Below, in pieces: positions 1 through 64,000 of a stretch of 64,000 nt of DNA. The DNA comes from Lunularia cruciata. Taxonomy: Eukaryota > Streptophyta > Marchantiopsida > Lunulariales > Lunulariaceae. The stretch lies in assembly GCA_948567375.1 (NCBI GenBank), contig OX419762.1, positions 33,113,465 through 33,177,464 on the forward strand, in the 5' to 3' direction. Position 1 is the stretch's first letter; every line of letters begins with the position of its first letter. The position numbers and the translations under genes are program-made. Below the pieces are notes generated by a model. It saw only the letters and a list, made by a program, of their open reading frames with translations, searched no databases and was not told the origin of the DNA.

Positions 1-311
1 TTAAAATTTTAAAATATTCAAAATAAAATTTATGATTGACCTGATATGTTAGCATGGCTTAAGAGAGCCTTGGTAACCTTGATCAGAAATCGAGGACCAT
101 TTAAGTAGATATATCAAAGGTGTTAAAAGTGTGTTCGAAACATCAGGATTCCTTCTTATTGGCAGAGTACCATGTTCTAGTAGGATCAATCTTGGGAGGA
201 TGGCCACTCGACATATCTTCACGATATAACAATCAGAAGCTTAGCAATTTTGCTACTTTAAAACTTTCGCTTGTGCATAAAATATGATGACATTTTCTCC
301 TTTATGGATGG

Positions 312-333
312 ATCTATCTATCTATCTATCTAT
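312..333. repeat. (ATCT)n microsatellite
   Basis: Five ATCT units followed by AT in a perfect run. A simple tetranucleotide repeat with no sign of function. Confidence 0.9.
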
Positions 334-3319
334 GTAAAATAGGCATGCAACGCTGTGAAGATTCCATTCTAAAGCAAATTTTATTCCCTTGTTTATTCAG
401 TAAGTTCATAATGGGGACAAGGAATCAAACAAGCAAACCGAGATGACTCGTGATGTTGAGATCAAATTGAGTCATGCACGAGAGAGTACATCTACCCCAA
501 GAATGAAGAATGACCTACCTAGAGAGGAGCAACACGTACTGGGGAAAGCCCAAAATAATTTTGCCCAAGTGAATCAAAATTGAAGGGTGAATATCCGTGT
601 TCTTCACCTAAGGAAGATGAAACAAAACATACTATTACTGTCTGCATGTGTCTGGCGGACTTCACACCAAAATAACTAAGGACATTGGAGGTTGGAGGTT
701 TTGACATCCTGGTTTTTCTCTCATGTTCGAGTATGACATCCCTATTCTAGATTAAAGTGGAAGGAGGTAAGCAATGCTTGATGGTAAGTCGAAAAGGTGA
801 CGAAGCAACGGTGCAACATACTCTTATTCCTGGCGATTTTGTTTTGCTGTTAGGATCCGGTGTTTTCATGTCATTACAGCAGCATCTCTCACATTTATAG
901 CCCATGGTGAACGAAGTGGGAGGAACGAGCCGGAGATGTTGTCTTTATTACTGCTAGTTTCTGGGTTTGTTACAAGGAATGAAGGTCCTGAAGGAAGGTG
1001 TAAATGATTGTGTCATCCTGAAGGAGAGAATTTTGTCCACCTTTAATAGACAGCGAACTCACATTTATTGTCGTGCTTTGGATTCTTATGGTTCACCACA
1101 TACAGAATCAATCGAATTTTGTATTTCGAGCTACATTGCTGTGCGAGGCATTTGCTTCCGGGTAGAATAGCCAAGTTGTCGGACTGGTTTCAACGTCAAC
1201 CTCAAAGGCTCGAGCAACTTGCACCGATTACTTTGTCTCAACCTCCACAAGAGTTAAGAAGTCAAATCTCCGCGTTTCGTCTACTAATTCACTAGTACTG
1301 TCAAAGAAGAGTACGATCAAAACTATCGATATTTCTCAGATCTTACGCAAAGGGCTGCGGCACAGAGTTTCGAGTAAATCTAAAAAGTTTTGTAATGTAC
1401 AACACTTCCGACCATTACCTTTGATACGGATCAGGTCATGCTCTGTGATACTCACAAGTACAAGGGTGAAACAACCAGTTGACCGAAAAGAATGCTGACT
1501 ATACATACGACCTTCGTCCTGAAAAGTAACGTCCCAGAAGATCACAATCGGTGGGAACATAAGTTTAGGATATGAATACTCACAACATGAAAGTTTAGGG
1601 ACATGAACAGATGCGTTTCAAGCAGGCAAAGGTGTTTGACCATAATGGTCAAGAGAGAGAAAGACAGTAGAGGCCTGGATTTTTTACAGTATAACGCCTC
1701 CGTGAGGTGTGGCCGATTTCCGTTGCATGTGGACTTCTGTATCGAGCTGTGCTTTCAGAGTGTTTCATTGTGAACTGTCTTCTACCAAAGAATCTGAGCA
1801 AATGTATGCATAGTCAGTAAGAGTCATGATACACAAAAAAGTGATAGTCGAAGCCAGATTGCAATACCGTTGATCATGAACAATAACGAGCGGAACTCAG
1901 CAATGAGCTGTATGTCATATAAAAACAATTTACTCAGAAGCAGTTTATATAGAAGTTTTGCAGGAGATGAAAATTAGAAGACTCGTTTGGAGGTGGCCGC
2001 ACTTCAAGTAGCTCTCCCTTTGATTTGCCAGTCATATTGCGCAAGGGGACAATCTGTTCATATTCCTGTTCCAATGTTCCAGCGATTTTACAGAAGAGCA
2101 GGACTGCTGATCCCAGTCGACCCGCGCCATCAACTTAAGTAATTCGGTGATTTGTGTGTGCAGCGTTGGCAGGGTGTAAATTGGAAGCCGTTCCTTTGAG
2201 ATACTTCTCTCTTGTGCCTAGAGGTGTTTGTACCGACGTAACGGATATACTTGAGAGTGGACTAGATATTTGAAAGCAAAGATCGCATAGATGCATGTAT
2301 AGAGCTGAGGGATTGAGCCTGCTTGTATAGTGGATGGCCGAGAGGTTCTCCTTCTACTTCGAAACAAATATCCTGCACACCAGGACCTTTTACCACTAGC
2401 CCTTACTGCCTAATTATCTAACAACACCTAGTCGGACGATAAGTCTTGATAATTGAGTGGAACGTGGGCAAACCTTAGTGTGATACAGTATTACATTACA
2501 TTCCAAGGTAACAAGCCCGCATATCCAATATCTACAGGGTCACGGCCATAGAAGCTCCGAGACGGTAACCATCCCAAATCATAATTGACGCGAACGGTTG
2601 TGTCAGGCGGTTCCAGGGTTATACGTTGCAGTTTTTATTTATAACAACAGAAACGGCTAAGCTACACTGAATACAATCGGGGAAGGATACATAGCACTCA
2701 TGCCAGCGGTGGGTACGAGGAAAGGACGTAAGAACTACAAACCTGTGAGGACGGTCATATCCATCCTAACGAAAAAAGTTCTGACTACACGATCCTCGTC
2801 CTCAAGACGATATGATTGGTGCTTAGCAGAGAAAAGACTGGTATAAACTTTCTGAAACATAAGAGTAGATTCTGAGCGACTGCACGGCTTCTTGATACAG
2901 CTCATTGTATAGTATTCAGCAAGTCATAGTAACAACAGAGGAAACAGTTTATACTGGTATATGTGATTGATAACTATCTCTGCTGAATGTCGGGAGTGTC
3001 CCAGAGCACATACAGTACTGAAGATGAATCATTGCTAGCAGCCATCATCTACAGTCAGTCTCAACTCAAGGTGCGCTTTACGAGCAAATAAGTTGTACTT
3101 GACCCTATACAGACACATTGAACACTGAAACATATATACCAATATTGATCCGTTTTTTCAAGTTCTGATACAATATTGATGATCTCTCACCGTCACGCAG
3201 AGAAATGTATACAATGCTTGTGTAATAGAGCGATGTGTGATTACCTTATAGATTCACTGTTATAGAGATTGAGGTACGACTTGAGGGGGGAAGGTCAGAG
3301 TCTCCTGTTAGATTAAGAA

Positions 3320-3357
3320 TGCGTGGCAGAGCAAATGCTAATGTGCTCTGCCACGCA
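3320..3357. repeat. Perfect 14-bp hairpin
   Basis: Arms at 3320-3333 and 3344-3357 are exact reverse complements (TGCGTGGCAGAGCA and its complement) around a 10-base loop. No gene lies nearby. It is too short for a typical plant microRNA precursor and fits the series of short-loop hairpins seen elsewhere in the window. Confidence 0.8.
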
Positions 3358-4151
3358 ACTTCTGGAACTAAGCAAGTTCTATTAGAAAATATTTGGTTAG
3401 CACAGGAAGGAGAAGCTACGTAGCGAGTGGACTGAATGTTGATTACTTCAAACTGCTGAGCCGAAGTAATGTGCAGAAGATAGGTACGTCACCTTCAGAC
3501 ATATCTGTCTTTGAGCATCTGAACTGTCGATAAATATTCTGGTCTTGGCAGTAAGCCTCCTCACAGCGAAACTGACTTGCAAGTGAAACTCCATGGACTC
3601 CGCTATCTGTTAGATCCCTACAGTTCTCAACAATCACAACACGAGCATAAGCCTAAAAGTAAAGGATGGAGATTCTTTCACCTGATACTTGATACTACCT
3701 CAAGGTATTATCATTATTGTTACCTCGACAAAGAGAACTACCAAGTGTGTGCCGAGTACTTATTCACTGAGAGAACTGACTTCATTTCCTTCTCCGCTGT
3801 AACACACCGCTCCGACTATATTCCTGACGTGCCTGCAGTACTTCAACCTTCAAGGGAATTCAAGAACCAGAATATCAAGATAACTGAGATGAGGTATAGG
3901 AGACTAAACTGATTGACAGGAGTCCCTGTGTGTAGAATGATAATGCTTGTATCTACATCTACATGTCCATGTGTGATATCCTGATGTCAAAAAGCACCAG
4001 CTACTCCATGCCCCAGTTGCTTGCGGAATGCAGTATTGAGATGCAGCATGGCAGCTCCTGCAAAAGTTAATATTAGATCCTTTGAAACCCAGACAATTAG
4101 TAAATAGGACAAACAGACTGCACAGCAAAGTGCTAATATGGCGCCTACCCG

Positions 4152-4172
4152 CCCCCCCCCCCCCCCCCCCCC
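4152..4172. repeat. Poly-C homopolymer, 21 bp
   Basis: An uninterrupted run of 21 C residues, G-rich on the minus strand. The length should be treated as uncertain because such runs are easily miscounted. It is unlike its AT-leaning surroundings. Confidence 0.85.
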
Positions 4173-5458
4173 TGGAACAACCAGTGTTCGTAGAAAGTTG
4201 TAAACGGACATTTGTGCCCGGAGATTTGGTCCTTCTAGCGTAAACAAAAAATTATCCATAGTCCCATCAAATTTCACTTGGCAGACAGCATATGAAGACC
4301 ATGAATACTTGTCGAATTTTCTTTGTTACCGATAGCCGATCTCTATAGACAATTATAACAGCAACAAGGTACTCACCGTGAATTCTAATCTGTATAGATG
4401 ATTATAGATATGATAAGGTTAGATAGCTAAAGTTGCAGAGGTTAGATAGAGGCTGGAGCAAGATGAGTAATATAAAAAAGAAAAAATCTTTATCTCCTGG
4501 CAACAGTAAACTCCTGATCGGATGTAGATAACGACCTTATTGCAGGACCAGGCACAAAGTATAACAGGATCTGACCCGAAAGCAATGAGATATATCGAAG
4601 CTTCATGCATAATCGGAGTAACTCCCGGGTGCGCCCTTTCACGTGAGAAGTTACTAACCCTGCGGCGAGCACACTTATCCCTATACACCAACACAATCTT
4701 CTTCATGTTCTTTTCTCCACGAGAATTCTAAAGCAAATTAGTAGGTTCAGTTTTGTATCGGCATATGAGCCGAAAAGACATAGCATTACAATTCTCTAAT
4801 AGCAAATGCAAAGAAATTAAAGAACGCAGTTTACATCGACACTGATATGATTGTCACTGAAATCATGTTAATTGAATTTATAACTCATTCAAAATTGAAA
4901 CTAGTGAAAACTACTCTCGGCTTTGTGATCCTAGTGAACCAAACCACATCAGCACTTACTTGATAGTCAACTAAACTGTGTCTAATCAATCAGATGATAC
5001 TTAAACGAGATTCCTGAAAACTGCGCACCGATATATAACCCTAGTAATCATCTATTCAAATGATACCGTTTTCTCAAGCCCTAATATCCTAAAATTCGAT
5101 CTCTGCTTTAGATTTCAGATTCGAAATAGAAGAAATAGCAAACAGGCGGTGAACACGACATTAGCTCACGAGCGATCAAAAACACTAACAAGATCCAAGC
5201 TCTAACGCACTAAACAAGATCTTAATCTGCAGACGAGGAAAGCACAGTTGGTACAGAAATATGTAAAACTGATGAATCCACGTACCATATAAGAACCACG
5301 TGGATGAGGTCGATTGCTGTGTTCCGCCGCGAGTTCTACTCATTCAACATGAGTTGACATGATAATCTGGGGTTGTCCCAAACTTTTTGTGGTGTAATTC
5401 GTCACATCAATTCTGTGAAAATTTACCACGAGCTTCCACTTTGTGAACTTTTGATGTA

Positions 5459-5521
5459 ATCTATGCTAATCAGCCTTTCGGCTGATTAGCCGAATCAGCC
5501 GAAAGGCTGATTAGCATAGAT
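5459..5521. repeat. Perfect 29-bp inverted repeat with 5-base loop
   Basis: Arms 5459-5487 and 5493-5521 are exact reverse complements separated by AGCCG. The arm itself contains shorter GGCTGATT/AATCAGCC complementarity, so the sequence can fold in more than one way. A perfect arm with a minimal loop suggests a recent fold-back or template-switch event rather than an old transposon end. Confidence 0.9.
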
Positions 5522-5747
5522 AAGCTATCGTGATGAAAGCTGAAAGTGCGTGTAATTCAATATAGCGGTTGCCAACGTGATTTAGAGATCCGCTGATTAC
5601 TTCAGACTGTTTATTATTTCTCTGTGGTAATTCTATTAGTGGTCGAGTGTTTCTAGAATGAAATGACAGGTTTACTGTGATAAATTCGAGCCTCAAGAGG
5701 AATGAACTTGAGGAGAATATGAAGAAAATATATCTTTCAGCTTAACT

Positions 5748-5879
5748 CAAAGATCCGAACAAGACTTGAACCACCCAGATTCAAAACTCATTGTTTGTAT
5801 TCAGGTAGATTTAGTAGTTCAAAGATCCGAGAAAGACTTTGACAACCTAGATTCAAATCTCATTTTCTGTATTCAGGTA
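5748..5879. repeat. Two-copy tandem duplication (about 72 bp)
   Basis: Both copies begin CAAAGATCCGA and share the run ending TGTATTCAGGTA; copy 1 starts at 5748 and copy 2 at 5820. They differ at several sites, so the duplication is not very recent. No gene is associated. Confidence 0.75.
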
Positions 5880-7061
5880 CATGGCGTGGCCCCGCTGGAC
5901 CAAGGAGCTTGGTCCATGTATGGTACAACATGACAAACTCTTTACACCCAATGATGACCTTTGTATACTTCCAATACTAGCAACGAGAGTTACGCGAGAG
6001 GGATTTCCAAGAGATGAAAAATCATCCAAGAACGCAAAAGCTGCGTTCCAAGAGGTGAAAAATGGACATGGTGCAAACGTTCACTTCAGGCGTGCAACAA
6101 CATGCTTTGCACAAGGAAGGATATAGATTAGTGTTAGTCTTCCTTACAGGATCTCTGAACTAGCTGATGTTGCAACACAGGATAAGAAATAGACACTTAT
6201 GCACATATACACGTATGAAGGGAGTAACAAGATGCCCCGGATTTAGTCTGACATACTTAAGAAAATGTTAATCTTGTACAAAGGGCGTTTCTTTGGAGCC
6301 AATCAAAGGAAAGTGGAAAAAGCGTGAAATTAATTCCTCAATCTCTATGCACTCTAATAGATACTTCTAGCATGCACAACAGTAATTGAAAGGCAGAAAG
6401 ATGTGTGGCTCGAATTAGCTGCAATGTGTGAGTCAAATGACAATGAGAAGACAAAGACTCCGCCCAGAAGTTCAAGCATAGTCCATGGCAATCATGATCG
6501 ATAGTCCTTCTTTGTTGTGATATGGGAAAGAAGGACATATCACAACAAACACTTTACCAAAGGAAACTTGGAACTCGAGGAGCTTGCTCAGAAGCTTCTG
6601 AACACAAGTTCTTCGTAATCAAGGCGAAAACAAGCCGATGTGATCTTACGTGGGAGATAAACGAAGGAATCCGTCGGAACAAAGTTTCTCAAACTCAACT
6701 GAAAATTAACTATGCTTGTAAACCAAAAAACACCCTCCATGTCGCATCATATAGAGTAATGTCGTCTTAATTGACTTCTTCCAACCCGAGGTCAAGTAAC
6801 AGGTATAAAACAAGGGGAGGAATTAGAAAGTCTAGAAAACATTCCCCTCAAATAGTGGCAGAATTTTTCCTGGATGGTGAGAGTAACTACCATAGATACT
6901 ATTAAGGCCATTTCCTCCACAAAAGGAGCTGATTGCGATTGTTCGCAAAAACTTGCCTGCCCCAATGAACCAGTCAAATAGCTTTAGATCTCGCGCCTTC
7001 GTGGCACATGTGCAGGGAAACATATGCTGCGCCAGCCTTGCTACATCTCTCTACGGACGGA

Positions 7062-8553
7062 TCATCGTTTGTATCTTGCAACTTCACCATCATTGGGGAA
7101 CATGCCCATTAACCTTCCTGCTGAGCACTGGTAGGCAAACATGAAACCTCCCATAAGTCCGATCAATCCAGCTGTGTACATAGAGGGGCCCCTGATATGT
7201 ACGCTCCCACCTGAATAAGCATCATGTTACCGAAGTGAGCCAGCAGACACCTCGAAACACTATAGCTAGTACTAGAATCTGCATTCATCTCCAAAGCTGG
7301 GAAAGCTCGTAAGCTATCATATACTTTGAATATATCGAAAACGGTCCTAAAGCGAAGTTGTCACATGTGCACTTTGGATGCTCCAGCATTTTGCGACAGA
7401 GGTTTAAGCAGGTTGTTCACGGAGAATGATGTCAATGAGAAAACACAGACTATATACAATCTGTCGCTTGGGCTGGAATAGAACAGCAGGTATGGCTGGT
7501 AAATTTTCTTCGCCCGGGGGATCCCCGTCATAACTAAACCTTCCAGGAACGTTCTAGGAACTCTACCTAGTGGTCCTCGAAGACTTTCTCCAGACTTCTC
7601 TTCTGCAGTAAAATTCACATGCACGACTTGGTAGAATTTCGCCAGGCTAGATGCAGAAAGAACAGATCATTACTATTTAAGCTGGATAAGCACCACGACA
7701 AGAGAACGACCTACCACTTCCAAGTGACCAAAGTCCTGAGTCTCTCCCATACTATACTCGATACTCGGCCTAAACAAACTACAGTAGTTTAATTTTGCTT
7801 CGTGGTGCCCGCACTTTAACCCTTGCAAAAGGGTCCATCGCTGGTGAGAGTGTTCTAAAAGGGCAAGATTCAGATCAAAGCACAAACGCAGGCTGTAATA
7901 GAGAAAAACAAGTTTAGCGCAACGATTGGGATGAAAGCGCTTCTTCCTGCGTGAGTAGACACGTGCAACAACCTGTACACTTAGCAATCTGGAGGCTAAA
8001 TCTCCTGAAATTCGATCATCACAAGTTTTCCTACAAAATTCTTCGACCTAAGTCAGTCACCCCCGACCAAACTCGAAGCTGCAAACGCCCCAAGCCGAGA
8101 AAGGGGCAAATACATTACACACGTCCAAATATGGGTGTCAGGTAGATAGCAGATTCACGAGGTCTAGCCAAAACAATGTTCACGGCACTCCAATTGGAGA
8201 GAAAGAGTTTACATTCGAGCTCAGTGTACAGCGTCTCATGACACGAGTAGGGCTAGATGTAAGTCGAATGCCTACCATAGAGTTCGAACGCACGAAATAT
8301 TGCATAAAATTGCCCTCCTCACCCTAATCCCAAAATTAATAAGCTACAAACAGCCAGAGCGTACCACTCAGCCTCGATTTAACGAGTAGGAATGCAAATG
8401 TAACTTGCCTGCGAGGTAGCCGACGGGAAGAGATCCAGCAGTGATGGCTGTAATCTTGAGATAGTCCGAGAAGTTAAAGTTGCCAATGGTGGTACCAGCA
8501 GACGGGCTGCGATCGATCACGGGGAACTTGGGCTCATCCAATAAGATCCCCAT
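7062..8553 (-). CDS. Mitochondrial complex I 21-kDa-type (NUXM-like) subunit
   Basis: Accessory membrane subunit of NADH:ubiquinone oxidoreductase in the inner mitochondrial membrane. Two exons, 8409-8553 and 7062-7210, encode 97 residues, close to the roughly 105 of the plant family (Arabidopsis At4g16450 type). The family pattern is clear: KFPVIDR near residue 10, NFNFSDYLK at 25-33, GYLAG at 45-49, RGPSM at 55-59, then GLIGLMGGFMFAYQ and the end motif SAGRLMGMFPNDGEVARY. Two hydrophobic segments lie near residues 33-48 and 60-76. The start is the first ATG. The 1,198-bp intron appears to be GC-AG: only the donor CAG|GCAAGT keeps the frame and the conserved spacing into the acceptor TTCAG. 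Identification rests on recalled family sequences; the exon join is well supported. Confidence 0.88.
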
Positions 8554-10431
8554 CCCTCCTCCTCAGTCCTCTTGACTACTAATCGTGCTTCGTGTCAATG
8601 ACTCTCGCTCCTCTCGAGCGTTTTGTGTTCTCTCCTCCAGCCAAGAAGAAGAAGCAGCCGCCTGCTCTGCTTGTTGTTTGCCTGTCTTGTCAGCTCATGC
8701 AGCAGCAGGTCGAAAATGATGCATTCGGTTCGGAAGTAGCAATGGTGCTGTGGTCGTGCATGACCTTCTTTCACCGCTCGCTAACTTTGGCTCCTTCTCT
8801 TTGGTCCTTTCACCTCACGGAACTGGCGAAAGACTGTGCCTCCAGTTTCTCCGTGTCTGTCTGTCCACGATACATGTAATCGTCTCCCACTGTACTCTAT
8901 TTCCACCGCTATATCTGTGTGTCAACTTTATTTAACGCGAGAAACGGTCTGATACAACTAAAGGGCTATATCTGTGTGCCAACTTTATTTTACGCGAGAA
9001 ACGGTCTGATACAACTAAAGGGTTCTAAAAATGATAACTTCATTAGTAAAACCGACAACAACAAATTCGTCAGGGTCTTTGAAGTTGTTTTCCTTGATGA
9101 CTTGCTTAATGTTCTACTCATAAATGCTTGGGGATTTCATTTGTTTTCCTTGCAAGAAAAAGAGGGATCTCTTAAGGTTCTGAGCCGAGCATTGATGATG
9201 TGAACAAGAACGCCTTGCCGACACTCCCGAGATAAGAAAGTCTTTCGACGCCAGCAGACTTGTACATTTGTATCAGCCGTAAGAAAGGAAGCGTAATGTG
9301 AGTTTAGTCATGCAAGCCTAAATTAATTCGAACTATGCATTGTGTGCGTCCGTTGATTTTACTAGTTCAAGTAAGTCCCGGTGGAAATTCCAGCTAGTGG
9401 CCATGTGTTAAACCTGCTGTGCATAGAAAAGCCTTGGTTACGGAGGATGGCTTTGGCTTGAAGAAAAGTGAACGGTATAGACCATTGGATTGAACACAGC
9501 TTTCAAGTTTGAGATTTCCGGGTAAATTCTGATTTCCTCCTCAATATATAGAACTGGCACATTTCAAGTTTCTGTGACAAGAAAGTCTTGTGTCACTTAC
9601 AATCTTGTCTGACGACAGAACTCCTTTAAACGAAAAGTGCGAATAGTCATCGGTAATGATTTCATTTGGAAGAAGGGAAGCCCTTAGATTGCGAAAAGAT
9701 GGCAGTCTTTTCAAATCTAACGACGATTCAACTGAATTGACTGCTGATTGAAATCTATCACTAGTAAATCGAAAGCCTTGCAGTCTCGTTACAATATGCA
9801 AGCAAATAGGAGAAAAAGCTGGGGCACACCTTGAAAACCGATAAAAGCAAACAAAATCCCAGTAATATAAGAATTGATTAGAAAGAACAGTATACAACAA
9901 TTGATCAAAGGACTCCACATCAAAATGCTTCTTTGAACGCATATCCATGTAACGACTTCTTTGTTCCTGTTCTACTGTTATGTCAAAGACGTGAGGCCGA
10001 CACAAAAGCAACGGCCTTAAACATTGAAAATGAAATACACGGGTATATACCCTAAACGGCCTCTATTGTGTGTATCTCATAAGTATACTTCCAGTTTCTA
10101 CTGTATAAGAAGCACAAAAGTTGGCCTGCTTTCTAGCCAGCACGAGAAAATCACCTCTAACAGCTCTAACACCAGCTCTAACAATTCTCAGTGGTAGACA
10201 ATTGATGCGGGTTCGGATACCATGAGGAGAGAGTCATTATGCCACTCGCATCGACGCATTCTTCCGAAATACCAAATGTTAGGTTACATTATACATATTC
10301 ACCCCTCTCTAATAGAACTATGTGTCAAGATTATGACTTATTGCGTTCCTGGTATAACTACTGCGGTAGGTGCAAAATTGAGGTACATTACAAATATAAC
10401 GGCTTACCGTAAATGATACAAAAATGGGCCC
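8554..10431. other. Intergenic region between two minus-strand genes
   Basis: This lies upstream of the complex I subunit gene and downstream of the large chloroplast-protein gene. It must contain the promoter of the former and the 3' UTR of the latter. A 156-codon open frame at 9541-10011 (minus) has no recognisable domain and no ATG at its start, so I do not call it a gene. A tandem duplication sits at 8909-9022. Confidence 0.5.
8909..9022. repeat. Tandem duplication, 2 x 57 bp
   Basis: Units 8909-8965 and 8966-9022 both begin CTATATCTGTGTG and end AACTAAAGGG, and differ at only two positions. They lie about 350 bp upstream of the complex I subunit start codon. A recent duplication in a promoter-proximal region; any regulatory role is a guess. 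Confidence 0.92.
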
Positions 10432-13400
10432 TCAAAGTTGAGGTCCTTGACCATGACCCAACCCTTCATCCAATACTGCATTCATATCTATGGTTCGCTC
10501 ACGGAGCAAGTTGTCGTAGTACCTAGCAGCGCCAATTTCCATTATCCGTGCTTCCACCTCTTCAAAAACGGAATCAATTGATAGCTGCAGCTGACCCTTT
10601 TTAATTACAGTCACCTTGAATCCCTCAGCTAGTGCATCTCTGTAGAGCTCCTGCAGGGCCCACATAGGTTACCATTAGCAACCACCAAGTTCGGGCAAGT
10701 TAACACAAAAACATGGTCTCCAAATTTCTAGAAACACCCTACCTATTGTTGGTAGATTGAAGAAAGTAAACGCAAGTGGCTGTATTTGAGCAGCGGGAGC
10801 AGAAGCCGTTCGAAGAATGGGGAATCCAGAACCGAGAACGTGCATATGAAACGCAACCATGTACGTATACAAATGGTTATATAGTGAATAACTATGATAC
10901 TGTGCTCATGATGGTGATATGGTACTGCTTATGTCTAACCGGTAAATGAAAAGATACGTGCCTTGGGTTCAAAAGGTATCACTTCTGCTCCATCGGCACC
11001 GAGCTTTTCCGATTCTGCTTCCAAGAGTCTGGAAAAGTTATGTGCATCTCCCCTGTCTTGGAAAGCCACTGTGTAAAATACAGGAGCGGAGCCACTTGCC
11101 CCTTCCATAGCAGGGCTCAGATCCACGGAGTAAAGACCACTTTGCACCTCACCTTCTACGGTCGATTGCAAACCCAAGCACTGACCACAAAAGCCACATG
11201 TCAACCAGCGATACAGAAGTCTGCTTGTTGAAATCTAATAGATAACAAAGAGCCAGATTGAAGGAGATACAGGGTAGACAATGTGATTAGAAGAGAAAAT
11301 TTAGGATCATCCATTGCTGCCACAAAAGACAATTTCCATTTCTAGTTTGTGCAGCACAAAGTCGTCTAGACCACATGATTACCATCTGAAGATTCATATG
11401 AGATTGCAGGTTACTGTGACATTACCAGAACAAATGGAAGATCGAACCACCAAAGCTCAGGCTCCTCTTCTTCCGGTTTGTACTCTGAATACTTGTTCAT
11501 CATGGCTTCCCGACCGAACAACTCACGCTGTTCCTTGATTTTTGACTTCGTCTTCTCGTAGTGCATCCGTACATACTCTTGTTCACCTTCCATACCTTTC
11601 TCGAGCAACCTGTTCGCCTGTTCTATCTCCTCTTCTGTAATCCATCTATCAAGATCCTGGCCCATTTCTCGCATAACGGCTCTGGTTTCAAGATCCTTTT
11701 CGAGCTCATACTTTCTCTCTAAATCTTTGGCCCACCTCTTCGTATTCTGCCAATTTCCTCCAGGCGGTTCTACTTCAATCTTTTCCTTTCCCGAAACCCT
11801 TGGATTGAAACTACTAGGCCGACCACTAGATGTAACGGTAGTTTTACCACTGCTTGTGATAACTTCTTTCGATTTACCTTGCCCTATATTTGTTGACTCG
11901 ACTTTTGGTGGAGTAGGTGGAGGAATAATAGGAGAATCAGGAGCCGGGGCTTTACTAGGTTCATCCTCGTCTTCATCCTCGTCGTCAACAGAAGCTGAAG
12001 ACGTAAAGTCCAGCCCACTCCGATTTCTCAGTATCCGCTTGCGATCTTCCTTGAATTTCTTCACAAAATCTGACTTTTTCCCAGGAGGCTCCTTTCCCTC
12101 CTTCCACTTCATCGTATATGCTTCTGGAGGGTCATGAACGCTGATGCCATCTACAAAATCACAAAAGGTAAATGAGAGGAAGAATCCTCATTGTGGCCAT
12201 AAAACATTATGCGTATGTGACTAGTATGCATAACACATTTTCTTCAGTTCATCTCTCAAATACCGATTAGCAGGCGTGAGAGTCATTTCCGGCAGAAAAT
12301 CGTGGAAGAAAGCTTTTGCAGAAGCTGCATATGGTAGAGGCTATTTTGATGCATCACCATAAGCAAAACGAGTGAAAAGGCAGATTGGAACTGCACATAT
12401 TGAATAATGGAATAAAGAACCCGTTGTAACTGCACACATAAAAAGACACATTTTAAGCAGCTCACCTGCACCATAGTCGATGTTCTCAACACGGTCCTTG
12501 ATCCATGTTTTTACACGATCTCCCTCTCGCTCAAACTTTCTCTCTAAACCTTTGAAAAACCTCTTTTCCTGTTCAGAGTCCAGGTTAAAGAAGGGTTCTC
12601 GTCCCGCTTCTTCATTAGCTTGCACTTTAAATACAATGTCCCGTAGAACTTCATCTCTCATCCACTCCTTCTCTTCTTCCTCCTCTTCAGAAGTTTTAGG
12701 CCTCAGCCTTGGGACTCCGTCTCGAGCTGTTTTTCCATCTGTCGCTGATGAAGCTAGCGGCTGGTCAGAAGTTTCCTCAGTAGAATTTTTTTTGTCAGAA
12801 AAATTCTTCCCACCGTCTTCCCCAGGTGGCACAGCTGGTGCTGATCTTTTGTCTAACCGAGGAACGCGACCATTCACAGTTCCTCGAGTTGGAACTCCAT
12901 TCATATCAGATTCCGGCATCACTTCGGAGCTCGTTGCCTTGATTCCTTGGGAAGACTCAATAGTTGCCTCTCTAGAAGATCCATTGCCAGCAGCAGCCTC
13001 CTCTATTGCTTTAGCTCTCTTGCTCTTGATTTTAGCCTTCATCTTGTCCAAATTGAACCTGGTTTTCCCTTCTCCTAGGGAAGAATCACCGGCGTCCAAC
13101 CTCGCTCTCTTCGCGGCAATGCTGGCCCTGGCCTCTTTGGGAGATAAGATTATACGAGGTTTCACTCCACCAGCCGATTGGGTTGTAGGAGCTGGCGATG
13201 CATTTGGTGTCAATGTGGGTTTGACAGTTGCAGATATGTCATCGCCGTTTGACTTTTTAGTGCTTGACTTTCTGGGACCAACTTCCTGCTCTGTAGGAGG
13301 CTTCCCGTTGAGAGGCTTTGTATCCTCCGCACCTAGATCCAATCCATTGCCTGAGGTGAAATCAGTGTCTGAGGTAGGTACAGATTCCTCAGTCGAGAAC

Positions 13401-14773
13401 CCAAGGCGACGCACATCATCCAAGCTTTTGGCTAGTGATTCAAGCTCCTGAGCACGACTTCTGTCCTTCATCTCTTCCCCCATGAAGCGCCTTTTCTGTA
13501 GTTTTTCTAAGTTTTGAGCTGAAAGAGCATCAGCAGTTTTCTCTTCTTGAAGCCGTGCCTGTCTAGCCATCTCCCGAATTTCCACGACTTTCTTTTGAAA
13601 CTCTTCCTCGTCAAATCTCGGTTTGACTACCACCTCTTTGCTGGGTGTCACGTCCACCACGTCATTTCTGGCTCCCATTTCTGGGGGTTCTCGCTTGTCA
13701 CCTGTACTTTCCCCACCTGTCCTTGTTAAATCCTCTTCTATAACCTCTGGATTTTGAATGACCTGCTCTTTATTCATCTTGGCTCTCATCTTCCTCATCT
13801 TCATCAGCCGCAGCTCTTGCTCATCAACCACCGGATCTTCTACTTTCTTCTTCCTTCCGGAAATCCATTTGGCCGTAAAACCCCCAACAAGAGCCAAGGC
13901 AAAAACGGTCGCAAAATTGAGGTTCTGAATCGGTGAAAATATAAAATTTGGAGGGACAAAGGCTTTATCCCCACCCACTCTACCTGACCCTACAGTGGTT
14001 GTTTCTTGGCCAGCCTTTTGGTACGTGTAGAGAACGCTCAGCTTATTGGGCACGAAAACCCCCTCCACAATCTCCCTTGCCAAAGCATGGGCCTTCGCAA
14101 TCCTGCTATCTGCAAGTTCTCTATTTGTCTCGTCTACATACTGGTGAAAAACAGGGTCTACGCCACTTCTCAGTAAAATCTCATTCTCATCCACGTCAAC
14201 TTTGTAACATCTACCCTCGGCGTCTTCATGAACTGTAAAGATGGGACTTAATCCTACACCCCACTCATCTCTATCTACCTTGTATACTACATGCTGCTCT
14301 TTCAAATTGTGCCAAAATTTGTTTCTCTTGATTTCCAAAGATTCCCTAAATTCCCTGTACTCCTGCTGTTGCCTAACCTCTGCCGCTAGTTGATTCTCAA
14401 CGTCAATGACCTCCTTGCTCTCTTCTTCTTCCTCAACTGCTTCCATCTGCTGCTGCTCCTCCTCATCTTCTTCTGACTCTTGACGTCGACCATTACCGGT
14501 GGCAGCCAGCACAACTATTCGTCTCTGCCTTCGACACGGCGACAGTCCATTCAACTTCTGCCTGCTGGTAAGTGCCGAATAACCTGAGAAAACTGAAAAG
14601 TAGACAGGGTTTGAAGCTCGGCAGCGCCCGGCAGCTTGCTTGGCCCTCCATGCTGTGCTCGGCAAAGTAATTGAATTCCGTGCAAATTTGTGCCTGGGAA
14701 ACGCCAATTCTCCCAAGACAGCATGAGAGGAAGAAAGAAGGCCAGAGGGCAAAACTGGCAAAAGCGAGGCCAT
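10432..14773 (-). CDS. Large acidic chloroplast-targeted protein, EMB1703-like
   Basis: Predicted plastid protein of unknown biochemical role. Four exons: 12466-14773, 11426-12150, 10962-11180 and 10432-10650, giving about 1,156 residues. The first 90 residues are rich in Ser, Ala, Arg and hydroxylated residues, like a transit peptide. A Glu-rich stretch follows (99-125), then a conserved-looking domain (YKVDRDEWGVGLSPIFTVHE, 164-183) and one membrane segment at about 285-304 followed by RKKK. The rest is highly charged and probably coiled coil or disordered. The compact C-terminal part contains GFKVTVIKKGQLQL and ARYYDNLLRERTID. Layout and length recall Arabidopsis EMB1703 (At3g61780, embryo-defective); that match is from memory and uncertain. 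The third intron seems to be GC-AG (AAG|GCACGT at 10962); a GT donor four bases downstream would need a poor acceptor. Confidence 0.85.
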
Positions 14774-16587
14774 AGTGCTCGGCAGTCACCCGAGGGTGTG
14801 GCCAACACAGGCCAAGCAGCTCAGAGCTCCCGAAAATCTCCAGAGGCCATTCTCTGAACAAAACCTCGATCCTCAGACCGAGCCTCTGGAGAAGGGTTTT
14901 AGCTCGCAAACTCACGAACATAGCAGAACCTCCCCGGTTCTCGTAACCTCATTCTACTACTGCGTTCTCCTATCGCGAGGTCGGCGATCAATCAACACTA
15001 CAGTACTAGTACTGTTCACCGCTGTCAACTGCAGTCAGCTACTGCACCTCCACATCGGTTAGTGCGTACTATACTATCGGAACTCGTTATTGACGTTCTT
15101 TACATGTACAGTCTCTCTCTCTCTCTCTCTCTCTCTTAGTTTCGGGAGTAATGTACGTACAGCGATAGTTATCCTGTATTGCAGGGGAACCCAAATACAT
15201 ACCCAGGTAGAATACAATTTATTGCAGAATATATTAGTTGCTTTGAACCATTCTAGAAAAATGTGTTGAATATTGATATGAATAGTGGATGCATTGATTT
15301 TACAACTTTTAAGATAACTATTATTTGTGAAAGACCTAAATATTCGATAAACATTTGCCAATCAAACTCTTTACACTTACTCTTTACGAATAAGTAGAAG
15401 CTACGTAAGTCAAAAAAACAGTCCACCTAGCAATAGAGGCGATGAGCATCACGTGTAGCTCTGAATAGAACGGTGGACACCCGAAGTAAACCAGCAAATA
15501 AGAGAATTAAATTACAAACTTTACTGCTAGGTTTTTATACTTATTGGGCTTATTGATGGGGTCTTCCCGTCCTTGTTTTCTTGTGTGTTTCGGTTTCGGA
15601 CCTAGGGATCAAAGGAGGATCATATGTTGTGATGGAAACTTCGGTCAAGGAAAATTTGAGTGTTCCATATAGAGGTTATCTTCCTTGATAACCATGTTTA
15701 CCTGCTCTTGTTCCCAATTTTTTCCGTGGAATCATTATTGCTGACCATTTAATCGTGAGTTCAAGCCAGCATTCAAATGTGCCTAACAAGTGCTTACTTC
15801 TTAAATGTTCTTACTTGTCGTGATATGAAGTCCATAGGGAGAAGTTCAGTGATAAAGATAGAAACAATAATATATCGATCAAATATCAGCAAGTAGTAGC
15901 ACACGGAAAGAGAGCAACTAAGAAGAAACAACCGCCAATACACACTTTTATACATACGGAAATAAGAATAAAACAAGATAAAGAAGACAAACGAACGAGA
16001 ACAAACGAAATGCTAACTCGATTTGGATATCACTAAAATCTGATATAATATGATTGATAGAACTTGTTTAACTTTCCGGGGAATTCATTTATTACCTTCT
16101 TCTAGAAACCACATCTATTTTACCACGTTTCTCTTTTATCCATCCCCAACTGAGCCAAAGTATACCAGCTTGGCGAGGTAGATAAAAAATTGATTCGAAT
16201 TGCCCATAATATATCAAATATATGATATGGTAAAAATTATTCTAAATTTTTTGTTTTTTAATAAGTATCAAATTTCAATTCATTAATATTTTCTATATGA
16301 TCATATTATCTCAAAAAATATAGTTGAGTAAATTTACTTGTGTACGAGTTTGATAATGGAGCCCGAGTAACACAAATTTTGATTTCACTTAAGTAACAAG
16401 TATAATACACCTAATATTGTGCATAGTCCAAGATCTATTGTGACTCTCTCTTTTTTAAATCATCATATAAAGTAGTAACTCATGATTGCATTCACTTTAG
16501 AGTGATGCATGAACGAATTTTAGAGAAACACGTACTTCAAAATGTTAAAAGAATAAAAGTTAAAAACACATTAACCAATGTAATATT
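14774..16587. other. Upstream region of the EMB1703-like gene, then AT-rich DNA
   Basis: About 300 bp upstream of the start codon is moderately GC-rich and is the likely 5' UTR and promoter. A TC microsatellite follows at 15112. From about 15.2 kb composition becomes strongly AT-rich, marking entry into the transposon block. A short match to the LINE tail of 61.2 kb (GATGGGGTCTTCCC) occurs at 15555. No gene is seen. Confidence 0.5.
15112..15137. repeat. (TC)n microsatellite
   Basis: About 13 uninterrupted TC units, roughly 340 bp upstream of the EMB1703-like start codon. CT/GA tracts near plant promoters can bind GAGA-type factors, but nothing here shows that this one does. Confidence 0.9.
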
Positions 16588-17165
16588 ATTAGCTAGACAC
16601 CTTATATAGAACTGTAAATTGGCTCGGTAATATTTTTAGGGATGTTGTATGTGATAATCTAAGTAGATAGATATAGATATCACCAAAAATATACTTTCAC
16701 TAATAGTGCAAAGGTTGAAAACACCTTAAAAACTTTAGAGCCAATTTTGAAGACTTAAACAAATGAATTAGACCTCAAAATGAAATATTCACTCTTTTCA
16801 AAGTAGATGCATTGTCTTCTTCCCTTCATGTTGAGATCTCTCTAACGATACCTTACACATGATGTTCTGAACTTCATATAGAGAGATTCTCCAAAGATTT
16901 TCTTTGGTCAAACTTCTTTGACCAACCAAATAGGACAAAGATAGACATGTCACCAATCCATGTAACTAATCTAAGGGTAGAGCTCATTGATATGTATTTG
17001 ATCCAAGTGTGTAACTCCATTTGAGTAGATACTCTTTGCTATATAATAAAGACAAGGTGCTCCCTCGGGGGTATTGAGTATTGAGTAATGAAACTTTGTG
17101 TTTCTCTTGTATTTCTTTTCTTGTGTTTTTCTTGGGATTTTTATTGTTCTCAAAACATTGCAACA
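16588..17165 (-). repeat. LTR-like dispersed repeat, copy 1
   Basis: This is the reverse complement of the repeats at 40730-41275 and 45045-45565. Shared landmarks are TTATTATATAGCAAAGAG, a stretch reading TGACATGTC then TTTGTCCTATTTGGTTGGTC, and TTGAGGTCTAATTCAT. The copies are well diverged, so the family is old. The copy at 40.7 kb directly follows a Copia coding remnant, which suggests a Copia LTR; this copy would then be a solo LTR. Exact ends are uncertain. Confidence 0.6.
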
Positions 17166-17369
17166 AATAAATCCATCATATATTAGAAGTGTATGTGACT
17201 AGTGGATGGATTATGTTCTCCCATATTCAAATTTGATTGATAATTAGATTCTTGATTGCAAAAGGATAACCTTGCAAGATATCACCTACGTCTTCTTATA
17301 ATTAGGTGGCTCTTATGAGATTGGAGGTATATGAAGTATAGAGAAGGAGATGAAAATAAACCTAGCAAG

Positions 17370-17518
17370 TAAAGGATAGATAACAAATCTATCTAGATTT
17401 TACCACGTGAAGTTTCATATACCAAGTGCTTTTTGATCCATGTTAATTTGATGGGAAAGCACTTGGTATATGAAACTTCACGTGGTAAAATCTAGATAGA
17501 CTTGCCATCTATCCTTTA
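17370..17518. repeat. 63-bp near-perfect inverted repeat
   Basis: Arms 17370-17432 and 17456-17518 match at about 60 of 63 positions around a 23-base loop. All three mismatches cluster near the base of the stem; the apical part is perfect. The fold resembles a young fold-back locus or a microRNA-like precursor. It lies in AT-rich, gene-free sequence close to the LTR-like repeat at 16.6-17.2 kb. Confidence 0.9.
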
Positions 17519-20500
17519 TTCATACAATTCCTCATTCCTTGCTTGCTTTGAAGAAGCTAAAAGGATCACCGTTTGATCAAAAATGAAATCTAAGAAATAG
17601 TATGAAGTATCAAGATGAAACTATAAAAATAGCCAATGAGAAAATAGAAAGGATTATATTTCTAAGTTTAACATTTTAATATTTACAAGGGTTTCAAGAT
17701 AAGATAACAAAAAAATCTCTTTCCAAAGCACTATTATAGTACATGAATATGTTTAATTACATTTTCAAGCAATACAATTTTTTTATATTAGCTCTTTAAA
17801 ATATCTTGATTAAACAATAGATATCCTTACTGCATATGAGAAATATTTTAATATAATGGAGCTCTAACATCAATGATTTATCTTTCCTGCCATAGCAAAG
17901 TAAAGTGATAGGTCCAAGAGTGTGGTGATAATTATTGAGATTCCTTAGTTTTTGTGAGAAAACTCTTGATGAAAATGAAAACTGCACTTCTTAACAAACT
18001 TTAAGTGGATATTCAAGGTCATTTGAAACATCTCCAAAAAGAGGAGCCTTATCAATCTAATGATCTTTTAAAATGTTCCAATTAGTAAATAGTCTCAATT
18101 TATATATTAAAAAGATGATATTCTTTAGGTTGAGAATGATCAAGATTAATTAGGTGTCTAAAATTACCATCAATTTTAAGTTGACTTTATGATATCTGGC
18201 TGAGATATAATATTTAAACCACCTTAATCAAAAGTTGGTAGGTTTTATTTTGTCTTTGGTTCTTTCAAAACATCCAATCTTCCAATAAAATAAGTTAAAC
18301 ATCAAATTATTATTAGCCAAAGAACAGAACTTATTTTGAAGGTATTTGCTTCACATATTTAATATTGTATAGTGTCTTATATGCAATTTTCAGTTCTTTC
18401 CTATTTTCAGTTCTAACCACAATTACTATATTAGAGTTTTTTGATTCTGTTATGACACAAGATGTGGAAATTGTTAATACATTAGACTATTTTGATTTAC
18501 AAGATTATCAAAGAATTCATGGTAGGTCTTTGTGCTATAATATAAATACAAATATTTCATAGAAAAATAAATATAAGACTAGAAAAATAAAAATAAGACT
18601 ACTTGAGAATTTAAATTTATCAAAAGTAAGAAATACTATGACCAGTAATGATTTAGAAAAATATATAATTAGAAGCAAAATTTCTTTCTTTCATATTTTA
18701 GAAGATACACATCTATAATCAAAAGACAAAATAGCTATAAAAAAGCACATTGAGTTTCATAATTAGTTATTTAACATGATATGTATTCCTAAGTAGATTA
18801 AGATTGAAAATTTAATATTATTAAGTTAGATATGAACTATTTATCCAATCTTAAAAAAGCTTAAGAAAAGAGTCCGTGGGATTGTTAAAGAAAAAACTAA
18901 CAAGAAGCAATTCCATAACTCATAAGCAAAAGATAAGAGTTATTAAAGCTTATTGTGAAGATACATAGATATTGTGTATTTATATAACACATATGCATAC
19001 TATATATTATAGAAAAAATATTTATCATGAATATATATATATATATAAAAGATATTTATATGTTATTGAAGTTAAAGTGAATTTTATTTAACTTATATGC
19101 CTAATATATGGTTATAAAAACAAACAACATAGATGTTATATTTGATTTTTTATGATTTTACTGAATTTGAAACTCCAAATTCTAATACTTATTGCATAAT
19201 TTTTATCATAATCACTTACCATATAATAAAATATATTATTATGATTTATAATTTTAACATAATATATAATATGTTATAATTGCCAACTATATCATACATA
19301 GCTATATATAGAAAGTTATAGAAGGTCATAAATATGAATCAAGGCTATATTTCCAAGTTTGGTATTGCTCTATCCATAAAAAATATAGAAGATGAGTGCT
19401 AGCATATAAATTTGTTCTACTATTAAAAAATGAAATTGGATAATTATTTTTATTAAAATTTCATTATTATTCAATAGTTTTTTAATAAAGAAATAATTTT
19501 TCTTATAATTTGTGGTATATATGACGAAAATCAAGAATCAATCAGGAAAAAATCCTTGTCTTCTTGTTTTTTTAAAGAAGAAACAATGTAATTTATAGAA
19601 TTCTTTCAAAGTAAATCAAAGAAAAGTATATACATAATATTTTATATTTTCTTCAATTTTCAAAACTTTAGCAGTGTTATATTAATCATAATCCAATATA
19701 TAAATAAAACTTTTCTATGGAGGATAAACTAGGTGAATTTAGCTTATTTAGCCATCCACTTGTTTGGTTTTTTTGCAACATTAGGGAATTATTATCATTT
19801 AAATAATATAATTTAAAATTTTATTTATTTATTTTATTCTAAATGTTTCTAAATATTAGCCATTTAAAAATATTTTAAATTAAATATGATTACTTGAGAT
19901 TTTAGGGCAATTTTATGCTATACAAGTATGAAAATAGTTGTTTTTGAGTCCCATTTCATTTATTTAATCTTGTTTAGTATCATCAAAATCAAAGTAGAAA
20001 TAGTGGCACACTACAAAAGTCAGGAATAAGATGCAAGTTCTAAAGGCTCAAATGTAAGAGGAACTATTCTATAGTTGCATGGTATTGGTGTTCGAACACA
20101 AAATAAATCCCAAAGGATTTATGCAATGTGATTGGAAATAAGGAATAGTTCAAGATAAAGCAAAGCACACACATGACTCTTATCTGGGGTGAATGTGATC
20201 AATCAAAGGAATAACTTGATCATAATACATATTGTCTATTATAAACCAATGATTCAAGCCATTTAAAGCATGATTATCAACTTGGATCTTATAAAGGTGT
20301 TGTTTTTAATCTAACATGTGATTTTAAATTTGTAAGTTTGATCATCACATATATGTTTTGGTCTCTTTGGTATTTCTGAGCTTGGAGCAAAATCTGCATA
20401 AATTTTGTAATTCAACATGGATTTGATAGTACTTCAATTTGAAAACAAATCTGGAGGTAACTACCTCCACAAAAGATGAATTGTAACAAGACGTTCATGT

Positions 20501-22094
20501 GTCTCATTTTAAGTATAACAATCATATGGATAGTCTCATTTTAAATAATAGGAAGCTCCTAGAGAACTAATATTTGATCCACATGTCAAAGTTTTCTTTA
20601 ATCTATTTTCAAAATATTTTGATCCATGCGTATGATATTGATTTGTTAGACTTTGTTTACTACAAACTTTGTTCCTTAGAGAATGTTTGGTTTCACTATG
20701 GGGTTTCAATAATAAGAAAGATCTAACCTTAAGGACAGGGAGAATTCCATAAAATTTATAGGAACCCATAAAAAGAATATGCTAATAACTAAATACCACA
20801 CAAAAGGCTCCTATAGGTGACGGAATTTGGGTTTAGTGCAAAAGTGGTTTCATTCATAGAGTTTATTGGTGTTTATGGGTAAGATTAGAGGAAGGATATT
20901 GGTTAAAATACTGACTACAACAATGAAAAATTGACAAGAGAAAATTAGAGTGATAAGAGGAGCATATGGAACAAGGACAAACAAATCATACACACTTGAG
21001 ATATTCAAAATTTTCCTTCTCATAATTGAATTCATTTAATTTCATGTATATTGCTAACATCTCAAATTGGAGCTGCCTAGCATAATCATGTTGGACTAAT
21101 CGTAGTACTTTGCATTTGACGCTCTATCTTGGATTGTAGTTTGTAAAATTGCACCTATCGTGGAAGACATAGATCAAGATCCTTGTACTAATTCTAATCC
21201 CAATTCAAGTCTTTGTATATCTCCCAAAGGTGGCACTTTCCAAGGTCTGCTCAATAAAATGTTTACATCTGCTCCTTCTTCAACTCCCATCAGGAGTAAA
21301 ATGAAATTAGAAGATGAGAGGTTTTGTATGATGTACTATCATTATGAGTAGATTCTAGATTATTTAGAAGATGAAGAGCATTTTGAACAAAGTACAAAGA
21401 GCATTTGCAAGAAACTAGTTTTAAAGAGCATGGCTTTCAATTACATGACAACTTATTTGGTATGATATAGAAAAGGCTTTCTCAAGTCTATGATAAGAGA
21501 TAAATTATACACGAAGTTTGCAAGCTATATGAGATCATGCAAGAATGCTTGAGATTGGAAGGACAAGTACATATGGGAAGGACTCATTGAGAAGGAATTG
21601 GAAAAGGGTTGGAAGACCATAGATGATAAGTTAAATCATCTCTACACTTTTTTTGAGATAATGTTATAACATTTGACAGCTGAGCAAACATTGCTCCACT
21701 AGTGCTTGTAAGCATAGGAATTGGCATGGCCAAAGGAATGGGGCACTGTGACAAGGATGTTACACTTAAAAGAGGAGGAAGTTGGCACTCCAGGGTTGGG
21801 AACCACTCAAGCATTTTCTTATACATTTCTTGGGTTGGATTCAATTCCTTTATTTGCCTTTGTACCCAAGGATTAGATTACAATAATACTCATGGACTTG
21901 TAACCATAGAGATATAAGTCCTAAAGTGTCTGCTCCACTTTGATGATCACCTTGACTCTGATGGTCTATTGTAGTCCAATAGTGTGCTCTAATCGATGGT
22001 CGTGGTGTCACGATGTCATAGTGAAGTCCCAACCTAATGGTCTTCTTTAGATGGTTGTGAATTTTACTACAAACTCTAATTGTTATGATTTTGG
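17519..22094. other. AT-rich gene-free stretch
   Basis: About 4.6 kb of very AT-rich sequence with many short poly-A/T and TA runs. I find no coding similarity. The part after 20.9 kb is less extreme and may belong to the 3' flank or LTR of the broken Gypsy element that follows, but no protein motif supports this. Confidence 0.5.
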
Positions 22095-22331
22095 TCGATA
22101 TGGAAAGCCTTGGAAAGATGCTTCCAAAAAAATAAAGTATACACCATTTGGAATAGTACTTACAAAGATATTGCCCCCAAGGTGTCTATTCCACCCTTGA
22201 AGGTCTCTTCTTGATCAAAGGTGATTTCTAGCTCAAATGCATCAGCACTACATTCACTATAGAAGCATACACAAACCATACATAAACCTAATCAAATCAT
22301 TTTTACAACAAGTAAGCAATCTACTTCATAA
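22095..22331 (-). repeat. LTR part of the outer Gypsy fossil (3' side)
   Basis: Shares landmarks such as AAAGATGCTTCCA and TTCACTATAGAAGC with 36022-36256 over its whole length, with visible divergence. It lies just downstream of the integrase C-terminal remnant on the minus strand, as a 3' LTR would. Confidence 0.6.
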
Positions 22332-25300
22332 CGTCCACTCCATCTTGACTTGTTCATTGTCAAGATGTGCAACTAAAATCCAAGTTGAAGTGGACTGCAT
22401 TACTCTTGATATTCATCATATTGATGTTCATAAGCATCTTGATTACCCTCATCTGCATCTGCATTTCTATCATCCATCTCATCGTTTGGAATTTGAAAGT
22501 CTTGAAAAGAACTATCCATTTCCTTTTTCCTAAACATTTTTACCCTCTTACCAACAATTGGTGCTCTAAGTATTGTCTCATCTAGTTCTCTCAACCTATA
22601 AGTTCCATTTTCAAGAATCGAAATAATGACATAAGGAACCACGTCCTAAAATTTTTTTAAGCTGTACTATGCTGGTTACCAAGACTACTATCATTAACTA
22701 AAACCCATTCATTTTCCTTTAAAGGAGTAGGTCTTAATCTATGAGTTTTATAAGTTTTTGAGCATACATCAACTCATATGGCATGTATCCTTTCACCAAG
22801 CTATGTATAGTCATATCAACCCACAAAGCAAAGGGTAGTATTTTAGGCCATTGATGCATCTTTCCATTGCAAGCTTTCACAAATGCTTTCACTATTGGAG
22901 AATGACCTTCCTCACTTTCTTGGTTCCTTCTAGATTGTAAGCAACAATCAAGGATAGATGCCCCCCAATCCTTTGGAAAAATGCCATGGATTGTTCAACA
23001 TCTAGCTCACCTCTATATGCAACAAAATTTCACACACATCTATACAGACAAATAATCTCCTTCAAAATGAACAAACAACACTTTTCTACTTTTTGTCATT
23101 AAAGCCCCTTAGCATCATAACCAATTTCAACTTGATTGGTAAGATCCTCCCTAGCAAGAATTAAGTATATCCTTTGCCAAACTCCCTTAGGCATCACAAC
23201 AATATCTACCAACTACATATAGTGCATGGTCAATGGGTATGTTGGATGAAGTTCCTTCCTTTACTAGATAGTGGAATAAAATATTGGTACCAACAAATGA
23301 GACTACATCCCTATACATTTTTTCCACCAATACTTCTCCTTCTCCTAAGTTTGGAAAATGTAGCCCATACATCTTGATGTCATGCCCTAAGACTATCATG
23401 ATACTCCATGATCAAACCAAGTCTTTGTTTTAGGATCACAAATAACCCTTTGAGAGATTCCACCTGAAACTATTGGATGCTTTCCCAAAATTCCTTCTCT
23501 CAAGAAATAGTAATATGCCTTCCTTTTGATCCATTTGAAAAGTTCATTCTTCCAACCTTCTTGTTTGTTGAGAGTGCTCAAGTACTTCCTGATTGCCAAC
23601 CTTTCTCTTTCATATAAGTTCTCACTGCACAACTCAAAAGCAAAGGTAATAGGCTCCCTAGCACTTTTTACAACTATTATGCTGGAGAAGTCATCTCACA
23701 AAATTGACTTCCTCTACTTTGCTTGCTCTTTGTTGAACCTTGCTCTAGATAGCATATTAGCCACCAGATTTCCAGCTCCAAAAATATGCCAAAAATCTAG
23801 ATTTAATGTCTTGATGCAAGCTATCCATCAAGGCATAGCAAAATATGGAGTTGAAAAATATGTGATCATACCAAGTTGTGGCAAACAATATGTTTCCACA
23901 ATCAATGGTGCTCCTAGAGAGTACTCCTTATCTAACCACATATCTTTGGACATCCTCATCCTCTTTCCCTACTACACAACCTAAACCAGTAATACTAGTA
24001 TCAACTATAAGAAATATATACTTATCTACTTCATATGATACCTTCCTCATCACAAGTGCAAAAAGCAATGACCTCTTCAACTTTTGTATGTAATAAATTT
24101 GGTTCTCTTCCCATTGAAATTTCTCCACATTCCTTAATAGTTTATAGAAAGGATATGTAGCATGTGAAAAATGAGGAATCCAAGTCCTATAAAACAAACA
24201 ACCACCTAAAAACCTTCTAACTTCTATCCCAGTGTTGCATATTTCACAAATTCTCACTATGGCTTGCAATTTCTATGGAATTGTCTTCTTACCATATGGT
24301 CTACACAAATGCCTAACTACAAGTATTTCATGAACCCCAAATGTTGATTTTTCTCCCAAAAATGTGAGATGTACTTCCTTCAACCTTGAAAGAAATTTGT
24401 CACAATCTATTATATGATTTGCAAAATTTTTCCTACAACCTGTTGTATCCACTTGCTCATCCTTCTCTATTGCTACACGTCCTTTGAAAGCATAGTTTTC
24501 TCTAGAATGAAGTCCCCTAGAACACTATGCATACCACTCATCATGTAGGCTATAGACTTTGTGGCTCCTTGAGGTAAGGTACACATTCTCATCAATCCTA
24601 ATGGAATTCTCATTGCTGTCAAATCCTTACTCCCCTCAACTCATTGAAATTGATGATAACAGGAATACAGGTCTCATAGTGAGTAAATGGACCAACCTGC
24701 AAATTCCTCTGCAAACTCCTCCACTATAGGACCTACACCCATGTTTGTAATGATAATTTGGTTCATAGGTTGTATATTTTGTATAAATTTGAGTTTTAGA
24801 TTCTTTTTAGAGAACTTTAAAACACCTAATAGAATAAGGAGCTATAGAAGGTTCTAAAATTCCCATTTGAACCTTCTCATTTAACAAAGCACAATAAGAC
24901 TTGGCAAATGAGCTTTAGGAATAGGAATTAGTCTCAAATTCCATAGAACATGCAAAACTATGAAAAATATGATAGGCTATACAATGGCTGGATGTACGCA
25001 TCCTATTTCTAAAGGTTGAAAAGAAAAGGCTTTACCATATTTTCATAACATTTCAATAAATACGCTCTTCTCTTCATCCATAAAAAAATTAAAAATAAAT
25101 CCATAAAAATATTTCCCTCTCCAATCTTCAATATCTTCAAAGTCTCTTCTATGAACTAATGATGGACCCTTGCATGCTCTATAAGATTTTGCTCCTTTGC
25201 TATCTATCCCAACTATTGTAGCAAGTCTACATGCAATGCATGAGCAATTGGCTCCACCTAATTATCCATATTTCATCTCATCTACTACTTCTTGGTTACC

Positions 25301-25386
25301 CTAATTTTTTTTTTGAGAAAAATCATCCACTATATCATAAACCTTCTTGGAGCATTTATGAATAAATATTTCTTCCTCATCTCTAT

Positions 25387-25941
25387 TGTCACGCCATTTG
25401 TAGTTCCGCATCTAGATGCTCGGACACTGGAGTTCCAGTGATGGTAGTTAGAGTTATTCTAGCAGTTTCTCAAGGACTACTTTCCGACGGTTAGATTTTG
25501 TGTTCAGGGTACTGACTTCACGGTGGGGCCCACCGTCACTTTGCACCGTTTGCACCGTCGAGTGTGCCGTCAGCGGGACCGTTAGGGTTTCAGGGCTAGC
25601 TCGAGTCCAAGGGGTATAGTTTTGAAGTGAGCTCCAGAGAGCTCACTTCTCTGATGTTGAGCCTTCGAGTTCCTGGCTATGGTGGACAAAGGCCGGCGAG
25701 CGTCACCTGGATTCTCTATGCTTGAGTGGGTGTGGCTTGACTGTAATCAGTGCCCAGTTGTTGGCAGTTTATAGAGTGACAGATCAAGTACTGATCTGAG
25801 TTGAGTTGAGTTGAGAATGTTAAGCAATCTGATTATTGTGGCACTTTAGAGTCTATGTATGACTTATGAGTGAGTTGTGCTTTTATAGTGTATGATGTTG
25901 ACAGCGATGTATGTTGTGTAGCAATGTATATACGCACGACA
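25387..25941 (+). repeat. Solo LTR of the methyltransferase-bearing Gypsy family
   Basis: A 555-bp unit starting TGTCACG and ending CGACA, so TG...CA with TGTC/GACA inverted ends. It is flanked by CTAT at 25383-25386 and 25942-25945, a 4-bp target-site duplication. It is the reverse-orientation relative of 26182-26719 and 35334-35772. No internal region accompanies it, so it is a solo LTR left by recombination. It contains an internal hairpin (AGTGAGCTC/GAGCTCACT) that is also present in the other copies. Confidence 0.85.
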
Positions 25942-26181
25942 CTATAGAATAATTATAGATCTTGGATAACTTACTCAAATCATCTAAGAAATACTTCTAC
26001 TCTAAAACCCATGATACAAATTCTCCCTCTTCCATTTCTTCTTCTTCTACCAACAGTTTTTGCATGCTTTTTACTTAGGCTCCTCCTTCTCTCCCTAATT
26101 CTGCCACTTTGGTAACCAACCAACCACCATCCTATGTGACATGTGCAAAGCCTATACAAAAGAGCTTCTTTTTGTCCTTGT

Positions 26182-26719
26182 TGTTGTGCGTAAATACATC
26201 GCTGTCAACATCATACACTATAGAAGCACAACTCACACATAAGTCATACATAGACTCTAAAGTGCCACAATAATCAGATTGCTTACCACTCTCAACTCAA
26301 CTCAACTCAGATCAGTACTTGATCTGTCACTCTATAAACTGCCAACAACTAGGCACTGATTACAGTCAAAGCACATTTTCTCAAGCATAGAGAATCTAGG
26401 TGACGCTCGTTGGCCTCTGTCCACCATAGCCAGGAACTCGAAGGCTCAACATCAAAGAAGTGAGCTCTCTGGAGCTCACTTCAAAACTATACCCTCTGGA
26501 CTTGAGCTAGCTCTGAAACCCTAACGGTCCCACTGATGGCACACTCAACGGTGCAAATGGTGCAAAGTGATGGTGGGCCCCACCGTGAAGTCAGTACCCC
26601 GAACACAAAATCTAACCATCGGAAAGTAGTCTCTGAGAAACTACTGAAATAACTATAACTACTATCATTGGATCTCTAGTGTCCGAGCATCTAGATGCAG
26701 CACTACAACTCACGTGACA
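26182..26719 (-). repeat. 3' LTR of the methyltransferase-bearing Gypsy
   Basis: 538 bp, full length by comparison with the solo LTR at 25387-25941, with TGTCACG at its 5' end (26719) and CAACA at 26182. The 4-bp flank TTGT lies just outside. Confidence 0.85.
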
Positions 26720-26721
26720 GC

Positions 26722-26829
26722 TGTCGTGCATATATACATCACTACACAACATACATCGCTGTCAACATCATACACTATAGAAGCACAACTCACACATAAG
26801 TCATACATAGACTCTAAAGTGCCATAATC
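26722..26829 (-). repeat. Detached LTR tail next to the 3' LTR
   Basis: This repeats the last 105 or so bases of the LTR, from TGGCACTTTAG to CGACA, and is separated from the intact 3' LTR by only GC (26720-26721). The preceding GATTA also ends the truncated 5' LTR at 35334. It resembles an LTR-LTR junction of the sort seen in circular or concatemeric cDNA. Confidence 0.8.
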
Positions 26830-27009
26830 GCCCCCCTAGCTGGCGGTTAGGTCCCTATAACTCCAGATAGCCATCTACTCTAAGTATATGGTATACCCTC
26901 TAATGGTTAAAGATCAAGAGGCCGGGTGCTATGGAGCCCCATCGTTAGTCGCCTGTCTGCAATCTATACCATATAAAGAATGAACTAGCTATAGGTCAAG
27001 TACATCTAG

Positions 27010-27143
27010 GAAATAACCACTATCCTTGAGGAACCACCGTGAGGGGAGGAGTCATACATGCCATATGCCATCCTCTCAAACAACTATCACACACTAACAT
27101 AGTAGCAGCTCCACTAGAAGAGCCACATAACATACACCTCAAG
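27010..27143 (-). mobile_element. PHD finger at the end of the Gypsy pol region
   Basis: The reading LRCMLCG, then MLVCDSCLRGWHMACMTPP and LTVVPQG, followed by W..PRC, gives the C4HC3 spacing and the GWH..C..PPL..VP signature of a PHD zinc finger. PHD fingers are known as histone H3 tail readers. It follows a GPY/F-like stretch and the linker NCGPCHLPNIDG, where chromoviruses carry a chromodomain. By analogy it may have steered integration to chromatin; that is inference. Part of a broken element. Confidence 0.82.
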
Positions 27144-27239
27144 CCTGCACGTACAAGTGCCAAGCTTGGGTCCATAGTACCATCAATGTTTGGAAGGTGG
27201 CATGGCCCACAATTGCACACATGATCCTTCCAAACAACA

Positions 27240-28290
27240 CCATCACGTCCTTCTAACACAAGGACTCCAAATGGCAAAACCTCACGCACTCTCAAGATAG
27301 TGCGGCCTATAGAAACGTCAAGTGTCGTCGGTGTTGTCTGCTGTAGATATACATAGTCACCTGGATGAAATTGATGGATTGAGGATCTATAACCTCTTCC
27401 TCGAATTGTAGCATAGCGTAAAGTATCTCTATGCTGAGCAATCGCCAAGTTCTCAAAGGCCATCGGCATCACTCTCCAAAAGATCTCTACCCGCTGAGAA
27501 CATGCGCTCATCCATACATTAGGGTCATCCAAGTCCAAAACTACAGTAGCATCTTGACAAATGGCTGGAGGTAAATCTGGATCTCGTCCATAGAGTAGAA
27601 AGTATGGAGAGAAGGATGCTAAGGAGGCTTGCCGGCTGAACCGATAGCCCATGGCCAACCAAGGTAATTGGAGATCCCAATCTCCCAAGTGGCCCCTCTG
27701 CAAACCATACTTTTGCAATCATCTCTTCACCGTCTGAACCACTCTCTCTGCTAATCCATTTGCGCAGGGTGATCTTGGGATATAGTATGATGATCAATCA
27801 AAGCCTTGTCACACAAGACCTGAAACTCCCCCAAGAACTTTGTACCCTGATCAGTCAAAACCTCAGCTGGTGCACCAAAATGACAAGAACTCAATCCAAG
27901 AACAAGTAAGTTGTCCCTTCACTAGACTTGTCAGGAAGTGCCACCAACTCAATCCACTTGGAGAAGTGCTCCACCATCACGAAAACATACCGATGATGTT
28001 TCACAGGCAGCAGTAAAGGTCCGGCAAAGTCCAAACTCCAATGGTAACCCAATCCCATGATAGGTAATGGGTGTAACTATGGCGTAGGAGCATTGAATGA
28101 TGCTCTAACTCTGTCACAAACCACACATCTGGCAGCAAACTGATGTACCTCGGTCTGCATACCACGCCACCAATAATGACTCTGGAGTAAGCTATATGTA
28201 TGCTTTACTCCAAAATATCCTAGCTCCTCATGAGCATGACGGACCAACTGTGGTCTCTGTGATGGAAGTGGTACTACTTGCACTCTACCA
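27240..28290 (-). mobile_element. Gypsy integrase region (fossil)
   Basis: An H2C2 zinc-binding motif is seen as HAHEELGYFG followed by CVVCDR near 28.1-28.25 kb. The catalytic-core region lies around 27.5-27.96 kb, and a C-terminal stretch (HPGDYVYLQ, PFGVLVLEGRDGVVW) resembles the GPY/F module. The element is broken. Confidence 0.8.
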
Positions 28291-28599
28291 TCCTCCCATA
28301 CACGCAAAAGGTGTCTACCCTCCAATCTGAACCATCTGGCTCGCTGAAGAACACGGTCTCTCTCCTTGGCCTCAACTGTGCCACCCACAACACCAATGCA
28401 AAGATAGTCCATCACTAAGACATCATCATGAATGTCTCGCTGAACTATACCAATATCTTCACTCTCTGGATCTGTGACCTCGATAACTCCTCTTGTATGC
28501 GCTGAGAGAGATACCACCAAAGCCTCTACAAATATACACAGAAAGGCCAATGCATGCCAACCTGACACCATCTCCTCATCTGTCTTACCATGCCAATGT

Positions 28600-28850
28600 G
28601 CTCCGGTCTGATCCTGCTGGCTAGGACATGGGTTCCTACTCAACCCATCTGCATCACGGTTCACCACTCCAAGTCTGTGAACAACCGTGAAATCATACTC
28701 CTGTAAAATTAGGGCCCATCGTGCAAGCTTCCCTAAAAGTTTGTCGGACTCCATCAACCACTTCAGCGGCTGATGATCAGTGATGAGAGTGAAGGGGTTA
28801 CCAAATAGGTAACATCGGAAATGTGCTACTGCCCAAACGGCTGCCAAACA
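28600..28850 (-). mobile_element. Gypsy RNase H region (fossil)
   Basis: The motifs HFRCYLFG, LITDHQPLKWLM, KLARWALILQEYDF and NRDADGLSR are typical of the RNase H that follows RT in Ty3/Gypsy elements. It joins directly to the integrase region. Confidence 0.88.
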
Positions 28851-28997
28851 CTCTCCCTAATATGAACTATACTTCACCTCCGCTGAATTGTTGGAGCAAC
28901 TAGCATAGGCCACCACAAACTCCTTCCCCTCATCATCATGCTAGGTGAGCATCGCTCCAAGCCCCAACATACTCCAATCAGTGTGAACCTGAAATGG

Positions 28998-30110
28998 TTA
29001 TCCCCTGATCGGTCTCCTCAAAATAGGAGCAGATGTCAACCTCTCCTTGAGCTCTACAAAATCTCTCTCTTGCTCATCTCCCCAACACCACTCTTGTGTA
29101 AGCTTGGTCAGCTTCGTCAAGGCCTTGGCAATGGCACTAAATCCTCTAACATAGCGGCGATAGAAGTTTGCCAACCCAAGGAATGCTCGCACTCTGCTCA
29201 CATCCGTAGGCCGAGGAATATGTGCAATAGCCTCCACCTTGGTCTGCTGAACACCAAGTCCTCCGGGGTAGATAGTGTGACCCAAATACTCAACCTGCTC
29301 GTGGAAGAACCTACACTTCCCAGGATGTAATTTGAGTCCATGAGATCTCAACCTCTCAAACACCTCCAACAACTGTCTCTCATGCTCCTCCACAATAGTA
29401 CTATAAACCAAAATGTCATCAATATAGCACCAAGTAAAATCCAATCTAGCTAGGATCCTATCCATGACCCTCTAGAACTCAGCAGGAGCATTCTTTAACC
29501 CAAATGGTAAGAACCTCCACTGATATAACACATCCTTGCCGTGAGGATCAATAGCCTAAAATGTTGTCTTGGACTTATCCTCCTCCCTAATCGGCAACTA
29601 ATGATATCGCGCTCGAAGATCCAAAGTACTGAAGATCTTTGCATGCCCAATTGCATCAAAAATCTCCTCCGGTGTAGGCATGGCATACCGATCAGCCCTG
29701 GTCTGTTGGTTGATAGGACGGTAATCTCCACACATCTGCCTATCTATATAGCTGCCATGCATATCCTTCTTGGTTGGCATCACTGTTGCTGATGCATACT
29801 CTCCATGTGAAATCTCCAACAAACCAGCCTCAAAAAGGTCACCACTCCGGCTCTGAATCAATGTCCTCTCCATATCACTATATCGATAAGGACGTCGGAA
29901 AACTGGTGTGTCGCTAGTTAGCTCAATCCGTATACCAGGTCCCTTTAGAGCACCCAAATCCTTCATACTGAAGGCAAAACAACTTGTGTGACTCCTCAAG
30001 AACCTCCAAACCCTCCGTCTTTCCTCTCTAGTAAGCTTGGGTCCAAGATCTGGCTCCCAAGTATCCTCTATAACTGTAGTAGGAGTGGAAGACGTACTGA
30101 CTGACTGCTA
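28998..30110 (-). mobile_element. Gypsy reverse transcriptase region (fossil)
   Basis: The reading includes CGDYRPINQQT, FSTLDLRARYHQ, the catalytic CYIDDILVYS box near 29.4 kb, and the thumb motif VRAFLGLANFYRRYV. These place it firmly in Ty3/Gypsy. The element is broken. Confidence 0.9.
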
Positions 30111-30429
30111 CACTGGGCCCTTGGGAGCAGTAGTGTCATGTTCCCGACCACTAGAGGTCCCAACCTCTGTGTGAAAAACTCCCTCCACTCTAGCTGCAAG
30201 CTCCACACATCCTCTAGCTGCATCCCATGTGGACCAAGGGTGTAATCTAAGTAGCCCATGCTCACCTGGATGGACTCCAAGTAGACCACTCTCCCTAGTA
30301 GCTACTGGATGTGTCCCAAGAATACCATGTGCACTCGGTCCATCGCCCCCAACATGTGCCTGAATCGTCTTGATAGGCACATGGCTCCCAAGTGTCCGAG
30401 TGGTGATGCCTATCAAGCACATCCTACGC

Positions 30430-31290
30430 TGCTCTGCCAAGCCAAGGCTCACAATCCAGGTCCATAGCCTGATCTAACACCTGACGCATGGATACCTCTA
30501 ACACGGCTGGAACAACGGTAATACCGGTGCAAAAACCCATCGCCCGCTCTCTCTCATCAACGTTGGGCTCCACTAACTGCTGTAACTATGAGTCCCAAAC
30601 AAGTCTAGGTCCTCCTTCTTGAAAATCATGAGAACTTGGGAAACTCATGAGTGTGGGAAATGCGGCTCTAGGCTGTCCAACTAGGTTCACCACTGCCATA
30701 GGTGACCTATCAGCCACTACCACTGTCTAAGATTGACGCCCAACATCCAAGATATCATCAACAAGGATGTGGTCAAGTCGCTGAATCCCATCATAAGTGC
30801 GCTGTAGAACCTTTCTGGGTAAGAGGTTTGTCCACCAAAGATGACAATGAACCCGTGATCCCACTCTGGCTGCATCTAACAATACAGTAGGTCCCATCCA
30901 AGAGTGGACCTGATGTATACTCGCCACCACTCTAGTGCAAAAATCACCCATCAAAAAAATGTTCTCCAAAAGGTAAGCTCGAGAAATAGACTGATGTGTA
31001 TGTCCCTGACATGGCTATCCAGAAATCACCAAGTGAATAGGCCCATGTCTCTCTAGGTCATGCGCTCCTAGTAAGGAAATGTCTCCTGGTAGGGCCTTAT
31101 GGTAACCTCTAATTGCTGACATCGGTAATAACTCCGGATACCGATAGGCCAAGTGTGCCACATGATGTAGAGAGACTTGCCTAACAGTCTCATCTCTCTC
31201 TACATACAAGTACCTTTGTACTTGTATACCCGCCTGTAACACCGTAGCTAGTCCGGTGCTGATCCCACCAAACAACTCCAATAGGCATAT
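30430..31290 (-). mobile_element. Cytosine-C5 DNA methyltransferase domain inside the Gypsy element
   Basis: Between protease and RT lies a C5-MTase with recognisable motifs in order: motif I LLELFGGISTGLATVLQAG (31284-31228), an acidic cofactor-binding stretch YLYVERDE, IHLVISG followed by the catalytic PCQG (motif IV, near 31.0 kb), LENIF (motif VI type), LLDAARVGSRVH and WWTNLL. The C-terminal block is NVDERERAMGF then QVLDQAMDLDC (motifs IX-X). Overall it resembles DNMT3/DRM-like enzymes. In the family these transfer methyl groups from S-adenosylmethionine to cytosine. The same strand, its position within the polyprotein order and the surrounding pol domains argue for capture by the element rather than chance insertion of a host gene. 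The copy belongs to a broken element. Confidence 0.85.
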
Positions 31291-31619
31291 CTCCTCTATT
31301 GGATATTGCCAAGCAATGAGTGTGGTATCCAGAGGTGTCAAAGCAATTGTCTCTAGAGGCTCATCCTCACACTCATCTCTTGATGGTATGAAGGCTCCAC
31401 TCCAAGCCTGCTGCACCAACTGATCTGCATGCTGTTGCAATGCCTCCTCTGAACTCCACAATGGAACATCCAAGGTGGATGGAACAATCCCACTTGTACT
31501 CCAAAAGCGAGTGATCTCCTTTGGTATTGGAGTATCCTCTGCATGGGCGCTCCCCTCCAACAAGTCACCAGGCCAAGTAACTGCACCACTGAAAGCTAAA
31601 ACTTATGCTGCCATGGTCC

Positions 31620-32060
31620 CGGACTGTAGTGAGCCAAGACTGCCACTACTAAAGCATACTTGTAGGCAACATACCCATCCCTCACCAGACTGCCAACCAG
31701 GTCTATAAGAGGCTATCTCCTCCCAATAGTCAATGCTGAAACCCATGGGGTATAACACTGCTCCCCCAACTAGCACATCATATGACTCAACTATCGTCGC
31801 AATAGCATGAGCTCTCACCACCGAGCTATCAGTCGGATAACCAGGCTGAACCTGGACAACAAGCTCTCCACGTGTGATGTATTGTGTCAAACCACCACCT
31901 AGAGATGTCTAGATCTGAAATGGACACCTCTCTACATTGGTCATTCGTAACTCCAGACCGACATCTACAACCTTCCCCAACATAAGAGGCTGCGCACCAG
32001 AGTCTAACAAGACTCTCTGTGGTGTATAGACCTTCCCTGAAGGTCCAACCAAACAAAAAA
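31620..32060 (-). mobile_element. Gypsy aspartic protease region (fossil)
   Basis: RVLLDSGAQPLMLG near 32.0 kb matches the retroviral-type aspartic protease active site (DSGA), followed by LTQYITRGELVV and VLVGGAVLYPMG. It lies between the gag zinc knuckles and the methyltransferase region. Confidence 0.75.
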
Positions 32061-32889
32061 TCGCCCTCTAGTTATCCAATATGACAACACCAGGTGTAAA
32101 CTGCACTCTCTCAAAGGTCGGTCTAGCTGGCAACTCCTCCAGTCTAGCTGCTGCTGCCTGCCATAAACCAATGGTTGCTGAATGGATCCCATGCTCCTCA
32201 ACCAAGTTAGCTCCACTACCAACCACCTCTGCTCTAGTAGTAGGAACTGCACCATCCCTACTCTCACACAACGTGGCAGCCAACCGGAACACTAGGGTTG
32301 GGTCAACTCCCAATGTAAACATATCATTGGCCAAAAACAAAGGATGCCGCATAATCAGCTGAGCCGCCCTCAACATCATGCTAGACTCAGTCTGTGTAGT
32401 AGCAAGTGGCTGACTAGCAAGTAGTCCATCATGTAATCCATCACCACCTACCACATTTGCACTAGGACGTCTAGGAACCATGGATGTCGTCTGCAATGCC
32501 TCAGATAGCGTGAAAGATTGGGGAAGTCTGACCTGTCTTCCAACCTCTCCTCTCTATGGGTCCAACTCCACTGATGCTCCTCTAGGCTCTGGAGCACGTA
32601 CTGCACTCCTAGTCATTGCTGCAGATGCATCCACCTGTGTTGCTCCGCACATGAAGTCCAAAGCATCTCTATCACTAGCATATGAGGTGGAAGCCTCAGC
32701 ACCTGAATCTGATCTCCTCTAAGCAATAGCCATACTAGCCAATCTCTACTCCAACTGCTCAATCCGAGTAGCCATAGTTGTGTCAGAAGTAAGGGCAGGT
32801 ACTGCACCCCTACTAGGTGTAGATCTTCTACCACCACCTCTACCACCTCATCCTGCATGAATTGGAGCTCCTCTACTACCTACCATAGA

Positions 32890-33065
32890 AGCCCTACCAC
32901 TCCATAACTCCGGGTATAGGTCAAAACACCGATCACTAGTGTGACCAAATCTGTGGCAGTGCTCACACTGCCTCTGTGCTGGCTATGATGCACTTGAGGT
33001 ATCAAGTCCATTGCCTTGAGTACACTCTCTCCAATGGTGAGGTCCACCACAAGTTCAACAAGCAA
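32890..33065 (-). mobile_element. Gag zinc knuckles (fossil)
   Basis: Two CCHC-type knuckles on the minus strand. One is a perfect CX2CX4HX4C (CEHCHRFGHTSDRC); the other reads TCGGPHHWREC. They are typical of the nucleocapsid part of gag. Confidence 0.8.
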
Positions 33066-33195
33066 CCACACCACTCATTGGCTGATGCTAACCTAAAAAT
33101 GAGGGTAAGGGTCTAACTCCACTAGGCCCTCCACTCAATCCATAGGATCTGGGCTGTCCACCCTGTCCTCGAAAACCAACTGGGCGTGGTGCACT

Positions 33196-34281
33196 CTACT
33201 GCACTCTAGAAGAAGTCACAACCGTGGATGAGGTCTCCCTACCAAATCTAGATGTCACCACTCTCTCCTCCACCATGTTGAGCTCAATATGCTCAGCCAA
33301 ACCAAAGACCACTACCAAAGTAGGCAAAGTAGCCTGTAACAACGTAACATCACGATCTCTACGTCGCAACTCCTTGTCTAGTATCCCATACCAAAATTGG
33401 ACTGCTTGGGCCTCAATAACTCCCTGAGTGAAACTAATCAGTCGCCTCATGCGAGTGTATGCCTCACGTAGGCTCTCTCCAGCCTTCCGCTGGAACTCCT
33501 ACAAGCTCCTCAGCTTCTCAGTCCGCACTCCTTGATAGTTTTGCCTCAAACATAGGAAGAACTCCACCATGGGGTTAAACTCCGGTACCACACCACCTCT
33601 TGCAACGGTACCTCCACTTGTAGTAGCACTATCTCCAGCTAGTACACCTCCACTAGCTCCACCCACACTACTTGAGCTAGAACTCGTAGGTACAGCCGAT
33701 CTACTCCTGGCCACCGAGCTTGAAGTGATGGAGACATAGTGTGGAGACCAATACTGTCTCCATAACTCAATCTCCTCCAAATGAGCTCTCCTGAACTCAT
33801 GGTAGTCATCCATCAGCGGACCCTCCAGATGCTGAAACAACCCCTTCCATGCCATGAAGGATGTGAACAAAGTCGGGTTCCGCATCTATTGCAGATCACA
33901 CCAACTATCAAACTCCTGGATGAAGTCATCCAACTCAATGGTGCCCAATGTACCAGAGTAACGCCTAGGGCCTTTGGAGGCCCCATAAATCTTATCCATG
34001 TCTCACAACAACGGTGCGGACATACCAAGTGCACTCTCAACTGAATCAGCTCTTGTGTCGAACTCCAACTCAGAGTCAATCTCCTCCCTCACTGGGACCT
34101 GAGATATAGGCTGATACCAAGCACCACTCCGAGTAAACCCACTACGTACTGCAAGGCTAACTCCTATGGAATCTCCAAAGAACTCCGTAAGTAACTGCAA
34201 CAGCAAACCCGAACCACCAACTGCAACCGCAAGTCGCAACCGCAAGTGCCCCACCAAGTGCCAACACCAACTAAGCACCAC
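33196..34281 (-). mobile_element. Gag capsid region (fossil)
   Basis: Minus-strand open stretches with MRNPTLFTSFMAWKG and AVQFWYGILDKELRRRD fit a Gypsy gag capsid domain upstream of the knuckles. Similarity is by position and general pattern. Part of a broken element. Confidence 0.6.
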
Positions 34282-34730
34282 ACACTAATGTAACTTGAAC
34301 CGAGATAAATACACTGGGGAAAAGGCAACCTGTAACTTGCAATCATAACATGCGCTCTCACGGTCTGCAAGTCATCACTTCCTACCTCACCGGAGAGAAA
34401 CAAAGGTAGTTTGACTGGTCATCACTCCAGCCTCACCATCGAGAGCACACCAGAGCACCAACGCTCAAAAGTCAGGGCACCTCACACAAACATGGTGCAC
34501 AAACAAGAAGCAGAGAATGGAGGGGGGTCCAATCACAAGAAATCTAAACGAAAACCCTCCATCTCATAACACAACATAGGATTGACTATGTCACCATCTG
34601 GCATTTGACATAAGAGGAGTTAGTATCTAAGTCCTAAGCTACCAGGATCACCAAGAATGAGATCAAATTGCCTCTCCTAGCCAAAGCTACATGTGTATAG
34701 ATAATAGTGGTACAGTCACTATGAAAACAA

Positions 34731-34800
34731 GTGAGGGTGGACCAGTTGGCTAGGGCACCAGTCTAGGAACAAGAGATCTAGGGGTCAAATCTTGTTGTGC
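34731..34800 (+). repeat. tRNA-like SINE head
   Basis: The stretch has a box A-like GGACCAGTTGGCTAGGGC, an anticodon-arm-like CAGTCTAGGAACAAGAGATC and a box B-like GGTCAAATC at tRNA spacing. It lies in the leader between the 5' LTR and gag of the Gypsy fossil and is opposite in orientation. A tRNA-derived SINE insertion or tRNA-pseudogene relic is likely. The body after 34800 is unrecognised, and I do not see clear target-site repeats. Confidence 0.45.
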
Positions 34801-35333
34801 AAATTCTGGCCAAATGAGGCCTTTCTATAGAATCTGGCTGAAATTCAGCCAAATGAGGCCTTTCTTGTTGCCACTTCAAACCTCATCCAAAATTGGCGAA
34901 ACTTCTCCACATCTGGCCAAAATCTGATGTAAACCCTAAAGTTGGCTGTCCGCCAAATCCCCCGCTAACTTTCCACTCGAGCCAAATTGACAACACGGGT
35001 TTTTCCAAATCACAAATTCATGAGAAGAGCTTCCCAACTCCACCTTCAATTTGACTTTCTGAGCCCAACTCGTAGCAAATTGGTCATGCTTTCATCTCTT
35101 GAGCTCAAAATCACAACCATTTGCTCCTTCTTTGCTCAAAATTTGGCCAGCGCTTCCGCACACCGTCCGCCTAACTGCCAAATCTGCATCAATTGAACAA
35201 GCTTTTGCACACTAGGGAAACACTGAACTTGAATCGAGCTACCAACGATCCACCGAGCTTAGAGATACCACCAACACTCAAAGTTCCTGCACCCGATTTC
35301 CCCCTGACTTCCCTTCTCTGATGTAATCAGATT

Positions 35334-35772
35334 GCTTACCACTCTCAACTCAAATCAACTCGGATCAATACTTGAGCTATCACTCTATAAAATGCCAACA
35401 ACTGGGCACTGATTACAGTCAAGCCACACCCACTCAAGCATAGAGAATCCAGGTGATGCTTGCCAGCCTCTGTCCACCATAGCCAGGAACTCGAAGGCTC
35501 AACATTAGAGAAGTGAGCTCTCTGGAGCTCACTTCAAAACTATACCCCCTGGACTCAAGCTAGCTCGGAAACCCTAACGGTCCCGCTGACGGCACACTTG
35601 ATGGTGCAAACGGTGCAAAGTGACGGTGGGCCCCACCATGAAGTCAGTACCCCGAACACAAAATCTAACCGTCGGAAAGTAGTCTCTGAGAAACTGCTGA
35701 AATAACTATAACTACTATCACTGGAACTCTAGTGTCTGAGCATCTAGATGCGGCATTACAAATGACATGACA
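35334..35772 (-). repeat. 5' LTR of the methyltransferase-bearing Gypsy, lacking its tail
   Basis: 439 bp matching the first four fifths of the family LTR, starting TGTCATG at 35772 and ending GATTA at 35334. The following bases CATCAGAGAAGG may be the primer-binding region. The missing last part is found beside the 3' LTR at 26722-26829. Confidence 0.82.
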
Positions 35773-36021
35773 TTGTGAGCAAGGACAAAGATGTGGTAGC
35801 ACTATACTTAGTGCCACCACATTCATGCTTTATAATGGCACTCTTAAAAATCCCCTTCATCAAGAAGATCAACAACACTAACCCTAAACACTCCTTATAT
35901 TTGGTAAGGATCATCCTTCAATTTGTCCTTATTCTTGTGATGGTTGGCACAAATAGTCAAGAATTGCACCACTTTTGTGCCATCCTACTCCTTATTTGGA
36001 CACACATAGATCCATCATCTA

Positions 36022-36256
36022 AAACTCTTGAAAGCCTTGAAAAGATGCTTCCAATGGGATAAATCATACCCCATTTGGACAAGTACTTATAAAGGTATTG
36101 GCCTTGAAGTGTTTGTTCCACCCTTAAAGGTCTCTTCTTGACTGAAGGTGAATTCCAACTCAAATGTATCACCATTACATTCACTATAGAAGCTTACAAA
36201 AACCATATAGAAACCTTATCAAATTGCTTTTACAATGAGTAAGTAGTCTACTTCAT
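36022..36256 (-). repeat. LTR part of the outer Gypsy fossil (5' side)
   Basis: The counterpart of 22095-22331 in the same orientation, starting TGAAGTAGA on the minus strand. The TTGT-flanked inner element begins about 250 bp away. Confidence 0.6.
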
Positions 36257-37437
36257 GACAATGCGGTGGTTGAAAACCCCTCACGAGTAGAATCACTAAC
36301 ACGGGTAGAAAATAGGTGGAACTAGTAACAACCATTGATTCTTGGAGGAAGGAGGATCATTTTACACCTGATTATCCTTTGATAAGGTTGTTTCTTTTGC
36401 TGTTGAGATTTTTGGCCACTTTTATCCGCACTTAGACGGTTTCCTCAAAGAAGCAACACAAGGCCATTCCTTTTGCTAATGAGATTTTTGTGCATCTTTA
36501 TTATCAATTGAAAGTTCTCTTCAAGGAAGCCACACAAGTTCCTTATAGAGGAGAAAAGTATCAGTTCTCTCTCCAACCATCCTCACATCCTATTACAGAT
36601 AGCAAGTCTCAATCACTTTATAACATTTTAGCCCTTAGGTCTACAAAGAAGAGCATACAAGAAACAATGATAAGAAAAGCTGACATGGCTAAGGTTTTCT
36701 CTCCTCTCTAACCTGATATATTACTAGAGAATCTCTACAACACCATTCAACAAGTTACTTTTCTCTTAGTCTCTTTAGTCTTAGTTGCATTCTACTCCTT
36801 GCTTGGTTGGGATTATTTTCTTGCTCTTTTTTCTTTCAAAGGTGGATGCATCATTATTACAAAGGGTGGAGAGAAAATCTAGAGGCTTCACATGTCATAG
36901 AGAATAGAGGAAAAAGCCATTATAAAGGGTAGAGAGGGCACAACTAGTCTAGAGGTAGATCAAAATCACAAATAGATAAAATGTTACCACTATGGTATGC
37001 TTAAACTTCAAACAAAATTGTAGGTTGTTAAAGCAAGAACAAAGTAACAACAAGAAAGCAAATGATTGGAACAACACAACTACTACATCATTTTTTAGTA
37101 CAAAGGATTGCAAAACATTACTTTGTGTAAGTAGTGATTATGATCAAATCAAGGATCCCATCACTGTATGGATAGTTGACTCTATTGCATCATATCATTG
37201 CATCCTAAGACACAAGTTCTTCACTACATACAAGGTAGGATATCTTGACAGAGTGGGGATAGGCAACAAGAGTGTTGTAGAAATCATAGGATTTGGTGAT
37301 ATTGTTATATTGACCAATGCATGTTGTACAATGATCTTAAAATGATGTGTGCTATATATCAGAGTTGCGGTTAAACTTAATGTCCTCAACTATGCTTGAT
37401 AAAGAAGAATATAACCAACAATTTGGTGATGGTTTAG

Positions 37438-37486
37438 GGCAATGAAACCTTGGTCAACCTTGGAAGCTGACCAAGGTTTCATTGCC
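37438..37486. repeat. 19-bp perfect hairpin inside the Copia fossil
   Basis: Arms 37438-37456 and 37468-37486 (GGCAATGAAACCTTGGTCA and its complement) surround an 11-base loop. It belongs to the set of short-loop hairpins in this window. Confidence 0.85.
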
Positions 37487-38939
37487 AGTTGAACAAAGAA
37501 ACTTATGTTTTACTCTATATAAGACAACTATGAAAGTGTGTAGTCTCCAATTGAATGTTGTTGAAGATGGTGCTTCTCTAAATTTGCAGCACAAAAGGCT
37601 AGCTCACATGAGTGAGAAAGGATTGTAGATTTTCATAAGAAAATCTTTCATTTTTTCTATCAAAGGTTTTGTACCATTTTCCTAAAGTTAATCACCATAA
37701 CAACTATATATATTTGAGAAACAACACAGAGTCCTTTCTTGTAGTACATCCAAGCAAAAAGAAACTAGAGTTGGTACTTTTTTATGTTTGTGGTCTCATG
37801 GAGGTAGAATTACTGGGAGGATATGGATACTTTGTTATGTTCATTGATGATGCATCAAGAAAAACTTGTGTTTATCTATTTTGGTCAAAGAATGTGGCAT
37901 TCTTGAAATTTCAAAAGTTTCACGCTATGGTTGAAAGGAAAATAAGAAAACATTTGAAGTGGATAGAACCATGTACTCCACAGCTCAAGGGTGTATTAGA
38001 GAGAATGAAACAAACTATTATAGAGAAAGTAAGGTGCTTATTGAGAATTGCCAACTTGACCAAGTCATTTTGGGGAGAAGCAATCAACACCACTTGCTAC
38101 ATGATAAACCAATTTTTGTTAGTACCTTTGGATAATGACATCTTGGAGAGAATGTGCATAGGTAAGAATGTATCTTACCATCATCTAAATTTTTTTGGTT
38201 GCAAAAATTTTATGTACATGCCAAAAGAACAAAGAACAAAGTTGTACATTAAAGCCAAGGAGTGCATTTTTGTAAGATATTGAAATGAGGAGTATGGTTA
38301 TAGACTACAAAATCAAAAAGAAGTAATTTGTCAAAATTAGGGATGTGATTTTTCAAGAGTAGGAGATTGTGAGAATGGAAAGTAGACATAAGCTACAATT
38401 AGTGCTTTTGACATAAATATTTTAGGAGAGGGTAGAATCTCTCATAAAGCAAAAAAGTGAAGAAGTACCAAGAAATAATGAGCCAACTAGGATTATAAAT
38501 GATGTCATTGAGTCAAAAACAAAGAGTGTTGAGTAGGGGACACAACCCAAACATTGTTACCTCAAATGAGGAGATTTGAGATGGATCAATAATCATCCAC
38601 TAGACATCCTAGTTTTGAATATGTCTAAATCATTGATCAGGAGGAGCCAAAAGATTTTCATGATATACCGGTGCACAAAGAAGAGGAGCAAGATTCAAGC
38701 AATGCAAAAAAAAAGAGATGAGCTCTTTGGAGAAGAACATCACTTATGATTTGGTGAAGCTACTAGAAGGTAAGGAAGAATTTCAAAACAAGTTGGTATT
38801 CAGGTTGAAAAAGGATAGTGAAAAGCTAGTGGAGTAAAATGCTCAATTAGTAGTTAAAATCTTTGCACAAAAATAGTGCATTGATTTTGATGAGATTTTC
38901 TTTATGGTTGTGAAGATGAGTTCAATCATAATTGTCCTT

Positions 38940-38997
38940 GGCCTAGCAGCTAGCTTAGACATAGGGGTTTTCCTAAGTCTAAGCTAGCTGCTATGCC
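38940..38997. repeat. 26-bp near-perfect hairpin inside the Copia fossil
   Basis: Arms 38940-38965 and 38972-38997 match at 24 of 26 positions around a 6-base loop. The repeat is made of the local sequence itself, as expected from fold-back copying. Confidence 0.85.
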
Positions 38998-40166
38998 AAA
39001 TAGTTAGACATGAAGACTACATTTCTACATGGCAAATTGTAAGAGGAGATCTACATGAAACAACAAGAGGGATTTGAAGTGAAGGGGAAGGAAAACATGG
39101 TCTACAGATTTAAGAAGGGCTTATATGGATTAAAGCAAGCTCCAAGACAAGAAATTTAATTCATTTATGACCAAGAAAAAGTATAAACAAATAGAGGCAA
39201 ATCCATATGTTTATCTCAAGCATTTTAGGATGGTAATGTCATTATTTTATTATTGTATGTAGATGATATGCTGATTGTCATACAAGATATGATGATCATT
39301 TGGAAATTGGAAGAAGAGTTGTCTAAATCCTTTGACTTGAAAATTTTGGGTCCTACAAAACAAATTCTATGCATGGAATTTTTTGTGATAAGAAATTCAT
39401 GAAGTTGTGGCTATTGCAAGAGAAGTATTTGGAATAGATTCTAGAAAGGTTCAACATGAAACATCAAAAGTGAGTACTCACACACCTTACTAATCATTTC
39501 AATTTGAGTATCAAATTAGGTCCAGTTGTAGAGTACAAAAAGGAGAATATGATACCTATACCGTACTCTTCTATAATAGGTTTATTGATGTATGATATGG
39601 TATGTACACAACCAAATATTGCTCATGCAATTGGTGTTGTGAGCATATATCTTTCAAACTAGAAAAATCCATTGGGAAGCAATAAAGGGAAATTTTAGGT
39701 ACTTAAGAGGCACTTCAAAAATTATGCTTACGGTTTGGCAATAAGAAGCCATGTCTTGAAGAATTCTTTGATGCAGATATGGCAATAGATCTTGATAGTA
39801 GAAAATCTATGTTAGGGTACTTGTTAACCTTTGCACATGGAATTGTTTCTTGACAATCAAAATTGCAAAGTGTGTTGCTTTATCCAAAAAAAAGCTTGAT
39901 AACATTGCAACATATGAAACTAGTAAAGAAATGCTTTGGATAAAAGGATTTCTCCAAGATTTTGGTTTGAAGCACAACTTGTATGTTATATTTTTTGATA
40001 ATCAAAGTGCATGAAACTTGAGTAAGACATACCATGTACCATGCTAGGATAAAACATATTGATGTGAGATATGATTGGTTGAGAACATTAATAAAGAAGC
40101 CATATATGCAATTGAAGAAGATTCACACAAATAGGAACATAATAGATATGCTTACAAAGATCATTA

Positions 40167-40239
40167 CTAGAGAAAAGCTTGAGCTTTTCTCTAGCTTTTC
40201 TCTAGATGTGAATAAAGCTTTGCAAGCTTTGTTCACATC
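40167..40239. repeat. Two adjacent hairpins inside the Copia fossil
   Basis: The first has 13-bp perfect arms at 40167-40179 and 40182-40194 with a 2-base loop, followed by a direct partial repeat of one arm. The second has arms 40205-40220 and 40224-40239 with one mismatch and a 3-base loop. Confidence 0.8.
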
Positions 40240-40729
40240 TTGTTGGGATGGACACCCAGTCATAGACTAAATGAAAATCTCCTCCTTGTAGGACCAAAGA
40301 GAAGAGATTGTTGGTTGCAAACAAGTCACATCTTTGGCCAATAAGGCATTTATCCTTCAACCCATAAGTGAGGCACAAGAAACATCACCTAAAATATATT
40401 ATAATCTAGGGTGTTTAGGAAGGATTGGATCTAGCCTTCCACAAGAATGAAAGATTGGAGCTAGGATTCTATAAGGCAAATGAGAGATCTAGGTTTATAC
40501 AAGATGATTGAGAGATTGTTTGTATCCTATTGTTTATAGAGGAACTAATGCTTTTTTGAAGGTGGATGGATTATTGTTTCTTGGTTTTTTGTCCTACATG
40601 GAGAGAATAAGGCAAGAGATTGAGTTGTTGCTAGTTACCAACAAGCACATAGAGAGACTTTAGATATCATAGTTAATTATACATTGAATAATTTTCTTGT
40701 CAATCTATTGTTTTTCACTTTCTTGCTTA

Positions 40730-41275
40730 CTCCAACAAAAGTCATCATCCTTAAATACTCCGATGTCCCAAAGGAGCACATTGTCTTTATTATATAACAA
40801 AGAGGATCCACTCAAAAGGAACTCCACCCTTGCATTAGATGTATGGATTGGTAAAATGTTAGTGAGCTTCACTCTTAATTAGTTGCATAGATTAGTGACA
40901 TGTCAATCCTTGTCCTATTTGGTTGGTCAAACAAGTTTGACCAAAGAGAATCTTTGGAGAATCTTCTTATAGGAAGCTCATAATAGTATGGGTGAAGTAC
41001 CATTAGAAAGCTCTTGATGAGAGAAACAAGGAGGAAAATATAATACTTTGGTTTTAAAAATAAATAATCTTTCATTTTTGAGGTCTAATTTATTTATTTA
41101 GGTCTCCAAAATTGGCTATGAAGTTTTCAAAGTGTTTCGACTTCTGCTCTATTAGAGGAAGTACTATTTTGGTGACACCTCTATTTGATTTACTTAAACC
41201 ATCATATATACCACCCCTCAAGATATTACCTAGCCAATTTTCACCTCTAGATGATATGTCTAACTAATGGTATTA
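40730..41275 (+). repeat. LTR-like dispersed repeat, copy 2
   Basis: Same family as 45045-45565 (same orientation) and 16588-17165 (opposite). It directly follows the Copia RNase H remnant, so it may be that element's 3' LTR. Its ends are not sharply defined. Confidence 0.55.
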
Positions 41276-41361
41276 CACTAAGCTATCCATTGATAATCAG
41301 TCAAGTGAGAAGTATAATGGTATTACACTAAGCTATCCATTGATAATCAGTCAAGTGAGAA
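41265..41361. repeat. Tandem duplication, period 50 bp
   Basis: TAATGGTATTACACTAAGC recurs exactly 50 bases later, and the units are nearly identical (41265-41314 and 41315-41361). A young local duplication at the edge of the LTR-like repeat. Confidence 0.9.
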
Positions 41362-43698
41362 ATATATTGGGCCTAACACTTGGCTTCCTATAGAATTCAT
41401 GATTTAAACACTCATGTCATCTAATTGTTGAGACACTCAGCAAAATATCAAAACATTTAGCTTCAATAACATCTAGTCAAGCACAAGAATATACAATGCC
41501 GTATTTAGATGCATGTATGTTTGCTATATTGAGTACTATAACTACAAAACTTAACTATAACTACAAATGAAACAATGATAGAGACAAAGCACAACAAGAC
41601 ATCATATCTATCATATCTTGAGTTGAATATCCAAAGGTGATCAAAAGTTGGTGATTGATTGGATGTAATTTGGAATGGATTGGTTGATTTTGGCTGATTT
41701 ATTGTTAACTATTACAAATCAAATATGCATTGAAAGAACTTGCCCAGACATCAAAAAGAATGAGGATATCACACAAGGGATTTTGGAGCACTCTAGCAGG
41801 GGAGAGATGATTAGAGATAAATTAAAGAGGTTAAAGATCTAATCTATGAGAAAATTAAGGAAATTGATGAGTACAATAGCCTTGTCTATTAAGGATTAAT
41901 GTTTGTAGTTAAGAGTCAAGAGTCAAATAAGCAACTCTAGTACTCTTGGCAATTAAAGCCAGGAGGTCAAGGAACCAAGAAGATGCAAAAGTTGATTTAT
42001 AGCCAAAAGAATAAGTTACAAGGTTCACCATAACACTTTTGAATAAGAAAAATTAGATTGACCAAGTTTCAATATACATGACTCCAACTCTTGTGGTCTC
42101 TACTATGCTTGGGTGAGAATTAAGCCTAATTAATTCTAATTAAGCCTAAGGATTTAAGGGATGGAGGATTAAGCATAATGGAGACAATAAGGATTTATTT
42201 CTAAAAATCATGATCAAGCATTTGGCATATTAATAGGTTCTTGTAAGGGAAATGTTTGGAGTTGGCATGTTCTTTTATCATAAATTTATTGTATCAAAAT
42301 GTTCCTATATCAAGAGGTTCTTATACCAAGGGTTTTTGTACAAATGGATTAGTGCATCGGACATGGTGGAGCCTATAGGATGATAGATCTCCTTTAAATT
42401 CATTGGCGTGCAGTTGGGATTAGGAGCTTAACACGAATACCATGGATAGGTGAATATAACATATAATAGAGATTCTTTGGGAGCTGTATCCCAAATCCAC
42501 CATCATAAACTTCATTGGCACGTGTATGAATTTGGTCATCAAGCACAACTATCACAGATGGGTTGTTGTACTTGCTTGCGGATGAGATATTGGAAGTGGA
42601 GGGAGATCTCTAGTGGTTGCAGATAGGCACTCCTCAATATAAGGTTTTTATTTCTTTGTTTTTTTCTCTCTTGTTGTTGTTTTTCTCTTTTGTAATGAGA
42701 TGCATCACATTTCTCTACTATGTCTTCTTCTTTTGTTATAGTTTTTCTTGCATACTCTTTGAGAGGTGTACACTTTTAGTAAATTTTTTCCAAATGTCTC
42801 TATTTCTTTAGTTGGCATAGGCCATAGAGGAACTCTATCCAATATCACTCTCCATCTAGGATCCCACATATCGTATGTGTAAGCAAGAGGTCGACCCTTA
42901 TATCACCTTTTTCAACATACACCAATAATTATTGAGATTTATCCAATTGACTTCCACTCAATTCTCAAGATAAATATTTCTCAAATATTGGTGGAGCATC
43001 TTGTACAAGAGGACTTCCCTATGAAAGATGAACCACAACTATCCCTTATCCTTCATCCTCATGTCATGTCCACTCCACATCCTCTCTCCACCTTGGACTC
43101 TCTTACCACCCCTATTGCCTTGCCACCTCTACAGGCCACTCCACACCCTCCCTCCAACTTGAACTCTCTTACCTATCACCTTGGCACCTCTACAGGACCA
43201 TTGGAGCTTCCTCTTACTCCTACCACCACATAGGATCTCTTGGGCTCACAATACATCCTTACATCATATCCCATTCATCCCATTAGCATCCCATACAATC
43301 TTGTCTAGATTGCCCATAGGTAGGGATTGGACTTGCCTAACATAGAGAGAGATCTTGTTGTTTTTGTATATAAGCATATACCTCTTTTATTCTCATCCTT
43401 AGACCCCTCCCTTACTCCGGTAGTATCTCTACATGCTACTCCCAATTCATACACTTGGTTACACTCTTTGTACCCTATCCAAACATTTCTATCAAGTTTA
43501 GCGTGACCATGGATGTATTAGTAGACTCCTATGGCTTTACATCCACACTCTCTCTCCAACTATATAGTATAGGAGAGACGTCTCCACTTGGACATTATTG
43601 GATTTTTTTTCCCAATGGATATTATTCCTTCTAGCCCATGGATGCATTTTGGACCATCAAGACTTTTCATCTAGGATTCATAGGTTCTTGAGAAGAGA
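41362..43698. other. AT-rich sequence without recognised features
   Basis: No coding similarity is visible up to about 42.9 kb. From about 42.96 kb short open stretches rich in Pro and Ser occur on the plus strand and may be the decayed 5' part of the LINE that follows, but nothing specific supports this. Confidence 0.45.
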
Positions 43699-45044
43699 TT
43701 GGGAAGTACTCTAAGAGTACACTATGAGGGTTTAGGTTGTACCCAAGCAAATTATAGAGTCTCCATAGTCTCACATCTTGCCTCCAAAGCATCATTGTCT
43801 TTGTCTATCCTTGATGTTAGGTCAAATAAGGGAATACAAGCAGACAACCCAAACACTCTTGCCCTCTTGTCCAAAACTATTTTCCTTTGAGGACTTTATT
43901 AACCCTACAAATCCTACATCCATACTCCTTTGAGGACCTCCCTTTTTTCTTCCATGATTATCAAATGAGTAGTTATAATTGGTAAAGTTTTGCTTTACCC
44001 ATGCACTACTCCAGTTTTTGTGTTTCTCAATGGGTGGTCCATTTGGTCTAGTTTTTGAACACCTATGAGATAACCTCTTCTTATATATCATAGACTAGGG
44101 TAGCATTTTTCTCTTCTCTTTGTATTTTATTAGCACATTGCTTCTGGTCCGGTGCCTCCTAGAGCAACTTGTCTATTTGGAGTTTGTTATTTCCTTGCTC
44201 TTGCAAAAGAGGTCTCAAGTATGTGCCCTATTGCCATTGGGGATTTTTGTGTGTTGTGTGATATCTCACACTATTTGCTTACAATGTTGTAATCAGTTTT
44301 TTCATTTTTGTCTCCCCATCATTTTGTTATGGCTACTCTAAGGGGTTATGAGATAATTATTATAAGCATTCAAGCATCCTTGGACTTTCATCAAGATTGG
44401 ATGGTGATCCAAGTTGATATCTCCAATGCGTTCAATACCAACTCTTACCTGACATTATTTTGTGCTCTTTGTTCAACTATAGTTCAAATACCCTCCTTGA
44501 TCCCCTTTGTTTATAATTTCTATGGTATTGAGATATCTCTATAGTACAACCATAGTACTACTAAAAGAGAATTTTCATAATTGATATCAACGTAAGGCGC
44601 ACGATAAGGAGATTCATCAAGAAAGTCTCTATTGGCCATAACATATTATACAACTATACAATAGATGATAATAATTTTCTTATCTTGTTTTTCTACATCC
44701 ATCTTGGACAACACTCATATTGTGTATCTTTAGAGAATGTAGTTAACAAGGTGTATGCTTTAGCACTGAATCTAAAGTTTTTTGGTTTACAAGTCCAAAC
44801 TCATAAATGCAAGGTCTAGAGACCATGGATGGTCTTCGTTCCCTTTGACTTCACACCAACTTTCCATATCTCTAGATTTGAGACTTTTTTGCTCTCATGT
44901 GGGATATGAGGATTTTTGTAGTTCATTCATATCAAACATCTTATTACATACCACAACCCATGCTCATTTCCTCTCTCCGTTAGAGAACACCCAATGGTCT
45001 TTTTCATTCTTAGTTGGTATTATCTCCCTAATTTCTCTATAATA

Positions 45045-45565
45045 TTCCAAGGATAGAAGAATCCCTAAGAGAAACACAAGAGAAGTCTCGTTTTTCCAAT
45101 ATAAAACTTCAACACTCAATACTATGATACTATGGAAGAGCATTTCATTATATAGCAAAGAGTATCCTCTCAAAGGAAACTCTAACCTTGGATTAGAGAT
45201 ATGGATGGGTGACATCTTGGTCCTTGTCCTATCTGATTGGTCAAACAAGTTTTATTAGGGTGAATCTTTTTATAAAAAACATGGAATCATATGGATGAGG
45301 TATTGTTGGAAAGCTCTCGATGAGATAAATAATGGGAGTAGAAGATAAAATTTTCTACTAAAAAGAGTATATTTATATTTTTGAGGTCTAATTCATCTAA
45401 AATTAGCTCTAAAGTTTTAACGTTATTTTTGGCTCTTGCTCTATTAATGGAAATACTCTTTTTGTGACACCTTTATATGATCTACTTAGTCCATCGTATA
45501 TATAACATCCTTCCAGATATTATCAAACCAATTTTCACCTCTAGATAATATGTCTAGCTACTCAT
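45045..45565 (+). repeat. LTR-like dispersed repeat, copy 3, inside the LINE
   Basis: Aligns by eye with 40730-41275 along its length (ATTATATAGCAAAGAGTATCC, GTCCTATCTGATTGGTC, TTGAGGTCTAATTCAT). Its position between the RT and zinc-knuckle parts of a LINE shows that it inserted after the LINE. No internal region is attached, so it is probably a solo LTR. Confidence 0.6.
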
Positions 45566-45583
45566 ATTATAACCTCATATTTT

Positions 45584-45643
45584 TCATAGATATTCTTCTA
45601 TATAGAGATATTATTGTCATAGATATTCTTCCATATAGAGACA
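45584..45643. repeat. Tandem duplication, period 33 bp
   Basis: TCATAGATATTCTTC recurs 33 bases later, with the copies differing at few sites. It is next to the end of the LTR-like repeat, like the duplication at 41265. Confidence 0.85.
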
Positions 45644-46380
45644 TTTGTGCATATTTGATAATATCATCCACTATACTTTCTCCACTTTGTTAGGTCGTGC
45701 ATGCTCCCACAAATTTTAGATGAATGGTGTAGGAAAAAAGTAGCTCTCTCCATAGTCTTAGGTGGATATAGTCTCATAGGGCAAGATGCCACCACCCAAG
45801 TAGCATATATCAAAGTATAGATTATAGGGGTCCCTCATTTAGTTAACCGGTTCTTACATGAGGGTTATCCTTTTTTTTGTAGGGATCTATCACAATAACA
45901 GATTCAAGCATATATGCCTTCCAAACACATCTTTGATTAGCTTGTGACCTATTGCAAACCTTGCATGCACATCACTTCTTGAGTTTATTGACTTTGTCTC
46001 CCTAGACTTTAAGAAGCTCCAAGCTCCATGAGCCTATGCACACTCACACTTACGGGTATCTTTATTGATATGCCTCTACTTGATATAACTATGATCTTGT
46101 CTTGCATAGACAAAGGAACGAGAGCCCAACTCTAAGCTTCACACTTGATTGATGACTTCCAAATCACTTATGAGGAGTTTTCCATTGAATTATGGCTAAG
46201 GTGGGGTCTCCTACATCCAACTCTCATAAGGTTACCAAACCAATGCGCATGTGGTTCCCTTTATGATATGCAAGGGATACACTTTCTACAATGTGCAATA
46301 GGTGGGACAACACAAGAGTCTATGATGAAAACACTCAAATCTTACGAGCTACATAGACCTAGATTCAAATAGAGCAATGG

Positions 46381-48069
46381 TTGGATTTGCGAACATCAAT
46401 AATCTATGGGGTGCAAATGGATATAATTACTTTCACGGATGGTTGTTGCACCTTACATGATGTGGTGGTGGTGAATCCTTGACAAATAGAGTCCTTGACA
46501 TGGGCATGCATGAGCAACATTAACCATTGCCTCTAGGGGCAAGGAGGACCACCATCTAGGATATCTTTGGATACCTTTGAATTTTGGATGTCTATTTCAC
46601 CATTTTGAAAGTCTCCTCAAGGATGTAACACATGGCACATGATGTATCTCTAACCATGCTCACTTTCTATTATAAACATCGCATATCAGTCACTTTGCAA
46701 CACACTCAAGTGTTATGTCTTCATCAACAAGTGGCCGCAATAGGTACATTGAGCACAACTAGGGTACTCCCACCCCACTTACTAGTCATTGGAAGATCTC
46801 TACAACACAATTCAGGAGTAGACCTACCCCAGTTTTGTTTCTTTGGTGCTTGAATTTGGGGCACTCTTTCCCGTAGTTCGTTTGTGCACTAATGGTGTTT
46901 TCTTTGTTGTTAGTAGTTTGGGACCTTTGGGCCTTCCGGTCTCCTTTCTGTTTGCACTTGATTGTGCATTATACTCCTTTCTCTTTTCTTTCCGGGCACC
47001 ATATATATACAATTTTGGTAGTGAAGGAAATTGTATAAGAACTCATAAAAATTTGTGGTAAGGAAGGTAATACCATTTCTTTTTTGGACATCTACAAAGT
47101 GTGCTTTGCTCATCTAACAAAGAAGTGGATTGGTCATGCACAAGGAGGATGATCACCAGCTTGTTATCAATCGCTTGTTGCCCTGTTGTTAAGATACCAT
47201 TGGCGATACCTTCGATTCGTTTAGAAAATCCACTTTTTGAGAGAAACGGATGGAAAACGGAAAATCTTGGAGACCGTTCACTCAGGACATGTGCATTTTT
47301 CTGGGCAGAAATCTCAAATACCATTCGTCTAGGATAGATATCCATATCTCTGCACGCATCATTCGCTAAACAACTATCCAACGTTTTGCGACACATGTTT
47401 CCAAGAAGAGAAGTGGGGGACTACAAAACTGAAACAATCCTATCTATATTATTAAAACTAAAAACAATCTCATTTATATTATTAAAGGAACATTCGTAAG
47501 TTTTATCTGTGTATGATGGGTTTTCCATCCTTCTTGTTATTCTATGTATGTGTGCGTGTTCGGTTCTTATCAACGGAAAACCAAAAGAATGGATTGGACA
47601 ACATGTAAATTTAAGAATAAATTCATTTCATTAATTAGATTGCAAAATGATATTCATCGAATCTATTAGGTTGCAGGATGATATGACATAGAGAATAATA
47701 TAGTATGAATTTCGGGACTCGAGTTTTAAATAAACCGGCGTTCAACCAATTCATAGACATCCAATGCATATCATGTGCATTATTATTAACATGGGATCCA
47801 ATAGCACGGTATCCCCAGTATCCTTATGTCTCAAAACAAAACAAACATATGTAAATTTGTTTTGTGCAACCATAATTTCATTATGTCATGATCTGTAGAA
47901 ATTGATCGCATCTGAGTCAAGGTGATCTAAATTTTCTGTTTCCGAAGTGAGAACGCGGATTGGAGTGGAGGAGCTTGGCTGTGGCCTCGGGGAGTGGACA
48001 TGGATTAAATTGAAACTCAAAAGAGTGTTCAGAAGCTATGCTATCAAATGGGACTTAGATTTATTACTA
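46381..48069. other. Right edge of the transposon block
   Basis: A plus-strand T-rich stretch at 46.83-47.0 kb could be a LINE 3' tail, but I cannot prove it. Composition returns towards that of the gene-bearing flank by about 47.9 kb. A 117-codon open stretch at 47043-47396 (minus) has no recognisable domain. No gene is seen. Confidence 0.45.
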
Positions 48070-50165
48070 TCTTTTTGTTTGATACAGATCAAGATGTTTC
48101 AGTTTAGCTAGACTTCCACAGCTGTGTGATCATGACAGAGATCATAGCTTATCACAAACAGAGATTGTCAGTTGTTTCAGACTACCTAAATCGCTGAAAG
48201 TCTCGGGCAAGGTGACCAGATACTTGTAGCATTGAAGAATCTCTTAACGTGTCGACCGCTTTAGTGATCCAAGTTTATCAGGCAAGCTAAGCAGAGCTTC
48301 ACAGTCACACATCTTGAGAAGTTCTAACATGATAAGATTACCGAAACTTTTGGGAAGCTGATTGGCAGATTGCAATTAAACATCTCAAGATGTCTCAACT
48401 GAATTACATGCCCGAACTCTGCTGGCAGTTGAAACGATTGATGACGTTCTCCAGTTGCAGATGTGTTAATGTAAAACGTTTTTCCAACCCGGTTGGCCAT
48501 TCATGATTGGTTACAGTGAGGGCAGTCAGTTTCGGCAACTTAGAGCTCGAGACTCTTTGTACCAAGCTAGTTGCCCTCGGAGATAGTTGAGTTTCTTCCG
48601 AATCTGTCCGAGCAGCAGAGCAAAAGGACACTCATCCGCGGCAAAACAAGATCTCGCAAAGTGCTATGGAGTGAACAAATAGAGCAACACCACTCATTCA
48701 CCACAACCAGGTATCGTGGGGCTTACAGGTGCGGCATGACTTTCCGTATGGTCCGCAGTGTACATGGTCTTGAATTGTCACACTTGTAGAACTGTAAAGG
48801 TGCACCTCTGCCGTCCCCTCAATTTCCGTCGAGGGAAAATGCAACTGAGTCCTTCAACTTGCGCTTCAATCAAGTAAGAGAAAGAATCAATGGTTAGGAC
48901 CTAGTGAACTCCATGTGCAGGAATAAAATTTTCTACAGCAGCAAATCAAGTGTACTTGAACTTTTCTCTTACTCTGTGGAAGACTTCTTTCGCCATGGTG
49001 GTCTTTCCAATCTTGGCATAACCCAGATTCTAGAAAAGTAGTTATCTTTAAAACCCCTGATAGCTTCGCTCCGAACTGAATGTGGACCAAATTGCCTCCC
49101 AGAAGTTGTTTGAAGATGATCACTATCTTGCGGCAATCCATGCATACGTACACAATAGACGTCTCAGTAACGTGAGATGCATCAGTTCACTTCAAACTAG
49201 TGAGCTTAATTAAGCTTTAAGTATGTTCGTGTAGATTTACGAACGTTTGCAATTGAATTCGAATCACTTGTGAGATATATAGGTTCTATCCACTTTGTGG
49301 GAAGAGCATGAACTCGGTTGGGCTCGAGCACCCCCAGCCTCGCAGGTGCTTTTCTGGTACTAAATATCTCGATCCAGGAATTTCATGAATTCCTTGCATT
49401 GACCAAGCATATGCATGTTAAGATCATGAAGCGTAAGTTTCGTTGACATCATGGGACAGATATTGGAGAAGAGAACATGTGAAACAGCTGATTCACATTC
49501 GTAAGCAAATTGCTTGTGACAAAGGACATATGCCAACGGTAAACCTACGCGTTGCTCAGCACATCCCAATCCATAAATTTGCCACTGCTTATACCTAGCC
49601 TTGCACACGCTCTCGAAATCTTGGTGCAGCCTTGCTGAGCCCTTCTGCAAACTTCACCAAATCTCCACGATGACCGAAGTGAATAGATTTCTTTGCTCCA
49701 AGGTGGGGCGTCACGTAGAAATATATCCCACTGAGAATACTCAGAAACGTTCGCATCCTATTCTTTCTTCACCCCACGCCCCCCAAATTGGCATGCTTCT
49801 TAAGGAACTCATACGCAGAAGCTCTTGTTACCAGACCTCCAAAACAGTGACCAACAAGAACGACAGGTTGAATTACGTCTTGTCCGACCTGTGCCCAATC
49901 AATAATAGGCGAGCATCAAACTCTCTACGATCAAGACCAGGTCCATAGTAGTCTGCCTACGCGCGCATCTTACGAGACAGTAAGTAGCCTAGCTTCAGGA
50001 TGCCAAGATTGGGGCCAATTTTCCTCGTGTGGACCTGTGGATCTCCATGCGTTCAAATGTGGTTCGACACTGCCCTTACTGTGACAGTGGGAAGACCGTG
50101 GGAGAGCAGAAAGTCTATAGTATATGTGTTGGGTTTATAGAGTTGATAGACAGAATGGTTCAATG
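48070..50165 (-). pseudogene. Degenerate HNL-type immune receptor (alpha/beta-hydrolase, NB-ARC, LRR)
   Basis: The minus strand holds fragments in the order of an HNL-class NLR. Alpha/beta hydrolase: DFLLSHG (about 50.11 kb), NWPQSWHPEARLLTVS (about 50.0 kb), the nucleophile elbow PVVLVGHCFGGLV (about 49.85 kb), FYVTPHLGAKKS (about 49.7 kb) and a C-terminal piece to about 49.37 kb. NB-ARC: only the P-loop neighbourhood KIGKTTMAKEVFHRV (49015-48972) is recognisable. LRR: CEALLSLPDKLGSL and LVTLPETFSDLGSLKQL (48.18-48.3 kb), with further repeats up to about 48.56 kb. Frames change between blocks, stops occur, and most of NB-ARC is missing, so it is a pseudogene. The elbow has Cys where Ser is usual (GHSxGG). 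HNL genes are known mainly from liverworts. The annotation rests on motif recognition by eye; the order of all blocks is consistent. Confidence 0.75.
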
Positions 50166-53100
50166 GAAAGGGATCCCAACATATATATTTGAATAAACTA
50201 ACGGGATCTTCTTGAATTTTCATTTACATGAAAGCTCAAATAATCTCCCCGCAACATAAGAAGAGTTTGTATAGGAAAGCAACTAACCCGGACGACACCT
50301 TGAGTTGGATGCAAAGGCGTGGACGCGCTGCCAAGCCCCGTCCCTGGCCTAATCACGCTGGGCGGTACCTTGTGCATCTTTCTGTAACTCGATCGACTAG
50401 GTTTATGTCCAGATCTAGATCTCACCTGTGGATATACAGTATATCTATACGTCGTTGTCCGCAGCATAAGGCGTAATCTCGCTTCTTCCCGACTGCAGAT
50501 CACCGCTAAATGGCAAAGTGAGTCTTACCAATTAGATCTAGAACACCACATGTACATGCTTCATGTCCCTAGGTCAGGTTTCCCCCTCCAAAGTCTGCAA
50601 AATACGACAGGAAAGTACACTATTACTACAGAATGGGGCCAAGGTCCTGAACTCTCGTCCCCCTGATTATATCAATTATCTGCTCCAATTGCCACAACCA
50701 AAACTTCAACTTTGGGTTACAGATAGTTACCCGCCCTCAAGGAACTTAATCGAGCCGCACCAAGCAATTGAAGGATACCCAGACATATGAATGCCGGATA
50801 ACTCACTGAGATCATATGTAGCCAAAACGTGACAAAACCTTCGGCTAGTCATGATCATGAGGAATCTGCATAAGATCTAGAGTTGACAGATTCTGACGCT
50901 CTCCTCTCCCCGAGTCTCTGGATAATAAAGTTGGAAGTCTGGAGAATGCGAATTGCACTCTACAAAGTGCTGTCGTCCGTATGTATTGAAGCTAAGTCAC
51001 CCGAAAAGCGATAGGCCCGGCCCTATGGCTGGTTGGAGCAAAACAGATTTCTATAACACTAGTAGCGTACTTCACGGATTGAAGCATTGCCTAGATATGA
51101 TGTCTGGAATGTAACTACCCCTCGACATAGACCGGGATCTGCACTAACTGTTTTGGATGTACTATATGCTGATCAGTTGAGCAGTACACAGCCTAATTAG
51201 GAAAGAACAGCAATCTATAATGCATTCGATTGATGATGTAAGTCTTTATTAAATGAAATATGAAACGTGCATATCGATTTGAAAACTCGCCACCGCACCG
51301 AAGTATCGTCTGTTCCAGATCTGACGTTTGTTACTGTGTAAGATATATAACTCTGGAAGAGGATGAAACTTGCCGCGATCGTACTCACTTGACAGTCTCT
51401 GATCATGATCTACAAAAACTGAAGGTCAAATATCCACTACAGAAGTACCCTGCTAGAGTCGCTCAGTAAGAAGCTGAGCTATGTATACTAGAGGAGCAAT
51501 GGAGTTTCGAAGACAAGTTGGCTCAATGGTGTATGAGAGCTTGATGCAGGCAGTCTTCGTAGATCAGAGTACCAAAATTATATCTGTCTGCCATAACTAA
51601 GTCCTCATCCACTTGCTTAACCCCATATAACATGATACGCTGGCCATGGCGACCACTGGAAGGTGGTGAACACGGGAAGATGGTGAACACGCCTTCAATG
51701 CATGTGGTCCGCGAATCATGAAACACAGGGTATCTCTCGATTCATCTACTTTCTTAGGGTATAAATTCTCCGCTGTCACTATTCCATCCTCACTGAGGAA
51801 AATAACAGGGATGGACTTGACAATACCCGAACTTCGGCACATCGATCGATCCAACGGTACCACCTCAAATTGGCAGAAAGAAATAGAAGTATCCCTTTTA
51901 TCTGAACGGGGGACGCGAATCCTTCTTGGCACCTGATTTCACGAACCACTATACTATGCTCTTGTGAGTCCCTCCTGTACTTGAAAGATCTATTTGACAT
52001 AGAACATGGCCGGCCATCTTTGTTTATCCTGGTAACTTGAAAACCAACTCGCATTTTCTGCAATTAAGGACTTTTGAATTAACTCTCAAGTGAGTGTTTT
52101 GTGAATGCTTTGGAGAACGATGACTGGTCTATAATTCACATTGAAATGTGTAATTTTAGGGTAAAGTGGTTTGTTCAGGAAGAACAGATCATCCATATCT
52201 TGGTGTGGATGGGTGGAACCACAAATCTCGAACCTGCTAGTTAAACGGAGTTCCAGACTCGAGTTCGGCTTGGAGAGACTGGAGTCGCCTTGAAGAGAAG
52301 AGAGAATAAAATTTTAAAGATGAACGAATAATTAATTCGACCATAACTTGCGGCCGGACTGGAGTCCCAACCAGGAACAGATGAGACCCTCGAGCCGGAT
52401 GGAGAACTCGGCCCGGTGTGGAGTTCAAGCCCGAAGCACCGGAATGAGACCAGAAGTACTTAGATGGGGAGTTCGACCAAAAGTTACACCTGAGGTTCAG
52501 CCGTAGGAAGTTAAGACTTTCGAGCTCGACGAGGAGTTTGGGAAATAACTGGAACTCAACAACAAAAAATTGAACTATTGTGACTGGTGGGTAGGTCGAC
52601 CTGATTGGAATTTAGCCAAAAGAAGTGACGGGAGTTCACCCCGAAAAGATTAGGCTTTCGAGCCTGACACGGATTTCGGCCCGAGGAAATGACAAGAAAT
52701 TTCGTTCAAGTCTACGAAGAAACTGAGGGAAATCTCGTCGTAAAGCATGGTGTACTGTCTGCCAGTTGCATTTTCTTTTACTGTGTAGGTCTAATATCTC
52801 GACAAGAACATTACCAGCCAACACGAGGCGGCCATTGCCAACTTGGCCGCAATGTACGGAACGTAGGACTACGTGGCATCAAGGGGTACGTACTGTTTAG
52901 TCTTTCTGCCTGGAGTGCCGTGAAGTCTATGAGCCAAAGTTAGGGTACTGTTAAGTCCGTTTCTGGGACGATAAACACCACAACTATAAGAAGATAATGA
53001 AAGTACTACACAATATACATGGAAGATTAGTCCAGAACATGCTTGTGAGTTTAACTCTAATTACATTATACTCCTCTTTCTAGTTTCAGTCAGTCATCAG

Positions 53101-54192
53101 CGTCAATAACAAAATTAAAAACTTACAAGTCTCAGAATACGAGAACGACATCCTTTGAGTACATACAGCATTTTCTCATTTCAAAATTTTAGACCACTTT
53201 TAGATAATCCTATTTATTGTTAACAAATCGTGCCATTTAGATGTTCCATACATTTGACCTTCCCCACAAATTTTTATGAAGATTCAGACTTGAATCGACC
53301 TTATTGATTCAAACAAGGACGCTTTACCAACCTTCGGGGTCCGGACCAAGTGGCACACAATGGAAACAGGAAACTAAATGAGCCGAAAGCAAAGAAACCG
53401 GAAGAACATTCAGAGCATGTCTTCAGAATGCCAGTGACAAGACTAAACTATAAGCAATATAACTGCTTCTGTTGCCCCACAATTTAAGTATTAAACATTG
53501 ACATGACAGTACTGATCCACAGGTTGAATGTGAGTTGAAACAATAGCTTCACACCTTCGACGAGGAGTAAAATCAATACCAATGGGTGAAAGTTTATTAA
53601 AACTTGCGGGGATTGTCCCTTCAAGAAAGGTATGATTTCCTTTTGCTATCGTCTAACGAATGCACCAATAATACCTAAGCTACGAGACCAAGAAGTCATT
53701 TGGAGCTAGAGAATCAATTCATAGCGTAACCTCTACTTCAGAAGATGTCTTGGCATTTGCCGCTGCCAGGATGAACAGAGAGCTAAATAGTGGATAAATA
53801 CAGATCTCTCCTCATGATCGATATTACCTGAAACTTTCAACTGTCCCATGAGCACCAAGGATCCTAACCACAATCTAATAGACCAGAAACTATTCTAAGA
53901 TAACTTGACATCTGTTTCGCTTGACTCCACCTTAGGGTCAATGTAAGGGAGGAAGTAATAGATCCAAAAGGAAAGATTCTAAGGCTCGAATGCGGTTGAA
54001 TTGAAAATACCTATGCAGATGGATCGGCCAGGTTCTACACCGTTACCTGGAAATGGATCCCGTGTGGATCACAACTGACATTAACAAGGCCATATCCACA
54101 AGACTGTCAGCAACGATTCAACTTCCCGGTCAAATGGTTTCACACTTTTCATAAGGTTAAGGCATAACCTTTGGTAGAGCATAAACAGCTTG
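50166..54192. other. Intergenic region between the HNL pseudogene and the lyase gene
   Basis: No gene is recognised. Two overlapping open stretches at 51523-51932 (minus) are the best-looking unexplained frames, but they match nothing I know. A degenerate GAGTTCG-rich repeat occupies about 52.2-52.7 kb. The last few hundred bases before 54193 should contain the 3' UTR of the lyase gene. Confidence 0.5.
52225..52700. repeat. Degenerate GAGTTCG-rich repeat region
   Basis: Variants of GGAGTTCG, CTCGAGCC and TTTCGAGC with CCCGAAG recur irregularly every few tens of bases. It reads like a decayed low-order tandem repeat, with no clean period by eye. Confidence 0.45.
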
Positions 54193-57100
54193 TTAGCACG
54201 TGGTATCCATGTATGCTACAAGGATATCTCCGACGGTACCCCTATCTGGCATTGTTGCAGCTGCTCCGTAAATTGGTGCCATGCCATCTTCGAATTTGCC
54301 AGGATTCTCCTTCACCTGAATGGCATACAATCACGTCTTCAGTTTGTTCTGTTTCATAGAAACCTTGTTAATTATGAAAACAGAAAAACATTCACGATTG
54401 CGGTATGTGTGAAAGTTAAGAATCATCTCAACTCTTAAAACATCCCATGTCCGAAGCCAAATTGGACTTACAGTGGTAACTGATTCCTCTAGGTCTTTCA
54501 GAAACTTGTCCACCACATTTACATGTTGCAAGGTGACGCAAATGTGTATGCTGCACAAGAGCGATCGTTTTAGAATTGTTCGGTCAAACAAGAAGATTGG
54601 GCATTGAAGAATGTGCTTAACTCTGGTTCTAACCTAGACTACTGCAAATTCTAATGCCTGAAGAATATCAACCAAACAAACATTTTAATCCACATCCGTA
54701 ATTAACCACGATAAACTGTATCTCAAGCGTTAGGGCTATGAAGTAATAATAGTCAAAAGGAGACGATATTAACCCACTAGCAAATAACTGGGCATATGAA
54801 GACGAAATAAAAGACCAGGAATTATATGGATTACAACTCAACAAGATTGAGCCTATGATGACTAACGAAGGGAGAACTTTATTAGCAGATGCAATAAAGA
54901 GGAATATATGACGAACTTTGAGAAAACAGAACCAAGTTTTGACGCAAAAATTTGGTTTTGAGCTTTTAAGAGACCTCAGAACGCAGGTGTGCATTAGCAA
55001 AAGTGCTCGGCATTTGCTCAATCAGGACTTGCAAGCCTCTCAAGGTAATCCTCTTCCTGACTAAAGCCGGATTGAGACAACGAAATACCAGCGAAATGAG
55101 CTCTCATGACGACACAGGAAAATGAAACCATAACTGGCAAAGTAGAAGTAGGTACCTCGCTGGTCTTTGTAGTGCGTTAAGGCTCCACCCCCTTGATCCC
55201 ATGACTTCGTTTATTTTGTAGATATTCAGGTCAGTCGATCCAATAGCAACTACCGTCATGTCTGGCTTTCCAAGGACATGCAGTCCTGGAATGGTATGGA
55301 TCCTGCAGGAAATAGAACAGGGAGATCAATAATCGACTCCTCCAAAACACATATTGCTCCCATAATTGGCTTAAGATAAGAAAGTGGCCTGATAGAAGTT
55401 AAAGCTGTATAATGTTTAGGCGTTGTTACCCTTTTTGTATCTTCAGAGATGTTTGCATAACCTTCCGCACAGAATCCAAGTAGCCTACAGTAACAGTTTT
55501 AAAACATCAATAAACGTACGAGCAGATCCCTGGGGGGACCAAAGGGCGATGCCTCGTTATCACAAAAGAAGGAATAAGAACTTGTGGTTTACTCTTCTGA
55601 ATTTGTGATATTCTTGGGCAACGTGTTAATACAAGTTTTCCAAGAATAGCACCTGGTGACATAAATCTTGGCCATAAATAAAACAAATTTATCTTCACAG
55701 GCTAAGTGTTCGAGTTTCAGACCTTCTTCCCCTAAAGCCATCATAGACGCCCAGGCTCCGGCAATTAAAGCCCCGGATCTGCTGCCCGCCATTGAAGGTG
55801 AAATATATAATCCACCTGACCAGTCGGTCACTGGCAATTCAATTCCAAAAGATATCCCGTTAGAAACATCATCTCCTCCAGATGGTGCAGAAGTCAACAT
55901 CATGAAGTTCTGAGATTCATAATAAGATAAGGTGCAGTGGTAGGTAAGTAAAATCACACATTCTGTGCAGCGGATTGGGTTACAGGTAGGAAGAGATACT
56001 TACCAGCAACAAACTGATGCTGGTCGAACCGACACATGATATTCCCAACGTACCCGGCCAATTCCAAGATCAGATCACAGATATTAACTTTCAACCTCTT
56101 TTAATAGGTATCACATTGTATGACGACCTCCTAACCTGATCGAAATTACTAAGTCCTTTCTCTTGCATGCAATGCTAGGAAATCGTATATGTTACGGCTA
56201 CAAACTTTGCGCATGGTTGCCTCTGCAAAGACTACCTACGAAACCAACGTCCAAAATCAAAGTTCCCATACTGAAAACTAGTACTCCTTAAGTTGGCTTG
56301 CACAATAAAAGAATGGAGTAACAATAGTACCTTGCGAATCTCGTGATTTTTATACAGCACCACACTGGTTCCTTTGGGACCAAGCCCGTACTTGTGAACG
56401 TCAACGGACATTGAAGTCACACCGGGCACGGTGAAATCGAATTTGGGTATTGGATATCTGAACAAAGTTCAATATTCTAAGAGCTACGTATGAGGATGAT
56501 CGACGTAAACGCAGCTAGTACCAAGCAGGATTGGAACCATGTTTTAGAGCAAACCATAACCGATGTATTTGGAGCTTGGAACATTGAAAACTAGTTTGAA
56601 CTACACTTCCAACTGATAGTGAAGTCGAATAGATGATGAAGTAAGACACGAAGTAAGACACGAAAAATGGTTATAACATTTGGCTTTTGCAGTTGCGTAT
56701 AGTAGCACATCAGAGGCATCAAAGTGATGGCAGCTCTTGTTCTGTTTGATGGCTGTCCTTTCTTTTATTCTAAAATCACAACTCGCTTTCTTTGTTTAGA
56801 AATTATGCATAATAGCTAGACCTAGAACATATAAAACTGTATTTACCCAGAATGTGTTAACATGACTGTCAATACAGGACCAGATTAACGCTTGCATAAA
56901 GGAAGTGACGCCCAAATCAGCTGTAACCAAGTTGGAACGATACCCTAATTTTTTGGCGAAAGGGAGCACAAAACCGCCAAGACAGAGGTCTACATGAAGG
57001 CAAATTCCTCTACTCAGCGCCAGAGCTCCTAGTTCCTGATCATTCAGGAAAAGTAAGGTGATCAGCAAAATGTGGACAACAAAACCTAATAAGACCCGTG

Positions 57101-60100
57101 TAAAGACAAAATAGGGCTCATGAGGAATTCGTGAAGGAAATGAGATCACATGTCAAGTGTATTACCCGCAAGGCTCGGGACATTACCTCGATAGGGTCAA
57201 TTACACCATGGGGAAATCCAGGGGCTGAACCTATTATCTGCGCAAGCGGAGCTCTAAAATTTAGCACTAATCCAAATTTGAAACTAGGATTCATATTCCA
57301 AAACCTACACACCCACGACGATAAGAACAACCAAACTCCCCTTTGCTCTAAAACCTTATAATGTACATACTAGACAAAACAGATCTGGCAAAGGATTTTC
57401 ATAGGGACTGACTTGAAAAAGATCTGGCAAACAGATTTCATAGAGACTGACTTCCACAGCCGTGTGATTCGCAACCCATAACCACAGGGTCACAGACCAG
57501 TTCTACATCATCAGGGGTTGAAGCGAGACTCTTGCACAGGACTTCATTCGTAACTGTAAAATTAGCGAGATTATGCCAAACAGTCATAGAAAGGTTCCAC
57601 AGATTTCGTAGACACAGTGAAAACGTGTGACCACAAATAATATACCAACTAGGTTCGTCTGGTTTGGAATCAGAGAAGCGGAAAATTGCTTCTGATTTTA
57701 CTAGTTGAAGCATGCCAATAAGGACAATGGGGTACAATACACACAATGATGGTATTCGAGTTGATCAAATTCTTCATAGCCTGCACATCCACTCTCAAGT
57801 CTTCTTTGACCGGGGCGCGTCGCAACTTTATCTTGAAGTATTGGGCTGCCTTATCATAAGCCGAATGAGCAGACACTGGTATTATCCTGCAGACATCAAA
57901 CGCTTGAGTCCTTCAGAACAAAGGTAAAAAGCACAAAAAATAAATCAGTCAGGACTAGAGCATGGTGTAAAGAGCTATGCTCAAAATGCCTCAATCGAAA
58001 GAGGAGAGTTTCAATCTCTATGAAGCTGCGGACTGATTTACATATAGGCAGTTAGAACTATAACATCTCATATAATCAACAGCTTAGACTTGTCATCTCA
58101 ATTCCTAAGGCTTGCAGTAAGTTATCAGGAAACCATATCCAGGAGTCTGAACTTTGCGTGACATAGAGTACTGTACTGTCAAACCTTCCAATGTGACTAA
58201 ATGGTCATCCGATATATTGCTGGCGATATCAAATGATGTACAGCTCCGTACACCAACCTCAAAAACTCCTGATCACTCGTTGCAGATGGAAGGTTAAAGA
58301 CAAAACCCGAAGAGTCTAGGGTTGCAAGCGAGGTAAAATAAACCCTTACATTTCAGGCTTAATTATACCACGTGTAGCTTGCATAAATTCTCGTGCGGTC
58401 TTGATGGCCATAAGAATACTTTCAGTACCTCCCGACGTCATGTTGCCACAAACATTACCTCCTGAGGCGGGGTGTTTACTTCCAAACAAGGATGAGGTCA
58501 TGGCGACCACCTCAGATTCAAATCGCGCAACGCTCGGCCACACGTCCGCATGTAACGGATTGGTGTGAGCAAAGCTGCAATATACAGAGCGAAAGGTCAA
58601 TATACCTGTTGCGGAATCATCCGAATCAGCTACATTTCGAGGAAGGTGAAGAACAGCTGAATACTGTAACATTAAGGACCTAGATCGCTTACAGGCAGTA
58701 CGCTTCATTTACTAGGGAAAAATGTCCTTCAGCTTCACTGCCCCCGATGTACCTGCAAGAAACAACAAAAAACTTGTTACTAGTCTCCTCAAATGGCTTA
58801 AGACGAGCCGGTACTAGGATCAGATATTGTTGTTGATACGATTTGACAGTTCAAGGGTTCTCGCAGCTCTTCAAAGATTAGAAGAGCAGAATTCGCAGTC
58901 AATTCAGTAAGAATTGCTTGCAGGCCCATGATACACACTCAAAGGAATTTCCAACAGAAGTCCATAGGAAACGCCATAGAATCGTAGGATGTCTTTTCTA
59001 TCTTCACTATCGTTGCACAGCAATAGCCTGGCTTACACGGCATGATACAGGATTCATTCAGAAAAGAAGCAGCGATTTCGAAGTATAGCACTTAAAGTGG
59101 ATCATTCTACAAGCTCCATAATACCTACACTGCTCCAGAACATTTTCCTTGCCAATGCTTGTCTCGTGATTTCTCAGCTTTCAACTGCTGGATCACTTGA
59201 TTGCCCAGCCCTTCCAGTGGCAGCTCTGTCCGCCAGCACTCTCGTTCAGCTTTCATGCTCGATTGCAACTTATCAATGACCTGATCAGAGACATAGAGTT
59301 GTAAAGATTTTGACAAATATCACATCAGTAACAATTTCTTACAGGGTGTCTAAGACATTAAGCACGCAATACCAAACGTCTAACACGTCGTTTTATGATA
59401 GCATAAGCGCGAAAGATGTAAAATCTACTATATCCCACACCTTCACAACTCCCCGGAAGGAGGTTATAGCTCTAGGAATTCAAATGCAAAAATCATCACG
59501 ATAACTCAACCACGACGATAATAACAATTTCTGTCATCATTTCCTTACATAAGAATCTACTCGTTAGCTTTCTTCACCGCAAAAGGTTGAAATTGCATTC
59601 AATACATGTTCTATGGTGAGTGTCTAATTAACGCTGAACAATTTCCCAGCCACTAAGCCAAACTCCCGGGATACGGTCTCCTTATCAAGTTGCACTCTTA
59701 CCAGGGAATAAAAAAGCTAATTCATTGCGAATTTGGATGGCAAGCCAGTCAAAGCGTAAAATAGAATGTCTCACCTTGTTTTGTTCCCTCTGGATATAGG
59801 CATTTGCCCCAGGAATCAATCTGCCGGCATGTATAGGAGTTTAACCAATTAGCTCAAGCTAGTAAAATGACGGGGAAAGCAGCGGGGAGAAAATCAAATT
59901 CAAAGAAATTGATACAAATTTAAATAGAGTGCAAGGCCCAAGGGGTTCAGTACTTCAGAACGGCGAACGCTAGTTTCGTCAGAGTAATTTGCAGCCCTGT
60001 AAAACGACTCAAAGATTATCAGTACAAGGCTTCAGAAACACGATACAGAACTGGACGACGGGTACATCCTGCACACTGCATCCTGCATCCTTTCGTAGTC

Positions 60101-60676
60101 CAAAAGTACTTCAAAAGAAACATCAACTACGGAGTTCTGGAAATCTATCACTCTAATTTGCTTACTGTAATCGACCGCACCGCTTATAAAAGTTTCCGAG
60201 TAAACACAATAATCTAAGTAAGCATAAGTAATCTGGATACGGTGTAGATTTTATTATCTTGACGAGTCCAACACCAGGAAAGCTCCGAAACATATTAACA
60301 CGCGTGGACTACCCACACGTTTAGGATATTCCCAAAAGAAAAATTGTACTGTGGTTGGGATTAAAAATTGCGCAGATCCTAGCCTACACTCCATCAACTT
60401 ACGCAACAATCAGCGCATTCTGCAGAGGAAATAAACCTGTAAAAATTTGCCTTCCCACGAACCTTGTTCAGCCAGCATTTCGTGGGCCGACGACAGAAGC
60501 CATCCCGCATGTTTTAACACAATCCAGCACAAGATGGTCGCGATAACAACGACAATTGGCTCGAACCGCGAGAGACTCTCATTCGCGCTGAGTCGCAGTT
60601 CCTTCACCTTTTCCACTAACATCATCAGCGCAGGCTGCGACGCCAACCATTCCTGCATTACGTCCCCCATTGTCAT
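54193..60676 (-). CDS. DPL1: Sphingosine-1-phosphate lyase
   Basis: PLP-dependent ER enzyme that splits sphingoid base 1-phosphates into a long-chain aldehyde and phosphoethanolamine, the exit step of sphingolipid breakdown. Sixteen exons join in frame to 559 codons plus stop: 60463-60676, 59954-59996, 59775-59820, 59129-59280, 58693-58752, 58350-58574, 57745-57886, 57187-57237, 56944-57035, 56331-56457, 56004-56019, 55723-55830, 55430-55484, 55156-55302, 54472-54550, 54193-54315. Seen: an N-terminal membrane anchor (about residues 41-54), [47 protein letters not shown], and [15 protein letters not shown] with the PLP lysine at about residue 364. Length is close to Arabidopsis DPL1 (544). The start is the first in-frame ATG after an upstream stop; a second ATG lies two codons later. 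Exon 11 is only 16 bp. All introns are GT-AG. Confidence 0.96.
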
Positions 60677-61176
60677 CGATGTCTCCTCGCTTTCACGAGC
60701 CAAGTCGCCCGCTCGTGAAGCGTGAAATCAAATGATATTGCAATTAAAAACGTCCTTCGTTCGTCCTTGCAGGCAATTGCTCCTTGGCGCCGCAGAACGG
60801 GTAACAGCAGACGTCGTCGTCGGGCAAGACTTTGATTGCAGCAGTAGTGCACGGGAGCATGAATCAGAAGCTCCTCCACTAGCTCCTCCGATGGATGCTG
60901 TTTGTAGCGAGAGTCTCAAGGCCCGGTTCCAAATTGCACGTCAATTCCTTCCGTACACTTCCTTCCCGTCCTTGTCCACCTTTCCCCTTGTCGCACGCTT
61001 GTCATCGTCGTCGCGAGCTCTACATTTCTAGATGTTTACCGACCTGCCTTCACAAGGATCCGGACCGCGCAAACGTCACTGGGCCAGTAGATTTTCAACC
61101 GGAACCTGTTGACAGGCTACCGGTCACCAAAGCGTGTTGCCGGTTGCACATTGTGTTTGACCAAAGGTATAATGCG
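60677..61176. other. Promoter and 5' region of the lyase gene
   Basis: About 500 bp between the lyase start codon and the LINE. It is moderately GC-rich. A plus-strand open stretch (60732-61031) is compositional, with no domain. The lyase promoter probably lies here; no specific element is clear. Confidence 0.45.
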
Positions 61177-61187
61177 TTATTGAAGAA

Positions 61188-61293
61188 GGGCTTAGCCCCA
61201 TGTTACCTTTTTGTCTCTCCCTTGTACGGTTTGATGGGGTCTTCCCATCCTTCATTTTTCCTATGCGGTTACTTTTTATTCTTATTATTGAAG
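61188..61293 (+). repeat. LINE 3' tail, first copy
   Basis: GGGCTTAGCCCCATGTTACC through TGATGGGGTCTTCCCATCC to TTATTGAAG. The same tail recurs at 62695-62800 with small differences. GGGCTTAGCCC can form a short stem. Confidence 0.88.
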
Positions 61294-62694
61294 ATCTTCT
61301 CCATGTGGATGACCTTGCATTACTAGGAGATCCGCATGTGGCATTTGGTACACTCTCTTCCAATATTACTCGTCGACCTTCCTACTTCATCCGTACCGTT
61401 CCCTCTTCACCGTATTTCCTATCGAGTCTGAGAGCATTTGATAAGAGGATTATGGGAATCTTTGGTGATATAATTGGACAAGGGACTTTTGAGTGTATGA
61501 CTGGGGATTTGGCACGTAGACAGCCGGCTCTACCAATCTCATGTGGTGGGGTTGGCTTGCTTTCTATGGAGGAGATGACACCTATAACGTTCTTGGGTAG
61601 TTGGGCTCTCTCAACACCCCTACTTTCCTCTCGTTTTGTGATTGCTGATAGGCCGGTTTTGGAGACTTATGTGACAGAGGTGGAGGGAGGAGCCTTTTCT
61701 CTCCAGGTGTTATTGCGGCAGACGAGAGATAGTCTATCCCCACGAGCACGAGAGGGTTTTCCACCATTTGCTTCACTATCGTCAGATTGGACTAGAGGTT
61801 TATAGTCTTCCTTGATGGAGCGACAGTGTGAGCATATGCTACATTCTCTCTTAGTTGACTCGTCCATTCCTCAGGCTACTAGAGCATGTCTACGCTCTTG
61901 CTCCGGCAAGGGTGCAGGCTTGTGGATCCTAGCTCGACCGTGCATTAGGGCTTTCCGACTCGCACCGGCTACTTTCTCTACAACGATGAGGTTTCGCCTA
62001 GGTTTGGTCCACCCATCTGCATCTTCACTACTCACTTGTGAGTGTGGTTCTACACTAGATGCAGCGGCGGTCCACATGACACGATGTCCTTTCGGAGGAC
62101 AGAGGATAGCTACCCATGATGCCATTAGAGACATAGTGTTTGCTATGGCGTGAGAGAGTGGATACTTGGCTTGGAGGGAGCGTTCGTATGCTTTGCAGAT
62201 GACACGTGTTAGGGCAGACTTATACTTGGTCCGAGATGATCAGGTGACAGTAGCGGATGTCGTGGTCACTGACCCTAAACGGGATACAGTTTTGGAGGGA
62301 GTGATTACCCATCCCCCTGGATTGGCGGCGAGTGCAGCAGCAGGTCGCAAGGTCTCCAAGTATAGGGGCATGCAGCGAGGTCACCTCTTTGTTCCATTAG
62401 CCTTGGAGTTATATAGAGCGATGTACACGGCATTTGACACATTTGTCAGGGAGTGCACGAGAGCTTATCATGTTAGGCGATAGGGGGTATCACTCTCACT
62501 CTCATACTTTGTAGCATATTTTAGACAATGTGTGTCCATTGCTCTACAGAGTGCAGTGGCTGGTGCAATCCATAGGAGAGTAATCACATTAGGTGATATT
62601 TCTTCGGATGTTCCAGTTGTGTGTAGACCGTACGATTTGCATGGCTCGGATATCTTAGGTGCGGTAGGGCAGATTTCTCAAACGGACTCTATTG

Positions 62695-62800
62695 GGGCTT
62701 AGCCCCATGTTACCTCTTTTGTCTCTCCCTTGTACGGCTTGATGGGGTCTTCCCATCCTTCATTTTTCCTGCGCGATCGCCTTCTCCTCGATTATTGAAG
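62695..62800 (+). repeat. LINE 3' tail, second copy
   Basis: Directly follows the LINE coding part, so this is the native 3' end. The copy at 61188 must come from a neighbouring, more severely truncated insertion or from a tandem transcript. Confidence 0.88.
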
Positions 62801-62803
62801 AAG

Positions 62804-64000
62804 TTACTACTCTTTGAGATGGATCCTCACGTCAAATCAGATGGTTACCGATAAGGTGGCACGTTTTTGACACTCTACCAGGTTTGGAAGTCCGGTTTAG
62901 TAAATCGCTGGACGACCTTCTGGAGCTGCGACGACAGATCAACGTTGGCAGATTGGGTCCCAGATGTCGCGACAAGGGAAGCGTTGAGTTCAATTGGCGG
63001 GTACAGGGGGAGCTCAAGATCCCCGCTTGGGTAATGTGTAAACTACTGTACCGGGCATTGTCCCTATTCTACTATCTAGGAACGGCTTCACGCGAAGCCC
63101 ATCAAGTAAACTCTACGACATCGATGCCGCCGAGGAAGTCATCTGGTATTCACTCGTGCACTCCGACCAGTCATATACTACCGGTGAGTCGGAAGCACGT
63201 GCAGACGAATGGAGGAAGGAGCATATAGCAGAGTTTTGCAGACTGTCCAAGTAGGGAAGAGACCCCGGTAGTTCCCTTTCTTCACAAGTTACCGGTATCA
63301 ATCACTCGAGATCTCGGTCTCGTGTCGTGGCGTGATTCCTTTGCCGTTCATCACTAGAGAATATATGGACTTAGGTCTAAGTTAGCAAGGCTAATTGAGC
63401 TGAGTGCACGAAAGCAAACGAGACAAACACCAGTGCGGAAAAGACAGAGTATAGAGTTCAGATCGGGAGTTTAAGTAGAGGACAGGCTTAACATATTATG
63501 TAAAAGTAATTATCTTGAGAGGATAAATATGTTTTTCTTATCAATAAATATTAATCTGATCATGTAAATAAATTTTATTTTAAAATAAATTGTATCAAAT
63601 CAGATATTTATTAAATTTTTATTGCAAATAAATCCAGGGAATTGTTAAAACAATCCACCTTTTTACTTATTTGATCCATTCTACACTATTGTAGGTGAGT
63701 CACTACTTGAATAGTCAAGATAGCACACTAAAGTTGTAGTGTGAATCCAAACTCATGTGACACAATACAAGCATTGTCATTGACTTGCACTTTGAACTTG
63801 CGACCTATAAGAGTTTTATGGTCATGAGTAAAAAGTTCTAAGGTTTAGAGAAACCTATTCTCAATTTAAAGTTGCCTTCCATCAATTGACGGCCAAAGAT
63901 CACTAAACTCCTACTCTTTTGACCTTAACTTCCTGATTTTACTCAAGATAAGAGCGGAATACTACCTCTGATCTCTTGTGTTGTCAATTTTGTGGGGTTC
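62804..64000. other. Unassigned right end of the window
   Basis: A 114-codon open stretch at 62884-63228 (plus) has no recognisable domain. From about 63.48 kb the sequence becomes AT-rich and may begin another LTR element, but no coding motif is visible. Confidence 0.45.

Follow-up and report, generated by a model that had tools for sequence, protein, structure and literature searches.

A predicted DNMT3-type cytosine methyltransferase in the Gag-level frame of a Gypsy-type retrotransposon family of the liverwort Lunularia cruciata

The window analyzed here is a stretch of 64,000 bp from contig OX419762.1 of Lunularia cruciata. It contains a decayed retrotransposon on the minus strand, bounded by terminal repeats and by a 4-bp target duplication on both sides (Table 1). 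Read along that strand, the domain order is gag-protease-MTase-(UAG)-RT-RNase H-integrase-PHD, where MTase stands for the methyltransferase and RT for the reverse transcriptase. The protease, a motif that we take to be a CCHC zinc knuckle, and gag lie upstream of the MTase in the same frame; downstream of it, the RT, RNase H, integrase zinc finger and PHD finger lie in other frames, and each of these four gave a Pfam match from the window sequence itself. The gag region of the window had no significant Pfam match. The Pfam protease match was found in a relative, P0107, at 7.1e-6, which is slightly below the cut-off. No Rfam family matched the 64-kb window at the gathering threshold, and the viral contigs scanned contained no relative of the element. 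Elsewhere in the window, pieces of further retroelements were recognized by eye, namely Copia-like integrase text (36980-38283, plus strand) and Gypsy-like RT text (23928-24524, minus strand). A direct repeat of 230 bp, 82% identical between its two copies, flanks the element (22103-22332 and 36030-36259), and the G+C content of positions 18001-20000 is 21.8%, well under that of the surroundings.

Table 1. Features of the element in the window, listed from its 5' side
Feature	Position	Strand	Basis
Whole element, A1 to B2, 9591 bp, decayed	26182..35772	-	repeats, ends, 4-bp target duplication on both sides
Target-site duplication TTGT (plus-strand reading), A1 end	35773..35776	.	sequence reading
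Terminal repeat A1, 449 bp, no B after it	35324..35772	-	repeat comparison
gag region, 1 internal stop	33199..33885	-	matches 89-94% identical in 19/20 copies
Presumed CCHC zinc knuckle (CEHCHRFGHTSDRC)	32926..32967	-	translation
Aspartic protease region (RVLLDSGAQPLML; DSGA), limits approximate	31700..32067	-	translation; 52-residue core in 20/20 copies
Predicted DNMT3-type C5 cytosine methyltransferase (MTase), broken in window copy	30427..31320	-	motifs, relatives, tree
TAG between gag-protease-MTase frame and RT frame, followed by CAG TCA	30108..30110	-	junction reading
Reverse transcriptase, 2 open pieces	28998..30107	-	PF00078 2.6e-14 (second piece); both pieces matched in other copies
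RNase H (C-terminal part) and integrase zinc-binding domain	28077..28856	-	PF17917 9.1e-18, PF17921 2.4e-15
Integrase core region, DDE type, frames broken	27527..28076	-	translation; PF00665 1.1e-12 at the same place in L012
PHD finger, C-terminal end of Pol	27038..27136	-	PF00628 4.3e-7; 7.4e-10 in L012
Repeat B1, 106 bp, 2 bases before A2	26722..26827	-	repeat comparison
Terminal repeat A2	26271..26719	-	0.104 substitutions per site from A1
Repeat B2, slightly shortened	26182..26270	-	repeat comparison
Target-site duplication TTGT (plus-strand reading), B2 end	26178..26181	.	sequence reading

An earlier note on this DNA had proposed that C5-MTase motifs stand in order, in line with Gypsy genes on one strand. 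Inspection of the translation agreed: motifs I (LLELFGGISTGL), IV (PCQG), VI (LLEN), VIII (HCHLWW) and IX/X (ERERAMGF...VLDQAMD) follow one another in one minus-strand frame from 31320 to 30427. This frame is interrupted by three TAG stops (31017-31015, 30729-30727 and 30588-30586), lacks about 37 residues after motif IV in comparison with the relative P0034, and changes near 30475, ahead of the RT. Pieces of the window copy searched singly against Pfam gave no MTase match, and among solved structures (PDB) a window-copy piece gave a weak match to DNMT3A (E = 0.051). A 195-residue window piece, comprising the linker and the N-terminal part of the MTase, matched 66 proteins at E ≤ 0.01 (best, 1.7e-62). 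Among these were proteins named Marchantia polymorpha and Calypogeia fissa, and one protein, P0019, in which the protease and the start of the MTase occupy a single frame. When eight relatives were scanned, P0034 (from Calypogeia), P0014 and P0061 passed the PF00145 cut-off and the other five had no PF00145 match at E 0.1; a copy from the same genome, L009, was also above the cut-off (1.9e-7). The profile match that the earlier note had asked for was thus obtained from relatives and not from the pieces of the broken window copy, which is why the MTase assignment rests on relatives.

The type of the enzyme was assessed from structure matches and motif order. Among solved structures, the L009 domain matched DNMT3A best (1.2e-11), with DNMT3B and 3C next and HaeIII (7.7e-4), 4onj ("DNA methyltransferase"; 0.008) and DRM2 (0.012) lower down. 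Motif VIII of the element (SRAHRLRLWW) resembles AAHRARYFW of DNMT3A and has the DNMT3-like pattern AHRxRxxW, and the order I, IV, VI, VIII, IX/X is unrearranged, as in DNMT3s. A DRM origin was ruled out, since the order is not circularly permuted; the DRM-like gene of the host (L002/L031) is permuted, unlike the element MTase. Judged by its motifs and relatives, the domain is predicted to be a DNMT3-type C5 cytosine methyltransferase.

A PF00145 search of the assembly (565.8 Mb, 74 contigs) returned at least 123 places over the cut-off, these being the best 123 of 2161 candidates scored. Thirty of the places were read: 25 are copies of the element (L005-L028 and L033), four are host or other enzymes (L001-L004), and L032 was assigned to neither class. 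In a search with the RT only, the best 150 of 25592 candidates were all 91-100% identical to the window RT, and 19 of these 150 have an open frame of 1037 codons, three of the 19 with a TGA inside the match. Domain order was checked in 20 copies picked from the MTase list, mostly for their long frames. Protease, MTase and RT occur in that order in all 20; gag is found in 19 (it is absent from L016), as is the integrase-PHD end (absent from L026, which is also without RNase H). Six further loci were picked by RT and are among the matches closest to the window RT. The MTase lies directly upstream of the RT in five of them, and in the sixth (L035) other sequence, mostly common to L016, extends up to 53 bp before the junction. 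The expectation that the MTase recurs between protease and RT in other family members was therefore borne out. Because the RT-picked loci are those closest to the window RT, more distant RT relatives may be free of the MTase. In L009 and L010, a single frame of 1428 codons (ORF1) encodes gag, protease and MTase, and in L012 and L013 a single frame of 1037 codons (ORF2) runs from RT to PHD. These comparisons indicate that the window copy is a dead member of an abundant, recently active family of Ty3/Gypsy type.

Assignment to Ty3/Gypsy follows from the order protease-RT-RNase H-integrase and from the RT, whose best solved structure is that of Ty3 (E = 1.4e-37). The terminal repeats are split, with A1 at the 5' side and B1-A2-B2 at the 3' side. 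In the survey of 20 loci, in which several locus stretches end at 10 kb, B1 was found in 19, A2 after B1 in 17 and B2 after A2 in 14, and B follows A1 in none of the 18 loci where A1 was seen (in one case partial). The exceptions are L022, in which an inverted A replaces A2, L016, which is without any A, and L026, which is without the 3' end. A standard two-LTR element was ruled out because the two ends (A1 versus B1-A2-B2) are not the same LTR; with its repeats split in this way, the family is called Gypsy-type by its domains and not a standard LTR element. DIRS-type elements have a tyrosine recombinase in place of the DDE integrase. That class was rejected as well: L012 contains the DDE integrase PF00665, Pfam matched no recombinase in ORF1 (L009) or ORF2 (L012), and a 4-bp target duplication was present in three of the four cases examined. 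These three are the window element (ACAA on the minus strand), L011 (CATA) and a single A-B copy; L028 had no exact target duplication. The single A-B copy, which is likely a recombination remnant (A1 x A2), lies 240 bp from the element in the opposite orientation (25387-25941, plus strand), with CTAT on both sides. Directly inside A1 (about 35323-35316, minus strand) is CATCAGAG, which resembles part of the initiator-tRNA primer site but is without the first bases of that site.

The state of the family was examined through its repeats and its coding regions. Compared with the window pair, the A1/A2 divergence of 14 other comparable copies is lower at the median (0.025 per site; range, 0.003 to 0.110). 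The changes in those 14 copies comprise 129 transitions versus 28 transversions, an excess that would be expected if the copies were methylated and deaminating. Some copies combine near-identical repeats with long open frames; the description of the element as a fossil thus suits the window copy and does not extend to them. Pooled over 19 copies including the window (two of 21 were not covered), the dN/dS of the MTase was 0.44, and eight of the 19 aligned copies have a stop inside the domain. In a neutral control, each observed change was relocated to a site in an identical trinucleotide context. Relative to this control, and with copy pairs that are not independent of one another, N/S was 0.63 for the MTase, 0.39 for gag, 0.38 for RT, 0.42 for RNase H, 0.67 for protease and 0.79 for integrase. 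Constraint on the MTase is moderate, present but not strong: it is weaker than that on RT, gag and RNase H but not weaker than that on protease and integrase.

The in-frame stop between the two ORFs is TAG in 27 of 27 copies (the 20 fetched, the window and six junction ends). CAR-YYA follows it in 20 of the 21 copies in which the following bases were read, the exception being L024, with CTT as the second triplet. Tobacco mosaic virus, among other plant viruses, uses UAG-CAR-YYA for readthrough (PMC3542737). Six given bases would fit CAR-YYA by chance about once in 512 cases at equal base frequencies. Since the copies are closely related, their agreement on the UAG context is not independent evidence, and the shared context may come from recent common descent; unlike that agreement, the frames that are open on both sides of the stop in some copies are independent evidence. 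As gag, protease and MTase share one UAG-ended frame before the RT, the MTase would be made at the level of Gag, and a leaky UAG would yield it together with Gag and in excess over RT and integrase. The TAG was read as DNA in the host genome, and the other species were seen as proteins or gene models. Closterium P0107, as annotated, has MTase and RT in one protein with no stop between them. Two ORF1 proteins of Marchantia, P0068 and P0069, stop 74 residues beyond the MTase match. Three gene models, P0070 and P0075 from Marchantia and P0087 from Sphagnum, extend into the RT but lack some of the tail, as would result from splicing across the junction.

A protein search with L009 ORF1 and the MTase region as queries, in which the best 8000 candidates by shared words were scored, yielded at least 44 relatives: 15 from Marchantia, one from Sphagnum fallax (P0087, on an 18-Mb sequence), one from Closterium (P0107) and 27 without an organism name. 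Overall, relatives range over Marchantia, Calypogeia, Sphagnum, the alga Closterium and metagenomes, and so a related lineage does occur in land plants, as had been suggested. A protease match precedes the MTase in 24 of the 44 relatives listed. An RT follows protease-MTase in P0072 and P0081, which provide further bryophyte cases (both Marchantia) with Gypsy protease and RT, and in P0107; a short RT piece is present in P0070, P0075 and P0087. A second arrangement, RT, RNase H, MTase, was seen in 14 of the listed proteins without an organism name, and P0110 has the MTase before the RT.

An MTase tree was built from 48 rows, 22 of them chosen element MTases, with two short rows dropped and P0110 on a long branch. 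This revealed a branch with 100/100 support that splits the 22 element MTases from 10 plant DNMT3 genes, human DNMT3A (fragment), a Closterium protein and 14 other MTases. The phylogenetic comparison called for by the earlier note thus places the element enzymes apart from the plant DNMT3s; a recent capture from the host's own DNMT3 is ruled out by the same branch. In the host genome itself, no fewer than two DNMT3-type genes and a DRM-like gene were found (L029, L030, L031). The best matches of L029 are MpDNMT3b of Marchantia (61%), Marchantia paleacea (60%) and Riccia fluitans (58%); it groups with MpDNMT3b and Riccia (100/99), and its motifs are spread over separate open stretches in the manner of exons. 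Arrangements a+n (5 rows) and b (14 rows) are divided from each other in the RT tree (support, 62/93) and again in the MTase tree (94/96); in the RT tree, which has long branches, the sole MTase-free Gypsy RT is that of Ty3. This split fits joint inheritance plus a move, and the simplest reading would be one ancient capture and a later move within Pol; separate captures for the two arrangements are also conceivable. Because the MTase is common to Closterium and metagenome elements, it would have been inherited from algal ancestors or moved between hosts. We read this as speaking against the capture by a land-plant element that had been proposed.

Taken together, the sequence comparisons lead us to favor, with some reserve, the view that the window holds a dead copy of an abundant DNMT3-bearing family of Gypsy type, from an old lineage shared with a streptophyte alga, whose MTase would be packaged at the level of Gag and methylate the element's own DNA, with the PHD finger serving in targeting. 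Ribosomes would mostly halt at the UAG and release a Gag-protease-MTase product, and occasional readthrough would supply RT and integrase. Joined to Gag, the MTase would be assembled into particles in excess. There it would act on freshly made element DNA, methylating it no later than integration and probably at CG, like other DNMT3s. New copies would thus be methylated on arrival, and the PHD finger may help to choose the chromatin target. That such elements methylate their own cDNA was proposed by de Mendoza et al. (passages of PMC5890265). A position in the Gag frame would fit cDNA self-methylation better than a position in Pol, since a Gag-joined enzyme would be present in every particle. 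Of the roles considered, cDNA self-methylation appears the most likely, followed by a role in binding or packaging. A bolder form of the proposal, in which a land-plant element packages its MTase by means of a tobamovirus-type UAG, every particle methylates its cDNA, copies are born methylated and the element sets its own epigenetic state, is put forward tentatively, as possible rather than probable.

It is also conceivable, if doubtful, that the MTase no longer catalyzes and rides along as a passenger, or that it serves Gag by binding nucleic acid, as a chaperone or in packaging, and has been kept for that purpose. A constraint weaker than that on RT and gag would be consistent with this, as would the behavior in yeast of an algal relative, KnitGypsy-Dnmt3, which did not methylate CG where SymbioDIRS-Dnmt3 did; its authors call the negative inconclusive (passages of PMC5890265). 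The conservation of the catalytic residues argues against it: each of the 19 MTase copies that aligned (out of 21) has the motif IV cysteine and the motif VI glutamate, and relatives from Marchantia and Calypogeia, about 70% identical, retain the catalytic motifs. We consider it unlikely that the MTase acts on host chromatin and not on the element, blurring host marks or labeling target sites with the PHD finger. DNMT3s can act on any DNA, the PHD finger stands at the end of Pol in L012, with 19 of 20 copies matching the window end piece, and 13 of 16 second-arrangement relatives showing an integrase have one too; the Gag-level frame position, however, would place the enzyme in cytoplasmic particles. 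The broken window copy might have suggested that a dead MTase gene and a Gypsy element came together by chance at this one locus; that idea is already refuted, since all 20 copies share the domain order with Marchantia P0072 and P0081 and with Closterium P0107.

The favored reading, with the MTase made together with Gag, yields a testable prediction on the amount of the enzyme and its place of action. The kind of element is already known, and the prior reports of retrotransposon MTases in a charophyte alga and in dinoflagellates on which the earlier note drew do exist (passages of PMC5890265); what is new is the land-plant hosts, the position in the Gag frame and the UAG context. In passages of a 2019 paper (PMC6338049), methylase-coding transposons are described as absent from land plants such as tracheophytes, and a virus-defense argument is built on their loss. 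Their occurrence in liverworts and Sphagnum removes bryophytes from that statement. A 2025 survey reports DNMT3s in retrotransposons of streptophytes and dinoflagellates, in passages that do not name bryophytes (PMC12344493), and the main text of the plant LTR survey of Neumann et al. 2019 contains no mention of PHD, methyltransferase or Marchantia (PMC6317226). Land-plant cases were absent from passages of PMC12344493, PMC6453930 and PMC8616336 and from a literature search by title and start of abstract, with preprints and most subscription papers outside its scope, and an earlier report is possible. The question of why a transposon carries the enzyme of its own silencing now extends to Marchantia, which is used as a laboratory plant. 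Moreover, polyproteins of this kind that are filed as host gene models (15 from Marchantia among the 44 matches listed) can distort counts of plant DNMT3s.

Several known systems can be compared with the liverwort element. Plant DNMT3 genes (MpDNMT3a/b and host L029) have the same family and motif order but lie on the opposite side of the 100/100 branch. SymbioDIRS-Dnmt3 and SymbioLINE-Dnmt of Symbiodinium are likewise retrotransposon-borne cytosine MTases; compared by description, they belong to other retrotransposon classes and are treated as independent of the Gypsy capture (passages of PMC5890265). The metagenome Gypsy polyproteins (P0089-P0108 range) have a homologous MTase, RT, RNase H and integrase, and a PHD finger in 13 of the 16 with an integrase, but their MTase lies between RNase H and integrase, unlike that of the liverwort element. 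Past the PHD finger of P0105 (about 2300-2480) and P0089 (about 1830-1985), a stretch resembling a Rossmann methylase was noted by eye (DPWAG..., with SPHF in P0105); Pfam gave it no name, and some relatives may carry two DNA methylases.

The closest counterpart by description is KnitGypsy-Dnmt3 of Klebsormidium nitens (de Mendoza et al. 2018), for which passages of PMC5890265 give Gypsy domains and, in the legend to its Fig. 4, DIRS-type repeats. Both elements have the Gypsy domain set and an unrearranged Dnmt3-type MTase, and the DIRS-type repeats fit the split repeats found here. The split repeats would be the strongest link between the two, on our reading that the legend means repeats of this form; the algal element was compared by its published description, and no protein named Klebsormidium was found among the matches listed, many of which are without an organism name. 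The hosts differ, being an alga there and a land plant here. Purifying selection is stronger in KnitGypsy-Dnmt3 (Ka/Ks < 0.2, from passages of PMC5890265) than in the liverwort element. In the same source, the Dnmt3 of KnitGypsy-Dnmt3 is placed in the Pol ORF, whereas the MTase of the liverwort element stands in the gag-protease frame before the UAG. Because of this position, we regard the liverwort element as of a related kind and do not file it as a member of KnitGypsy-Dnmt3.
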